From Margaritispora aquatica (lineage: Eukaryota; Ascomycota; Leotiomycetes; Helotiales; Discinellaceae), in contig VJWN01000017.1 in the NCBI GenBank assembly GCA_007644065.1, positions 62,001 through 126,000 on the forward strand: a stretch of 64,000 nucleotides of DNA. Reading direction: 5' to 3'. Shown piece after piece: positions 1 through 64,000 of the stretch. Both the position numbers and the translations under genes were made by a program. Below the pieces are notes generated by a model that was given only the letters and a program-made list of their open reading frames with translations, searched no databases and had not been told where the DNA came from. Numbering within the stretch: the first letter of the stretch is position 1; each line of letters starts with the position of its first letter.

Positions 1-414
1 CTAGACATACACCTTGCGCTGTGCTCATGGATCTGGAATGAGGATTGATGTTCAGGGTATCGGTATGGTTGAAAATAATCGAGTTGATTGCCTACGGTGT
101 CGCTCTTGGATGTAGCGAGGGTGGTGGTGTGGATGCCAAGCCCTGAGAGTTGAACGGTACATAGTAGGAGGAATTAGGAGGAAGCTGTGGATTCTGTGGA
201 AGACATCGATGAATGTTAATGAGGAACAGAGGAGAGAGGAGTGTGAACAAAAGAGACGGATAGCACGATTACCTCCAGAGGGCAACGCCAAGAATGACGA
301 GTCTACCACATCTTTCTCTTGGGAGTAGAAAGCGATGGGATTAGATAATTGAGAAGTGGATGCTTTCAAGAGCTGGAATTGTGTTTCCAAATTCGAAAAA
401 TATTCAAGGCCTTG
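1..414 (-). CDS. Partial uncharacterised gene running off the left edge
   Basis: Two consecutive exons can be read on the minus strand. One spans 414-273, with a TTTAG acceptor before it and the donor GTAATC after it. The second runs from about position 150, after a CTCTCAG acceptor, to the window edge without a stop. The joined reading passes through ALPSGG-LGIHTTTLATSKS and continues to the edge with DYFQPYRYPEHQSSF and HEHSARCM. I do not recognise the family. No convincing start exon was found upstream of 414, so the 5' end is unknown. The composition (Phe, Tyr, His, Gln rich) looks like protein rather than random translation, but the call rests only on open frames and splice signals. Confidence 0.35.
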
Positions 415-1031
415 CTAAATAACTTCTTAACCATGACTACTCCGAGTATACAATAAAAGTACCTTTATGCCTTCTCGACTTGAGTTTTCAGGATAGAACT
501 AGTCTAGGTAGTGACCAACAGTAAGTGATGAATACGTTTTAACTCTACGGAGGTGCTGGCGGTAAATATTTACTCGCCACTTTCATTTGACCTATAATTA
601 GTTTTAGTTCCCGACGAAGGTCATTGAACATATGACTTTGGATAAGCGAGACTTAATATCTGGCGCCAACGGTGAAAATCAAGCATATTGTCACCTGTGA
701 GGAGGAAGATGGCTAGGAGGGGATGGGAATCCATCTTTTACAAATGGTATTCCACTTCAATGACCGCTTTGCTTCAATAGAATGAGGAAGGCAGGCTGGT
801 TATGAAGCCAATTCAGGATACCTCTATGTGAATTTCGGATATGGGGTCTCGCTCGCATCAGTAGGAAGACACCTCTCCAACGCACAATCCCACGTAAAGA
901 GAGAAATAGATAAGTACTCCAATATTCATCATCATTCATTTCATTGCTGCATATCTCATGATTTGAAGATTCGTTCCAACGAATATCAACCGAGCAGTGT
1001 CTCCTTACCTTAGTCAAGCACAAAGGATCCA
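415..1031. other. Intergenic region, left edge gene to cutinase 3' end
   Basis: About 620 bases without a supportable gene. Open frames here (for example around 757-1035 on the minus strand) have no family signature and overlap the cutinase 3' end. Confidence 0.5.
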
Positions 1032-2415
1032 TCACTGGCCCGCATATTTCTTCATCACAAACGCCGCAGCCGTACCTGCATCATTCGCATACTGCGTTAC
1101 GTATTAGCATACGCCTACCAACACATGATCTCCATACACAATCACCACGATCGATATCTTTGAGGATGCCAAAGCCAAAGTGGAGGAGAGAAGTGGGAAA
1201 GGAGACAAGAAGGCAGATGGTAATTTCAAACTCACGTTCAAGTGGTCGGAATCTACAATCCATGTCCCTTTGCAGATTAAATCGTCGGTGTGGCATATCA
1301 CTAGCACTTTACTCGGGTTGACGGTTCCCACTGCGGTGCCATTGAGTGGATCGCCGAAGATCACGACTGGAGGAGGATGTTAATTTCTTGTTTCTTGGCC
1401 AGGAGATATTGCATGGATTAGAGTGAAGTGGAATAGAATGGAATACAAGGTAGAGTGCGAGGAGAGGAAGATGTCTGGGGGACACGTACCGGATGAGATC
1501 TTAGAGATAATAGTACTGTTCAGCATGTTGACTGCTTTGTGGACTAGTTGTCCTCCTTGGCTGTTGGGTGCTGTTAGCGAGACTGCACTTCCGTTGTCAT
1601 CTCATGGTGAAGAATTCTGAAAGCTTAGGATTCAACAGCATCTTGCCGCATCGAAACAAACCAGCCTTCGATTCACAGGCCGACACAATCTTGCAAGAAT
1701 TCAATGAAGTGAGAAACGCACCTGTAGCCGCTCAACACGACCTTAGTAGCCGGGCATTTTTGCATAGCCTGCACCGTTAGATTGGCCATCAACCTGGAGC
1801 TTAGGTCAGCATATAAATCACACATCAAACATCCCCATGCTCCTGCCGCTCCCACACCTAGTACGCATCTTCAAGACAGCTCTCTCGATGAGCATGAAAC
1901 AGGAAGGGCGGGGTTTCGCTTACACGCTCCCGGAATCGCTCCCACCAGCAATGAAGCCAAAGATATCAGCCGAGTAATTGACGCCTTGGACAGCGATGTT
2001 GTTGACACCAATGAGAGAGCCAATGGCTGATACGAAGGGTGGTCCGACATTTGTTCCCTGGTTCTCTCGTTAGTGAGATTCTCATTTTGCTTCACATCCC
2101 TCCGTCTCTTCATCTATGCTGGTCGAGTTTGACCCAACACTGTAGCATCAGGCCCAACGCCTCACAATAAAGCAGTTATCTAACAGGCTATCTAGGGAAA
2201 ACACTCACCATATTCCCAGGCGACACCGTCCCCCTTGCGAAAATCACAGTCAAGTTCTTACACGGCGTGCCATTCACGAGATCATTCTGCGTCTCCGAAG
2301 TGAGGTTCCGACGCGCCAGGAAGTTTCGCTTCACCTCTGATAACGAGGGGATCGAGAGAGGGAATGCGGTCGTCGTGGTGGCAAGGATCGAGAGGAGGAG
2401 GATGTTGAGCTGCAT
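1032..2415 (-). CDS. Secreted cutinase (carbohydrate esterase family 5)
   Basis: Serine esterase that cleaves cutin ester bonds of the plant cuticle, probably secreted. Seven exons fit with consistent phases: 2415-2209, 2057-1924, 1793-1722, 1560-1490, 1366-1236, 1157-1119 and 1091-1032, giving about 237 aa, which is normal for the family. A signal peptide (MQLNILLLSILATTTTAFP) opens the protein. The family motif IFARGT lies near residue 60. The nucleophile motif GYSQGG is split by an intron (GYS|QGG). The catalytic Asp lies in CHTDDLICKG and the catalytic His in DHVL-YANDAGTAAAF. The Cys residues near NGTPCKN and GYSQ match disulphide positions of the family. The boundaries of exons 3, 5 and 6 are the least certain. 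Fungal cutinases are typically induced on plant material; no specific regulatory site was identified here. Confidence 0.9.
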
Positions 2416-3277
2416 CTTGACTTTGCGCGGAGGAGTTGGGTGGGAGAGATCCTGAGCAGTGAGGAGGACAGGTGGGAACAGATGGCGGGGAAGTGGGAGA
2501 GAGCAGGTATTAGGTAGTTCTTGGTTATAGATCTAGATCTGTAGAGAGCAAGACTTCCGGAGTCAATCCATGAAGCTTCGTCGTACCTGTACCTGTACCT
2601 GCACGACATCCATCTCACGCACACCGACTTCCCACCATCTTCCCTCCACCTTTCAGCTTTCACTTTCCACCTCCCAACTCACATTTCCCATCACACACAC
2701 ACACACAGAGAACACCAAAAGACCAAACCACAAGACCACACATCTTTATCCTCCACACTACAACCGAGGCTCGCAACCCCAATCTACGACTCACGAGCTC
2801 CAAAGCTACACTTTTTCCCACCCATCCATTCGACGGACAAATTCACCTGGTGACTTTTTGCACAACCCAAACCTTGGAAAGAGGAAAGCTCAAGCGGGGT
2901 TGATAACAGATCTGATATGAACTACCGTACTGTACCATACCACCCACCCCTCCTCCATGGCACTGAACACGGAAGTGTGAGTGCGATCCAGCAAGTCCCG
3001 GTGGTGGATGGCGGTTTGGAGGTCAGAAAGGGGCTATATCTCCGAAGCGAGTGCGAAAGATTTGAACCTTGATTTTTTATTTTTTATGTGAGGGGTTGGG
3101 GAGAGTGTCAGGTGATGCTGAATATTTTGTTGCCCTGAGTCTGTTAAAGTATTGGAAGGGATAGAAATGGTTGCAGGGACCAAGGTCGAAATCAATACTT
3201 TAGGGTGTTTCTAAAAGACTGCAAGAGAGAATACCTATCTGAGGTACGAAAGTCAGATTGAGTACAAGTCTTTCTGT
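2416..3277. other. Upstream region of the cutinase
   Basis: About 860 bases. It holds pyrimidine-rich sequence, a short CA repeat near 2692-2706 and a Thr/His-rich low-complexity open frame that I do not believe. No gene is supported. Confidence 0.45.
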
Positions 3278-3373
3278 AGCTTACCGGCTCGCCAAAGTTC
3301 GGCCCGGTCTCGGCAAGCTAGCCACACAAAAGTTTATTTGTAAAATGCATCTTCGGCAATCACAACTTTGCCG
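3278..3373. repeat. Hairpin-rich CGGCAA/TTGCCG element beside the tRNA gene
   Basis: Short complementary segments cluster here. AGCTTACCG (3278-3286) pairs with CGGCAAGCT (3311-3319) at 8 of 9 positions. CGGCAA (3354-3359) pairs with TTGCCG (3368-3373) across an 8-base loop. A near-palindrome GCC-AAAGTTC-GGC lies at about 3291-3303. The block sits about 60 bases past the tRNA-Arg terminator. It resembles the end of a small inverted-repeat element or a decayed transposon, but there is no second copy in this window to confirm that. Confidence 0.35.
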
Positions 3374-3432
3374 TTTCAAAACAAATCTTCAACAACGTAA
3401 AACGCAAAACATATTCAAGTATTGGAAAAGGC

Positions 3433-3438
3433 AAAAAA
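3433..3438 (-). terminator. Pol III terminator (T6) of tRNA-Arg
   Basis: On the minus strand a run of six T residues begins 22 nt after the discriminator base of the tRNA-Arg gene. Runs of four or more T on the coding strand end RNA polymerase III transcription. Its presence argues that the interrupted tRNA gene is still a Pol III unit. Confidence 0.6.
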
Positions 3439-3460
3439 GATGTGCTAAGCACAGAATATG

Positions 3461-3587
3461 TGACCTACGCAGGGCTCGAACTAAATTCGAAGTTAGATAG
3501 GTGACCAAGAAACACTTGATGGAGATGAAGCTTACCCTGCAATCTCTTGATTCGTAGTCAAGCGCCTTACCATTGGGCCAGCAGGCC
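3461..3587 (-). tRNA. tRNA-Arg(ACG) with a 55-nt insertion between T stem and T loop
   Basis: Reading the minus strand from 3587 gives acceptor GGCCTGC, D arm GCC-CAATGGTAA-GGC, anticodon arm CTTGA-CTACGAA-TCAAG (anticodon ACG, complete 7-nt loop, no intron at 37/38), variable loop AGATT and T stem GCAGG. A 55-nt segment (3535-3481) follows, then T loop TTCGAGC, T stem CCTGC, acceptor GTAGGTC and discriminator A. Without the insert the molecule is a perfect 72-nt cloverleaf with two G-U pairs in the acceptor. The A box (TGGCCCAATGG) is intact. The B box (GTTCGAGCC) is also intact because the last base of the insert supplies its first G. A T6 terminator follows. The alternative is a pseudogene carrying an insertion, but no arm shows other decay. 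Confidence 0.85.
3481..3535 (-). other. mRNA-type intron-like insert in the tRNA-Arg T arm
   Basis: The 55-nt insert begins GTAAGC, has a CTAAC branch-like motif 11 nt before its end, and ends TTTAG. Donor, branch, spacing and length match the spliceosomal introns of neighbouring protein genes, several of which also start GTAAGC. Precise GT-AG removal joins GCAGG to TTCGAGC. The junction is ambiguous by one G. I saw no clear bulge-helix-bulge structure at the two junctions; inside the insert only a weak CAAG/CTTG hairpin is visible. How it is removed, if it is, is inference. Confidence 0.7.
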
Positions 3588-4661
3588 AATGCTGATTGAT
3601 GAAGCACATTGTGGGAACATGATATATAATCAAAATAACAACCGTTTTTCCCTCCTTTGCTCTGATTGGATCGTGTAAGCTTCAAATTATGCTTTGTAGA
3701 CTCTGCCATTCCCATAAGACTTCTTGTATGAAAATGGTATGCAAGTTACGAAATAACGAAATTTCTTTCCCTAACTTGGCTATGTTTGATACAGGCTTCA
3801 TCACTCAGACTTTCAGGATCTTATCATGCCTAAGAATATAAAGATGTTCGCTAGATTGTGAACACCGTCTCCACTATCACCACCACGCAAATGAGCATCA
3901 TGCTAACCATCAACCCCAACTCAACAGGTTCTCCTCCTCAAGCGCGACGTTCGCATCAACAATACCAAGCTAAGGAAAGGCTTAGGCCCACAACGATAAC
4001 GCGACACAGCCATCTCCATGAAGCTGAAGCAGACATCCTTTAACGACATGGCTGGCTCTACGAAATGCTTCAAGACTGCGACGGCGGAGTGTAGGTGTAG
4101 GGAGACTAGTGAAATCGTGCATAGTCATGGAGTCTTGTTTGTAAGAACGCCAGATCTGAATACGTCCCCTGCAACTGGCGCACTGGTGTGGGAAGTTTGG
4201 AGTATTGAAAAGCCGAACAAGATTGTGTTTCATAATGTCAAGGCGATTATGAAGATTATAGGTAAGGGAAGTGAACTGGAGAGGCTGCTACCGCTGGGAT
4301 GCATCAAAGATAGAGGTGTTTTGAGATGGTCCTGCCGTCGTCGAAGACGGTGAATCACCGATTAAAAGAGAGAAAGACGTTGCGGCAGTTTACGAATGAG
4401 ACGGGAGCGCATCCGACTTTGAGAGCTGGGAGTGTGATGGTTCATGAAGTCGGTGAGAGTGGGAACATGAAAGCAAGACCTCAGACGAGCAATGAGACGA
4501 CGCAATGGAGTGCTGTGAGTACGGCAACAATGCTAATGCACTGGTGCTGCTTCAATGATAAGTAGTATTGGTAAGAACGCATTGTTTGTAATTGTATATA
4601 CAATTTCTAATGCTGTTACATTTCTGTAGAATTTACACTCAAATTGTAACGTGCATGACCT
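3588..4661. other. Intergenic region with doubtful open frames
   Basis: About 1.07 kb between tRNA-Arg and the permease. Two plus-strand frames (4018-4353 and 4326-4565) are open, and one stretch reads ALVWEVWSIEKPNKIVF. They match no family I know and lack a clear exon structure. This could be a decayed gene or chance. Confidence 0.4.
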
Positions 4662-6594
4662 TCAATGTGCAAAACGGAAATCCAATCTTTAACACATTAG
4701 CTACCGGATCCACTGTTGAGAGAGTGAGTAACATACCTTTTATTCCCCTTATCCTTTGTATTCGCCAGATAATCATCCTTCTCAGCCTGAGTCATGACAC
4801 TCCATTTCTCCTCCCTGGTCGAGTTCCGCTTCATGTAATACAACTTGATGAGGATCACAAGAACCATATTCCACGCAATCAGGCCTAGCAGTACCTTATT
4901 GCCTGTTCTGTACAGCGGCTTGTCTTCTGTTCGGTAAATCTTGGAGTGTTAGTTGTGGAAGAGGTGTGCGATGGACGGTCTTACATTCGACGCAATGATG
5001 CTACTTGCTTGCACACACATGTTGTAGATAGCAGATCCAACAGTCCTGGTACGAACAGAGCCTGAATTTCGGCTCGTGATTGCGACTAGACAACAGTTAG
5101 TCTCTCGAATCATGGTAGAAGTGAGAATACCAACCAAGAATCGGATGGATATAAGGATATCCGACCAGCAAAATGTTCAACACATATCTCGACCACTGAC
5201 TTGCACTTGCTGGCAGAACCTCCAGCGCGACGACGATGGGCAGGAAGTAAACCTGACAGAACAAAACAATAGCGAATCGGTTGTTGATCTTCTCGCTCAA
5301 CCAAACCACAAATATCATTTGAATGAGGAACATAACGTATGCTGGAATTGTGAGAAGATTCACTTCGAATGTACCCCATCCAAGATCCTTGAGAATCAGG
5401 GTTAGGTAGCTGCTTGCTGGTGTAGGAGGAATCATCCAAGTTATGCCGAGAAGATAGACAGGCCAGAGATCATAATCGATCAGTGCCTCCCACAAAAGCG
5501 GCAGACTGAGACCTTGTCGATTATGCATGTCACCCTGTTGTTGTCAGTAGGTTCGACAGTGTCTGTAAGGACTTGAACAGAGTGCCTTACCTTCCCTGGA
5601 TCATCTCTCAAAACTCTGTTGACCATTATGATCTCCTCTCGTTCCGAAAACCACCCATCTTTACCTCTGAACCAACTGGCAGTTTGTGTTGGTGAAGGAG
5701 GCAGATAGAAATACGATAGAAGACCAATAAGCGCTGTTAATCCACCTTCCAGAGCAAAAAGCCACCTCCAACCAGCCCATCCAGTCTTTTCTCCCAAGTG
5801 TAGGATACCAAAAGCAAGGAAGGCAGACACAATCGATGTCGATATGTATGCTCCCCAGAAAAAGCTCAATCGAAGTGGAAGTTCACCACTCTTGTAGAAA
5901 TAGCTCAAGTATAGAATGACATCTGGAATGAAGCCACCTTCGATCAGACCCAGAAATGCTCTTGTGAGGAAGAAGGTCGATTTGCCTGTGATTTTACTCT
6001 GACAGCAGGCAACTATGCTCCAAGCGCACATCTGAATAGGAATCCAATTGTCAGGTCCCAACTTCTTGCTGATAAGTTGTGAGGGTAGCTCGGCACACAG
6101 GAAACAAAGATAGAAGATGGTCATCCCGTAGTTGTAATCGTTTGTCGTAAGACCAAGATCTGTCAACATATTGTCTGAAAGCGCCTGCGTGATGTTTCCT
6201 CTGTCGAGCTGCAGGGCAAAGAACATGAGGCATGCCCATGAGCAGATCTTGTAATCCAGCTGTGAACAGATCAGAATATGTGACATGCAAGAGCTATTAA
6301 TCTTACCCTTCTGACCAACTTCTTCTCTTCTTGTTCGGTCCAAACTGCCTGCGGATCCCATCTATGCTTCCCTTCATAGCTATCAATTGGTTCATAGAAT
6401 CGACTTCGACCACCTTCGGCATAAACTGTGCTGCGGGCTATCTTATCGCTGGTTGAATCAAGTGAGCTGGCGCCACTGCCAGTGAGGTCTGAATCTGCTG
6501 GATAATTCTTGGGAGCTTGCCTACTGCCATCGTCGATCCCCGAGATGTTGGTTGAGCCAGCACCTAAAGGGTTGGAGAGATTTAAAGCAGCCAT
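4662..6594 (-). CDS. MFS permease, anion:cation symporter (ACS/Dal5-Tna1-like) family
   Basis: Plasma-membrane proton-coupled carrier of the family that moves organic anions such as nicotinate, pantothenate, biotin or allantoate; the substrate cannot be set from sequence. Six exons fit: 6594-6307, 6259-5591, 5534-5135, 5085-4985, 4939-4737 and 4686-4662, giving 561 aa. A long Ser/Gly-rich cytosolic N-terminus precedes the first membrane segment. Family signatures include LQLDRGNITQALSDNM, the segment GLIEGGFIPDVILYLSYFY with its GGxxP pattern, and GWAGWRWLFALEG. Loop 10-11 has SRNSGSVRTRTVGSAIYNM. The final tiny exon supplies the ending LDFRFAH, typical of the family, and confirms the 3' end. 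The start is the first ATG of the open exon. Confidence 0.9.
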
Positions 6595-7997
6595 TGTAAA
6601 GTAAAAAGATCCTCAACTCCAAAACAGATAAATAAAGAGATGAAATCCATGATGATCGCTTTAAAGAATACTTAACATATGAATATTTCGAAATTTTCGA
6701 CTTGACCCACCAGAAAGTTTGTCGTCGTCAAGAACGCGACACTTGCGACGTGCTCGTGAAGCTGGAAGCACGCAATTATGGAGAAGGACTTGCAAATAAA
6801 CAAGATTTCCACTCTTGAGCTTAGCATTTGGACTGAAGCTTGTCTTTGAAATGGTGTTGTGAATCTCGGGAGTTGTAATGTCGTGCTCTGTGCATCTTCG
6901 TCGCAATTGTCCACGGTCTCCACTTGTGGGACTTCATTGCGATTGAAATACCAAGAGCCATGATTGCTTCCCAGGGATCACTAAGATATGATGATTCCAA
7001 GTTCTCAGACCACGATTGATAGCTGCGATAGGTTCGCTGCATAGATTCCATGGTATGTTGGTTGAGATCAAAGTACTTATGAGCCGCTTGGTATCCGTAC
7101 TCCTTGCATTGCGTTTTCGAGATACACAGCCAACAAAGGCAAAGTCGATTGATCTAGCAACATGATAGTAATTGTATCGTTTTCTCAGTCAACATTAACG
7201 TAGAGTACTTAAATAAATAGTCTGCAGCATAAAGGAACTGAAAATCGTGACATCTATCATTGCCTCTCGCACTTGATACTGCATGACATAGATACCAAGC
7301 TGGCCCAATATTCATAAAGATTATTGAGGATACCGAATATCATCTATAAAAAAAAAAAAACCACGCATATCCAGCGCTGATGAGATCGAGATCAAGTAGA
7401 GAAGTGTCAAAACATCAAGGTATGCTGTTGCTCGAACTGGGTGGGTTGGAAGATGGAAGACCGAGTCGCTTTGGTACCCCAACACCAATCTAGGCATCAC
7501 AATACAATACTCATCAGGATTCTGCATTGGGATGTCTATGAGATTGTTTAATGTTTAACCTTTGATTCTAAACAAGGCCATTCGTGGGATAGAAAGCTGA
7601 TGGAAATGGCCGTTCATTGTGGTTGAGTTGTCACGAGATTAGGATTAGTGATTAAATTCGTCGTAAATCGATGAAACATATATAAATAAGTACATTCTAG
7701 AATTTACTAACTACGAAATACGCTCTTAAAGATTGAGAATTAGTTTCGTCGCCTGTCCAGAACCGAGTTGTGATTAGAGAGTTCGCCATCATACCCACCT
7801 TAAGGTAATTCAGCTAATTTGGGGTCTTCATGCCTGAGGCAGAATGTTTGAGCATACCTACTCAAGCATACTCAAGCATAATCACATGATGATTATGACA
7901 TCTGGTAGGTCGTTGGCGCCTAAGGTATTAAGATCAAGCATACTCATGTGAGTTTGCTCCACACTAAACTAGCGCCATTTCCCCCAATTTCCAAGAT
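6595..7997. other. Gene-poor AT-rich region
   Basis: About 1.4 kb upstream of the permease with no supportable gene. It includes a 13-base A run near 7350 and short open frames on the minus strand (for example 6821-7051) without family features. Confidence 0.45.
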
Positions 7998-8170
7998 ATA
8001 TAAACCTCCTTTCCTCCCATTTCTTTCCTGCTTTTCCCTCTTTTCTTCTTCATACTTACCTTGTTTACAAAGTTGACGATCAAGATGGTCGACTTTGGCT
8101 GGACGAGACCTCCATTGCACAACGGGGAGTCAAGACTGGTTTGCTATCCTTCGGGGTCGCAATAGGCGGA
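7998..8170 (+). promoter_or_regulatory. TATA-like promoter with pyrimidine-rich leader and a 26-codon ORF
   Basis: ATATATAAA near 7997-8005 is followed by a long C/T-rich leader and the sequence CAAG before an ATG at 8085. The open frame (MVDFGWTRPPLHNGESRL...) ends after 26 codons at a TAG. The arrangement is that of a highly expressed fungal gene, but no larger coding sequence follows. It may be a small ORF, a broken gene or a non-coding transcript. Confidence 0.3.
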
Positions 8171-9029
8171 ATTTTTGATTGCATACACTTCTCGTGAGAG
8201 ATACTTTACTTTTCATTGACTTTTAAGCCTTGAGCTTGAGTTTGAAGAAGAGGACTACAACTAGAAATGCTAGACAATGAAACCGGAATGTGTCAAGGTG
8301 GTTGTACGTATGTATCTAATCAATGCAAGTGGTGAATGCGCTGCGTGTCGGACCACTTTGTATGGTGGCAGAGCATCCACGCAATTGTTGCCTTACAAAG
8401 CATCTGTTTTGAATGAAGAGACAAAGTAAATTACGTGGAAGATTGTGGCTCATGAGTGGCGCACTCTGGAAGACGTAGCCACAGGCAGAACATTGAAGAT
8501 CATTCAAGGGTTGTAACTAACCACAGGCATTACTTCGATTTGGCAGATCGATCCTGACTTCTCGTACCAAGAAGAATCCCAACGTTTGTCCATGTATCGA
8601 TTATGATATCAATTTCCAAATCAAAATAGAAATAAATATGCAACCTTTGCCAAGTTTCTTCATCCTATCATCACAATCTGGGACCTGATTTTTGCTTGTG
8701 ATTTGACAGAGGTGCTGGCTGGTTGCTGGTGCTTTGAACTTGTTCATTGCTCATTGTCAGCCACCCTTGTCTCGAGAATACGTCACTGATCATTGGTGTT
8801 TGACTCGTCCCAGCTTCAAGAACATGCGATAGCCAACCCATCTATCTGCAGTTCTTTTATCTATAAGACACCTGCCACCGAGCGATTTACTTTTGTGCTT
8901 TCTCCCTTTCCATATCTACTTGCAATCTTCACCATTACCTACGGATAAACCTATAGAGTATACATACAATTGAACCAACTTACACTTACAATCTACCACA
9001 AGAGCATACCAATTCCAAATCAATACAAA
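8171..9029. other. Intergenic region before the Pmp3-like gene
   Basis: No gene is supported. A TATA-like TATCTATAAGA lies near 8860 and a C/T-rich stretch near 8900-8935. Both fit the promoter and leader of the Pmp3-like gene that starts at 9030. Confidence 0.4.
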
Positions 9030-9461
9030 ATGGGAGCTGTTTCTGCCCTCTTTGTGGTGCTCATCACTATCCTCCGTACGTGCAATCACCTTACCAACAA
9101 ATGCTGCAGATACATATAAAAGCACAATAGGGCTAACCCAATAACCACAGTACCACCAGTTGGAGTCTATATTGTCGCAGGCTGCGGCGCCGACTTACTT
9201 ATCAACATCTGCTTGACACTTCTTGGGTACGTCTCCTGTCCTTGGCTCACCCTATCTGCCATATACAGTAATACGGAAGTTAACAAAATACACAGCTACA
9301 TCCCAGGTCACATCCACGCCTTCTACCTCGAATACGTCTACTACGACCGCATGGAGCAAGCGCGCGAGGGCAGGTTCTCAGCTTCGCGCGCCCCGGGCCT
9401 GTATAGCGAGCGTGTGCAAAATGGAGGGAATGGTTACGGCACTATTGCGCAGCACAATTGA
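9030..9461 (+). CDS. Pmp3/Sna-type plasma membrane proteolipid (UPF0057)
   Basis: Small two-span membrane protein of the Pmp3 family, linked in yeast to membrane potential and cation tolerance. Three exons fit: 9030-9075, 9151-9226 and 9296-9461, giving 95 aa. The joined sequence has the family order: first span (ALFVVLITILLPPVGVYIVA), then CGADLLINICLTLLGYIPGH, whose NICLTLLGYIPGHIHAFY block is diagnostic. Phases agree at both junctions. The C-terminal tail after YVYYDR is longer than in yeast Pmp3, polar and Arg/Gly-rich, as in the Sna2/Sna4 type. The start is the ATG after ACAAA. Confidence 0.93.
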
Positions 9462-10151
9462 GTTGTGAATGGGTAGTTACTGCGCGCAGTGATGAATGGG
9501 ATAGTGGATACTGAATCGAGGTTGCGATACTATGCCAAACGATGCTTGAAGATGCTCACGATAATAGAATGGGATAAAGGGATAATGAAGAGGGAATACC
9601 AATTTGTTTATTTGGGTTGAATTGTGTACGAATACTTCGATACTACTTAGAGCTGGGCTGGGATCGGACAATATGATGGCTTTCTTAACAGGACTCCACT
9701 TTGCTTCTGTTCTAAAAGCATAATCACAAGGAAGCTTGAGAAAACTTAGAATAACGAAGCTGTACTAATGAATTGTGTGAATAAGTGCTCTAGGTTGATA
9801 TATTCTTTTGATTGAATATCTAGTCAGTGGTTATGGTTTGTGCTTTACATTGACTTGCTGCATCCTGATGAACATTACCCCACAATCCTCAAAGCTCTCT
9901 CAACCCCAGTGCGCCAAGCCCAAGCCTTCCCGTCAAGGCTGAGAGCAAGGCCAGACGACAAGAGATGTGTTCTGAACATCACGAAATACAATTCGTGACC
10001 TTGGAACGACCAGATCTCACCACATTCATTGACTGACGACTACGAGACTCTGTTGAATCTTTTGCTTCTACCAGTGTATTTAGATCTGAATTGAAGAGAA
10101 CCAGAGGATTGCAATTGAAAGAAACACCAAGAGCGAGCTGGAACCACCAAG
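9462..10151. other. Intergenic region
   Basis: About 690 bases between the Pmp3-like gene and SPC3. I see nothing beyond ordinary AT-rich 3' flank and the SPC3 promoter. Confidence 0.5.
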
Positions 10152-11004
10152 ATGCATACCTCCATCGTGCGCATCCAGAATGTCTTTGGCTTCTTCACCA
10201 CCGTCGCATTCGCAGTCGCTGCGTGTATTGCATTCTCAGATTTCGCATCACCGCGTACACCAGCTGCGACGTTAAATGTGAACTCAGTGCAAACGTACTT
10301 CTCTCCCCTCCGATCCTCACTTTTCTCACCTCGTTCTCCCTCAAACCGAAACTAACACTCCCCAGCGTCCGCGGAAGACCACACTACTACTCGACGAGAC
10401 TCGAAGAATACGCTACAATCAAATTCACGCTCTCCGCTGACCTCTCCTCCCTCTTCAACTGGAACACCAAGCAAGTCTTCGTCTGGGTCAGCGCCTCATG
10501 GCCAAACGCTACGGGAGATGGGAAGGAGCTGGTTAATGAGGCCGTCATCTGGGATAGCATAATTACGAACCCAAGTGCGGATCATTTGCAGAACATTAAG
10601 CCTGTGGCGATGAAGAAGTTGGTGAAGAGTGCGAAGGGCAAGAGTGTTGATCCTAGTCGGTATGTGATATGCTCACCTCGGAATTTCTTAATGATATTCT
10701 GCTTCTAGTAGAGAGAAAACATGCTAACACCAACTTCCAAAACAGAGGCAAGCTCCTCCTCAAGAACCAAAAAGCAAAATACCAAATCACCGCCCCATCC
10801 GGCAAGTTGGCAAACACAGAGAACGTCGTGCTCACCCTGCATTACAACATCCAACCTTGGGTGGGCATGTTGACATGGAAGCCTACCGTGGGTGGTTGGG
10901 GACCGTTGGGCGAGTTTGGTCTGTGGGAGCGCATGAAGGGTGGTGTGAGTAAGAGCTTTATCTTCCCGGCTATCAAGCCGAAGAAGGTGACTCCTCCTGC
11001 ATAG
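10152..11004 (+). CDS. SPC3: Signal peptidase complex subunit 3 (Spc3/SPCS3)
   Basis: Subunit of the ER signal peptidase complex that removes signal peptides from secretory proteins. Three exons: 10152-10294, 10366-10659 and 10746-11004, giving 231 aa, larger than yeast Spc3 (about 184 aa). A single N-terminal anchor follows MHTSIVRIQNVFGFF, which matches the family start pattern (RxNxxxxF). The lumenal domain has FTLSADLSSLFNWNTKQVFV, WDSII and VVLTLHYNIQPWVGML, all characteristic of SPC22/23. Both splice junctions keep phase. The C-terminal end is basic (IKPKKVTPPA). A longer frame that starts upstream at 10091 lacks the anchor and is not used. Confidence 0.93.
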
Positions 11005-11916
11005 GGGGAAGAGGTGAGCGTATTGGTTTGATGTGTATTTGTGTTTGGTGTAGCTGCACTGGCATGGAGTTTAGGGATTGGAACGGGAAAGAAAATATCA
11101 TTTGTGATTTATTCAGGTATTAAGCCGAGTTTATCAATGTCACAGTTCCTGTATCAGTATTTGAAGGTCATAGAAGGGTGCGGTAGTGCTCTTCTTCCTG
11201 CTCGCCCAGTGGCCTGCTTCATCCTGACTGAAGTACTTGTCTCCACGAACGTAAAAGAAGTGATGAGGAACAAACAGACAAGCGAAGGCAAGTGACTCTT
11301 CTAGACGTACTTATTGTACACCGTCAACACAGGACGACTAGGTGACGCGAATTTGATAATACGGATCCTCGCTGGTGTCTTATTATCTCTTTTCTTCTAT
11401 CCGGTGGGGGTATTTCCACAAATGATCTTCGGATTTTTGGGGGTACTAGACTTCTCCTTGTTTCACCAATAGCAACCATGTTTATTTTGATCCTGATTTC
11501 GTGTTGATCTCAAAGTCACGCTTCGCTCTTTGGCTGTCTGACTTCATGGGAGGCCACAATTTGCCTTTGCTTTGGTTGATGAGAATACTCCCTGGGAGAG
11601 GGGGAAGGACTAGATCTGGAGCTTAGGTCAAATGATCTGGAGCTTTTTTTATTTTGTTTCTTAGACTAGGATTAAAATTATAACTTTGAGTAATTTCTCG
11701 CTTGCCTTGCCCACTCGTTGCAAGTTAATTCTGGATGTTTTCAGCGAGTCTTTCTTTTGTCTGCATGTGGATAGATAGGATAGATACGAGTAACGATATG
11801 TCACCTATATCTATCTACACAATGAGCAAACAAGGTGCTTCTCCAACAAATTCTCTCAAGTTCTTAAGTTCTTCAGTTCTCCTCTGCATTTCTCTCTTCC
11901 TTCTACCAATATCTAG
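11005..11916. other. Intergenic region between convergent genes
   Basis: About 910 bases between SPC3 and the carboxyltransferase gene, whose 3' ends face each other. Open frames at 11041-11295 and 11735-11920 have no protein-like features. No gene is supported. Confidence 0.5.
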
Positions 11917-13746
11917 TTAATAGAAGACAGGACAGATCTTCCCATTTGCCCTCTCCAACAACCTGATCGGCAATAAGGCCTCATAAACATGTACCACCCA
12001 CGCCGCAACCACCCTCCGCGTATCAGCCGGATCGATAATCTCCTCCACGCCAAAAGCATTCGCTGTCCGCACTGGATTCATCAAGCGCGTATATTCCGCT
12101 TCCAACTCTTTATATCTCAGCTGTCTCTTCTTCTTCCCCGCCTTCTTAACCCTCTCCTCCCTCTCCTCCTCTGCAATATTTCCATCCCGCTCAAGCCTCC
12201 CCTCTTCCTCGCGTCTCCCCTCCTCCTCCACCCCCCTCAACTCCGCCGCATGCCCAACCTCAATCCCGCCCTCCAAAGGCAAAGAACCCCACTCCCCACT
12301 CGGCCACGCAACCCTCATCCGCGGCTCCCGGCAATCCACCATGATACCCCCCGCAACCCCATACACCCGCCTCACAACTACGCTGAACACCGGCATTGTC
12401 GTCGCGAAATACGTCGTTGCTAGCGCAACACCGTGGCGCATCGTCGCTGTCCTTTCCGCTACAGTCCCGATTGCGTACCCGGGCACGTCTATGAATTGTA
12501 CCACGGGAAGGTTGAACACGTCGCAGAGCTTCAAGTGTCGTGTGATTTTCTGCGCGCCGAGGGCATCGAGTGCCCCGGCGTTGACTTCGCAGTCGAGAGA
12601 GATGACACCGACCGGTCGTCCGGCTAGGTGTGCTAATCCGACGATGGCGGTCTGGCCCCAAAGGGCACCGATCTCGAAGAATGAGCTACTGTCCATGACG
12701 CTCCGGATGATTTTTCGAGCATCATACGTCCTTGCTTTCCGTCTTGGAATGATGGTCCTCAGATCCTCACACTTTCTATCTATTGAGTCTTTAGACTGTA
12801 CCACAGGAGGTAAACTCGCCCCCGAATTCGGCAAGAACCCCAAAATCGTTCGCAGCTGCTCAAAACACCCTTCCTCATCCTCCGCCAAATTATCAATCGT
12901 CCCATTCGCACAATGCACATCCGGGCCTCCCAATTCCACAAGCGAAAGCCCCTCCTCCCCCGTAGCACCAGCCACGACCTTCGGCCCCGCGTTAATCAAA
13001 CTCCCCACATCGCCCGCCATGACGGAGAAATGACACGCCACGACCCTCGCGGCCCCGAGCCCGATCGCAGGACCCAGCACGGCGCCCAAGTTTGGGATCC
13101 CCATGTTCAGCTGCGTCACGACGTTCCGGAACGTCGGCATCGGCGGGATGTACGCATACCCGTCCTTCATGATCGTCGTCACCGATCCCCCGCCCGACGA
13201 GCCGTCCACGAGCTTCAAGATCGGCAGGCGCAAAGCGATGGCGAGTTGCTCGATGTATAGTGTTTTGGACATCAGTGCGCCGTCGGCGTGGCCCGCGCGG
13301 ATGGAGAAGTCGTCGGCGGTGAATACGACCTTGCGACCGCGCAAGGTGCCAAAGCCTTGGACGTTGTTGGAGGGCGTGAATGCGATGGGCTCCTCTTCGG
13401 TGATGGGGTTATTGGAATGCGGGAGAGAGCGCCATGTTACGGTCCCGGTTGCGGAGCCGATTTCGTGGAAGGAATTCGGGTCGAGCAGCGCGAGGACGCG
13501 TTCTCGCACCCACAGCTTGCCGGCTTGTTTTTGGCGAACGTAGCCTGGGTTTGTGGGGGAGGGCGTTTGGGCGAGGGTGCGGAGCGCGGTGAGGTTTGTT
13601 AGGATGTCTGAGTAATCTGCTGGGAGGGCATTTTTGGTTTTCTTGCGAGGCTTGCGCTGTTTGGATGAAGGTGTTATGTGCGCTGCTACTTGGGAGAGGC
13701 GTTGTGAGGGATTAGAGCTAGGTTTGGGGGGATTATCGTCACCCAT
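11917..13746 (-). CDS. Biotin-dependent acyl-CoA carboxylase, carboxyltransferase (beta) subunit
   Basis: Transfers the carboxyl group from carboxybiotin to an acyl-CoA. It is a single exon of 609 aa in the PCC/MCC beta fold. The N-terminal half has RERVLALLDPNSFHEIG, then VDGSSGGGSV and GPAIGLGAARVVACHFSVMA (crotonase-type oxyanion region). The C-terminal half repeats the fold with GALWGQTAIVGLAHLAGRPV and GVISLDCEVNAGALDALGA, then FIDVPGYAIGTVAERT. A highly charged Glu/Arg/Lys stretch of about 50 residues interrupts the C-terminal domain just before YKELEAEYTRLMNPVRTANA. The N-terminus is basic and Ser/Pro-rich, with no clear mitochondrial presequence. It lies head to head with the alpha subunit, which fixes the partner. 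The acyl substrate is not evident from sequence. Confidence 0.9.
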   Translation of the reverse strand: MGDDNPPKPSSNPSQRLSQVAAHITPSSKQRKPRKKTKNALPADYSDILTNLTALRTLAQTPSPTNPGYVRQKQAGKLWVRERVLALLDPNSFHEIGSATGTVTWRSLPHSNNPITEEEPIAFTPSNNVQGFGTLRGRKVVFTADDFSIRAGHADGALMSKTLYIEQLAIALRLPILKLVDGSSGGGSVTTIMKDGYAYIPPMPTFRNVVTQLNMGIPNLGAVLGPAIGLGAARVVACHFSVMAGDVGSLINAGPKVVAGATGEEGLSLVELGGPDVHCANGTIDNLAEDEEGCFEQLRTILGFLPNSGASLPPVVQSKDSIDRKCEDLRTIIPRRKARTYDARKIIRSVMDSSSFFEIGALWGQTAIVGLAHLAGRPVGVISLDCEVNAGALDALGAQKITRHLKLCDVFNLPVVQFIDVPGYAIGTVAERTATMRHGVALATTYFATTMPVFSVVVRRVYGVAGGIMVDCREPRMRVAWPSGEWGSLPLEGGIEVGHAAELRGVEEEGRREEEGRLERDGNIAEEEREERVKKAGKKKRQLRYKELEAEYTRLMNPVRTANAFGVEEIIDPADTRRVVAAWVVHVYEALLPIRLLERANGKICPVFY

Positions 13747-14159
13747 CTTGAAATGTTGGAATCAATCAGCTGGGAGATAAATTGATAGGATAGTATGTCG
13801 ATTCATGCTTGTTGGACGTCGAATCGTTGTGAAGTGAGTATCTTAAGGATGTAGTAGAAGTTCGTTGTTTACTTATTTACCTCGGCTCGCTACCCCTCGA
13901 TTTGGCGGGGTGCTTAGCCGACCCCATGGCCAAGACTTGTTCAGGTACGAGGGAGGTAGCTATTGTAACTCTATCCTCACGACACTTACTCCGTCGTCTA
14001 TTCTTGATCAAAATAGCCAAATATCAAACTTACAATCTTAGGTACGCTACAAGAACTTGATTTATTCGCACAACACTCACTTAATCACTTACTTACTGTT
14101 ACACTTGACCCGATCAGTCAAGTACCAAATCTCAAACTCAGAACCCATAAGTTCTCAAA
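13747..14159. promoter_or_regulatory. Shared bidirectional promoter of the carboxylase alpha/beta pair
   Basis: The 413 bases between the two divergent start codons must contain both promoters. This fits equal expression of two subunits of one complex. No specific operator was recognised. Confidence 0.55.
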
Positions 14160-16427
14160 ATGGCCAACCCACCCAAAAGACCCATAAAACGCCTCCTGAT
14201 AGCAAACCGGTACATACCTCACTACACCTCACATCACTTCTCACTCATCACACTAACATCTCATAGAGGCGAAATAGCAACCCGAATCTTGCACACAGCT
14301 CAAGAAATGTCCATCGAAACTTACACCCTGCATACCACTAACGACACATCACACGCTCTCTCATCAACAAACTCCATCCTCCTCCCTTCACCTTCATCGT
14401 ACCTCTCCATCCCAACGCTCATCCGAATCGCCCAAACTCACCATATCGATGTCATCCATCCAGGCTATGGCTTCCTGTCTGAATCAGCTGAGTTCGCGCA
14501 CCGCATGCTAACAGAAGCGAATACTGTGGTCATTGGGCCTGGCCCGAATGTCTTGGCAAGAACGGGCGATAAATTGCAAGCGAGACGACTTGCTGAGGAG
14601 TGCGGTGTCCCGGTCCTACCTGCTCTCCAAACACCTACGAACGATATCGCCATCCTACGCGCCTTCGCAAACGAGATCGGGTATCCCATGATCATCAAAG
14701 CCGTCGACGGCGGTGGTGGACGTGGGATCCGTATTGTGAGACGAGAAGAGGATCTCGCTTCGCTTGCGAAACTGGCGCTGAACGAAAGTCCTAGCGGGAT
14801 GGCCTTCGCCGAGAAGGCAGCTGTAGATGGGTTCCGTCACGTTGAAGTTCAGATCCTGGGTGATGGGACGGGAGAAATCATGCATCTGTGGGAGAGGGAG
14901 TGTAGTATCCAGCGGCGATTTCAGAAGGTGGTTGAGTTTGCGCCGAGTTCGATTGTGGATCGTGGGTTAGTGGGGAGAGTGATTGAGTCGGCCATGCGTA
15001 TGGCAAGGCAGGTGGGATATCTAGGGCTAGGGACGTGGGAATTCTTGGTCAGAGAGGATGGCGGAGGGGAGGGACATGGGGAGTTTTACTTCCTGGAGAT
15101 TAACCCCAGAATCCAAGTCGAGCACACTGTCACCGAATCTATAGTCCCCAGCGTTGATTTGGTGAAATGCCAACTCTTGCTCGCTCAGGGGGTGTTGCTT
15201 TCCGAATTACCCATCCCTAGGGATATCTTACTCTCTAATTCCTACACCAACGCAAACTCAAAGTACAGCGTAAACATAGCATCGCCGCCACAACTGCATT
15301 CAATCCAACTTCGCCTCACAGCCGAAGACGCATCCAACTCTTTCGCACTCAGCGTGGGCAAAATCACATCTCTGCGTTTTCCAACGGGGCATGGCGTGCG
15401 CATTGACACTCATCTCGTTCCTCCCTCGCTTTCTCCATCTTCACCACCGATTCTCATCGGTGCAGATTTCGACCCTCTTCTCGCAAAAATCATTGTCGTT
15501 GCGCCATCCTGGCGAGAAGTGGTTGCGAAAGCGAGGAGGGCGTTAAACGAGATGAGAGTAGAGGGCGTGAAGACGGATTTGGATTTGTTGAGAGGTGTTG
15601 TGGCGAGTAGAGAGTTTGCGGTGGAGAGAGCGTGTGACACGCGCTGGTTGGAGACGAACTTGGGAGCGATTTTGGAGGTGGGAAGGAGTTTGTCTGGAGA
15701 GGTGGGAAAGAGGGGCGTTGTTATGCCTAGGACAGAGGATAGAGCTTCGAAGCTGGGGATGGGAAATGCGAACGGGAATTTGTCCTTAAGAAAGGGTGAT
15801 AAGTGGACTATTGAGTTGACTCCTGGGTATGAGTCTGGTCCTAAGTCTGGGAAATTACGAATAGGACAGGACGCAGGAAATGAAGGAGAAACCAGGCGTT
15901 CCCATCTCCAACTTACCCAAGTCCGAAGGAACGACTTCCCGAACTCGTTCTCGGCCTCGATCCTCTATACTTCTCCCTCTTCGTCTAAGGCTGTTCCATA
16001 CACACTCAACTTACACTCTTCCAACTCCACCTCAGCCAGCACATCCAACTCCTCATCCCGCCACAAGCCAGCCGACCCAACGAATCAATCCCACCAGAAT
16101 GTCAACTTTCCAATGGCAGGCAAACTAGTTGAGATCCTAGTGCAAAAGGGAGATATAGTGCGCGAAGGCGATACGTTGGCCGTGGTCAGGCAGATGAAGA
16201 TGGAGCTTGAGGTTAGGGTGCCAAAGGGTGGTGGGGGGAAGGTTGTGTGGGTTTGTGGTGGTGCTGAATATGGAGAGGGAGAGGGAGAGGAAGGAGAAGA
16301 TGAGGAGGATGAAAGCGACGAAGCATGTGAAGTGAGCAGAGAGCTAGGCGATATAGAGGAAGGGATGTTGTGTTGTGTACTTGAAAGCCTGGAAAAGGAA
16401 CGGAAAGGTGGTGGTGCGAAACTGTGA
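14160..16427 (+). CDS. Biotin-dependent acyl-CoA carboxylase, biotin carboxylase/carrier (alpha) subunit
   Basis: Carboxylates its own biotin with ATP and bicarbonate. Two exons, 14160-14209 and 14267-16427, encode 736 aa. The 57-nt intron has no stop and is in frame, but removing it restores the family start KRLLIANRGEIATRI, so it is surely spliced. Biotin carboxylase features follow: HPGYGFLSESAEFA, KAVDGGGGRGIRIV (ATP-grasp loop), HVEVQILGD, ECSIQRRFQKVVE and EINPRIQVEHTVTE. A biotinyl carrier domain lies near the C-terminus with RQMKME, where the Lys is the biotinylation site. An acidic run (EGEEGEDEEDES) follows the carrier core and is unusual. The domain layout resembles MCC alpha, but the pair is divergent enough that the substrate is left open. 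Confidence 0.92.
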   Translation: MANPPKRPIKRLLIANRYIPHYTSHHFSLITLTSHRGEIATRILHTAQEMSIETYTLHTTNDTSHALSSTNSILLPSPSSYLSIPTLIRIAQTHHIDVIHPGYGFLSESAEFAHRMLTEANTVVIGPGPNVLARTGDKLQARRLAEECGVPVLPALQTPTNDIAILRAFANEIGYPMIIKAVDGGGGRGIRIVRREEDLASLAKLALNESPSGMAFAEKAAVDGFRHVEVQILGDGTGEIMHLWERECSIQRRFQKVVEFAPSSIVDRGLVGRVIESAMRMARQVGYLGLGTWEFLVREDGGGEGHGEFYFLEINPRIQVEHTVTESIVPSVDLVKCQLLLAQGVLLSELPIPRDILLSNSYTNANSKYSVNIASPPQLHSIQLRLTAEDASNSFALSVGKITSLRFPTGHGVRIDTHLVPPSLSPSSPPILIGADFDPLLAKIIVVAPSWREVVAKARRALNEMRVEGVKTDLDLLRGVVASREFAVERACDTRWLETNLGAILEVGRSLSGEVGKRGVVMPRTEDRASKLGMGNANGNLSLRKGDKWTIELTPGYESGPKSGKLRIGQDAGNEGETRRSHLQLTQVRRNDFPNSFSASILYTSPSSSKAVPYTLNLHSSNSTSASTSNSSSRHKPADPTNQSHQNVNFPMAGKLVEILVQKGDIVREGDTLAVVRQMKMELEVRVPKGGGGKVVWVCGGAEYGEGEGEEGEDEEDESDEACEVSRELGDIEEGMLCCVLESLEKERKGGGAKL

Positions 16428-17070
16428 GAGTGTGGGTTTGGGTAGGTTCTTTTGGAATGGAACATACGTGACTAATCCGTTCTTCTTCACATCAAGTTTT
16501 CTGCTTCATCTTTGTTCATTCCTTGCCTGAATCCTAACCCATAATATAACATGGTGCTTTCAAATATGTACCCCCTGATTCGTGTAGAGGGTATCGAGGG
16601 CTAGTTCATAGCAACAGGCTCAGCTGTAGAAGCGTTGTGTGTGCAGTCGAGACTTTCGTGGTGTTCTTCAAGAATTAATACATGCTTAGCGAAGACCCAC
16701 GAAGTTGAAAGTATCATCGAAGTCAGCTAAACCAGGAATAATCAAACTACAATATGTTAGGAAGAAACTTGAAACTTGGAAGTAACCAAGATCTTCTCTT
16801 GAACATATCTTGCTTCCCTTAAACCTCGGCTCTTGCACCCTATCCACCCCACCTCATTATAACTAAAAAATAGCAAACCCTCACATCATCACCAAGTCCA
16901 AAAGATTCAACTTCAAAACAAAACTTACGACAAACCCTAACAGAACCACCAAGGCTATCCCCATCCGAAATTCCCATCACCCACCACAGCCATCATTATC
17001 CAAAAAGGATGAAAGGCAAAAATATGGTTCTCTACACTTACAAGTATAGGGTTATGAACTCAAGAGAAGA
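16428..17070. other. Intergenic region before tRNA-Asp
   Basis: About 640 AT-rich bases with no supported gene, forming the 3' flank of the carboxylase alpha gene and the 3' flank of the minus-strand tRNA. Confidence 0.5.
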
Positions 17071-17152
17071 CTCTCTGACGGGGAGTCGAACCCCGATCTC
17101 CCGCGCATTGCCGAATGACAAGCGGAAATCATGACCGTTAGACCATCAAAGA
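17071..17152 (-). tRNA. tRNA-Asp(GTC) with a 10-nt intron
   Basis: On the minus strand from 17152: acceptor TCTTTGA pairs with TCAGAGA, discriminator G. The anticodon stem is TCCGC/GCGGG with loop TTGTCA...C, anticodon GTC. The 10 bases TTCGGCAATG lie between positions 37 and 38, the canonical eukaryotic tRNA intron site. The T arm is CGGGG-TTCGACT-CCCCG. The mature length is 72 nt. It is the ordinary type of tRNA intron and contrasts with the T-arm insert of the tRNA-Arg gene. Confidence 0.92.
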
Positions 17153-17593
17153 TGTTTGTTGTTGAGGCAGGGAGTCGTCGGTAGATTTATGACTCATGTA
17201 ATAAAGTGTGATTACGTAAGTAGATCATCTGCTCACCGAGGTCGCTGTGTTATGAAGTAAGAGTTGAAGAAAGCAGATTAGAGATTTGAGGGAATGAACT
17301 TGTACAACCCCAATCATTTTCAAAACTCAAGGACGCGGCTTACGTTGGTGGAAAGTGGTTTCTGGTGTTTTAAATACTTTAATTTGACCTTTCCTTGTCC
17401 TCGTCATCAGACAAATAATACAAAATCCTACCATCGGGATATACCAATTCCAAAAGGTATCGTTCTTATGCAAGCTCAATTCCATAATCATTATGATCTT
17501 TTGACCCATTATGCAAAACGCCGGAGTATCATCACCCTATCCTCTAAGCACGTATCCTGTACACCATCACATTCTTACCCTGTGTCCCTCTGA
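17153..17593. other. Intergenic region
   Basis: About 440 bases between tRNA-Asp and the 3' end of the NAP/SET gene. No feature is supported. Confidence 0.5.
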
Positions 17594-18664
17594 TCACGAC
17601 GAACGCATCTTCTTCGATGGTCGCTCATCCTCGTTCGCACTATCTTCCTCATCACCATCTGCTTTATCCTCTATCTCGTCGTCGGATTCAAAATCTGCAT
17701 CTGAAAGTGCATCTTGCTCTTGTGCTTGTGCTACAGATGTTAGCACATTGATGTTAATATGGAACAACAAGAACTCTTACTAAAATACTTAATCGCGCCT
17801 GGCCATAAGTCCTCCGTGAATGCTATCGCAAGATCATCTCCGTCAGGGAAAATCTCCAGACTCATGCCCACATTATCTTCCTCGTCATCTTCATCTTCCT
17901 CTTCATCCTCCACTGATTCCCTGCTCGCCTCTCGTGCTTTCCTCTTCGCCTTCTCTGTCGCTGTAGCCTCTGCACTCTCCTCAGCACTGATCTTCCGTCC
18001 AATGAACCCAAACCAGGCAAAAAACGACAGTCCCCCCATCCCAGTATTATCAATCTTCTTCTTCAATGCCTTTTGCTCTGGTGTCAAGCCATCCTTGTCC
18101 TTCGTACCTGTAGACTTCTCTGCCTTGACAACCATATCCAGTAGTCCTTGGGTCAAATCGCGATCCTTCTTCCATTTTATTGGCACAGGTTCCGATACCA
18201 ATCCTGTCCAGCCATCCTTACTCCTGCGGTGCCAGAATTTCTTTTCCAGAACACTATCTTCAAAGTATTCATTTGGTGAGAACTCGAATTTGATGCTGAC
18301 ACTGCGAGGGTCGCCCTCACCCTCTGGTAGATCCACCTCGAAATGTGTGACGGAAAGGTCCTTGAGCGAACTGAGAAGGAGAGCTGAATCGGATGGTTGG
18401 ATATATTGGTCAATGTCTGGTGGGGCTTGCTCGAGAACTAAAGGCCAAAATCCTGGAATCTGGGAGACTGTTTTGGAACGACGATTGTAAAGGGGTTTGG
18501 TGAGGATAATTTGCTGTCGAACTGCAAACAGTTAGCTTTTAAATAAAATATAACATATCCGCAGACGCAGCCTCACTAATTGTTGTCTCTGCCTCATCAA
18601 AGTCGCGCTCAATGTCTGCCAAATCCTCATAGGAAACCGACGTTTCCTCCAACGCTGCAGCCAT
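17594..18664 (-). CDS. NAP/SET-family histone chaperone (Vps75/SET-like)
   Basis: Acidic histone chaperone of the nucleosome assembly protein family. Three exons: 18664-18577, 18521-17781 and 17730-17594, giving 321 aa. The N-terminal helix region (MAAALEETSVSYEDLADIER) leads into IPGFWPLVLEQAPPDI, the earmuff-domain signature of SET/Vps75, and FEFSPNEYFEDSVLEKKFWH, which matches the NAP core block. The segment GLSFFAWFGFIGR matches SFFNFF-type motifs. The tail is strongly acidic (EDEEEDEDDEEDN and EDKADGDEEDSAN) and ends with a basic patch, PSKKMRSS. Length and features fit SET/Vps75 better than Nap1, which is longer. Confidence 0.88.
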
Positions 18665-20225
18665 TGCTACTGATGTGAAGGCGTATCTTTGCTGCATCAA
18701 GTTTGCAGATTCTCTGCTCCGAGAAAGAAGAGAGTGTAAAATTTCGAGATGTTGAGAAATGGATTCGGACGTATCGGAGGTCGGTCCTTTGAATTGTTAT
18801 CTGATCGTGGGGGAATGTCACCGGTGAAATGCCATTCGCAATTGGCAATGTCACTGCAACAAGTGGAGTGGCTTATGATCCCTGAAACCACAATGCCAAG
18901 TGTATCGAAAAATAGATAAAGACAGATCCGAAGGTCAGACAAAAGGGTGGCAATGTTTCTGTTGAAAGAGTCGGGAGCAAAGAATATAAATTAGGTAGCT
19001 TTACGAATGATGGAGTGGGAGTGGAGTGGACAAGGTAGGAGGGAGAAATCAAAGGGTTTGTTTTGGTGATCTGTATCAGGATCTAAATATTTCGGCAATT
19101 CAGTACTTATTATTTCAATCGAGCGGCTGATGGTGATCAATTGATGCAGGAGATGGTCACTGACGCTTGATAATCTGTCACTGAGATAATCTCAGTGGCC
19201 CGCAATCAACGGGATCGGAATGTTAACCGGTTTTCGGTAGCGAGGATGAAGTGTTTCTTCCGAGGAACCTGAGCACAAGAAGTACAGGCACGATTTTGAA
19301 TAAGGTACCGCAAGAACACAAGAATTAGTTAGTCTAAAGAATACAGCACACAAAACCTGCAATACCCTCTTCTTAATTCTTACAAAACTTGCAACGTCCC
19401 CATAATTGTAGTTGAAATCTCAAAATATTTTGAAACACATCGGTCTATCTTCGGCAATTCTTGCATTGGAGTAAAGCCGAATTTATGGGCCGCTGTATCG
19501 TTTCTTCCCTCCTCCGCCTTCCAGAATACAGTAATAGGTAAGGTAAGGTACCTATGCATCATGCATTGGTAACAATCTGCAAAAGTGAAATAAGAGGAAC
19601 GGTATGAGGAATCTAGGTAAGAATCACAAGACCCGTCTTTGCAATTTTTACTCATTCTTTATGTAACTAATTGCTCTAGCATCCCATCAAAATACGGTAC
19701 TAATGTTGAGCCAAGACTTTATTACCAATTGCTTATTTGCTTGACCATAGATAGTGATCATTAAGTAGGACACCCTGGAAGTCCTGCCTTCACGTTGACA
19801 ATCAATAGCTAGGTTCCAGGTGAAAGAGTCAAGCAGTATTCTCTTCGGGGTAGCCGCTCCCCTCCTATTGTCCACTCCTTGGAGCTTAAGGTTTGTCGTG
19901 GCTTTTTTGTCATTGGACGAAAAACTCTTTTTTAAAGATCATCCGAACTCTTCAACGCTCACTAAACAGTTCAAAGTTAAGTGCATAGCCAACATCGGTT
20001 TTCAAAACAAAATACGGTCTCATCATACTCGCTTGTTTGTATTGGAGCTCAAATTTTAAAGGTGAGTGTCCAGGCCATTGACCTCGGATAACCCTGCGAA
20101 TCATTCTCACCGAAACTGTCACCCAAACGAAACAAAAATTGAAGCTGGTCATCGACTGACTTTCATAGGCTGATCTAAGAACCCCAGACGCCTCTTTTAG
20201 CTGACTACTTCTTCAAAGACTCAAG
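18665..20225. other. Intergenic region
   Basis: About 1.56 kb upstream of both the NAP/SET gene and the asparaginase gene, which diverge from it. It contains the two promoters. No open frame looks like a gene. Confidence 0.5.
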
Positions 20226-22324
20226 ATGGCGACACAATTCCCGGAGTCACGTGTGCTCATCATCATGACCGGCGGGACCATTTGTATGAGACATTCTCCA
20301 AATGGATTGATACCCGCAAGGGGCTTCTTGGAGCAGGGAATGGCACCCAGACCATCATTCAATGATGGATCTAAACCAGGTATGATGTTTTCTCGGAAAG
20401 TCATCCAAGTTGTTTCTATGTTTGGATGCCAAGGTTGGAGCTCTAGCTTCTGAGGATGAAGTCGTCCTCTAGAGGCTGGCTTCTGTTGTCATTAGATAAC
20501 TTGGTAGAAGCTGTCATTGTTCTGCTTAGCTGTTCTCTTTTGTTCTGGAATCCAAATGCTTTTATGACCTACTAAGGGCTCGCTGTCTTTACTTCGTTGA
20601 AACTCTTGTCAATTTAGCTTCATTTAAACCCCCAATATCCCCACTTCATTCCCTGTCAATCATAATCATATATTTCAATCATTTGATATGCTTCAATTGT
20701 CGTTTGGGTAATCCTTATGACGAGCTCAAGTGAAGCGAAGCTGGACGTCTGGCCACTTCAATTTTCTCCCTAAAGAGGCCGTGGTCGATCGCACTAAAGA
20801 AAAGAACCAAACTATATCAATTCCATTGAGATTTTTGGTTGTATTTTGAGGTGTTAAGTGCTTACGCTAACATTTTAAGACCCTCTCCCGGTTATGACAG
20901 ACCCTACCACAAAGCAATACCTCCCATCCTTGAGAACACCACCAAGTACTTATTCACGGCATGTTCGTTACACCCTCTACGAGTTCCCAACACTGCTCGA
21001 TTCCTCATCCATCTCTTCAGCAGGTTGGACCCAAATCGCTACTACAATCCAAAACAACTACTCTCTCTACGATGGCTTTGTCATTCTGCACGGCACTGAC
21101 TCTTTGGCTTACACCTCATCTGCTCTCTCGTTCATGCTCTCACACCTCGGAAAGCCAATAATTCTTACTGGCTCGCAAGCCTCTATATTCGAGCTGCAGT
21201 CAGATGCAACAGACAATCTTCTTGGTGCACTCATCATCGCGGGCACTTTCATGATCCCTGAAGTGTGCTTATTCTTCCACTATCAGCTATTCCGTGGAAA
21301 TCGGACGACTAAGGCCTCAGCATCCTCTTTCGATGCATTTGCTTCTCCAAATTGCCCTCCATTGGCAAAGGTTACAGCCATGGGTACTGAAGTCAACTGG
21401 TCGCTTGTGCGACGACCACGCACGCTCGCTAGATTCGACATTCAAACTAACCTTGACACTGCACATGTTGCCTGTCTCAGGATCTTTCCAGGTATCAAGC
21501 CTGAGATGCTGGACTCAGTTCTGCATGTCGCAAATCTGAGAGGACTTATTCTTGAGACGTTCGGCGCCGGTAATGCACCCGGAGGCGAGGATGGATCACT
21601 TACCAAAGTTATGTCCTCAGCAATTGCTCGAGGTATTGTGATTGTCAACGTTTCGCAGTGTCAATCTGGCTCTGTATCCCCTCTATATGCTCCTGCCACG
21701 GCTCTGGGTAAGGCAGGCGTGGTCTTCGGACACGATCTCACCACCGAAGCTGCGCTCACCAAATTATCATTCCTTCTGGCTCTACCAGGCCTGAGCTATC
21801 AAGACATCGTCCATCAAATGGAGCTCTCCATCCGAGGCGAAATAACTGAGGAGTCATCACCACAATTCTCCCACCCCGCCATCGCACCCAACATTCCCTC
21901 CCAACAATCAGCATTCACAGCTCTCGGCTACGCCATCACCAAAGGTGATGTCGACGCCGTGGTAAATCTCCTACACGTCGATCGTTTCGATCTCTTGCAA
22001 GCAACAGACTACGCAGCCAACACGGCACTTCATCTCGCAGCTGTGGGACCTGACTCTCGCGTACTCAGGGAGCTGCTTAAGAGAGGTGCTAGTGTGCATG
22101 TGAGAAATTTGGCAGGTAACACGCCGCTCTTCTTGGCGGATAAGATGGGCAATAAGACCAATACGGAGATTCTGGAGGAGGCGGGCGCGTTGCTGCATCC
22201 TGAAGAGGTGGAGCGGAAGCAGAAATTGAAAAGGGCTGCTACGGTGGGCGCGAAGGGGAGTGTGCTTGGTGCGGAGGATTTGGGTCATAGGGGTGGAGTA
22301 GAGAATGAGAAGTTGAAGGGATGA
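20226..22324 (+). CDS. Asparaginase (type I-like) with C-terminal ankyrin repeats
   Basis: Hydrolyses asparagine to aspartate and ammonia. Two exons, 20226-20379 and 20880-22324, encode 532 aa. The 500-nt intron is the longest in the window; its acceptor follows a GCTAAC branch site, and phase is kept (KP-DPLPVMTD). The first catalytic Thr lies in IMTGGTICM near residue 15. The second motif reads HGTDSLAYTSSALSFML, with Ser where most family members have Thr after HGTD. LTGSQ and GAGNAP are also family hallmarks. After about residue 350 ankyrin-type repeats follow (TALGYAITKGDVDAVVNLL, NTALHLAAVGPDSRVLREL, GNTPLFLADKMGNKTNTEI). The same architecture is known in animal 60-kDa lysophospholipase/asparaginase and fungal homologues. 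No signal peptide is seen, so it is likely cytosolic. Confidence 0.9.
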
Positions 22325-23233
22325 GGGCGTCGGAGGGGAGTATTTTATTCTATTTTTTATTTTTATAGAAGTGAGGTCTCTGGGAACGCTTTTATGCTGG
22401 TTATACTGGGTTGATGGTTAGAGGACTGCGAGAATGATAGACTAATTTTTAGACGGTGCTTTTAGCAATAGAACATGGATTTTTCAACGAGGTTGCATTC
22501 GACGACAATTGCATAATTTTGAACTGGAGACTGAGCCCATGAGAATCTTAACCGAAGTTTCGCCTCCATTTCCCCCCGCTTCACCCATCCCCAAAATTTC
22601 TTGACCTCCCAACAACAAGAAAGAACTGTAAATTTTCTTCCTGATAGATCTATTCTTAGACTGACCAAGGTATAAGATCTTGGTGTTTCTGGTTGAAAGC
22701 CAATTGTGTTTTATCCATTACGCAGTTTACCTCGGTATGTGGACTGAGTAATATATTTAAGGTTGAGATGTCCCACTGTTTTGGATTTTGAAGGGAAATC
22801 CTCGTATGTTGGAGAGAGCCTCATCCTGGCATGAGATGGCTGTTTGTCTTTGGTTTCTTAGGTCTTTAGGGTGTTTGTTGAAGCTCGTTGAGAGGTGGAG
22901 GGAATGGATGCTTGTTATTTTGAGTACGTTAAGGATTTTTAAGCTGGGTATTCGCAATTCAGGTGGTGGCAAGGTGAGTGTGTAATCCAAGCTTTGCGTA
23001 TACAAGAAAATCAAATACCGCGCGCATGATGATCACTCATCTCAGTCTTGTGGAGCTTCACGGTGACTCCGGCATGGCGAGGTGAACCTAGGGTAAGCAG
23101 CAATATCTAAACTCCAGGAGAATTGTATTTGAGCCAACATTTCCGCTCTCCATTTTTGTCTCCATCCCTTCAGATTTCTGTGTTTCGTTTCTCAAACTTC
23201 AGGACTTTCAATCGTCGATCGAGGTAAAGCACA
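22325..23233. other. Intergenic region
   Basis: About 900 bases, AT-rich, with no supported gene. The open frames on either strand near 22757-23014 are antisense to each other and lack family features. Confidence 0.5.
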
Positions 23234-24132
23234 ATGAAGCTTTTATCTCTCACTTCTCTTGCGCTCTGTGGCACGATGACGATAGCTGCTGCGACATCAG
23301 ATCGTTCATGGGTCGCACCACTGTCTACTGATCGTATGTATTTTATTGTTTTTCAATATCCCGTGACTGACTGATTTCACGCACGTTCTCTGAATGATCT
23401 TCATATAACCCAATGTCAGAACATGGACTTCAGCTGACCGCAAACAGGTCGCTCTCCATGCCCAATGGTCAATACCCTCGCTAATCATGGCTACCTCCCT
23501 CATGATGGCCTCAACGTCAGTATGGCAGACCTCATCGTCGCGCTGAATGAGTCCGTCAATCTCGCTTCGGCGGCCACACAAGCCGTGGGTGCAAGAGCTC
23601 TCCTTGCTTCAACGACTGGAAACGCTGCTACCTTCAATCTCGATGATTTGAACCGCCATGGCTGTGAGTCCTCGCATTCCCCGGCATGCAGTAAACGAGT
23701 TATTTGAGACGAACTAATAACAACACAGTCATCGAGCACGATGGCTCCCTCTCCCGCGCTGACACCGCCCAAGGTGACAACCACTCCTTCAACGCCACCA
23801 TCTGGGCCACAACAACAACTTTCTTCACCAAGCCAACCATCACGCTCCCCATGGCCATCGCAGCTCGCTCGGCGCGTCTGACTGCCGCGGCGCAATCCAA
23901 CCCATCATTCAACATGACAGCCGGCGATTTGCAGAACAGCGCGATCGAGACTGCGCTGTACATGTCTCTATTTACAACAGGTGGGAATGCGACTGAAGCG
24001 AGGAGAGAGTGGGTCGAGTATTTGTTTGCTAACGAGAGGTTGCCAACTGAGTTGGGGTGGGAGAGGAGTGTGGAGGAGTTCACGACGGCGGGGATTTTGG
24101 CGATTGTGGGGGAGATTTTGGGTGCGAGTTAG
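23234..24132 (+). CDS. Secreted heme-thiolate peroxidase (unspecific peroxygenase / chloroperoxidase family)
   Basis: Extracellular heme-thiolate enzyme that uses peroxide to oxygenate or halogenate organic substrates. Three exons, 23234-23333, 23448-23663 and 23730-24132, give 238 aa, in the short UPO range. A signal peptide MKLLSLTSLALCGTMTIAAA is clear. The proximal heme motif SPCPMVNTLANHGYLPHDG carries the axial Cys. After the second junction the distal motif reads IEHDGSLSRAD, with the Glu-His-Asp-Ser pattern. Phase is kept at both junctions (DR-RSPCP and HGF-IEHD). Several NxS/T sequons (NVS, NES, NHS, NAT, NMT) fit a glycoprotein. It lies tail to tail with the neighbouring FAD monooxygenase, 228 bases apart. 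Confidence 0.93.
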
Positions 24133-24360
24133 TGTTAGTTCTGGTGGTTGGATGTGCGTCGAAGGAGGAGTGATGCAGAGATTAGAAGTGGAAGTTTTGT
24201 GGTGCAGATTCGCTTTGAATGTGTGATTGGAAGGTGCGATCATTGAGGTGTGCTGCGTAGCATATTGTTGAGAAATATAAAGCTCATTTGTTGTACAGAA
24301 TACAGAAACCACCATTGCCTCCACTTCTAGCTCCCAATCAGAAATTATCAACTAGAAACC

Positions 24361-25698
24361 TCATTTTGCACCCTCCTTGTAAAGTGCCGGATATTCAGGC
24401 AACACAAAACCATCATCCCTATCTTCAGCAGACCTCTCACCAAGCCAGGGTACAATCTTCGAAATCACATTCAAAACAAGATACAACAGCCATCTCTGCC
24501 ACGCTTTCTCAGGATGCACAATACCAGGGAAAATTGATGGAATCTTTTGAGTCTCTTCGACAAATCCGCGAAACACCTTCTCGTAACCTTCCAGAGCTCT
24601 GGTGGGATTTTCACCTTCCTTCAATTTGCTTACCTCTCCAGCGAGAATGTAAGCACCAATGATCGCAAGAGAGGTACCCATTCCCGTAAGTGGCGAGGGC
24701 GCATAAGCTGCGTCTCCAAGACATACGACGCGGGACTCCGACCATTTGGTCATCTTGATCTGTTGGATGACGTGGAAGTAGAAATCGGGAGCTGAGTCCA
24801 TAACATCCAAGATACGTTCGCCTTGCCATCCAATGTCCGCAAAAGTGCTTCTAAGAAGCTTTTGCTGAGCCATCTTTCCAGTTTTGGCTGCCTCGGCCCA
24901 CTGGATCTTCTGTGTCTCGCTGCGTGGGACGATGGTAAACATTGCTCTGATTGTGCCATGTGGATCTGGTCGAAGAGCAAGGATTCTCGAACGCAGTCCA
25001 ATGTACACATTCCACCAGTCATTGTCAGATGGTAGACGAGGTATGGTGAAGTATATGGCGTACATTCCTGTATGGATTGACTTCACACTCTCCGAGGGAA
25101 AACACTGTTTCCGGATCTTAGACCATTGCCCATCAGCTGCCACCAGGAGATCGAAACGCTCTGTTACACCATCGCTAAACTCAACCTCGACAACTTCATC
25201 ATTGTTCGAGATGACTTCTTTGATTGTAGTTCCGAACAAGTACTTGATATTTGGATGGTCTTTACCAGCTTCATACAACATCTTGGCTAGATCTCCTCTC
25301 AGAATCTCAAACTCGGAAGATAGACTGGCGGAGGCACCTTCCTTGATCGGCAGAAGTGCAAATGGTCTCCCGTTTTTGCCGATGAATTGCGTGCCTTGCT
25401 CTTTGGTGTTGTTCTTTCTAAACTCCTCCAGCAAGCCCATTCTTTTCACTACTTTCACCGCCGCACCTTGCATGCTATGATGTAGTTAGATGTATTATTT
25501 TTGACTGGAAATATATGAACTCTGTTATGGTTCCCAAGTTCGTGTCTGGTAAAGGATGAGATGTACTTACTCCACATTTTGTCCGTGAGGGAGAATACAT
25601 GAAGTTTTCTCAACGACAGTAACTCGTGCTCCTGAATTTGCAAGCCACCAAGCAAGAGTAGGTCCAGCGACACCCGAGCCAGCAATCAAGACACGCAT
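24361..25698 (-). CDS. FAD-dependent aromatic-type monooxygenase
   Basis: Class A flavoprotein monooxygenase of the salicylate hydroxylase / PHBH fold. Two exons, 25698-25571 and 25474-24361, encode 413 aa. The dinucleotide motif begins at residue 3 (VLIAGSGVAGPTLAWWLANS), which supports the chosen start. GQNVDMQGAA follows across the junction. The DG motif is LLVAADGQWSKIR, and the second FAD motif is RVVCLGDAAYAPSPLTGMG. A hydrophobic segment near the C-terminus (WLLYLVLNVISKIVPWL) may touch membrane. The gene diverges from the adjacent Zn2Cys6 regulator across 543 bases, suggesting local control. The substrate is not known. Confidence 0.9.
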
Positions 25699-26241
25699 GA
25701 TGTTATAAATGGTAGGATTTAGTTATGGTTGTGAGGAGTATGTTTTCTTCAAGGTGGAACTCGTAGAATGGAACGACCACGAAAATCTAAGAAGTTAACG
25801 ACGGAAGATAGAAATGAGAACTTGAAGCTGAGCATTCCACCGAGCATCGTCAAGTTATTATATAACATTTTATTTTTGAGTTGTTCTAAGTCGTCTGGCA
25901 GGACATTCGGACTCGGAGGTTATCTCGGCCAAGATTCCAAGCTAGAGGGAAGTCTAATCCGAAGCTAAACCAAATTGAATTATAAATCACGTGTGGGCTG
26001 GGAAACATTGTTGGCTCGTGTGCCATTCTACCCTACCCTGTCGACCTCAACAATGAACTCTATCAATTGTTTCATCCACACATAATCCAAAAAAGCACCG
26101 TTTCCTCATCTCTAGAAATATCCATGAAGATCTAGGTTCGCAATTCTAGTCTGTTATAGCACTGCCAAAAGGTTCAATGGCTGAGGTCATACCCAACATC
26201 TCTCCACTAGCTTACAACTCGATACTTCGTCTAACTGAGCT
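25699..26241. promoter_or_regulatory. Divergent promoter: FAD monooxygenase / Zn2Cys6 regulator
   Basis: 543 bases between two divergent start codons. Two CTCGG direct repeats lie about 20 bases apart near 25912-25930. Zn2Cys6 proteins bind CGG triplets, so these are possible but unproven binding sites. Confidence 0.4.
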
Positions 26242-28587
26242 ATGGAAGCACATGGTCTTTCAAGTCTTCCTAACTCCAGCAGGCCAACATACTCATGCAT
26301 TCGCTGCGTAGACCGCAAAGTCAGGTGTGATAGGCAACGTCCTTGTACTGCATGTGTCAAGCATAAGGTTGAATGTATGTATAACATCTCACAGCCACCT
26401 CGAAGACAGAGACGTGCAAAGAATCAGATCTTGGAGGACCGTCTTCGATGCTATGAAACACTGCTTCAACAGCAAGGCATTGATCCAAAGAGGCTACCAA
26501 GAAGTCTAGAACCCGAACCAGAACTGCAGCGAAGTCCAAGTTATGCCAATCTGCCGAATGTGGTAGAGAGTTTATCAATAGCTGGCTCTTTTGATGGACC
26601 AAAATCAGACAAACCTGCTCACCCGAAAGAGCAATCTCAATTCATTCACAAGTATGTCTTCATTTGAGTTGCCTTTCCCCACAGATTGACATCTCCTGCA
26701 GTAGTTTATATACACGCGTCATACAAGAGGTTCGAAGCCCGAATGCTTTACTGAATTTATCTTAGGAAGTATCAACTGATGACCAGATAGCTTCACGATG
26801 CGGATGATCCCTCGTTGGAGGAAGGTGTATCTGATGATGACTTCGAATTTGTGCTTGAAAGTCAGCGTGCTTCATGCAACAGACCCTGCCATCCAGCATC
26901 CAGTTGTATCATTCGCTTGTGGCAAATCTTCAAGGACAATGTTGATCCACTGACTAAAATCATACATGTTCCCTCGACACAACCAGCAATCGATAAAGCT
27001 GCAAGCGACACGACTTCCCTTCCTCGCAACTTCGAAGTTCTTATGTTTGCGATGTATGGCGCTGCGGTAATGTCGTTAGACGATGGTGATTGTAGACGAT
27101 TGTTCAGTGAATCACGAAAGTCATTGCTAGCTCGGTATGTCTCGAACACAAAAACTGCACTTGCAAGAGCAGGTTTTATGAGCACAACAAATCTCGTCGT
27201 ATTGCAAGCATTAGTTCTCCATTTGCTCTCGGTACGAGATGTTTACGAACCGCGTGCTGTCTGGTCCTTGACTGGCGTAGCTGTCCGTATTGCTGAAGGC
27301 ATGGGTCTCGACCGAGATGGTGAATCATTGGGACTTCCACCGTTCGAGATTGAGTTAAGGCGAAGGATATGGTGGCTGTTGAAGACACACGATTTTCGTA
27401 CCGCAGAGCTGTGTGGTCTACCGAAATTCAAAGATCTCAACACAACCCATAATAGCACAAAATGGCCTACCAACATCGATGACAACGAGTTGTATCCAGG
27501 GATGCTATTGCTCCCTGTAGGGTCGAACAATATGACAGATTTTACATTTCTGTCTCTGAGATATGAGGTTGCTAATTTTGCTGCAACTCGAGTAAATGAG
27601 TTTCGACAACAAGGAATGGGCCCAGACCAGTGGGATCTCCATGCCTCGTCGAGCAACAAAACAAAACTAGACGAGGCTCTCCAAGGACTTGAACAACTTC
27701 TCGAAACGAAATATTTACGCTACTGTGATCCGTCCCAACCACTTCATCTCATGGTTATGTTGATAGCTAGATTTTCATTGAACATAATCCGCTTCCTGGG
27801 CCATCATCCGCGACGTTGGGCCAGCATTGAACAGACATCACCTTCAGAGCGTCAATGGGTCTGGGAAATCAGTATTAAACTTCTTGAACAGCATAGCATG
27901 GTCCAATCAAACCCTCAATTGAAGCGTTTCGCCTGGCACGCACCTTACTTCCAGCAATGGCACGCTTTCATTCATATTCTGGACGTCCTTAAGACTGATC
28001 CAGTGGTCAACAACGCCGAGAAGGCATGGAAACTCGTCGAAACGATATACACGAACACACCGGATATGATTCACGATGTGCGAAAGCCAATTCATATGGC
28101 TGTAGGCAATCTATGCCTCAAAGCATACGAGAAATACGAGAACCTACCGTTGCGACAGGGAGCGGAAACACCAGAATTTATACTGAGGCTTCGAGAACAA
28201 CATAAAGCTGCAAGAATTAGGAGGCAAAGTCGAAAAGCGAAGACGAGGACAGCAAATCAAATCGATCAATCTGATGAGGGGAGTCTGCAAATGAATTCCG
28301 AACCAGATCAAATTATCTTCAACCTGGGTGACGTTTCAGAATATACAAACCTCAAGCCACATACAACCCAGGAACCTTCTATTCTTTCGCAAGGCAATGT
28401 TTCCACACACATCGATCCATTTTGGTTTGAGAATGGGTATGAAGCTGACGAAGTTGGAGGTATGGAGGATATCATTGATCTAGACTTCATGTTAGACCAA
28501 GAACAAATTACGGATTCCAATGTTATAGGATGGGAACAGTGGGATTCTTGGTTGATCAACTCCAATCTATTAGCTCCTATACCCTGA
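26242..28587 (+). CDS. Zn2Cys6 transcription factor with fungal-specific TF domain
   Basis: Nuclear DNA-binding regulator. Three exons: 26242-26651, 26702-26729 and 26791-28587, giving 744 aa. The 28-nt middle exon is supported by phase and by the continuous product IHN-SLYTRVIQE-LHDADDPSLEE. The zinc cluster SCIRCVDRKVRCDRQRPC, followed by TACVKHKVEC, holds six Cys in the usual spacing near residues 18-45. A basic linker and a coiled region (LEDRLRCYETLLQQQGID) follow. The middle homology region carries ALVLHLLSVRDVYEPRAVWS and AVRIAEGMGLDRDGESLGL, then FEIELRRRIWWLL, a strong fungal-TF signature. The C-terminus is acidic and Gln/Asp-rich, as in activation domains. Its position between the FAD monooxygenase and fumarylacetoacetase genes suggests it controls this cluster. 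Confidence 0.92.
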
Positions 28588-28729
28588 TGATCAGCACCAA
28601 AGTTTAAATGCACGAAAACTGGAGTGAATAAGTAGATGCAAAGCTCAAAAGCTCCGTCAATCTACACATACAGTTCAGCATAATTGAATCTTCTCGACAG
28701 AGCAATAATCCGAGATTCATCATTTCTCA

Positions 28730-29993
28730 TTAACTAGATGCTACGATCGTACCGACGCACTCCCCAAACCCAACACCATCCCCAGCAGTCGCAATTAAAA
28801 TGACCGTATCTCCATCTTCCAAGAATATCCGCTTCCCAACTTCTCCATCCTTACTCGCCAGTTTCACCCCTCCCTTCGCAGCAATTTCCATCAAGCAGCC
28901 AGAACCCGAGACCGTCTCAGAAAACGAGCTTGATATCGTCCCTGTTCCAAGCAAGTCGCCTGTTCTCAGACTGCAGCCATTGACAGTCTGTTGAGCCACC
29001 AAGTCTCTGAGAGTCCAGTAAATTGACGCAAAGCTTGATTTGCAGATTGGATATGCTGTTGTTTCCTGGGCGACTTGAATCATTGCTGATAGGTCAATAT
29101 CAAATGTCGGTTTCTGATCTGGGTCCTGCAGATATGCAGGCAATTTGATGTCAGAGTTCCGTTGAGGTAGCGCAGTTCTAAATGGTGCTAATGCTTCAAG
29201 AGTGATTATCCAAGGGGATATGCTGGTTGCGAATGATTTTCCATGTAACGGACCCAGTGGGTTCATCTCTAGTCCCTGGATATCCCGTGCTATGATCATC
29301 AGCTACATGTTCAGAGAGTAAGCCACTTCACTTACCACTCCAATCATTCAACAACACTAAGCCAAAGATGTGATCGTCCGCATCACCAATTGAGACAGGT
29401 TGCCCCAGTTTGCTCGCTTTGCCCACAACAGCAGCAACCTCAAGTTCGTAGTCCAGTCTCTTTGTGGCACCAAAGACAATCTCTGCACCATCACGATACT
29501 GTCCTTTTGGTCTTACAATCTGTGTTCCCGAAACGACAATCGACGACGTCCTCCCATGATATCCGATGGGGAAATGCTCAAATCCCGGCGGGAGCTCTCG
29601 CTTCCCAAACACCGCCTCCCCAGCATTCAAAACGTGGTCGCGGGAGCACGAGAAGTCCGTGAAGTCCCCAACGGCAAGCGGGAGATACAGAGTTGCGGTT
29701 GAGATGTGACAGATGCTTTGATCGGATAGGGCATCAAGTGGATTTGAGAGGATGCCTTGCAGCCATTTTCGGGTCGCTAATTGTTCTGACTTTGGTAGTG
29801 CCGCGAAATCGTTCACGATTGACTTTGAGAATGTCGAAAGAGTCTCTTGGGACACATTGGGTTTACTGTATGCGGCAAGCTCGTCTAGGAATATGACATT
29901 ATCCTCTAGTCTTGTCGCTAGAGTTGCTTCTTTGTGGTTTGGGCTGCTCGCGATACCGTATGGAATATTCGCAACTGAAAAATGAGAAGACAT
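28730..29993 (-). CDS. Fumarylacetoacetase
   Basis: Hydrolyses fumarylacetoacetate to fumarate and acetoacetate, the last step of tyrosine/homogentisate breakdown; relatives act on similar beta-diketo acids. Two exons, 29993-29336 and 29289-28730, encode 405 aa (the family is about 420). The N-terminal domain starts SVANIPYGIASSP. The catalytic domain has DFTDFSCSRDHVLNAGE, IGYHGRTSSIVVSGT, RPKGQ, LDYELEVAAVVG and HIFGLVLLNDWSARDIQGLE, with metal-binding acidic residues at the usual places. The junction lies inside NDWS-ARDIQ with phase kept. The start at MSSHFSVAN is preferred; a longer frame from 30161 has no family match. The usual partners, homogentisate dioxygenase and maleylacetoacetate isomerase, are absent from the window. 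Confidence 0.92.
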
Positions 29994-30473
29994 GGTCAAT
30001 TCTGTGGTGACTTTGATTTCTGTGATTTGGATTGCGGTGAATTGGATCCCTCTGAATTTCCTTTGAATGCTATGATGCTTCTCACTATAAGACCTGCTTG
30101 TGATGAACTGCCGTGTCTTTGTGAGCAGAGGTTGCTGTTCTCCGCGTTTCCCCTCCCCCACACTCGCTTAGTCCTCTAGCCGAACTTCTTCCAGTCCACC
30201 TCCACATTCCGTGTCAAGGTTCCCCTCGAAGCGGAATTCGGACATTGATCGATATGACGAAGACCGACAGGGCCGGCAAGTCCTATTCCGATTCAGACCA
30301 CTCGTCTTTGCTTAGACATATCTTATTGTTATTTCAGAGGGAACTCAACATCATTACCAATACTTCACAACTCAGCATCCCTCCTACCTCACAGACAACA
30401 AACACTTCACATCCATCACTGCCAACCGAGTCACCACTTCACAATCCTACAAACCCCATCACTCAAACCCACA
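29994..30473. promoter_or_regulatory. Divergent promoter: fumarylacetoacetase / cupin
   Basis: 480 bases between two divergent starts. The part next to the cupin gene is C/A-rich (30360-30470), typical of a fungal leader. No known operator was recognised. Confidence 0.45.
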
Positions 30474-31025
30474 ATGTCACAAATCCCAACCCTCGACAAC
30501 GGCCTCCCAGCCATAAACAGATACATCACGACGACCAACGCCTCAGGCAAAGCGATTCTCGCCACCGAAATCGCCCCAACAAACGTCTGGCAAAAGATCG
30601 GCTCAATCGCACGCTTCTTCCTCGCCTACACGACGCGAACCTTCCCCATCAGCATCGCCGAATCGCGCGACATCAGCGCCTACTCCAAGGACCTGACCTC
30701 GCCGCCGGGCCTGACCATCTCCAACGGCACGGTGGTCCGCTACGTCGACATGGCGCCCGGCGCGCTGTCGCCCATGCACATCACCGTGTCGGTGGACTAC
30801 GGCATCGTGCTCGAGGGCACCGTCGAGCTGGTGCTCGATTCCGGCGAGACGCAGGTCATGAATCGAGGTGATGTTTGCGTGCAGAGGGCCACGAACCATG
30901 CGTGGAGGAATGTCACGCCTAATGGGGGATGGGCCCGCATGGTGTATGTGCTGGTTACGGCGGAGCCGACGGAGGGACTGAAGGAGGATCTGAATGGCAT
31001 GGAGGATGTGAAGAGCAGCGAGTAG
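30474..31025 (+). CDS. Single-domain cupin protein
   Basis: A one-exon, 183-aa protein with one cupin barrel. Motif 1 reads SPMHITVSVDYGIVLEGTVE and motif 2 reads GDVCVQRATNHAWRN. Only one His of the usual HxH pair is present in motif 1, and the Glu position is Asp, so metal binding may be altered or lost. This degenerate pattern is common in a family of fungal cupins of unknown function. It is too short to be a two-domain gentisate or homogentisate dioxygenase. It diverges from fumarylacetoacetase and faces the CocE/NonD hydrolase. Codons are GC-richer in the central half than in neighbours. The function is open: a dioxygenase, isomerase or sensor role are all possible. Confidence 0.85.
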   Translation: MSQIPTLDNGLPAINRYITTTNASGKAILATEIAPTNVWQKIGSIARFFLAYTTRTFPISIAESRDISAYSKDLTSPPGLTISNGTVVRYVDMAPGALSPMHITVSVDYGIVLEGTVELVLDSGETQVMNRGDVCVQRATNHAWRNVTPNGGWARMVYVLVTAEPTEGLKEDLNGMEDVKSSE

Positions 31026-31424
31026 AGGGGTCTTTCGGTTGATGGAGGTGTTTGGGATGGGTAGATTGAGGTTGAAATGAACACGTTTTTGGTTGTATTC
31101 TACTCTCATTGATGTTTGTCAGTTTGTGATGGTCGTGCTGTAAATTTCGTAAAATACGATAATATTGATGGCTGAATAACTTTCGTATAAAACGACTAGA
31201 AAAAGTCACAAAACCCTATTTCCCACTCATTATGCTTGTTTTGGATCAGGAATTAATTATAGCACTAGATACTCGTCACATCTTTACTTTTCGCCAACTC
31301 CCATTTCACCAACTCGACAATTGGCACACACTGAAAAGACAAAACACAAGCATCACTTTCGAAATCTTAGCCACACATGAGTTACAACGTTTGAATAAAT
31401 CCATTTGCATATCTACCAACAGAT
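31026..31424. other. Intergenic region between convergent genes
   Basis: About 400 bases between the cupin and the hydrolase 3' ends. AT-rich, with no feature supported. Confidence 0.5.
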
Positions 31425-33311
31425 CTAAGCACTTGGAATGATAGGCAAAGTAACAAAATTCTCCAGCCCCTCTCCAAAATGAACATGATTCAAGCCCGCA
31501 AACTTCGCCTTCGGCCTATCACTCTCGCTCGTATGCTGAAAGATGCCACTTCCCTGGGTATCACCCGAGGACACCTCAAAGACAATCCGGCCACCCTTCT
31601 CGGCAATGACATTCGTGGGCCAAATCTCCACATCCACACCGTACACCTCGCCCTCCTTGACCGTCTGGACGTCGGACGAGAAGTAGTTCCGGTATGGCAG
31701 GTATTTCCGGTGCTTGGGGTGCTTGTCGTCGACTTTCCGCAGGCTGACCCGGAGCCAGCCTTTGGCGAGGGGGATTGGATCGCCTGCTGTGCCGGTGTAG
31801 TGCACTTCTTCGCCTTTGGGTGAGATGTAACGCAGGGTGAGGAAGAGATCGATATCCTTTTCACCTTCAGAACCAGCTTCCTCGGGTGTCATGGAAACGT
31901 TGAGATGAGCGGTGATGTGACCTGTGATCTCAGTCTCTTCTTGGAATTCAGGAGTCGAGAATTGAATGAACTCTGGCTTCTCGAGACTGCCGAGAGCTTT
32001 GTATGACTTCTTAGCTGCTTTCGTATCTGGAGATGTATATAGAGAGCCATCGGATTGCAAGTGGTATCTTGCGTAGTTTGTTCTAGGGATTGGCCATGCG
32101 GTCTCTTCTCGTCGCTCGTAAGTAGCCTCGAACTTCGGGTTATTGAAACCCACGTTTCCTTTCCTCAACACCATGGAAACAGGAGGAAGCTTGCCGGGAA
32201 CACTCCATCCAGTCTTATCCTCGCCTTTGAGGAACGCATCCAAGAAAGATTTCTGCACCTCCACCTCATCGTGGTAGTAAAATGGCAAGTCGTGACGACC
32301 GGTAATGAACCGGAGATACTTGAATTTCGAGCCGGCCCACGTGTAACCCTCGACATTACCGCGCAAGTGAAGCAAAATGCCACCCCAATTTGCCACGCTC
32401 AACAATGGGACCTCGATGTCTGCCAGTTCAAACTCCTTCGATGCGTAGTACTCGTCATCTCGGAAGCGATTGGCAGCATTATCGTCATTCTGATCCCGTC
32501 GATTCGCAACGAGCGCCTCGTTAGAAAGATCACCCTCAATGGTATCCTCACCCCATTTTGAGGCAGCACGACCCGGCTTGCCATACTGGTTTGTCACGAC
32601 TTGCCGATTCCACCAAAACTTGATGAATGCATCGGAGAAGATACCGCCGTGACGACAGCGATCACGGTAGTAATCTGACATCCCCTCCCATGGAACGATG
32701 GCTGCGAGACCCTTTGGTCTTCGTGCAGCGACTCGCCATTGACTTCCTGCTTTTCGTCAACACTTTTTTCAAGGCCTGCTGACGAAAATACTTACCAGCA
32801 TAGTAACTGATTCCAAGCAGTCCAACTTTGCCAGATGACCAAGGTTGCTCTGCAGCCCATTCTACAACATCAAAGAAGCATTCACTCGTGCCTTTGGACA
32901 TCGTATCCAGCACTCCTGGAGATTGACCCAGACCCCTCTCATCAGCTCTAACAACCACATAGCCATTTCTCGTCCAGAACACTGGATCAGGTGTCTCCCA
33001 AGCACTGTACTTTGACTTGTGTTCGGGATTGACTTCACTGAACGACTTTGCAAAGAAGCTAACACCAGTCAGTAAATCCTCAAGACACTTTCAGAAATAG
33101 CTTACTTCTCATAAGGAATGTCCTTTCCATAAGGACCATAAGTCACCAGGACGGGAAACTTCTCCGTCTCAGATGCGATGGGTCGGTAGACATTGCAACG
33201 GATTGGAAAAGTGCCCGCTCTTGGAATGGAGACATGCTTCTCAAAGATGAGGTTATTCTCCGTATCCGTGGTGACCTCCAGCAAGTCTCTGATGGTGTTT
33301 GTCATCGCCAT
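31425..33311 (-). CDS. CocE/NonD-family alpha/beta hydrolase (X-Pro dipeptidyl-peptidase S15 fold)
   Basis: Serine hydrolase of the family that includes cocaine esterase and X-Pro dipeptidyl peptidase; it may act on esters or amides. Three exons, 33311-33106, 33058-32796 and 32746-31425, give 596 aa. The segments VLVTYGPYGKD, GYVVVRADERGLGQSPGVLD and VGLLGISYYAGSQWRVAARR carry the fold and nucleophile motif (GISYYAG; the Ser is the nucleophile). The acid lies in FITGRHDLPFYYHDE and the His in GLNHVHFGE near the end. A C-terminal jelly-roll domain (EITGHITAHLNVS) is complete. Phases agree at both short introns (47 and 49 nt). No signal peptide. Part of the probable FMO-TF-FAH-cupin-hydrolase cluster. 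Confidence 0.9.
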
Positions 33312-34114
33312 GATGTATGGTTTTTGAAGAAAAAAAGTTCTATGTTTCGAGATAATGTCACGGAAGATGAAATGTCAACAACGAAAGCAATCTCAATATA
33401 TCACGCATGAAATACTCTCATGTTTTGGCTAAGCTATGATGCGGCATTCGGATTTTACGTCCTCATTTGCCGACAACACACATGATCCAGGAACGGTGGG
33501 TGAGCATTTTTGGATGCCTCTTGGTGGAGAGGCGGATGGTGGAGGAGTGGGTCCGCTAGTCCTTGGGGGTGTGTCTCAGGGTCAATTCGGGCTTTTATGC
33601 CATGTCGAGACGAACAGAGATTAGGTTCCGTTAGAGATGCCGCGTATGCCCATTCTCGTTCCACCATCTTGAGATCTCATGGGAGAGGAGAAGCCAAGAG
33701 CAGTATGAGACATCAGTGGCGGCGGTCATTCCATTAATTTAGAAAAGAAAACTCCCGATGTTGACTGAAGCGAGGCACAAGTCACATGATATGCCATATG
33801 GATTCTTAGCTTCATGCCCTGCCTTATGTTCAACGTTGAGATATGTATGACTTGATTGAAATTGTAGCTTCCCTAAACTCACGCTTCATAAAGAATTGGG
33901 CTTGAAACAGTAGACTGGTTTTATAACTAATTTGACTTGGTTCTCCAGCTCTAAAGTGTTTAATGCTTCCATCCCATATCTCACATTTCACTTCGAGGCT
34001 CAAGACCAATTAATAACACTCAAACGCCAATGCCAAATCTCATGCCTAATCGAAGTACCAAAACTACATTTGAGCCGCATCTCCTCCCTCCCTTCCCATC
34101 CCTGTGCTCTGTTG
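33312..34114. other. Intergenic region
   Basis: About 800 bases holding the hydrolase promoter and the 3' flank of the small membrane protein gene. The open frames near 33436-33737 overlap each other on opposite strands and are not credible. Confidence 0.5.
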
Positions 34115-34534
34115 TCACCATTCACCTCCAATCGCATATTTGAACAAGCGAGGAAAGAAAGGACCACCTGTAGCTCCCCAGATCTTCGCAGCAGTCTAAG
34201 GTATCACACGTCAATACGAAGTTCCTTCACTCCCACAGATGGAAGTCAAACTCACAGCATTAGCAACAACGCCCGTAAACATCAGGACCAAAAAGGTTTG
34301 CTCAAACCCATTGCTTCCGTTGGGGCGATCTTCCATGTTGCGATTCCTATCAATAGGTCGATAATTCGGCACTCTTCGATGGGCTACAGGCCAGTTCTCT
34401 GGGTTTGCAGGTGTTGGAGTACTTGAGTTTTGCGTCGAGAGTTGAGTCGTGGGGTTGTCGCCAGTGAGCCGAATCACATAGTCGCCTAGGACATCTTGGA
34501 GCTCGCTTCGTGTGATGACAGTAGTGGTGCTCAT
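34115..34534 (-). CDS. Small single-span membrane protein of unknown function
   Basis: Two exons, 34534-34256 and 34195-34115, give 119 aa; the 60-nt intron has GTGAGT and TTAG ends and both sides are in phase 0. The N-terminus (MSTTTVITRSELQDVLGDYV) is soluble and Ser/Thr/Pro-rich up to residue 75. One hydrophobic span follows (TFLVLMFTGVVANATAAKI), then a short basic, aromatic tail WGATGGPFFPRLFKYAIGGE. I do not recognise a named family. Such short tail-anchored proteins occur in mitochondria or the ER. It diverges from the neighbouring aldehyde-dehydrogenase-like gene across 361 bases. Confidence 0.7.
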
Positions 34535-34895
34535 CGTGACTTGATGTTGCTTGTTGATGAAGGTTTCTTGAAATCAATTTGCAAATGCGACACGGTGATG
34601 TTTTGGTATTCAAGCCCTATGAAGTACTTACCTAGGTTCTCCGGTACAGAAAGCCCTCTGCACTCCGCAGTGGCACCACTGCGGAGAAATGTTGTACATG
34701 CGGCTGTCCACCCCCACATTCCGAACGTTCACCAAGTGACGATCTGAACCTCGGAGCCGAAACCCTACCAATTCTAAGATTGACGAACGCATGACTTGAT
34801 ACTTTGGCTGCTACTCATGAAAATAAGATACAAACTTCAGACCCACCCTACGCCATTCCTTTCAGCTTCACATTCAGTCAATCACCAAATTCAAG
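34535..34895. promoter_or_regulatory. Divergent promoter: small membrane protein / ALDH-like gene
   Basis: 361 bases between divergent starts. A 12-base inverted repeat, CACTCCGCAGTG then GCACCACTGCGGAG at about 34661-34685, is visible: CACTCCGCAGTG against CCACTGCGGAG. It could form a hairpin or bind a dimeric factor. Confidence 0.4.
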
Positions 34896-36495
34896 ATGAG
34901 CATTCACATTCAGAAACAACTCGCAACACTCAGAGCATCCGTGGTAGAAGGACGCGCCGAGAATGTTCGGTATCGACAAGATCAACTATATGCCCTCCAT
35001 AACTCATTGCGAGAGAGTGTGACAGCAATCACCAGCGCCATTGCCAATGATGCGAGTTGCAATTCAGACGAGGCCGATGCCGAGTTTTATCTCGGCATGG
35101 ATGCGGTCAAGAAGTCTTACGAGACTTTGGATTTTGATGAATCGTTGAAGACTGAGTACCTGGTTGCGAATGGAAAGAGCAATGAGGACAGGAGAGTTGC
35201 TTTGGGTATCGTTGCTCTGAGGCCATCGAAACATGGTCGATTTTATTCGGTTTTGTCACCGCTGGTGGTGGCACTCGCCACTGGGAATTGCATTCTTGTG
35301 GAGGTAAGTTCAATTCAAAAACTGTTGGAAATCTATGCTTACTAAGAAACAGCTTGATGGATCGTCTCCGTCTGTGGACCTAGTCCTCCGTGAAGTTCTC
35401 GTTGCAGGTCTAGATCAAGACACTTTCCAGATCTCCACTTCGGCGCTCAATGACATGGATTTGTTAAACATTGATGTACTTGTTGATCAGAAGGGTACAT
35501 CACAATCCTCAGCACTAAAAACTGTGGCCAGCTCTGCCCAATCTCGAACAATAGCAATCGTAGACAGGTCGAGTAACATCGAAATAGCTGCAAAGGCAAT
35601 AGTTGATGCGAGGATATCGTCGAAGGGATCTTCTCCTTACTCGCCTGATCTCGTGATCATCAATGAATTTGTTGGGGAAGCATTTGGGATGGCTTGTCTC
35701 AAATACGCTAGCAGCTGTGCACTCTCACCTACGAACTCAGTTCGTTCATCAAAGGCAAGAGAAGTTCAAACTTTGGTAAACACAGAAGAAAGAGATGGGA
35801 AGGTTAAAGTGCATCGATCGAGAAGTGCCGGTACCGATCTTGTAGTTGTGGAGATTTTAGATAGGTAAGAGGGACTTTGCATCTTGCATCTTACATCTTG
35901 ATAATTGAAGAGAAACTGACATAACCCAGGAAATCCCCTCTTGCTCAAACCAAGATTGAAGGCCCGTATATCGTCTTATTGCCAAGCACTGGTCTTGTCG
36001 ACTCGGTTGATTCACAGCGCAGTTCTTCCCCGTTTCTCGCCTGCTTTGCCTTCGGGAGCTTAGCAACTTGTAAATTCATCTCTGAGCAAATCTCATCTCC
36101 AACAACATACATCAACCACATTCCAGAACAACTATTAAGTGAGTGCCCCCCTCATTCATCAACAATCATTAACATAAAGAACAGTCGGACCTGCTTCACC
36201 AGCCGAGTTCCCACATACTCTGCATCCTCGCTACACAGCAGACATGTTCTCCGTTCCCAGGCCACAGTTTGTAATTCCACCTGAAGCTCTCCCGACAGCA
36301 TCGAAGCTGAAGGATGTCGCACTGAAGAAATTGATGCCTACTGGGCAAAGACCAGGACATGCTCTTGGATTCTTCGAACAGGGCATTTTGCTCGGTTTGG
36401 GTTCCGCAGCGCTTGTCGTGCTTCCGGTATTGGGTTGGTCGTTGTTTTGGGCTGGAAAGCAAGGTTGGAAATTTATTGGCGCGAAGATGAAGTAG
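34896..36495 (+). CDS. Membrane-anchored aldehyde dehydrogenase-like protein lacking the catalytic Cys
   Basis: Four exons, 34896-35303, 35353-35864, 35930-36138 and 36185-36495, give 479 aa, similar to ALDH length. The N-terminal helix (RYRQDQLYALHNSLRESV) and SKHGRFYSVLSPLVVALATG (ALDH PWNYP/LSPLVGALAAGN region) show the fold. In the catalytic part, ISSKGSSPYSPDLVIINEF aligns with the usual NAGQxCxAPDYVLVxE block, and Pro/Tyr stand where the nucleophilic Cys should be. The ELGGKSP-type glutamate motif is also not seen. The C-terminus has a basic stretch then a hydrophobic span (GILLGLGSAALVVLPVLGWS), so it is tail-anchored. It is probably a pseudoenzyme; the role is unknown. A divergent Msc7-like relationship is possible. 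Confidence 0.75.
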
Positions 36496-38166
36496 GGCAG
36501 GTTCAGATGATGTCAAGTAATTCGAACATGGAAGCAAGACTGCTTCAGTCTTCCATACTATTTGTACCTTATCTTGTTGAGTATCGTCTTACTTAATTTT
36601 TCATCATGGTTGTTGGAGGAGGTGAAGGGAGAAAACCAAAAGGAGATCAGAATCGAAAGAATTGAAAGAATTGGCTTTTATCCCAACACTGGGTAGCTTA
36701 TTTCCTCAAAACGGTTATGCACACCTTCGTCCAGAAGTACAACACAAGTGCAGGTAGATTAAGGTACGTAGGTCTCTTAGGTCCCTTAGGAACGATCTTA
36801 CTTTGTCTTGTATTGATTTCAATGGTGCTTGGGGTGGGCTATCTTTCGTTCGGGCAATTACTGCTTCTCACATATTTGGTTACCCTTAAGTAAAGATAGC
36901 TCTCAGAGGTAGAGGTAAGAGAGGTACTTTAGATACCTTACCTTAGGAAGTTCGCGTTTTCCATCAGCTTACATAAATACATGTGACCTCGTTCAGATTG
37001 AGGTGGGTAGGTACCTTAGCTTACCTATCCAAGTTTCTATGCAAGTTTATGGTACCGACCTTCGACCCACCTGGGCCGAAGGTGGACGACGTCGAGCAAA
37101 GACTCAAACGGGTTGGTCAACACAATGGGATTATCAGAATTACCTCCAGAGCACTGCACATGATGCCCTCGTTCTCAATGGAACGCTTTTATCCCACAAA
37201 AACATATGGATCTATTTCCAACACAATCAGAGTTGGAAGGGCAAGCCTTTACGAGGGATGGAATTAAAGCATATCTTTGACAAACATATGCAGACTCGAT
37301 TAATTTATCAATATTATCTTGCTATTGATCACACTTACTGTCTGTGAGTTTTCTGCGATATAGCGAGCTGTTCAAGAACTGACTGCTGCAATAGACTAGC
37401 CAATTTATCGCCGAGTGGGTTGCAAACTATGTTCACCCAACACTTCCTTGCCCGAATCCATTTCAAGTCGAAGACCTAGGGAGATGCAGCGTGCTGTACG
37501 ATTCCCAGCAGGAATACTACCAAACACCCCACAACGGATGGTGATTCGTCGTGAAGCTTGCGAGTTCAAGCCGAGTGGAGGATCCAGCTGCTGCGCTGCC
37601 GACTATTTTGTTAATACAAAAATGCCAAGCTCAACAGTGAGGCCGAAGCTGTGGATCTTGGTTTAGCACGCGCGAATATCTGCAAGAGAGTAGATTCATA
37701 TCTTCGGGTCCCAAGGCCAAGGTAAAGAGGTTGGAGGATGTCACAAACACAGATAGAGTGGACGTCCCAGTCATTCCCAGGTAGATTCGCATGCAGCAGA
37801 GCTGGATATGCAGGCGCGGCAGGGTATCCGTCCACATGCCCATCCCTCCCATATCTCACAGATGCATCTGGGCGTGCTGGGGTTCTGGGGTACTGGGGTT
37901 ATCTTGGACTTCAAATCTTCACAGGCCGTCTCTGGTTGGATTTGTTGCCGAACAACTTTCCGGTTTGCGGGGTAATCTCCACGAGTCAATCCCCACGGAA
38001 AGTGGACGCCCCATGGGGAGGATGCCGTATCTGCTCTGTGGTCCCGAGACAGAGAACTTTCATTTAAACATACTAAATCCACCTTTGACTTGCTTGAAAG
38101 CTACTCGCTAGTCAAAGCTCCATCGATTTGAGGAATTTTCATCAACTCGGAGGCAATTCAGAAATC
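36496..38166. other. Long intergenic region with a doubtful spliced frame
   Basis: About 1.67 kb. It has several TAGGTACCTTA-like short repeats near 36770-37030. A plus-strand frame 37003-37347 ends at a plausible GTGAGT donor. After a CAATAG acceptor near 37395 a frame reads SQFIAEWVANYVHPTLPCPN and ends YYQTPHNGW-stop, but the two do not join in phase. This may be a decayed gene. No function is suggested. Confidence 0.35.
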
Positions 38167-39786
38167 ATGGCCGTAGCAATGAGAGATCCAAAGGTATGCT
38201 TTTCACTCTCCATGTATAGCCAAGAGTAATACTAAAGTCTGCTGAATAGTGGTGGCCAGCAAGCGTTCGATATGCTGTGTTGGCAAACATTTGTGTGTTT
38301 GTCTTCATGGGGAATTGTTATTCGGTTAGTGATCAACACCACACAATCAACAGCTAGAGCTAAACAAAACCCAGTCAGGAATCACAACAGGTTTCGAAGC
38401 AATGGCGATGGAATTCCACGTTGGTTTCGGACCCTTGACAGATCTCGTTTCGTGGTCTGTCTTCGCCCTCGGAGTCTCGAATCTTTTCTGGATGCCGCTG
38501 GCCATGTGCATTGGCAAACGACCAGTGATTCTGATTTCCATGGTCATCTTCCTCGGTGGCACCATTTGGTCCTTCGAAGCCACGACTCAAAAGGGTCTCC
38601 TTGGAGCTCGAATTCTTGCTAGTTTCGGCGCTGGGAGCATCGAGTCGCTTGGTCCTAGCATCATCGCTGATATCTTCTTGGAACGATACTTCGCCACAGC
38701 CATGGCTTTATTCGCGCTATTCCTTTCAGGCGGATCGCAAGTTGGCCCGGTTATTGCTGGCTATGTAACCGCCGATAAGGGATGGAGATGGTTCTTCAAG
38801 ATCTGTGCGATTTTGAACGGTATCAACATTGTCACTTGCGTGTTCTTCCTCCCGGAGACTTCCTTTCGTCGATCGTATGCGTACGATGGAGAGACTATGG
38901 CGGAAATCGATAAAGAAGCTACCGAGATGGTTGAAAACACGTTCGCGGAAAGCAAGTCAGGCCAAACACCAGCAGAAGACACTCAAGTAGCCACCATCGG
39001 CTACTGGAAAGACCTCGTCACTTTTGGAGATCGTGGCCAGGAAGAGACAGGCTTGAAGGCATTCCCTAAGCAGTTCTCACTTCCCTTCCGATTCCTGCTT
39101 GTGCCAGCTGCTTTGTACGCGACGATCTCATACGGTGTAGTCTTGGGAGGGTAAGATCACAACGGCCCGGTTTATTGAGCTAGAAGCTGACCTGACATAG
39201 AATCGTAATCATCTCGTCTCAATTACCACAACTCCTCATCCCACCTCCATACCTCTTCGACTCCAAAGCCATTGGACTGTTCACACTCTCGTCCTTCCTT
39301 GGTGTCATAATCGCCTACCCGCTTGCCGGCCCGCTTACCGATCTTCTCTCCCGCTTCCTTACCAAACGCAACAACAACATCCACAAGCCCGAGCACCGCA
39401 TCCCCGCTCTCATCTTCCCATTGCTTCTTTCCCCATGGGGCCTTATCCTCTACGCCTACAGTATCGTGCAGCACAAATCCGTCTACGTGGTTGCAATTGG
39501 CTTTGCGTTCCAAGCTGCGGCTTTGTGCTTTGTGCCCTCGGTTGTGCTGAGTTATGTCGTAGATGCGTATGCAACAGAGAGTGGTGAGGCGTTGGTGCTT
39601 ATCAATGCAGGCAAGAACTTGGTGGCTTTCGGAATCGTGAAGGCAAATGCACAGTGGCTTGCCAGTGAGGGACTCACGAAGATGTACTCTGAGATGGCTG
39701 GTATTCAGTGGGCTGTGTTGGTGTTGGGTGTGCCGTTGTACTTCTTTGGACCATGGTTGAGGGCCAAGACCTTGAGATTTGTGTAG
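38167..39786 (+). CDS. MFS transporter, DHA1-like (12 spans)
   Basis: Four exons, 38167-38193, 38250-38324, 38375-39150 and 39201-39786, give 487 aa. The first two exons are tiny but complete the N-terminus (MAVAMRDPK-WWPASVRYAVLA) and the first span. Motif A-like LAMCIGKRPVILISMVIFL follows span 2. Span 4-5 has GARILASFGAGSIESLGPSI and DIFLERYFATAMALFALFLS. WRWFFKICAILNGINIVTC starts span 6. The central loop is acidic. The second half holds six more spans, ending YFFGPWLRAKTLRFV. This is the fungal drug:H+ antiporter-like type found in metabolite clusters. The substrate is unknown. The next gene, a C2H2/Zn2Cys6 factor, is convergent with it. Confidence 0.9.
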
Positions 39787-40048
39787 AGTGTTTGACTGAG
39801 AGGGTATGAATGCTGACCTCAAGGAGAATTTTTATGGGAGGAAGAGTCTAATTAGCGATCTCGAGAATTAAATAATTTGAGACAAAAAGTTCTTTCTATT
39901 GCAAGTGCGAGTGGTTATTTCCTTTGACTTGATGGGCAATAAAGTTCTGGCAAAATGCTGTATTTGCAAATCCACCATGTGCTAATCCACCTTGTGCTAA
40001 TTTTACACTACATTTTGCGACCAAAATAATATACATATCGAAATCCAT

Positions 40049-42917
40049 TCACATCGGACTCTCACTAGGAAGCCTACTCCCATAGCTACTGGACAAATTC
40101 CCCAGATCCCTTAACAGATTACACAAGTTCTCGACCAACGGCGGCAGCGGATCGCTCGACGCCGGGTAGTTATCCGTATACACATCCCGCGCGACCTCGA
40201 GGACCTTGTCCGCACTCCGCAGCTCGAGAAACTGCTCCGCGCCCCCTGTTCCCCCCGCACCCCCCGCGGCATCGTCCACAAACATGATCCCCGGCACGCC
40301 CTGCCCGCCTGTGCGGAATACCTGCGCGTTCAGCGACTCCGGCTCGTTCAGCACCACGCGGTCTTGCTGCGCATACCGGTCTATGCTCCCCGCATGTGCA
40401 TGTGAGTGTGGGTGTGCATTCAGCGGTGTTGGTGGTCTCGTCCGTGACGTCGCCGATCGCGCAATCATGAGCCCGTAGACCCATAGCGTCAAACTGGCGA
40501 AGTACAACGCGATCGAACAAAACCCCCGATTTGCAGCCGGCACCAGCATCCGCGCCGCGCGGAACACCTGCCCGGCATGCCACACCGCAACGCGAGCGTC
40601 CGCCGTGCCCGCCCACTCCCGGAACGTGCGACCCGCGCGCTGGGCCTCGTCGTCGCCGAACTTGCCCGCGAAGCGCTGCAGGTCGTCCGGCGACACGTGT
40701 AGCGCCATCAGGAAGAGCTCCGAGATGAGCATGGCTTCTGCTGAGTTCCGCGTCAGCGTCAGCAGGTGCGGCGTGAAGAGCACAAGGTCTCGGTAGAGCT
40801 CGCTGTGGGACGTGTGCATGGCGAGGCGGTGGGTGGATTTTGAGGGCGGGAAGAATCGCTTCGCTTCGAGGAGGGACCAGATTTGTCCCCAGTGCGCGTA
40901 TAGCAGCGTCATGGCTGTGAGGTGAGTATCGATGTGTGGGGAGAGCGAGGGCAGGGTTTCGGGCTGTTGGAGCGCATCGAGGAGGCTTAGAGGGGGGGAG
41001 GGCGGTTTGGTCGGGGTGGAGAGCATGCGGTCGCGCCATTCTGGGGCGGTTTCGGCGGTCCAGAGGGCGCGGGAGGCGGGGAGTGAGAGTTTCAATTCGG
41101 TGAAGGAGATTAGTGGTGGTTTTTGGAGGCTGAGTGAGGCTTGTGTGTCGTGGATGAAGAGGTAGAGTGCAAGTCTGGTGGGTGTTAGCAGAGATCCTTG
41201 AGAGTTACTCTGGCTAGAACAAACCTTTTCAATGATTCCTTCTCGGCCCATCTCTCCCATTTCGATTGCAGGACTGACGGGGAGTCTTCGTGAGTCGGTG
41301 TCAGGTTTTGATTGCGAAGTGATGTGGTGAAAGCTCCTCCTCTTCGCATCATCTATCAAATGTCAGCTTTGTAACATTTGGTCGAAACAAAGAGCTCACT
41401 GTAATCACAGGCTGCGAGAAACTCTCCGCCAATTCCATGTTCCTTCTGATACCAGACCAAAGGCCTACATCAAGCGCAATTATAAATGCTTGCAATGCTT
41501 GTAAATCGCGAGTGTTTCTATTGTCTTCTTCCCACTGTTTCTGGTTAGTGATTATATGGCATTGGTTCGTTTCGAAGCTTACATAGTCTGCGACTGTATG
41601 CCGTACTACCTCCTGTAGGGCAAGTCCCATCTTCCAGATCGCCGGTATAGATATCAAAGTCGAGCCTGCTGATACGACCGCAAGCAGTAATTGCGGGAGT
41701 ATCTTAGAAGACGAAAACGTGCCAACGTGTATATGACTATTGAAGCGGAAGGCATCTTGACTAAAGTATACCTGAATCAAACTATTCAACATCGACAGTG
41801 ATGGAAATCGTGGGACTGGCTTGGGTAATTGCCTTAATGTAAATAGCAACGAGAGCATCTTATCACGCTGTCTATGGTCAATCAGAGATGTGAACCGGCT
41901 TAGTGATGCTACTGAGGGTGAGCAGGCCGGCGTCAAGACAGAAGGAATTGCTTCTTCGTCCAAGTTTATATGATGCTGGTCATTCAACGCTTGGTCTTTC
42001 TGCGTCGGTGTCCACAGCCAAGGAGATCTCTCAAACGCAGCATATCTCTGCGATGTCTGTCGCTTCACTGGCTGTGTCTCCTCGGTGTTTTTGTCTGGTG
42101 GTGGCTCGTGGCTATTCACGCTATCAAAGTCTGGTATTGACATCTCCAGGTTCTCAAGGTCAAAGTCCCATACCCCAAAATTCAAGTTCTGTCCTAGATA
42201 TAGATTCATAGGAAGAGCACCCACATCTAAAGGGGCCTGCTGATTTGGAGGTAGATAAGAGAAATCCATAAAGTCAAAGCCCGAAGAGCCGAAATTCGTA
42301 TTGGTCGGATGTTGCTCGTATAGTACACCATTGTTCTGCACATCATTTGGCAATGACTGATCCATGTGATCATGAGTGGCAAGATTGGGATCAATGGCTT
42401 CAGAACCAGCGTTCTCATTCTGCAAGCTTTCATAGCGAGGAGCCTTGTTTCCATTCGCATCAGGAGGTCGTGGAAACTGCTGACTCTGACTGTCGTTCTC
42501 ATTGTTTGAAAGTCCCGAAATACTACCTGGGCCTGTCTTAATGATCGAAATGCTATTCGACGTTGCCTCACACAAGATGCCTCTCTGTTGACAACGAGTA
42601 CATGGCTTCTGGTCCTGACATTTCGCCTTTGCACTCACACACGCAAGACAGGCAGCACTGACTCTCTCACCACGCTCGATGATCTTCCCATCACGCTGCT
42701 TGTCATGGCCGGCTTGATGCCGGTTCAGGAGGTCGACTCGGTTAAAGCTCTTCGGACACCGGGTGCACTTGTGCGGTCTGGCATTCTCGTGACTCTTGAG
42801 ATGCCGATTCAGGTGATCTGCTCGCTCGTAGACCCGGCCGCAGAGGTGGCAGGGGTGTGATGGTGCTTTGGTGACAGTCCCTTCAGTCGGAACTGTATCT
42901 GTCACTAGGGATGACAT
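40049..42917 (-). CDS. Transcription factor with two C2H2 fingers plus a Zn2Cys6 cluster
   Basis: Four exons, 42917-41583, 41540-41400, 41352-41225 and 41174-40049, give 909 aa. Two C2H2 fingers open the protein (CHLCGRVYERADHLNRHLKS, then CTRCPKSFNRVDLLNRHQAG). A Zn2Cys6 cluster follows: AACLACVSAKAKCQDQKPC, then TRCQQRGILC. The long middle region is Asn/Gln/Pro-rich. The C-terminal part is the fungal-specific TF domain, with FNSHIHVGTFSSSKILPQLL and, across an intron, ESLKR-LALYLFIHDTQASLSL. The last exon is much GC-richer than the rest. This C2H2+Zn2Cys6+fungal_trans layout is a known filamentous-fungal regulator type. The first ATG before SSLVTDTVPTE is taken as start; longer readings lack an ATG. 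Confidence 0.92.
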
Positions 42918-43763
42918 TGTTGGAGGATAATGGGAGGCGGGGATCGGGCTAAGTGGAGGAAAAAGAAGTTGAAGGGAAACGGGTGGTGGAGTTGATTTGA
43001 GGTGGAGACCTGGATTGTGGAGGGAGTGAGCTGATATGAACAATTTGGACTTGAAGCTTCACCGGAAAGCAATATATGGATTGTGGAGGTTGGAACAAAC
43101 TGGTGGCGGAGGTGGAGGTCGTGATGGATTGTGATTCGTGTCGTCGTGCATCTCCAAGGATTATTGCAGCTAACTCCATTGCGGGGTTGTGGGGTGCATA
43201 TCCGATGTCAATTTAAGCTCCTCGGAATGTGGGGTGGGAGAAGCGACGTCCTCGTATGTCAACATCACATGGCAAGGTATGGTAGATGTGCATGAATCAA
43301 GGATATTACCTTATCGTTTTCAAGCACTTACTTCAAATTGTATGGGACTTTGCATGTACAGGAAACATCTCTCGTTTTTATAGAATGGGATTCATGAGCC
43401 AATTGCGTCAGAATGTCCTTGTGTGACATCGGGCATTGACACTGAAACATAATCCTGACATGATAATAGAGTCTCTTGCAGTATATCGTAAGCTGTGTAG
43501 TATCTATTGCATATTTCATTCAATCATGTAATGTGTGGGTGAAATTAACACTCGAAAGAGACAGTTGTGGCTACACATAAGTGTAGACCATTCATCAATC
43601 GTAACATTTCCAACCTTCGGAACCGACAATCTAAACCAGAATAATCCCCCAAAGAAATCTTCCTACTGTCCTCTACCTAACATACTATGCCCAACTAAAA
43701 TCCAGCTCTAATTCTCAGCAATTGCTTCATCGTTTAGAGACTCGTACCAAAATCCCCAGGTCA
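42918..43763. other. Upstream region of the C2H2/Zn2Cys6 gene and flank of the HET relic
   Basis: About 850 bases with the factor's promoter. The part from about 43700 to 43763 still resembles the 3' flank of the intact HET gene (shared TAAACGATGAAG-like run), showing that the duplication extends past the stop. Confidence 0.5.
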
Positions 43764-43883
43764 TTAAACAAGAACAAATCCCTCCACGTTAATTCCCTTC
43801 CCTCGAAGTAGATCTGGATTCAGCCGAGGATCGTCATGCGTACGCCCTCTAGTGACTACATTCTCATACCTTAAAATAGTCAT
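43764..43883 (-). pseudogene. Relic of a HET-gene 3' end (WW-like tail)
   Basis: A 39-codon frame read from ATG at 43883 includes RYENVVTRGRTHDDPRLNPD and ends GINVEGFVLV-stop. It matches the end of the intact HET protein (WYENVVTREWTYFDPRMEPD ... GVNVETFVLV-stop) at about 22 of 34 residues. DNA similarity also continues past the stop codon. Upstream the frame closes at a TAG about 21 bases before the ATG, so it is a fragment. It overlaps the stop codon of the membrane-protein gene by 3-4 bases, so the two sequences were joined or duplicated together. Many differences are transitions. Confidence 0.75.
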
Positions 43884-45429
43884 TGATGGGGAAACGTAAA
43901 TCTAGGGGTCAGCGGGCTGAGCTCTACATCGCCAGAAATACCTTTACCCCCTTCAAGATCTCTCAACTTATTGAGAGCAGTCTTGCCGTCGGACTTTTCT
44001 TTCGCATTGCTCGATCGAGTTTTCGACTCTGATTGTAAATCTGCGTTAGCGCTAGTAAGGAAACCAACAGATCAAATGCTCTTTGTCGGGATTGCACTTA
44101 CTTAGATTATACATAAGCACGGAGTATAGCCATATACAAATGTATAAAGTGACCTGAAACCAAATAAATACAGATAAAATTTGACCGAAGCCCCATTGAT
44201 CATCGATGTAACTCTCGCCCAGAATTGATCTCATGGATTTGCGATCAATCTGCATCTGTACCAGACAGTAAAGCATCCCAATTGATAGCCCAGGCGGCAA
44301 CAGAAGGTACACAAGAGGGTGCGCGACCACTAATGACACCGCTAATAACACCATGACAAAGTATTCCTCTCCATGATCATCCAGTTCTTTCAACGTCAAA
44401 CGGACAACAACTACGACCCCTCCAACAATCACTCCATAGAGAACGGCGATCAGCAGCGCATAGAAAAAATGCGCGATAAGTCCAACTAAAAACTTGAGCA
44501 GCAAAACGAAAGTTATTTTAGATTCTTTCGGCCCCTTGAAAACCCAACCCCATACTGCATCCATAGGTGCCAGCAACCATGCCCAGAAGTCCACGGAGGG
44601 CGGGGGAATTTTGACATTCTTCGGAATCTTTGGAATGATATTGCCATATGTTCCGCAGGCATCGACGAGCTCCGGGAGAAAGGGGAAAGCGAGACTTGAT
44701 TTCGCAATGTAGCTCCCGACAGCGAGAGAAATCGCAATAGAGGCGATGCAGCAGAACCCACCGATGTAAGCCAGAGTCTTTCGATCGCACTCAGTTGGTG
44801 TCTTCTTGAGAGTCTTATCTTCCAAGGTGAGGAATAGTCCCATTGTTAGGACAGTGGAGCAAAGGGAGAGCACTTGCATCGTATTGAGCCAGTAAAGGAA
44901 AGTCACCTCGAAGAGGAATCTTGTCTTTCGCAGATATATCAAGGTCGCGATGTTGACTGGAAGAGATACCAGGGCAAGACTCTGGAAAAACGCTTTGTGC
45001 AACTCTTCGACGCCGAGATCATCGCCTTCATACTTGAAATATTTCTTCTTCAAGTAGATGCCTAGGCCAAGAACGGGACCAAGTAGGATGGTCAACACGG
45101 CTTGGAAAATCCACGCAAAATTTGCCTACGAGATCCATCCAGCACTATCAGTCTTGCAGCTCATGATAAAGGAATATGCCTTGATATCCCCGACTGGGTC
45201 AGGAAGGACACATGCTTACCCCGACGCCAGAGAAATCGGGGTTCCCTTCGCCCCATGACAGCCTACACAGGTCAGGACAAGATGCTATCTGGCTGGTAAC
45301 ATTGATGCCAGAATCAACGACGGCCAAGATGAGCGTAGTAAGTGAGTCGGTTATGTTGCAGGGGAGAGTGTTGTTGGAGAGAGTGTTGTTGAAGAGTGTA
45401 TTGTTGAAGAGTGTGTTGTTGGTTGCCAT
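43880..45429 (-). CDS. Multi-pass membrane protein with N-terminal NNTL repeats, function unknown
   Basis: Three exons, 45429-45220, 45125-44102 and 44040-43880, give 464 aa. The N-terminus carries four NNTL units (MATNNTLFNNTLFNNTLSNN) encoded by a 15-base tandem repeat, all N-glycosylation sequons. Then CPDLCRLSWGEGNPDFSGVG, which recalls a conserved NPDxSGxGV motif of fungal membrane proteins of unknown function. About seven hydrophobic segments follow, starting ANFAWIFQAVLTILLGPVLG and ending FIWFQVTLYICIWLYSVLM. The C-terminal tail is charged and polar, ending SPLTPRFTFPHQ. Exon junctions keep phase. No signal peptide precedes the repeats, so the N-terminus is probably exported with the first span. 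It lies next to a HET gene. Confidence 0.8.
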
Positions 45430-46441
45430 GGTTTGGGCCAACAGAAATTCAAAAGAGTACGGTGGAAGAGTTAAGGGATGAAGATAATAGTAACCTTAGT
45501 GCTCTAAATATATAGACACTATCAAATGTAATTAATGAGGCACTCTGAACTGTACCTAATTAATGGAATGATATTGAATCTCAAAATATGAAACAAAATC
45601 TGGGGTACGACGGTCTGGATGAAGATTAAAAATGTATAAGGTAGTCTTTCAAACTACCGAAGCCATCGCCAGGACTAAGAGGCCGCCCTATATGGGACTA
45701 CTCTCCCCTCCCCCCATAATGCATCTCATTCAGTGGATACATGTAGGCAGCTAACTACGGTATTCATGGAGTGACAATATAAGCTTTACGCCCTGCAAAT
45801 CTGACGAGAGCATTCTACAGCCACTCAGCCTACCTAAGGACAAAAGACCAACTGTTGGCCTGTATAACTAGGCAAAGGAGGGTGTCTGGTCATTTATCGC
45901 ACGCGGACTCCGGCAAGAGCCGCCAAATAAACTTTATTCTGGGGGGAGAGGAGATGGGTGGCGTGCAGCCTGGAAAGGCGTGGCCAAGGCTAATAGGTTG
46001 CCTTACTTGGGACTTTGAGTAATTGGTGAAGCGCGCAGACTCGGGACTGAGCTTAGGCCAAAGCAGCGACTACTCACGTCCAAAGGTGGAAAAAGATTTG
46101 GGTGGGCTCAATTGTCGCCTGGAGATTATGTTGGTAATCTCAGACGATAAGGTATTTTTTCTTCCAACGCCGTTGTCAGCAGCGGCGACGTGAAGGCGTA
46201 AGATAGGTAGTGGTAGTTAATCCCATTGTAGCCTTTTTTTTAATGTAATATAAGTTAGAATACCGAGTTCTGTGTTTCGCGCGAATAATCCTTCGTATCA
46301 TTTTCAACTTTCGAAAGCGAGAATATGAGCTAGAATAATCCTTTAAAAGAAATCCTTTCATCTGCTTTCTAAAGAATATGCCAGGCCTCGCTGAAATCGA
46401 CTTCGTCGTTTACACATTATGTACTAAATCCCTACAAGGTA
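45430..46441. other. Intergenic region with an imperfect, transition-rich direct repeat
   Basis: About 1 kb between the membrane gene and the HET gene. A segment near 45669-45701 (ccaggactaagaggccgccc) recurs near 45985-46013 (ccaaggctaataggttgcct); most differences are C/T or A/G. A second pair (gcacgcggactcc near 45900 and gcgcgcagactcg near 46033) follows. It may be remains of a repeat mutated by RIP. No gene is supported. Confidence 0.35.
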
Positions 46442-48503
46442 TCAAACAAGAACAAATGTTTCCACATTCACTCCCCTTGCTCGAAGGAAATCTGGTTCCA
46501 TTCGAGGGTCAAAGTACGTCCACTCTCTAGTAACTACATTTTCATACCATACCATCGTCATATCATCCTCCTCGTCTGGCTCGTGATGAGGTGGTCTGTC
46601 AAACGGTCCGTAACGAGCTCGCCAATCCGATGGCAAGGCAAAAGCTCTAGGATCTTGTCGTGTTGTCCTTGTACCATCTTCATATAGAGTGATGTATCTG
46701 ATGTTTTTAACGATTATCTTGCTCTTCCATGTGGTCGGAAGCTGGCCGAGAATTGCTTCAGCATTCGCAAAGTTCGGCATATAACACTGTCCAACCACTT
46801 GAAAGATGTTCGTCTTAGTACCAACTTCTCGTATTACCAATAGGGTCCTATTCCCAAGAAGTAAAACCACCATATCTCCTGGTCGTGAAGACTCAGGACA
46901 AGCACCAAATAGATGCGTGTCTGCGAGGAAGAAGGCTCTACCTCTCATCGCTTCTCGTATCATACGAGCAAGTCGAGAAGCATTTTTACCACATCCGTGT
47001 CGCTGAAAGATTTCTTGGAATTCCTTTGCACTCGTATAAGATCCGTATCCGCTGGGCATCCTTTCAAGGATCTCTCCACACATCAGTGTAGCCCAAAAGT
47101 CTTCTGATAACACTTCCTCGTCTTTCATAGGATAGGCCTCGGAGATCATCGATCTCCACTCTTCACATATTTGGATGATCTCGGCAATCGTGTGCACGGA
47201 AGTAACAAGAGAAGTTGAAATCTCGGAGATTGTTGCTATCCTCAGGCCTTGAACTTCGAGGGTATTGTCATCTTCCGAGATTGCGCAAAAACTTTTGGAT
47301 TCCCCAGCAGACCATTGGAAACACAATTCTGAAAGCGCCAATTTTTGGGAAGAAAAATCAAGGACCCATGACGGTAAGATTAGCGTCGACGTCGACTTCG
47401 TTGAACATTCACCACAAAGGTGTAAGTATTCGATGTCCGAATACTTCTTAATATAGGCAATTGTTGCTGCTGTGTAGATGTTTTCTACCCCCTCGGCGTA
47501 ATCAGGCTTGATCAATTTCGTACCATCACCTAGAAGCCCTTGCGTCGCAAATATGCGATCTCGAGGATCTGAGCACTTAAGGTTCTTCGTCATCCTGGTC
47601 AAATGGGACAACCCAAACTGGAACTCTGGACGGAGGCTAGCCTCTAGGAAATGAAATATGCTTGAGTCATCAAATACTAGCCTCGTCATCACTCCCAAAT
47701 GCTGACTGTCTGTGAAGACACATTTGATTTTCATCCAATTGAGTACAGCCCTGAAATCTTGCCACGGCAGTGAGACGTTTCCAACTCTGACTGTAGCTCT
47801 CTTAGCAAGCACAATTTCTTGAAAGACCCCTTCGCCACTTGTCAGCATCACGTTGAGGATTACGCACTTCGTTTGTCTTACAAAGCCTAGTGAACCATTC
47901 TCGCCTCAATATATCTAAGATAGCAACCCAGGAATTGGCAATTGAGTCTATTCCTCCTGCTTCCGATTCCACCTGCCAAGCCCAGCTACCAGATTTACAA
48001 CTAATCAAATGCCTGTCTAGATCATACACGATCGAGTCTGCAATTCGCTGGAGAGTCTCAAAGGCAAGATTGCTATTCTCCGAGCCGGGTCCAAGCCAGA
48101 CGACAACTTGTTCAGCATTGCGATATATATTTCCCATCCCCTCAACCTGCTCATTGCGCTCAGGCACATCTTCTTGATTAATGCAAATCGCATCAATCCA
48201 TAGTGTCCTTTTCCGTGTCGGATGCTTCAGATAACGAAGAGCCACGGCTAAGTTGTGTGTGATAGGCAGGGTGGTTTTGGACTGTGGACCGGTTGCCAAA
48301 ATTCTCTCAACAACAACTGCAACATCCGTTCGCTCAGGACTGCCCCATACATAAGACAGTGCCTCATAAGCCGGCTTTTGATCCTGAGAGACTCGATATA
48401 TCTCGATCTTGATCTCTGATGATGAGGCCGGGCCGGGCCAGAGCCTGATTAGACGGATCTCATTTCGGTCGGTCCTTATGGGATCGTACTGGTAAGGTTT
48501 CAT
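46442..48503 (-). CDS. HET-domain protein with a C-terminal WW-like module
   Basis: Heterokaryon-incompatibility type protein; HET domains are found in fungal allorecognition and cell-death proteins. Two exons, 48503-47882 and 47829-46442, give 669 aa. The 52-nt intron splits the motif REWFTRL-WVFQEIVLA. Other HET motifs are YEALSYVWGSPERTDV, LWIDAICINQEDVPERNEQV and MGNIYRNAEQVVVWLGPGSE. The C-terminal part has DPRDRIFATQGLLGDG and PDYAEGVENIYTAATIAYIK, also usual. The end reads LPSDWRARYGP, an acidic insert, then WYENVVTREWTYFDPRM, which fits the WW-domain pattern (LPxxW ... YxN ... T ... DPR). The start is the ATG before KPYQYDPIR. A relic of the same tail lies at 43764-43883. Confidence 0.9.
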
Positions 48504-49264
48504 GATGTGTAGAAATTGACGTTTCAAGTATTGAACCCCAAATTTGAATGATGTGTTCGAATTTCTAACATGAACATTCGGAGAAGTGCACAATGGGATC
48601 ACACCCCAGCCTCATTTTCATTATTGACTACCTACAACACGGCAGGCCTGCTAGCCAATGATCTTCAGGTGAATGCGCCATACCTAACAACACACTTTTG
48701 TTATAGTAAACACGGTAGAGATCGAAAGCTTTGCAGATATTTTGGAAACCTGTGCTGGCCGATATACATCAATGGAGTGAAGTGACTTCATAAGTCTGTT
48801 GTCCTTCGGGTCCAAGGGTCAGACACTAGAAGCATCACGTGATATACTGTCACGAGACCATTTGCCTCTTTTAGGTTCTGTTCATTGCAAGACGACTTAG
48901 TCATTTTCTTACTTGTCAAGCATTGATCACTCTGTCTCAGAACCCAATTTCTGACTTCTCATATTTCCAACTAGTCGATACCCCGTGTGAGGTAACGGAA
49001 TGTGGAGGATGCGTCCACTTATCTCCCCAGCGCCTCCGACAAGCGAGAACTACCCTCCTCTCTCGGAAGACCTCTTAACCCCGCATGAAACACTCCACAT
49101 TGAGAGCTAATGAACTTGTACATGGTGGCTCGGCAAACCTGTGGATTAAGAGACTCTGCTCGACCCAACATCATACACTCAATCTCAACCTTTCCAATTG
49201 ATCTAACAAATCACTTCGAATAACACAAGGAAAGCTAGAGGCATCACTTAACATTTTGATCATC
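48504..49264. other. Divergent intergenic region: HET gene / LigB-type dioxygenase
   Basis: About 760 bases between two divergent starts, containing both promoters. No specific site was recognised. Confidence 0.5.
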
Positions 49265-50184
49265 ATGGCTACACCAGTACATTTCTTCTCACATGGCTCG
49301 ACCATGATGTTAGGAGAAGAGTCTAAGTCAGCAACATACTGGAAGAAGTGCGGCGATGAAGCTCTAGCAAATGGGGTGAAGCACATTGTGATAATGGTAC
49401 TTCTCACTGCCTTTCTCAACTGACAAGCTCTAACATTCCCTAGGGCGCACATTGGGCAACACTCAACGATGAGATCGAAGTCTCAGCCAATCCAGCACCT
49501 CTCAAAAGCCCAGTGGCATATGTGCATCCTTCAAAATACATAGACTACCAGCCCAACCCCGACCTCCCCATGGCCGATCGCTGCGTCTCTCTCCTTCGCG
49601 ACGCCGGTTTCAAAGCAAATAAAAACGCCACTTTCGACTGGATTCACGATACGTACTTGATTCTCATCAGGATGTTCCCCGAGGCTTGTCCACCTACGAC
49701 CATCATCTCCATGAATGCACGCTACGACCCACACTTCCACGTCAAAGTCGGCGATGCCTTGTCCTCTCTCCGGACCTGTTCCTCACCCGAAGACAAGACG
49801 CTCATCATCGGCACCGGCGGCTCCGTGCACAATCTGTACCGCAACTCATGGGGCCAGATGCTTCGGTACCGGGACAACTTTGGCATGGAAGCGCCGCCCG
49901 AGGCCGACCTCATGGATTTCAGACAGGAGTTTGAGGATGCCATGACGAAGAATAGTGGGCCGGCGTTGAGGAGGGCCATCACGATGCTGATGAAGTTGCC
50001 GCATTATCGCGATGCGCATGCGACGGATGATCACTTCATTCCGGCGTGTTTTGTGGCGGGTGCTGCCGGGAGGGTGGAGGATACGGGGGCAAAGTGTGTG
50101 ATGGGAGCGGAGGATTGGGAGTTGCAGAATATGTGTAACTCTCAATTCACGCTGGGTAGTTGGGATGCTGTGGCTAGTCATTAA
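49265..50184 (+). CDS. LigB-type class III extradiol ring-cleavage dioxygenase (DOPA 4,5-dioxygenase-like)
   Basis: Fe(II)-type enzyme that opens catechol rings beside the hydroxyl pair. Two exons, 49265-49396 and 49444-50184, give 290 aa, normal for the family. The first metal His lies in VHFFSHGSTMML, the second at the junction (IVIM-GAHWATL). NATFDWIHDTYLILIRMFPE matches the LDHGxWxPL block, with His retained. The C-terminal IIGTGGSVHNL and DDHFIPACFVAGAAG carry the further conserved residues (catalytic His in VHN and the H-x-P/A-GAAG pattern). The intron has GTACTT and CCCTAG ends. The gene is convergent with the FAD-monooxygenase/ADC-like gene, 453 bases away, which suggests a joint pathway. 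Confidence 0.92.
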
Positions 50185-50637
50185 TTTGGATTTCTTTTTG
50201 AGCAAAATGAGGCTGTTTGGGAGCATGAATCTGTTATGAATATATGGATCTTTTCTAATTTTGGTCTTTTTCAACGAAGCAAATGCATTCTTTGCTTTGG
50301 TCTTGTAGTCTAATGATCTGTGGATTGAAAATTTGATAAGTTTGTAGAGCATATAAGAAACTTGATGGCAATCCAAAGCCTTAGCGAAAAGAAGACTAGA
50401 GAACATCTCGACCAAATTTTGGTGACCGTGCAAAGTCTATTTGGAGATTAGATTTGACGAAGAGAAGTAGCAGCTATAAGACTCTCCGAAGTAGCATCTG
50501 TCAATATTTCAACGTGACGGCAGTATCTTTTGTTGAAGTTCCTCCATTTCACTATTCAATCACACTCAAAGACATAAAATGATAGCTCATGCAAGTAACA
50601 AATCATCATCAAATTCCTATCAAAACATAACGCTATC
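50185..50637. other. Intergenic region between convergent genes
   Basis: 453 AT-rich bases holding the 3' ends of the dioxygenase and the fusion gene. No other feature is seen. Confidence 0.5.
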
Positions 50638-52843
50638 TCAAATAGAACTCCTCATCCCACACGCCACAACCTCCTGGATCTCAATCGCCCTCAATCCCTC
50701 CACAACATTCGCCAGCGTCGGGAACGCCTTTCTCAACTCCTCACCCTGTAGCTTGGAAAACTCAATCGTCGCCTTGCCCGCCTTCCACATCTTCTCCTTC
50801 CCACCATCGCCAAGCTTCAGCGTCGTGGACGTCACCTCGTCGATCTCAGCTGTGCCATCACCCTTGAATGAGGGAACGAATCTGTGAGAGAGCACTGGTG
50901 CTTGTTCTGCCGGAACAGCGTCCTCCAGTTGTGTCAAGTCAGAGAGATTGAGTGTGCAGAAAGTGGTGCCCTCCCAGCCTGCTTTGAGCGTGTACTCGCT
51001 TCCAGATGTCTCCTCGTCAAGAGTGGCGAATACCTTGGAATGACCAAGCTCTGACCTGCCAGTAATGATAGGATCTGCCATGTTCTCAAACAGCACCGGC
51101 ATGAAATCACCCTTGAGCTGTGCTTTCGGCTCCGCGTTCTCAACGGCTTCCTTTGGCGTCTCAACGACATTGTGAATATACAACCCAAAGTGACTGTATC
51201 CCCTCCCACCCAACCACGCCAAGTTCTCCAATTTCGTCATCGAGAACGTAGCCGTAGTCCATCCACCTCTCGCCTCGATCTTCAAATTCCCCATCGGCAT
51301 GAGCGTCTGCAAATACGACTTCTTCGTCTTGACAGTAACCCACTTCGTGCTCCACCTCACATCGCCCATGCTCGTCCTCCTCGCACCATCCAGATCCTGT
51401 CTCGGACCGGCGGACGGTCCAAACGCCGTTGGCATCCTCTTATACGCTGCCTTTTGGATCAGATGCCTCTTCAGCATGGCACTGGCGTAGTCGTGTGCGT
51501 CATGGTCGAAATTGATGTCTGTGAAGCGCATGGGATCCATCATCTCCTTGGTGCCGTGTGCGCTGCCTGCGACTTTGAAGCCGGAGTCCCGAGAGTATTG
51601 CTGGATGAGTGTCGCGCGGGTGTAGCGACATTCGAAGTAGAGGGCCAAGCGAGCTGGAATGTCTGCGGGAGTGGTGCCGAGGGGGAGCAGAGCACCAAGG
51701 GCGGCGGCATCTTCGATGGCTTGAGCACCTCCTTGGCCTTGATGTGGGAGAAAAGGATGTGCTGCGTCGCCGAGAAGAGCGGTGCTGTTCTTTGTCCACT
51801 GTTATGTGTCAGCTTTGCTCTGAGGTTCGAAAGTGTATTGAACTCACATGTGTCAAAGCCTCCAAATCAAGCAACCTCCAGACTTTCACGGTATCTGGAT
51901 GTGCCTTCGCCAACAGTGCTTTGATATCATCCGAGTAAGAGTCGAAGACTTTGAGCAAAGCAGCCTTTGAACCAGAAGCGTTCCAGTCTTCAGATGTAAC
52001 CTCGCTCTCGGCATCAGGATGCAAAGCCACGAAATTCAATTCCGTATTATTTCGGCATGGATACATGACCATTCGTCTCTGATCACCATTGATCATGATC
52101 AGCTCACCTGGTCTCTCAACGAAATGTGCAGTTGCAGGATCCGCTTTGATATCTGCTGTAGGGATGAGATAGCGGAAAGCACTTGTGCCTGACAAGTGTG
52201 GTGGTTCGTCTTTGTCGAGGACGTATTTTCGAACCACCGACTGTTCTCGTTAGCTCTTTGCCCGCAAATCCCACTTCAGTATAGAGAGAGAAGAGCTTAC
52301 ATGAACACCATCAGCGCCCAGAACCAAATCTCCAGAAACCACCGTCCCGTCCATCAAAGTGATGCTAGTCTTCTCAACATCAACCGAGGCGACCCTACTT
52401 TGGAGATGAATCACAACTGGCTTTCCCGGTCTCTTCTCATCTACTGCAATCGCTTTAAGGCAATTGTGCATATCAATTCTATGGATCAACTGCCACGGAT
52501 ACGCAAAGGCGAATCTCAACCCCGAGAGATCTCTTCGGAATTTGGTCTGGCCATTCGGTAAACCCTCGCTAACCCATTCGCAAACCACTGCGCCATGGTC
52601 TTCTGGAATCAGTCCAACGCGTCTTAATAGACCATTGACGTTTGGTGGGACGTGGATCGCTGCTCCTGTCTCGGTTGCAAAACGGGAGGATTCGTAAATT
52701 TCGACATTGTGGCCTGCTGCGCGCAGAGAGATGGCGGCAAAAAGTCCGCCGATTCCTGCACCTACAATTACAACTTTGAGAGGTGTTGGACCGCTCGTAG
52801 CTGTAGGGCTAGAGTGGCCATTGGTGGTAAGTTGTGCGTTCAT
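50638..52843 (-). CDS. FAD monooxygenase fused to an acetoacetate-decarboxylase-like domain
   Basis: Three exons, 52843-52301, 52240-51848 and 51798-50638, give 698 aa. Residues about 22-430 form a class A flavin monooxygenase: VVIVGAGIGGLFAAISLRAA, GDLVLGADGVHSVVRKYVL (DG motif, across an intron) and STALLGDAAHPFLPHQGQGG (GD motif). From about residue 455 a second domain begins (MGDVRWSTKWVTVKTKK). It carries FMPVLFENMADPIITGRSEL, then GHSKVFATLD, which matches the ADC-family block with a Lys near residue 567 in the Schiff-base region. Both splice junctions are in phase and no stop or start separates the domains, so the fusion appears real. The likely job is hydroxylation of an aromatic acid followed by decarboxylation or related C-C chemistry; the substrate is unknown. 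A LigB-type dioxygenase gene faces it. Confidence 0.88.
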
Positions 52844-54646
52844 TTTGAAGTGAGGTGTGTATGAGAAAAAGTGAAAATGCTATGAGAACTAAAAACACAG
52901 GAAAACACAGCTCAAATAAACACAACCACTCATATCAAGTACAAGTTATCGGCATTTCTTAGTACCTATTCAAGGATTACCCCTCCACAGGATTGGTGGT
53001 GTTGGTAATGGTGTTCGATGCTGTGCAGATGACCCCAAGCGGGGTGGGTGGGGAAAAGGGGGGTAAGCGATTGTATCGGAATGTGGAGGCGGGGTGGGCA
53101 CGATGAAAATTGTCAACACCGAACCGAGAAGAAGTCTTGCAGGTGATGATAAAATCTAAGATGACACGATCTCGGATTCTATCAATTGTCCATATGCCGA
53201 AGCCGAGAGGGTGTTGGAATTTCGGTGTGATTTGATGTCCGATGTCCCTGTCAGCCTCCAGTCCAAGGAAGCTCTAGAAACCTGGCAAGCTGAGGTTGGT
53301 GGTGAAGTGAGTATAGAGTAAGCGAAGTCTGACAGATGCTATTGAACACAGAAAGCCTTTGGATGTTGCTGTCAGATGAAGTTGCTATCAATATCTCACT
53401 TACTATCAATGAGATCTCACTTCTCAGAAACCTTGAGCTTTCAGAGCCATGACAGCAGTGAAAGATATAATTTTCCTTGTTTTGACGCTCAAGCCCAACT
53501 TCGTGTAAGTTAAGATTAGCGACTATTTAAATAAATCCTGCAACTTTGAAGTGAATGATTTATAAACTACAGAAGAAATTGCGAAGCTAATGCAAAAAAT
53601 AACTGCATAGACCTAAACTTCCAGTAATGTTGAATTGAACCCCAAAACAAGCAAGACAACAAGCATTCAGCAAGCCCATTAAAAAGACAACCTGTCTCCC
53701 GGTCTATGAATCGTTTCTGTATACTGTATACCGAGAACACAAAACATATGACGAATTTCTGCCCAACAGGCCACGGGTGATTGTGACCCCTTCAAACAGG
53801 CTCATGTACAACCATATCTTTACACTCCGTATGAGCCAGCTCTATCTCCAAAGATCTCAATATCCCCATGCTATGCCACAGCAAATTCTGCAATATTACA
53901 GCAACTCTCAAATCCAACACTCAAAATCTACCTTGCACATTTAGGTATTGAAACGTAGAAAGCGGAGGCACCAACCCGCCATCTATGATAGAAAAGCGAT
54001 TGTGCTCGCGTCATGCTGATGATACACAACCTCGACCACTTCACAATATTCTCTGCTCCATCACAGATTGCCATGCAGATTACCAAATCTTCATCGTGAG
54101 GACCGGGAATGCTGTAGTCGATCACATGTTTTGCGACTTTGAACCTGCCGGTGTCAATAGGTGTTCGAACTCGTCGTCGATTCGCTCATTTCCAGGAGTG
54201 AATTTCTGGGAGGGGATTGGTATTTCTAGATGAGTTTGGGCTCTTCTCTCGTGTTGTCAGTATCTGCGATAAGTTGGATGAAGAAACCCTTAGTCCGAAA
54301 AGGGAAAGAGGTAGGAAGAACCAGCGATGCCCATAGAAACTAGGCCTACCACTTGAGGTTATATCGTTGTCGTAAATGAAGGGAGCAGCCATGAGAACGA
54401 AGAAATGAAATAGAACGACAGATAGTCTTGTGGGCAAAGAATGAACAGGATGGATAAATGAATGAGAATAATGCCATACTTCAAAATACAGACCATCCAC
54501 CAGGACATCTCTGTATCAAATTCAAGCAATAGCAGATATTCGATAGAACGAGTTCATACCTCAAGAAATTCTACAGATTGAAACTTCTGACCAAATAGTT
54601 GTCATCAATTCGTTCATTAGCAAAACACTTTTCTAGCCAAACTCCT
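52844..54646. other. Gene-poor region
   Basis: About 1.8 kb with no supportable gene. Short frames near 53928-54500 on both strands show no family traits. It contains the promoter of the fusion gene and the 3' flank of GluRS. Confidence 0.5.
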
Positions 54647-56584
54647 CTACTTAGTCTTTCCAGTAGGAATACCAAACAGAACCAGTGCCTGTCCATCCTT
54701 TGCGGCTTTATCTACCCTAAAGTAACCCTTTCGCTCAAGCTGAATGATGTCGTTCTCCTTCAAATCCTTGACATTCTCATCACATAATTGCAGAACCATC
54801 TTCGCACTGTCCTTGTTCACAAAGTCCTCCCAGTTATCTTCTTCCTCGAGCTTATCCTTGGTAAACAGATGATCAAACTCCCACACCTCAGCTTTAACCA
54901 GATCCTGTCCATCTACAGAAAGCCATGTGACTTTCTTCTCAGTCTTCTTGACATCTCCTTCAAGATGAAGCTCAAGTTCGATGTCGGTGATGGTTCCAGA
55001 GCCATTAATCTTGCGAACAATAGCATTACCCCAGTTCATTAATGTAATCTCTTCATCCTGCTTGAATAGCTTGACATCCTCTTGGTCGAAAATCAAGTTT
55101 TTGCTGAAAGCAACCTTCTTTGAGCCAAGGGCGGGGTTCTTGTTGTGCTTTGGCTTGTCTTCGGTGTAGGCCTTCTCTGGTCCGTTGGTGATTACTGCCT
55201 TAACAGCGTTATTGACATCCACTTCAACAGCAGTGTGCCTTGGTGCGATGGGATCAATCTCCTTCTTGTTTGATGCCCAGAAATTGGTCCAGTCCATCAC
55301 AACCATATTTCTACTTGGTCCTTGCTTCAAAATGAAATCTCTGAGAGCGGGGATAGTCATGCCATGCCTGCGAACTCCACGGATAGTTGGCATACGAGGA
55401 TCGTCCCAACCCCAAACATCTCCAGAATCCACCAACTTGGTCAACTTTCGTTTCGACAACACAGTTCGAATGAAGTTCATTCGTGCAAAATCCCACATGT
55501 GAACTTGACGGAGCTTCAGGGTATCCAAGAACCATTGATATTGTGGGTTGCGATCAGTGTACTCAGTTGTCCTCAAGGCATGCGTAACACCTTCCAGTGA
55601 ATCGACAATGGGGCAGGCAAAATCGTATGTTGGGTACATCTTCCAGGTCGTACCGGTTCGGTGATGTGGGACCTCAATGTTACATCTGTAGATGACTGGA
55701 TCTCGCATGGCTTTGTTTGGATTATCGACAGAAAGTTTGGCACGAATGCAGTTCTTCAGTCCAACCTCGGTACCAGCCTTCATCAACTCGTAGATTTCAA
55801 GATTCTCCTCAATGCTCCTCTCACGGTTCTTGCTGGCGATACCATCCATTCTCTCCTTGCGCATCGTCTCTTGATCGGTATCATCTGCGTATGCATGGCC
55901 CTCCTTGATCATGCGAATACAGTATTCATACAAAGTCTGGAGGTGATCACTGGTGTAGCTGGTTTTATCTGGGGTAATGCCAACAAGCTTTAAATCCTCT
56001 ACAATCGAGTCCTGGTATTCTTGCTTCTCTTTTGAAGGGTTTGTATCATCGAATCGAAGAAGGAGGGTTCCCTTGTAGAGCTCGTGTGCAAAGTAGTCGT
56101 TCAGTAGTGCCGCCTTGATGTGTCCAATGTGCAGATATCCTCTGTTTCCATGTCAATAAATATATATTTTGAGCTAGAGCTTGGGTTCATACGAAGGCTC
56201 CGGAGGGAATCTGGTGACAACGCCCTTCTCGGTATCCTGCAAAGCCATATTGTAGCTTGCACCAGCCTTGCTCAACGCAGCTTTCTTTGCTCGTTCTGCA
56301 TCATCTTTCGCCTTGATCTCCTCTTGAATTTCAGGATGAGTCTCCTCCAAGTATGTGAACCATCTGCCAAGGTTGACGAGAACTCCCCTCTTCACAAACG
56401 CGTTCGCTACTTTGTTGCTTCGAATTGTCACCCAGATCTTCGTATCTAGCTCACTGATCGTGTATCCGTCGACGTAAGTACGCAGGGTAAGGTGCTTGTC
56501 AAGGGCAGCGAGAAGAGGTTCAATAGCCTTGAAATCCGGCGCAGAGAGGCCTCCAGGAAGCTGTGACAATTCCTGAGTTTTCAT
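54647..56584 (-). CDS. GUS1: Cytosolic glutamyl-tRNA synthetase
   Basis: Charges tRNA-Glu with glutamate. Two exons, 56584-56193 and 56141-54647, give 628 aa, shorter than yeast Gus1 (about 708) because the extreme N-terminus is reduced. A GST-C-like domain opens the protein (LLAALDKHLTLRTYVDGYTI). The class I HIGH motif is [20 protein letters not shown], spliced through PS-GYLHIGH. The KMSKS equivalent is LSKRKLTKLV. The eukaryotic/archaeal-type anticodon-binding beta-barrel follows (EWEFDHLFTKDKL-like region, ending RKGYFRVDKAAKD). The 227-base gap to the uL1m gene is a divergent promoter. An upstream exon with more N-terminus was not found. Confidence 0.93.
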
Positions 56585-56811
56585 CTTTGTGGTGGTGTGA
56601 GTGTCCGATATATTGTGCTAATGAGGGGCATGAATTTTATATTTGGTGGGGTGAACATGAGTTGAGTCAGGAACGACAGCATAACAGGGGTGTGGACACT
56701 AAGGCCGAAAGAGGCATAGTGTCCAAGATCATCAGAAGCGTCGCGATTCCTTGAGTGTTGCTCAAAAAGTGTAAGCTGCGACGACATCTGTGATCATATC
56801 ACAACTACATC
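56585..56811. promoter_or_regulatory. Divergent promoter: GluRS / mitochondrial uL1m
   Basis: 227 bases separate the start codons of two translation genes, so both promoters must share this short stretch. Confidence 0.5.
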
Positions 56812-57823
56812 ATGGCGACAGCTCGACCATGCTTGGCTCAATTGGCCAGGACAAGCATATCCTCGAGGCGCCCTGTGGTAAACAACATCTACGCACGACT
56901 TCTCAGTACAACCGCTCCTTGTTCAGCACGAGGTGCCAACGCCGCCCCGATCAAATCCAAGAGAGACAAGGCATTGGGTTCTAGCTCGAATCCACAGAAG
57001 AATAAGAAGAAGGGAGAGGAAGTGGTCAAAAAGAAGAAGGTCAGGACAACCTACAAGCAACATGATATGAGCAAGGCAATACAGTTCTCCCTGGTGGAAG
57101 CAATGCGGTACGTGACATTTATTATATCCCTTGAAAGAGTATCCCTAACACACCACTAGATACCTCAGAGCTTTTGAAGTGGGACAGAAAGGGACGTCAG
57201 TGAAGTACGAAATGGCCTTGAAGATCAACTCCCCAAAGAACGGCCCGGTGGTGCGAAACCGATTACGACTTCCACACCCTGTCAAGACTGATGTACGGAT
57301 ATGTGTTATTTGCCCACCGGATTCCAAATATGCAAAGGATGCATTAGCTGCGGGAGCCACCTTGGTTGGCGAGGAAGATATCTTCGAAGCTGTGAAGGAC
57401 GGGCGTATCGAGTTTGACAGATGTATCTGCCAGACGGATTCGCTAGCAAAGATGAACAAGGCTGGTATGGGTCGAGTCTTGGGTCCACGAGGACTGATGC
57501 CAAGTTCGAAAACGGGCACGGTAGTAGTTGATCCAGCTTCCATGCTCAAGGATTTGGTTGGAGGTGCAGAGTACAGAGAACGCATGGGGGTAATTCGAAT
57601 GGCTGTTGGTCAATTGGGCTTCACACCAGAAGAGCTGCAGAGGAACACCAAGTTCTTCATCGAGTCGGTGAAAAAGGACTTGAACCGACTTAGCGACAAG
57701 GTCAACAAGAATCTGGGAGAGGTGGTTCTAAGCACAACACATGGACCTGGATTTTCATTGAATGGGGATTACATCCGGCCGGATTCCTCTGTCACTGTAC
57801 AGGATCTCTCAACACCATTGTAA
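56812..57823 (+). CDS. Mitochondrial large-subunit ribosomal protein uL1m (MrpL1)
   Basis: Two exons, 56812-57107 and 57160-57823, give 319 aa. The N-terminus is a mitochondrial targeting sequence (MATARPCLAQLARTSISSRR, Arg/Ser-rich, no acidic residues). A Lys-rich linker leads to the L1 fold. The block NKAGMGRVLGPRGLMPSSKT is diagnostic of uL1 (consensus LGPRGLMPxPKxGTV). It also has FFIESVKKDLNRLSDKVNKN. The junction keeps phase (AMR-YLRAFEVG). The protein forms the L1 stalk of the mitoribosome and contacts the exit-site tRNA. Confidence 0.93.
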
Positions 57824-57917
57824 CATGTACAAAATGTAGAAATAATATGTATCAACCTTCCATTTCCCATGTGGTATATTTCCGAACTCCATTGCTATGC
57901 TTTCCCATCTGTAACAA

Positions 57918-58775
57918 CTATTTTGTTTTGAGGTCTCTCAGAACTTTGACAGCTTCGCCATTGGCCTCAAATTCTCGATAGATTCCAAGTATTTTGACCA
58001 ATCTAGCGTTCCCCGAATTACCCATAACAGCTGACTGCTTGAGAGCTGTATTGAGATCAAGAAGGATGGTATTCCTCACTCGAGTCAGGCGAGACTGCTG
58101 TGCTATGATAAAAGGATGACTCGCTCCAATATTCACAGCCAGCTTCTCAACATGGCGACAGTCAACCACAAGTGTATGTAGCTTTCTCGTACTTGCACCA
58201 GTTTCGAGCTCAAGTCCAGACTCTTCATCGTCTTCCTCTTCACTGTCGGTCCACATACCATCCTCGCCTCCATTGACAGGCCGACCAAGTGAAGCAACCA
58301 TCAGTCGATCCTCCAGCTCTTCCAACCTGGCATCAACCTCCAACAACTTCCTTCCCAATGCGATCTCCTTGCCCACCTCCTTCTTCTCTCCAAGCAATCC
58401 TCCAACCTCAACTTTCCTTTCCCTAACCCTGTCCCTTACATCATCCACACCTCTCTTGAAGCCTAACAAGCCGACTCTTACATCCTCAATCTTCTCTTCG
58501 CCGCCCTTGAGATCAGAGCCTAGGCTGAGAAACTGCTCATAGTTGGTATTGACGAGATCTAGGAGCTCTTTAGAGAGAGCTTGTGAGCGTTCACGGAGGT
58601 CTGAACGGAGATCCTCAAGTGTCTGATGCCGATCGGATAAGGTGGAGAGATAGGTCGGTGCGTCGAAGGTTGGAGCGAGGAAGTCACTCCGAGGGAGTGC
58701 TTCGGGGTAAGGAAGATTGTCTTCATCATCTGAAGAGATGCTTCCTGAGCCGTTTCCAAAGTAGAATTTATTCAT
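57918..58775 (-). CDS. Conserved oligomeric Golgi complex subunit 2 (COG2)
   Basis: Single exon of 285 aa. The N-terminus has the COG2 pattern LPRSDFLAPTFDAPTYLSTL, then DLRSDLRERSQALSKELLDL and NTNYEQFLSLGSDLKGGEEK. Long helical coiled stretches follow, as in CATCHR tethering factors. An acidic loop (WTDSEEEDDEESGLELE) separates two helical parts. Length is close to that of other filamentous-fungal COG2 proteins, which are much shorter than animal COG2. It acts in retrograde vesicle tethering at the Golgi. The 3' end is 94 bases from the uL1m gene, convergent. Confidence 0.87.
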   Translation of the reverse strand: MNKFYFGNGSGSISSDDEDNLPYPEALPRSDFLAPTFDAPTYLSTLSDRHQTLEDLRSDLRERSQALSKELLDLVNTNYEQFLSLGSDLKGGEEKIEDVRVGLLGFKRGVDDVRDRVRERKVEVGGLLGEKKEVGKEIALGRKLLEVDARLEELEDRLMVASLGRPVNGGEDGMWTDSEEEDDEESGLELETGASTRKLHTLVVDCRHVEKLAVNIGASHPFIIAQQSRLTRVRNTILLDLNTALKQSAVMGNSGNARLVKILGIYREFEANGEAVKVLRDLKTK

Positions 58776-59355
58776 CTTGGGTGGATGTCTATTACCACAA
58801 TTCTTCTCGGAAGCTTGACCAATGAATGAGTAACATCAACCTAGGTCTCTAGCTATAATTCCTGGAGGTTGATATCTGGCTTGATCTGTCACGTGTAGCT
58901 ACAGCTTGAGCTTGAACTGACTCGAGTTTATCTGATCCGATCTCCTCGGCAATTAATGTAACAGATTCGGGTATTCGTGGTACTTTGTTCGTTCTTCGGG
59001 TTTGAACTTGCTCAAGCCAAGAGGTGAACTCCTCATTAGGACGCAATAGGACGTATTATTATGGAGTTAAACGACCATTTGATAGAATGATTGGTGAATG
59101 TAGGCTGGATTCTTCCTTCCGTAATCGGCCGTGCGAAAATTTAGACGACCCCTAGTCGTGATCTAATCTAATCAGATGGTCTGATATGCTTTTCCAGACA
59201 CCACCTCTTTCAATCATCAATACCTTCATTCTAGGTTATTGATTTCATTGCATTCCTCACTATAATTGCTCTCCTCGTCGGCTAAAGTCTTTCAAACTTG
59301 ATCAGACGAGGTCGACGAGATCATCCAATCTTCAGGCTCAGCAGATCTACCCGAT
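58776..59355. promoter_or_regulatory. Divergent promoter: COG2 / hapX
   Basis: 580 bases between the two starts. It holds an exact SreA-type GATA site (listed separately) and a second partial copy, ATCAGAT, at about 59174-59180. Confidence 0.55.
58928..58936 (-). promoter_or_regulatory. Iron-responsive GATA site (ATCWGATAA) upstream of hapX
   Basis: Plus-strand TTATCTGAT is the exact reverse complement of ATCAGATAA, which fits the SreA/Sre1 consensus ATCWGATAA. It lies 420 bases before the hapX start. In Aspergillus SreA represses hapX when iron is sufficient, so a site here is expected. That it works in this organism is inference. Confidence 0.6.
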
Positions 59356-60957
59356 ATGGCGTCACCTGCAGTATCGACACCCTCGTCCGCTGGTTCGCCA
59401 GGTGCAATAACGCTTGCACCTGCACCACCAACCATTGCAATCAAGACAGTCAATGCCTCAAACATGACTTCAATCATGCCCGGAGGACCGACGCAGACCG
59501 GAGTGACGAGGAAAGAATGGGTTATCCCGCCACGACCGAAGCCTGGACGAAAGCCCGCCACAGATACCCCGCCGACTAAACGTAAAGCTCAGAATCGTGC
59601 GGCTCAACGTGCCTTTAGGGAGAGGAGAGCGGCGAGAGTGGGAGAGTTGGAGGAACAGCTTGAGGAGACAAAGGAAGAGCAGCAGAAGCGGGAGGGCGAG
59701 ATGAGGAATAAGATCACCAAGCTGGAGGCAGATGTACAGAGGTTCAGTGGAGAGGTTCATTCGTGGAGGGTACGATGTGATACTTTGGATCGGATGTACG
59801 AGTACGAGAAGAGGGAGAAGGAGATTGCTCTCGCAGAGTTGGCATACCTTCGCAGAGGTGCTACAACGACTGGTACAGAGGCTGTTCCTCTTCCACCTCG
59901 CCACCTTCGACAACAACAACAAGAGAATAGAGCACCACAGCCACAGTCGCAACAACAATATGTCCCTTACACACAATACAATCCACCAGCACCTGTTATC
60001 CAGCAAGAGCCAGTACCAGATTCGGGTGTTGGTTGTGGTGGTTGTATTTCTACAGACAACTGTGCTTGTGTTGAGCAGGCTTTGGCTATCTCGGCATCAG
60101 GTTGTGGGAATTGTACGATTGATACTCATTGTGAATGTCTAGAAGAGACAATCAAAAACGCAGGTCAAATAGAGTTGAAGCGGTCACATTCTCCACCGGC
60201 AGATGATTATTCGGATAAGCGTCAGCGATATTCCGAGCCTTCTACGCCTATGGAGCTTGATTTCACTGCTCAATTCTCATCAAAGCCTGCTCGACCCATT
60301 CACACTGAAATGCCTGTCAGGACTGTAGGAGAGTCATGTGGTTTCTGTGAAGACGGTACATATTGTATGTGTGCTGAAGCTGCTGCTATTGCTGCCAATG
60401 CTGCCAATGCTGCTGCTGATCGAGATCACGAAAATCGACTTGCTCCATTACTGAACGAAGTCACTCCACCTCCTTCTGATACGGATGTGGAGCTTATAAA
60501 ACTTCCATCACTGCAACCACATCACATGCATCGAGCTCTGGCTGCGGCTGCACCTGCACCTTCGAATTCATGCATCAATGGTCCAGGCACTTGTCAGCAA
60601 TGTCAGGCAGATCCCCGATCGGGAAACTTCTGTCGTTCTCTTGCTGCTATGCGTGCAGCTGGCAATGCTCCTCCTGATGGATGTTGTGGAGGCAATGCTG
60701 GTGGTGGTGGTTGTTGCAAGAATCCTCCACCAGCTGCTACTCCTTCCCAACCACCACCAAATATCACCTGCGCAGATGCATATACAACCTTATCTACGCA
60801 TCCAGACTTTGACCAAGCGAATGATGAGTTGAACACTTGGTTAGGAAGACTACATGCTGCTCCACCGTCTCATCCTGGACGTGCTCCTATGGAAGTAGAA
60901 GCGGCTTCAGTCATGGGTGTGCTGAAGCTGTTCGACAGACGATTTGGTAGAGGTTGA
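59356..60957 (+). CDS. hapX: HapX: iron-regulatory bZIP factor binding the CCAAT complex
   Basis: Single exon, 533 aa. The Hap4-like CCAAT-complex interaction domain reads KEWVIPPRPKPGRKPAT, joined directly to a bZIP basic region (KRKAQNRAAQRAFRERRAAR) and a leucine/coiled segment (VGELEEQLEETKEEQQKREG). At least four Cys-rich regions follow, the sensors of iron/Fe-S status: CGGCISTDNCACVE, CGNCTIDTHCECLE, CGFCEDGTYCMCAE and CQQCQADPRSGNFC. Between them are Gln-rich and Ala-rich stretches. In Aspergillus and other fungi HapX represses iron-using pathways in iron starvation and activates iron storage in excess. The upstream GATA site suggests SreA control. Confidence 0.95.
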   Translation: MASPAVSTPSSAGSPGAITLAPAPPTIAIKTVNASNMTSIMPGGPTQTGVTRKEWVIPPRPKPGRKPATDTPPTKRKAQNRAAQRAFRERRAARVGELEEQLEETKEEQQKREGEMRNKITKLEADVQRFSGEVHSWRVRCDTLDRMYEYEKREKEIALAELAYLRRGATTTGTEAVPLPPRHLRQQQQENRAPQPQSQQQYVPYTQYNPPAPVIQQEPVPDSGVGCGGCISTDNCACVEQALAISASGCGNCTIDTHCECLEETIKNAGQIELKRSHSPPADDYSDKRQRYSEPSTPMELDFTAQFSSKPARPIHTEMPVRTVGESCGFCEDGTYCMCAEAAAIAANAANAAADRDHENRLAPLLNEVTPPPSDTDVELIKLPSLQPHHMHRALAAAAPAPSNSCINGPGTCQQCQADPRSGNFCRSLAAMRAAGNAPPDGCCGGNAGGGGCCKNPPPAATPSQPPPNITCADAYTTLSTHPDFDQANDELNTWLGRLHAAPPSHPGRAPMEVEAASVMGVLKLFDRRFGRG

Positions 60958-61960
60958 AGAAGAGGCAGATTTGGGCAAAGCTATTGTCACACAATCAACA
61001 ACATTTTTAACCATAGAGACCAAAGTGAGGTCTCCCAGCTGCTTTCATGCAAGCTGATACAAGGATAGGATGCGAGCATCATTCTAGATGCATTCCTGTT
61101 CAGGCAGGCCGGAAGCTGGCGATATTGACCTGGCCAAATGCCAGGATAACATACTGTCATGCAAACAGATTTACCCGGACAATGTCCAGCAAGATTATAA
61201 GCTTGTTTTACTCAAGACGTTCAAGGCGCAGGAGGCAATGGAGTTGCATTAGTCAGGAAGGAATATTATGTACACATACTTGTGATAGCATCTCCGCCTA
61301 AATATTAAATCCAATGACTACAGCACGTTTCTTCCACCAACTGATAATTGATCTCATTGATGTGCTTACATCGCTTGGCTTTCAAATGCAGAAGCAGGAA
61401 TTGAGAATGAGGGCAAGGCGGGAACGCCGTATGAATAAGTTTCGAAGAAACTACTGAAGGCAGAGTATTCTGGAAGTCTACATGCAGGTATCTTGTGGTG
61501 CGGATCTCGACACAGTGTTGCCTCTGTCTACAGTATAATTCGTTATCGTACCCCACGTGTTAAGCTAGTGCAGGGCCACCTTCTGCTTCGCGGCTAGTCT
61601 GCTGGTGGGGGATGCAGGCTACCCGAGGCGGCGTTCATCAACAACATCGTTTACGAACATCAACTGGATAGAAGCTTAAGCGGGTTCTCTTTTTGCACTT
61701 CCTTTTCCAGCGTTTTAGGGATTAATGATCTCATGGATGCATCCTCAACTTGGCTGGTCGTAGACCGGAAGACTAATGAGGCGGGGTCGAGGTTGAATAG
61801 TGAGCAGCTAGATAGAGCTACCCTTGGTCGTGGTACCTTGGAGAACCATGGATGGTACAATGGTCGATTGAGGGCACAGCTCAAAAGTCTCTGGCTTGCC
61901 CTGTTGATCTCTGTTCCTCTCTTTTACTTTCTCTGTACTTGCATCTCAGTCAATTTTACA
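60958..61960. other. Intergenic region
   Basis: About 1 kb between hapX and the RNase T2 gene. An open frame upstream and in frame with RNase T2 (ATG at 61733) was judged leader sequence. No gene is supported. Confidence 0.5.
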
Positions 61961-63044
61961 ATGTTCTCCAAACCAAGTCTGTTCGCCTCTGCGCTCGTTG
62001 GAGCTGCAAGTGCATCGTTGTACGGACAGAGCAATCTCAACCATACTTGTCAATTACGTAGGTTACCCTATACACACGTCATCAATTGAGATTGTAATCC
62101 GGTGTCTAATGTTTCATAACAGAGACCCCATTCCTCTCCTGCTCAGCCAATGCGTATCCCAATATTACAGATTCGTGCTGTACAGAGACCTATGGAGGTT
62201 TGGTCCTGAGCACCCAATTCTGGAGCACCTACACAGGTCTTGAGAGCCAGGGACAAGTCTTGCCCAAGAATGCATGGAGTATGCATGGTTTGTGGCCTGA
62301 TTTTTGCAATGGCTCATACACCCAATACTGCGATTTGAGGTTCGTTCTCCCAATCCAACCACTTCCATCACACTTACTAACTCCCCTCAAAGCCGACAAT
62401 ATGACCCGGTCCCGTCCCCAAACACCACGACTGGCACAGCTGCCGGTATTCCCGTCCCAAAGTACACAGGACCCAGCATCTCGACATTCCTCGCTCCCTT
62501 CGGCAAACTTGACCTCCTCGCTTACATGAACAAGCACTGGATCGCTCAAGGCACACCGAACGGCGACCTATGGGGCCACGAGTTCAGCAAGCACGCGACG
62601 TGCTTCTCGACTTTCGACCTCCCGTGCTACGGGCCCATGTACCAGAACCACAGCGACGTAGTTGATTTCTTCGAGACAGCTATCGCCTACCACCAGATCT
62701 TACCCACGTACGGTTGGTTGGGTGCCAAGGGCATCTTTCCCAGTAATTCAACCACAGTCACGCTGAGTGATATGCAAGCGGCGCTGACGGAGGGCTTTGG
62801 TGCATTACCGTATATTGGCTGTTCGGGCCCGAGATATAATGCAACGGACGCGGGGAAGGGGTCGCTGGATAATGGGTATACGGTTGTGAGTGAGATGTGG
62901 TACTACTATCATGTTTATGGGAGGGTGCAGAATAGACAGGGCTTACCGGTGAATGCGTCCATTAATGGGGGAAGTGTCAGTTCGTGTGCTAAAGCGAAGG
63001 GCGCACTTAAGTACCCAACTAGAGGGACTGGAAGCGAGGCGTAG
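61961..63044 (+). CDS. Secreted ribonuclease T2
   Basis: Acid endoribonuclease, probably secreted. Three exons, 61961-62057, 62123-62339 and 62393-63044, give 321 aa. A signal peptide (MFSKPSLFASALVGAASAS) supports the start. The first catalytic block CAS1 is WSMHGLWPDFCNGSY and the second, CAS2, is LWGHEFSKHATCFST; both active-site His are present, with Glu and Lys in CAS2. Many Cys residues (SCSANAYPNITDSCC, PCYG, IGCSG) match the fungal T2 disulphides. Sequons such as NIT, NGS, NHS, NAT and NAS suggest glycosylation. Junction phases fit (QL-QTPFLSC and DL-SRQYDP). The tail lacks the C-terminal extension of yeast Rny1. Confidence 0.94.
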
Positions 63045-63451
63045 AAAATTAGATCTTGCTATTTAGATTTTAATGGATAATATTTCGTACATTGATTGTC
63101 CCGCTTATGGTTTGGCTCTAGCAACATTCAAGTACATAGATCTGTCAACGTTGCTCAAAATCAGACTTCTAGGTTCTTATTTCCATTTCGTATTTCCTTT
63201 CATATTCGTTACATACTGGTTGATTCTCTCCATTGGATTTGGCGTGTCTCGTGGAAAGCTGAATGCAATAAAGCAACTGGTATTCATAAATGCAGCAACG
63301 CTCTTCGTCTCTAGCAACTGCTCATCGAATTTTTCTCCTCCACTGCCTCTCCTCGCCTCTCCTAACCTCTCATTCCATTTCCCATCCACAACCCATTCCC
63401 TGACTGTCCCTCCTCTAGTCCACTCCAACTCGATCGCACGAATTCCACATC
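63045..63451. other. Intergenic region between convergent genes
   Basis: About 400 bases between the RNase T2 and LCL2 3' ends, rich in C/T near 63330-63420. No gene is supported. Confidence 0.5.
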
Positions 63452-63943
63452 CTACAATAGTCCCTTCCTCGCCAACTCGACTTTCCTCGCTGCCTCTCCC
63501 GCCTTGAAACCGCCTTTAGACACACAAATCGCCTTGCCATCGGCCAGCTCGAACTTCTCCTCGTAGATTGGGTGGGGACACGGGCAATGGTGTGGGAAGG
63601 CAACGCAGGCTAGAGTCTCGGGACAGAGGTAGTTATCACATTGTGCTGTAGATTGTTAGCTTTGCTCTTCTCCTCTAACATTCTTGGAACCTCCAATCCC
63701 AATCCCCCACCACGTATCCTTCCATAATGTCTATGTGGGATGTGAGAGAAAGGACATACCATTCTCATAGTTCTGCTGGTACCAATTCGAATCCGACGGC
63801 ACGTTCTGGGGCTGTTGTCTCTGGTGATGCTGTTGCTGCTGTTGCTGCCCGTTGAACATCTGCTCGAAGAATTGGAACTGTGCGTTTGCGACTGAGATGC
63901 AGAGGAGGAGGGTGCTGAACAGGGAGAGGATAAGGCGTGCCAT
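63452..63943 (-). CDS. LCL2-family secreted/ER protein
   Basis: Two exons, 63943-63760 and 63645-63452, give 125 aa. A signal peptide ([20 protein letters not shown]) is followed by a Gln/His-rich run of about 16 residues ([16 protein letters not shown]). After the junction the Cys-rich core [19 protein letters not shown], then [11 protein letters not shown], and [20 protein letters not shown] match LCL2 (long chronological lifespan 2), thought to be linked to ER-associated degradation in yeast. The length is normal for the family. The poly-Q/H run looks variable between species. Confidence 0.92.
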
Positions 63944-64000
63944 GGTTGCTGGTGGATTGGTTTGCGCCGGTTTGGATGGAATTCGCTATGCTGTGATATT

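What the first reader, a model, noticed from the sequence alone, without database searches (positions are those of the whole stretch)
3461..3587. tRNA-Arg(ACG) gene interrupted by a spliceosomal-type intron between T stem and T loop
Seen in sequence: the gene is a perfect 72-nt tRNA-Arg(ACG) except for 55 nt placed exactly between T-stem GCAGG and T-loop TTCGAGC. The insert begins GTAAGC, has CTAAC 11 nt before its end and ends TTTAG, like introns of the local mRNA genes. The anticodon loop is intact with no 37/38 intron. A box, B box (its first G is supplied by the intron's last base) and a T6 terminator are present. Known: eukaryotic nuclear tRNA introns normally sit at 37/38; archaea and the red alga Cyanidioschyzon have introns at other sites; S. 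pombe U6, also a Pol III RNA, carries an mRNA-type intron. Inference: the spliceosome, or an alternative endonuclease, removes it. I know of no described fungal tRNA like this.
Basis: partly seen in the sequence, partly recalled or inferred. Interest (0 to 1): 0.92.

Follow-up and report, generated by a model that had tools for sequence, protein, structure and literature searches.

The report
Spliceosome-type introns inside fungal tRNA genes
In this fungus the only genes found for one essential transfer RNA, plus a few others, are cut in two by short inserts that look like the introns of protein-coding genes, which suggests that the messenger-RNA splicing machine is needed to make transfer RNAs.

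Summary
The gene lies on the minus strand (3587-3461): 72 nt of tRNA-Arg(ACG) split at 53/54 by 55 nt. In this 42.4-Mb Helotiales-like genome five sites have the exact anticodon arm, on five contigs, and all five carry an insert at the same place; no uninterrupted copy was found (inventory partial). Two of six tRNA-Lys(CUU) genes have such an insert at 53/54 besides an anticodon-loop intron, and one tRNA-Lys(UUU) gene has one at 60/61. The 8 inserts are 50-61 nt, start GTAAG[CT], end AG and have CTRA[C/T/A] with the A 10-12 nt from the end; interiors are largely unrelated. mRNA-like introns in this genome are in excess at the same spacing. Leaving the insert out gives a tRNA that ARAGORN recognises in 8 of 8. 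A strict bulge-helix-bulge motif is in 0 of 8. Best reading: U2-type spliceosomal introns in Pol III tRNA genes, with splicing obligatory for tRNA-Arg(ICG). There are no RNA data and no fungal relatives could be searched. Ten searches of open-licence papers gave no such case.

The parts
3461..3587 (-). tRNA-Arg(ACG) gene with T-arm insert
3536..3587 (-). 5' exon, positions 1-53, ends with T-stem strand GCAGG
3481..3535 (-). 55-nt insert GTAAGCTT...CTAAC...TTTAG, spliceosomal-type intron at 53/54
3461..3480 (-). 3' exon: T loop, T-stem 3' strand, acceptor 3' strand, discriminator A
3530..3535 (-). 5' splice site GTAAGC
   Evidence: the same six bases start a homology-supported intron of a protein gene at 33105-33059
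3492..3496 (-). branch-site motif CTAAC; branch A at 3493, 12 nt between it and the exon
3472..3482 (-). B box AGTTCGAGCCC; its first two bases are the AG of the intron's 3' end
   Evidence: consensus recalled
3570..3580 (-). A box TGGCCCAATGG
   Evidence: read; consensus recalled
3433..3438 (-). T6 run, likely RNA polymerase III terminator

Best explanation
The insert is a U2-type spliceosomal intron in an RNA polymerase III tRNA gene. Pol III transcribes the 127-nt precursor from the internal A and B boxes and stops at the T run. The intron splits the B box, but its terminal AG leaves AGTTCGANNCC, so TFIIIC can still bind. U1 recognises GTAAGC, U2 the CTAAC, and the spliceosome joins GCAGG to TTCGAGC in the nucleus, restoring the T arm before the steps that need one (end trimming, T54/Psi55 modification). 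In tRNA-Lys(CUU) the T-arm intron would go first and the anticodon-loop intron later by the tRNA endonuclease. Since no intact Arg(ACG) gene was found, splicing would be needed to read CGU and CGC codons. Shown: gene anatomy, all five found copies interrupted, signature in 8 of 8 inserts, match to the spacing in excess among mRNA-like introns of the genome, restored tRNA without the insert. Inferred: transcription by Pol III, removal by the spliceosome, order of steps, dependence of the cell on it.
For: 5 of 5 Arg(ACG) genes found are interrupted at one site. 8 of 8 inserts in three tRNA species and at two sites start GTAAG[CT] and end AG; CTRA[C/T/A] with A at 10-12 nt in 8 of 8, against 2.4-4.5% per insert in shuffles; strict CTRAY in 7 of 8, against 1.8-2.4%. 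Interiors: only 2 of 28 pairs resemble each other more than shuffles at p <= 0.01, so the signals persist where the rest has drifted. mRNA-like intron matches in 277 kb of this genome with the tRNA inserts masked: 44 against 17.2 expected at 10-12 nt, 37 against 35.2 at 5-8 nt. A homology-supported mRNA intron in the window (33105-33059, 47 nt) starts GTAAGC, has CTGAC with A 10 nt from the end, and ends TTAG. Joined exons give a tRNA in 8 of 8. No T run over 4 inside any insert, T5-T9 downstream in the 7 with enough flank. Four of six Lys(CUU) paralogues have the uninterrupted site.
Against: No RNA evidence at all. Arg_C14 has CTAAA, not CTRAY. ARAGORN calls Arg_C46 as a tRNA even with the insert, with an odd intron of 39 nt at 38, and Rfam calls both Lys(CUU) genes as tRNA with the insert (33.0 and 33.4 bits). 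The patterns alone are not enriched: the reversed-pattern control had more matches than the pattern, so the case rests on tRNA context, not on counts. GTAAGCTT is identical in 5 of 5 Arg inserts, longer than a 5' splice site needs, and can pair with AG|TT or with GAGC of the T loop, so a structural role is open. The five Arg inserts probably share one ancestor and are not fully independent.
Confidence: 0.85

Rival explanations
1. The insert is a non-canonical tRNA intron cut by the tRNA splicing endonuclease (TSEN) and sealed by tRNA ligase, as in archaea, nucleomorphs and Cyanidioschyzon.
For: 53/54 is a known site for such introns in archaea and in C. merolae. In 5 of 8 inserts GCTT/GCTC can pair with GAGC of the T loop next to the T stem.
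Against: Strict bulge-helix-bulge 0 of 8; relaxed form with the intron-side helix 1 of 8, while shuffled interiors give it in 0-36%. It does not explain GTAAG, AG and the branch motif at near-fixed distance in 8 of 8. Arg_C14, Lys(CUU)_C24 and Lys(UUU)_C34 do not form the helix. The test is home-made and had no positive control.
Confidence: 0.08
2. The interrupted genes are dead copies, and CGN codons are read by another tRNA or by an intact Arg(ACG) gene missed here.
For: The tRNA inventory is partial: the tRNA family search scored 62 of 1722 candidates and 30 of its 61 matches over the cut-off were read; 9 of 15 rows and 2 of 27 near misses were not read. Four of six Lys(CUU) genes are uninterrupted.
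Against: Exon sequences are identical in four of five Arg copies and differ at two bases in the fifth, while inserts have diverged. The anticodon-arm pattern with up to 3 mismatches gave 5 perfect sites, all interrupted; ARAGORN found no tRNA in the 25 fetched of 27 near misses and no Arg(ACG) in the 30 best tRNA loci. CGT, CGC and CGA make up 67 of 133 Arg codons in four window ORFs.
Confidence: 0.05
3. The genes are spliced by the spliceosome, but only in RNA polymerase II transcripts that run through them; the Pol III product is not used.
For: Spliceosomal splicing is normally coupled to Pol II (general knowledge).
Against: A and B boxes kept, no T run over 4 in any insert, T5-T9 after the gene in 7 of 7 with enough flank. 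S. pombe U6, a Pol III RNA, has an mRNA-type intron (abstract start and passages, PMC10484740).
Confidence: 0.04

Closest known systems
mRNA-type intron of S. pombe U6 snRNA (and U6/U3 introns of other fungi)
   Same: Spliceosomal-type intron in a small structured non-coding RNA; U6 is a Pol III RNA (passages of PMC10484740; passages of PMC5832005).
   Different: Host is a tRNA. PMC5832005 (2017) says U3 and U6 are so far the only small structured RNAs known to be often interrupted by an intron. In this genome the two U6 matches found each cover model positions 1-105 over 106-108 bases, so are uninterrupted.
Non-canonical tRNA introns of Cyanidioschyzon merolae, nucleomorphs and archaea
   Same: Intron in the T arm; C. 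merolae tRNA-Ile(UAU) has one at 53/54 (figure legend, PMC9602550).
   Different: Those are attributed to the tRNA endonuclease and, for archaea and C. merolae, to BHB motifs (passages of PMC4090602); here no strict BHB and a GT-branch-AG signature.
Canonical eukaryotic 37/38 tRNA introns
   Same: Interrupt nuclear tRNA genes; the Lys(CUU) genes here carry an anticodon-loop insert as well (read; ARAGORN marks it in C24, not in C49).
   Different: Other site, other ends; the Arg(ACG) anticodon loop is intact.
Introns of protein-coding genes of the same genome
   Same: 5' splice site, branch motif, branch-to-end spacing and length range.
   Different: The inserts sit in tRNA genes with Pol III signals.

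Membership tests
U2-type spliceosomal intron | GT...AG ends with a 5' splice-site consensus | tested here: met
   8 of 8 GTAAG[CT]...AG
U2-type spliceosomal intron | Branch-site motif at the distance used in this genome | tested here: met
   CTRA[C/T/A] 8 of 8, CTRAY 7 of 8, A at 10-12 nt
U2-type spliceosomal intron | Length usual for mRNA introns of this genome | tested here: met
   50-61 nt; 122 of 158 mRNA-like matches are 40-69 nt (tRNA inserts not masked there and no shuffled control for length); one homology-supported mRNA intron is 47 nt
U2-type spliceosomal intron | Removed by the spliceosome through a lariat | not testable with these tools
   no RNA data
Non-canonical (BHB/TSEN) tRNA intron | Bulge-helix-bulge motif at the splice sites | tested here: not met
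   strict 0 of 8, relaxed with both helices 1 of 8; no positive control was run
Non-canonical (BHB/TSEN) tRNA intron | Insertion in a tRNA outside 37/38 | tested here: met
   53/54 in 7, 60/61 in 1
Canonical 37/38 tRNA intron | Position one base 3' of the anticodon | tested here: not met
   anticodon loop CTACGAA intact
Group I or II self-splicing intron | Ribozyme core | tested here: not met
   only 50-61 nt; Rfam at gathering score lists no intron family in the window or in 7 loci with the other inserts

The most novel reading that the evidence does not exclude
In this fungus the spliceosome is an obligatory tRNA-processing machine: every gene found for tRNA-Arg(ICG) must be spliced by it, and tRNA-Lys(CUU) precursors from two genes are processed by both the spliceosome and the tRNA endonuclease. 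Spliceosomal introns have invaded several tRNA genes at T-arm sites, in 7 of 8 cases exactly where the intron's own AG keeps the B box working.
Probability: 0.78. Interest if true: 0.94.

Novelty: new variant of a known kind. Interest (0 to 1): 0.9.

Why it matters
Eukaryotic nuclear tRNA introns are treated as the business of the tRNA endonuclease and ligase. Genes of an essential tRNA that depend on the spliceosome would link translation to mRNA splicing, show that Pol III transcripts beyond U6 can be spliceosome substrates, and show a way for introns to enter a B box without stopping transcription. tRNAscan-SE 2.0 describes its search for non-canonical introns for the archaeal mode (passages of PMC8450103), so such genes may well be missed in fungal annotations (inference); an apparent lack of tRNA-Arg(ACG) in any fungal annotation can now be checked directly.

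Tried and rejected
Assembly error, chance, mobile element: rejected. Five Arg copies have different flanks and interiors, and the region with its insert matches at E <= 0.001 only these five places in the genome.

BHB folding: tested and not met; a covariation test is empty because the paired bases hardly vary among the five Arg genes.

Spliceosomal introns elsewhere in tRNAs: a pattern for the variable region (15 rows: one lies in an intact tRNA, one was read upstream and is not recognisable as a tRNA; 13 not read) and one for the stretch after the T loop (16 rows: one is Lys(UUU), one other was read and shows no tRNA by eye; 14 not read) gave no further case. D arm and anticodon arm were not searched. 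Of 48 rows, 30 loci were read: three of the inserts, two ordinary tRNAs, 25 without a tRNA called by ARAGORN. Of 25 rows, 7 are the tRNA genes; of the other 18 one was read upstream. In some searches the reversed-pattern control had more matches than the pattern, so counts alone show nothing.

Relatives: viral contigs patterns gave 0 and 0 and 7 matches without a T loop downstream; genome contigs gave one tRNA with an intact T arm in a record titled as a Saprospiraceae bacterium. No fungal genome collection was available.

U6 interruption in the same genome: none in the two matches found.

Full report
WHAT IS THERE. The gene is on the minus strand. Exon 1 (3587-3536) ends with the T-stem strand GCAGG; a 55-nt insert (3535-3481) follows; exon 2 (3480-3461) starts with the T loop TTCGAGC. 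The anticodon arm CTTGA-CTACGAA-TCAAG is uninterrupted. The window's standard tRNA scans miss the gene. The host is a fungus: a 533-aa window protein and a glutamyl-tRNA synthetase fragment match Helotiales among named hits, with Drepanopeziza, Cadophora and Mollisiaceae (71, 70, 68%) and Phialocephala subalpina (89%) on top; the closest hit of each search is unnamed. The assembly is 42.36 Mb in 49 contigs.

ALL COPIES FOUND. The 18-base anticodon arm with up to 3 mismatches occurs at 32 sites; 5 are perfect, on contigs C1, C9 (window), C14, C46 and C47. All five have an insert at the same site. Of the 27 near misses 25 were fetched; ARAGORN finds no tRNA in any of them, one has a B-box-like match nearby. 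A second pattern for any uninterrupted tRNA with anticodon ACG gave 15 rows; 6 were read, of which one is called tRNA-Gln(CTG) with an anticodon-loop intron and five are not called as tRNAs; 9 were not read. The RF00005 search scored 62 of 1722 candidates and lists 67 matches, 61 over the cut-off; the loci of the best 30 hold no Arg(ACG) by ARAGORN, 37 rows were not checked for anticodon except those named here.

OTHER tRNAs. A pattern for a GGTANG...AGTTC insert gave 25 rows: among them the five Arg genes and two tRNA-Lys(CUU) genes (C24, C49), which also carry an anticodon-loop insert of 20-25 nt; ARAGORN marks it as an intron in C24 (25 nt at 37), and calls C49 Lys(CTT) without marking it. 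Six Lys(CUU) genes were found. The other four have the uninterrupted T arm: GTGGGTTCGAGC is printed for three; for C1 the print stops at GTGGG after 80 of 88 matched bases, and the pattern leaves room only for TTCRANYC. So the empty site can be read next to the filled one. A tRNA-Lys(UUU) gene on C34, with no other match at E <= 10, has an insert at 60/61. Rfam at gathering score calls the two Lys(CUU) genes with their inserts (33.0, 33.4 bits) and none of the other four Arg loci or Lys(UUU).

THE SIGNATURE. The eight inserts are 55, 61, 57, 54, 54, 54, 54 and 50 nt. All start GTAAGC or GTAAGT, all end AG, and the motif CTAAC (6), CTGAT (1) or CTAAA (1) has its A 12, 12, 12, 12, 11, 12, 12 and 10 nt before the exon; two inserts have a second such motif further upstream. 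Shuffled interiors show such a motif at 10-12 nt in 2.4-4.5% of cases per insert. Apart from the first 8 and last 16 bases only 2 of 28 pairs of inserts resemble each other beyond shuffles. So the five Arg inserts, probably of one origin, kept little but the splicing signals. Among mRNA-like intron matches in 277 kb of this genome (tRNA inserts masked; pattern matches, not proven introns) the branch-to-end distance is in excess at 9-14 nt (72 seen, 34.0 expected from resampled sequence) and at 10-12 nt (44, 17.2), not at 5-8 (37, 35.2) or 15-26 (33, 37.1). A protein-gene intron in the window, placed by homology at 33105-33059, starts GTAAGC, has CTGAC and ends TTAG.

TRANSCRIPTION. The B box with the insert is AGTTCGANCCC in 7 of 8, one mismatch from consensus, because the intron ends AG just where the box has GG; the Lys(UUU) box scores 6 of 9 (7 of 9 spliced). 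No insert has a T run over 4; T5 to T9 follows the gene in 7 of 7 with enough flank, and for C49 only 19 bases were at hand. This fits Pol III; it is inference.

SPLICED PRODUCT. With the insert left out ARAGORN calls tRNA-Arg(ACG), Lys(CTT) or Lys(TTT) in 8 of 8; with it, 1 of 8 (Arg_C46, with an odd anticodon-loop intron).

ENDONUCLEASE ALTERNATIVE. No strict bulge-helix-bulge in 8; five can pair GCTT or GCTC with GAGC of the T loop, one of them with an intron-side helix, within what shuffles give. No positive control of this home-made test was run. The consensus fold of the five Arg precursors pairs AGCU of the intron start with AG|UU, without variation that could test it.

CODON DEMAND. 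In four window ORFs (1988 codons) CGT, CGC and CGA are 17, 24 and 26 of 133 Arg codons. That tRNA-Arg with inosine at 34 reads CGU and CGC is established knowledge; A34 deamination to I by ADAT/TadA is described in passages of PMC8007984. Whether a UCG tRNA reads part of CGA was not examined.

LITERATURE. Ten searches (full text of open-licence PMC papers) listed no paper whose title or abstract start reports a spliceosomal intron in a tRNA gene. Seen as passages only: PMC4090602 (archaeal and algal non-canonical introns), PMC8450103 (non-canonical intron step described for archaea), PMC5832005 (U3 and U6 the only small structured RNAs known to be often interrupted), PMC10484740 (S. pombe U6 mRNA-type intron), PMC9602550 (C. 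merolae 53/54 intron; cmPus4 does not act on U55 while the T-arm intron is present; D- and T-arm introns go before the anticodon intron), PMC8007984, PMC13149111, PMC6461891, PMC10161547. Subscription papers and preprints are mostly not covered, so priority is not certain.

VERDICT. Confirmed and extended. It works like a spliceosomal intron by the sequence tests available; removal by the spliceosome itself is untested. Filed as a new variant of a known kind: a known intron class in a class of host gene where I know of no report.

Noticed in passing
G000 C24, C49, C1, C2, C45, C46 (tRNA-Lys(CUU) genes): Paralogous tRNA-Lys(CUU) genes with (2) and without (4) the T-arm insert coexist in one genome, all with anticodon-loop inserts of differing sequence: a natural comparison of filled and empty sites.
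   Followed up: partly
5 Arg inserts, first 8 bases: GTAAGCTT is identical in all five Arg inserts, more than a 5' splice site needs; it can pair with AG|TT or with GAGC of the T loop. Role unknown.
   Followed up: partly
window 17071-17152 (-): tRNA-Asp(GTC) called by ARAGORN, 82 nt, by eye with an anticodon-loop intron.
   Followed up: no
G000 C38: Contig dense in tRNA genes, probably mitochondrial; the same tRNA set appears at about 5.3-7.4 kb and 39.0-41.1 kb, perhaps an assembly overlap of a circular genome.
   Followed up: no
window 14160-16427 (+): A biotin-carboxylase-like ORF (by eye) reads through what looks like an in-frame intron near its start.
   Followed up: no
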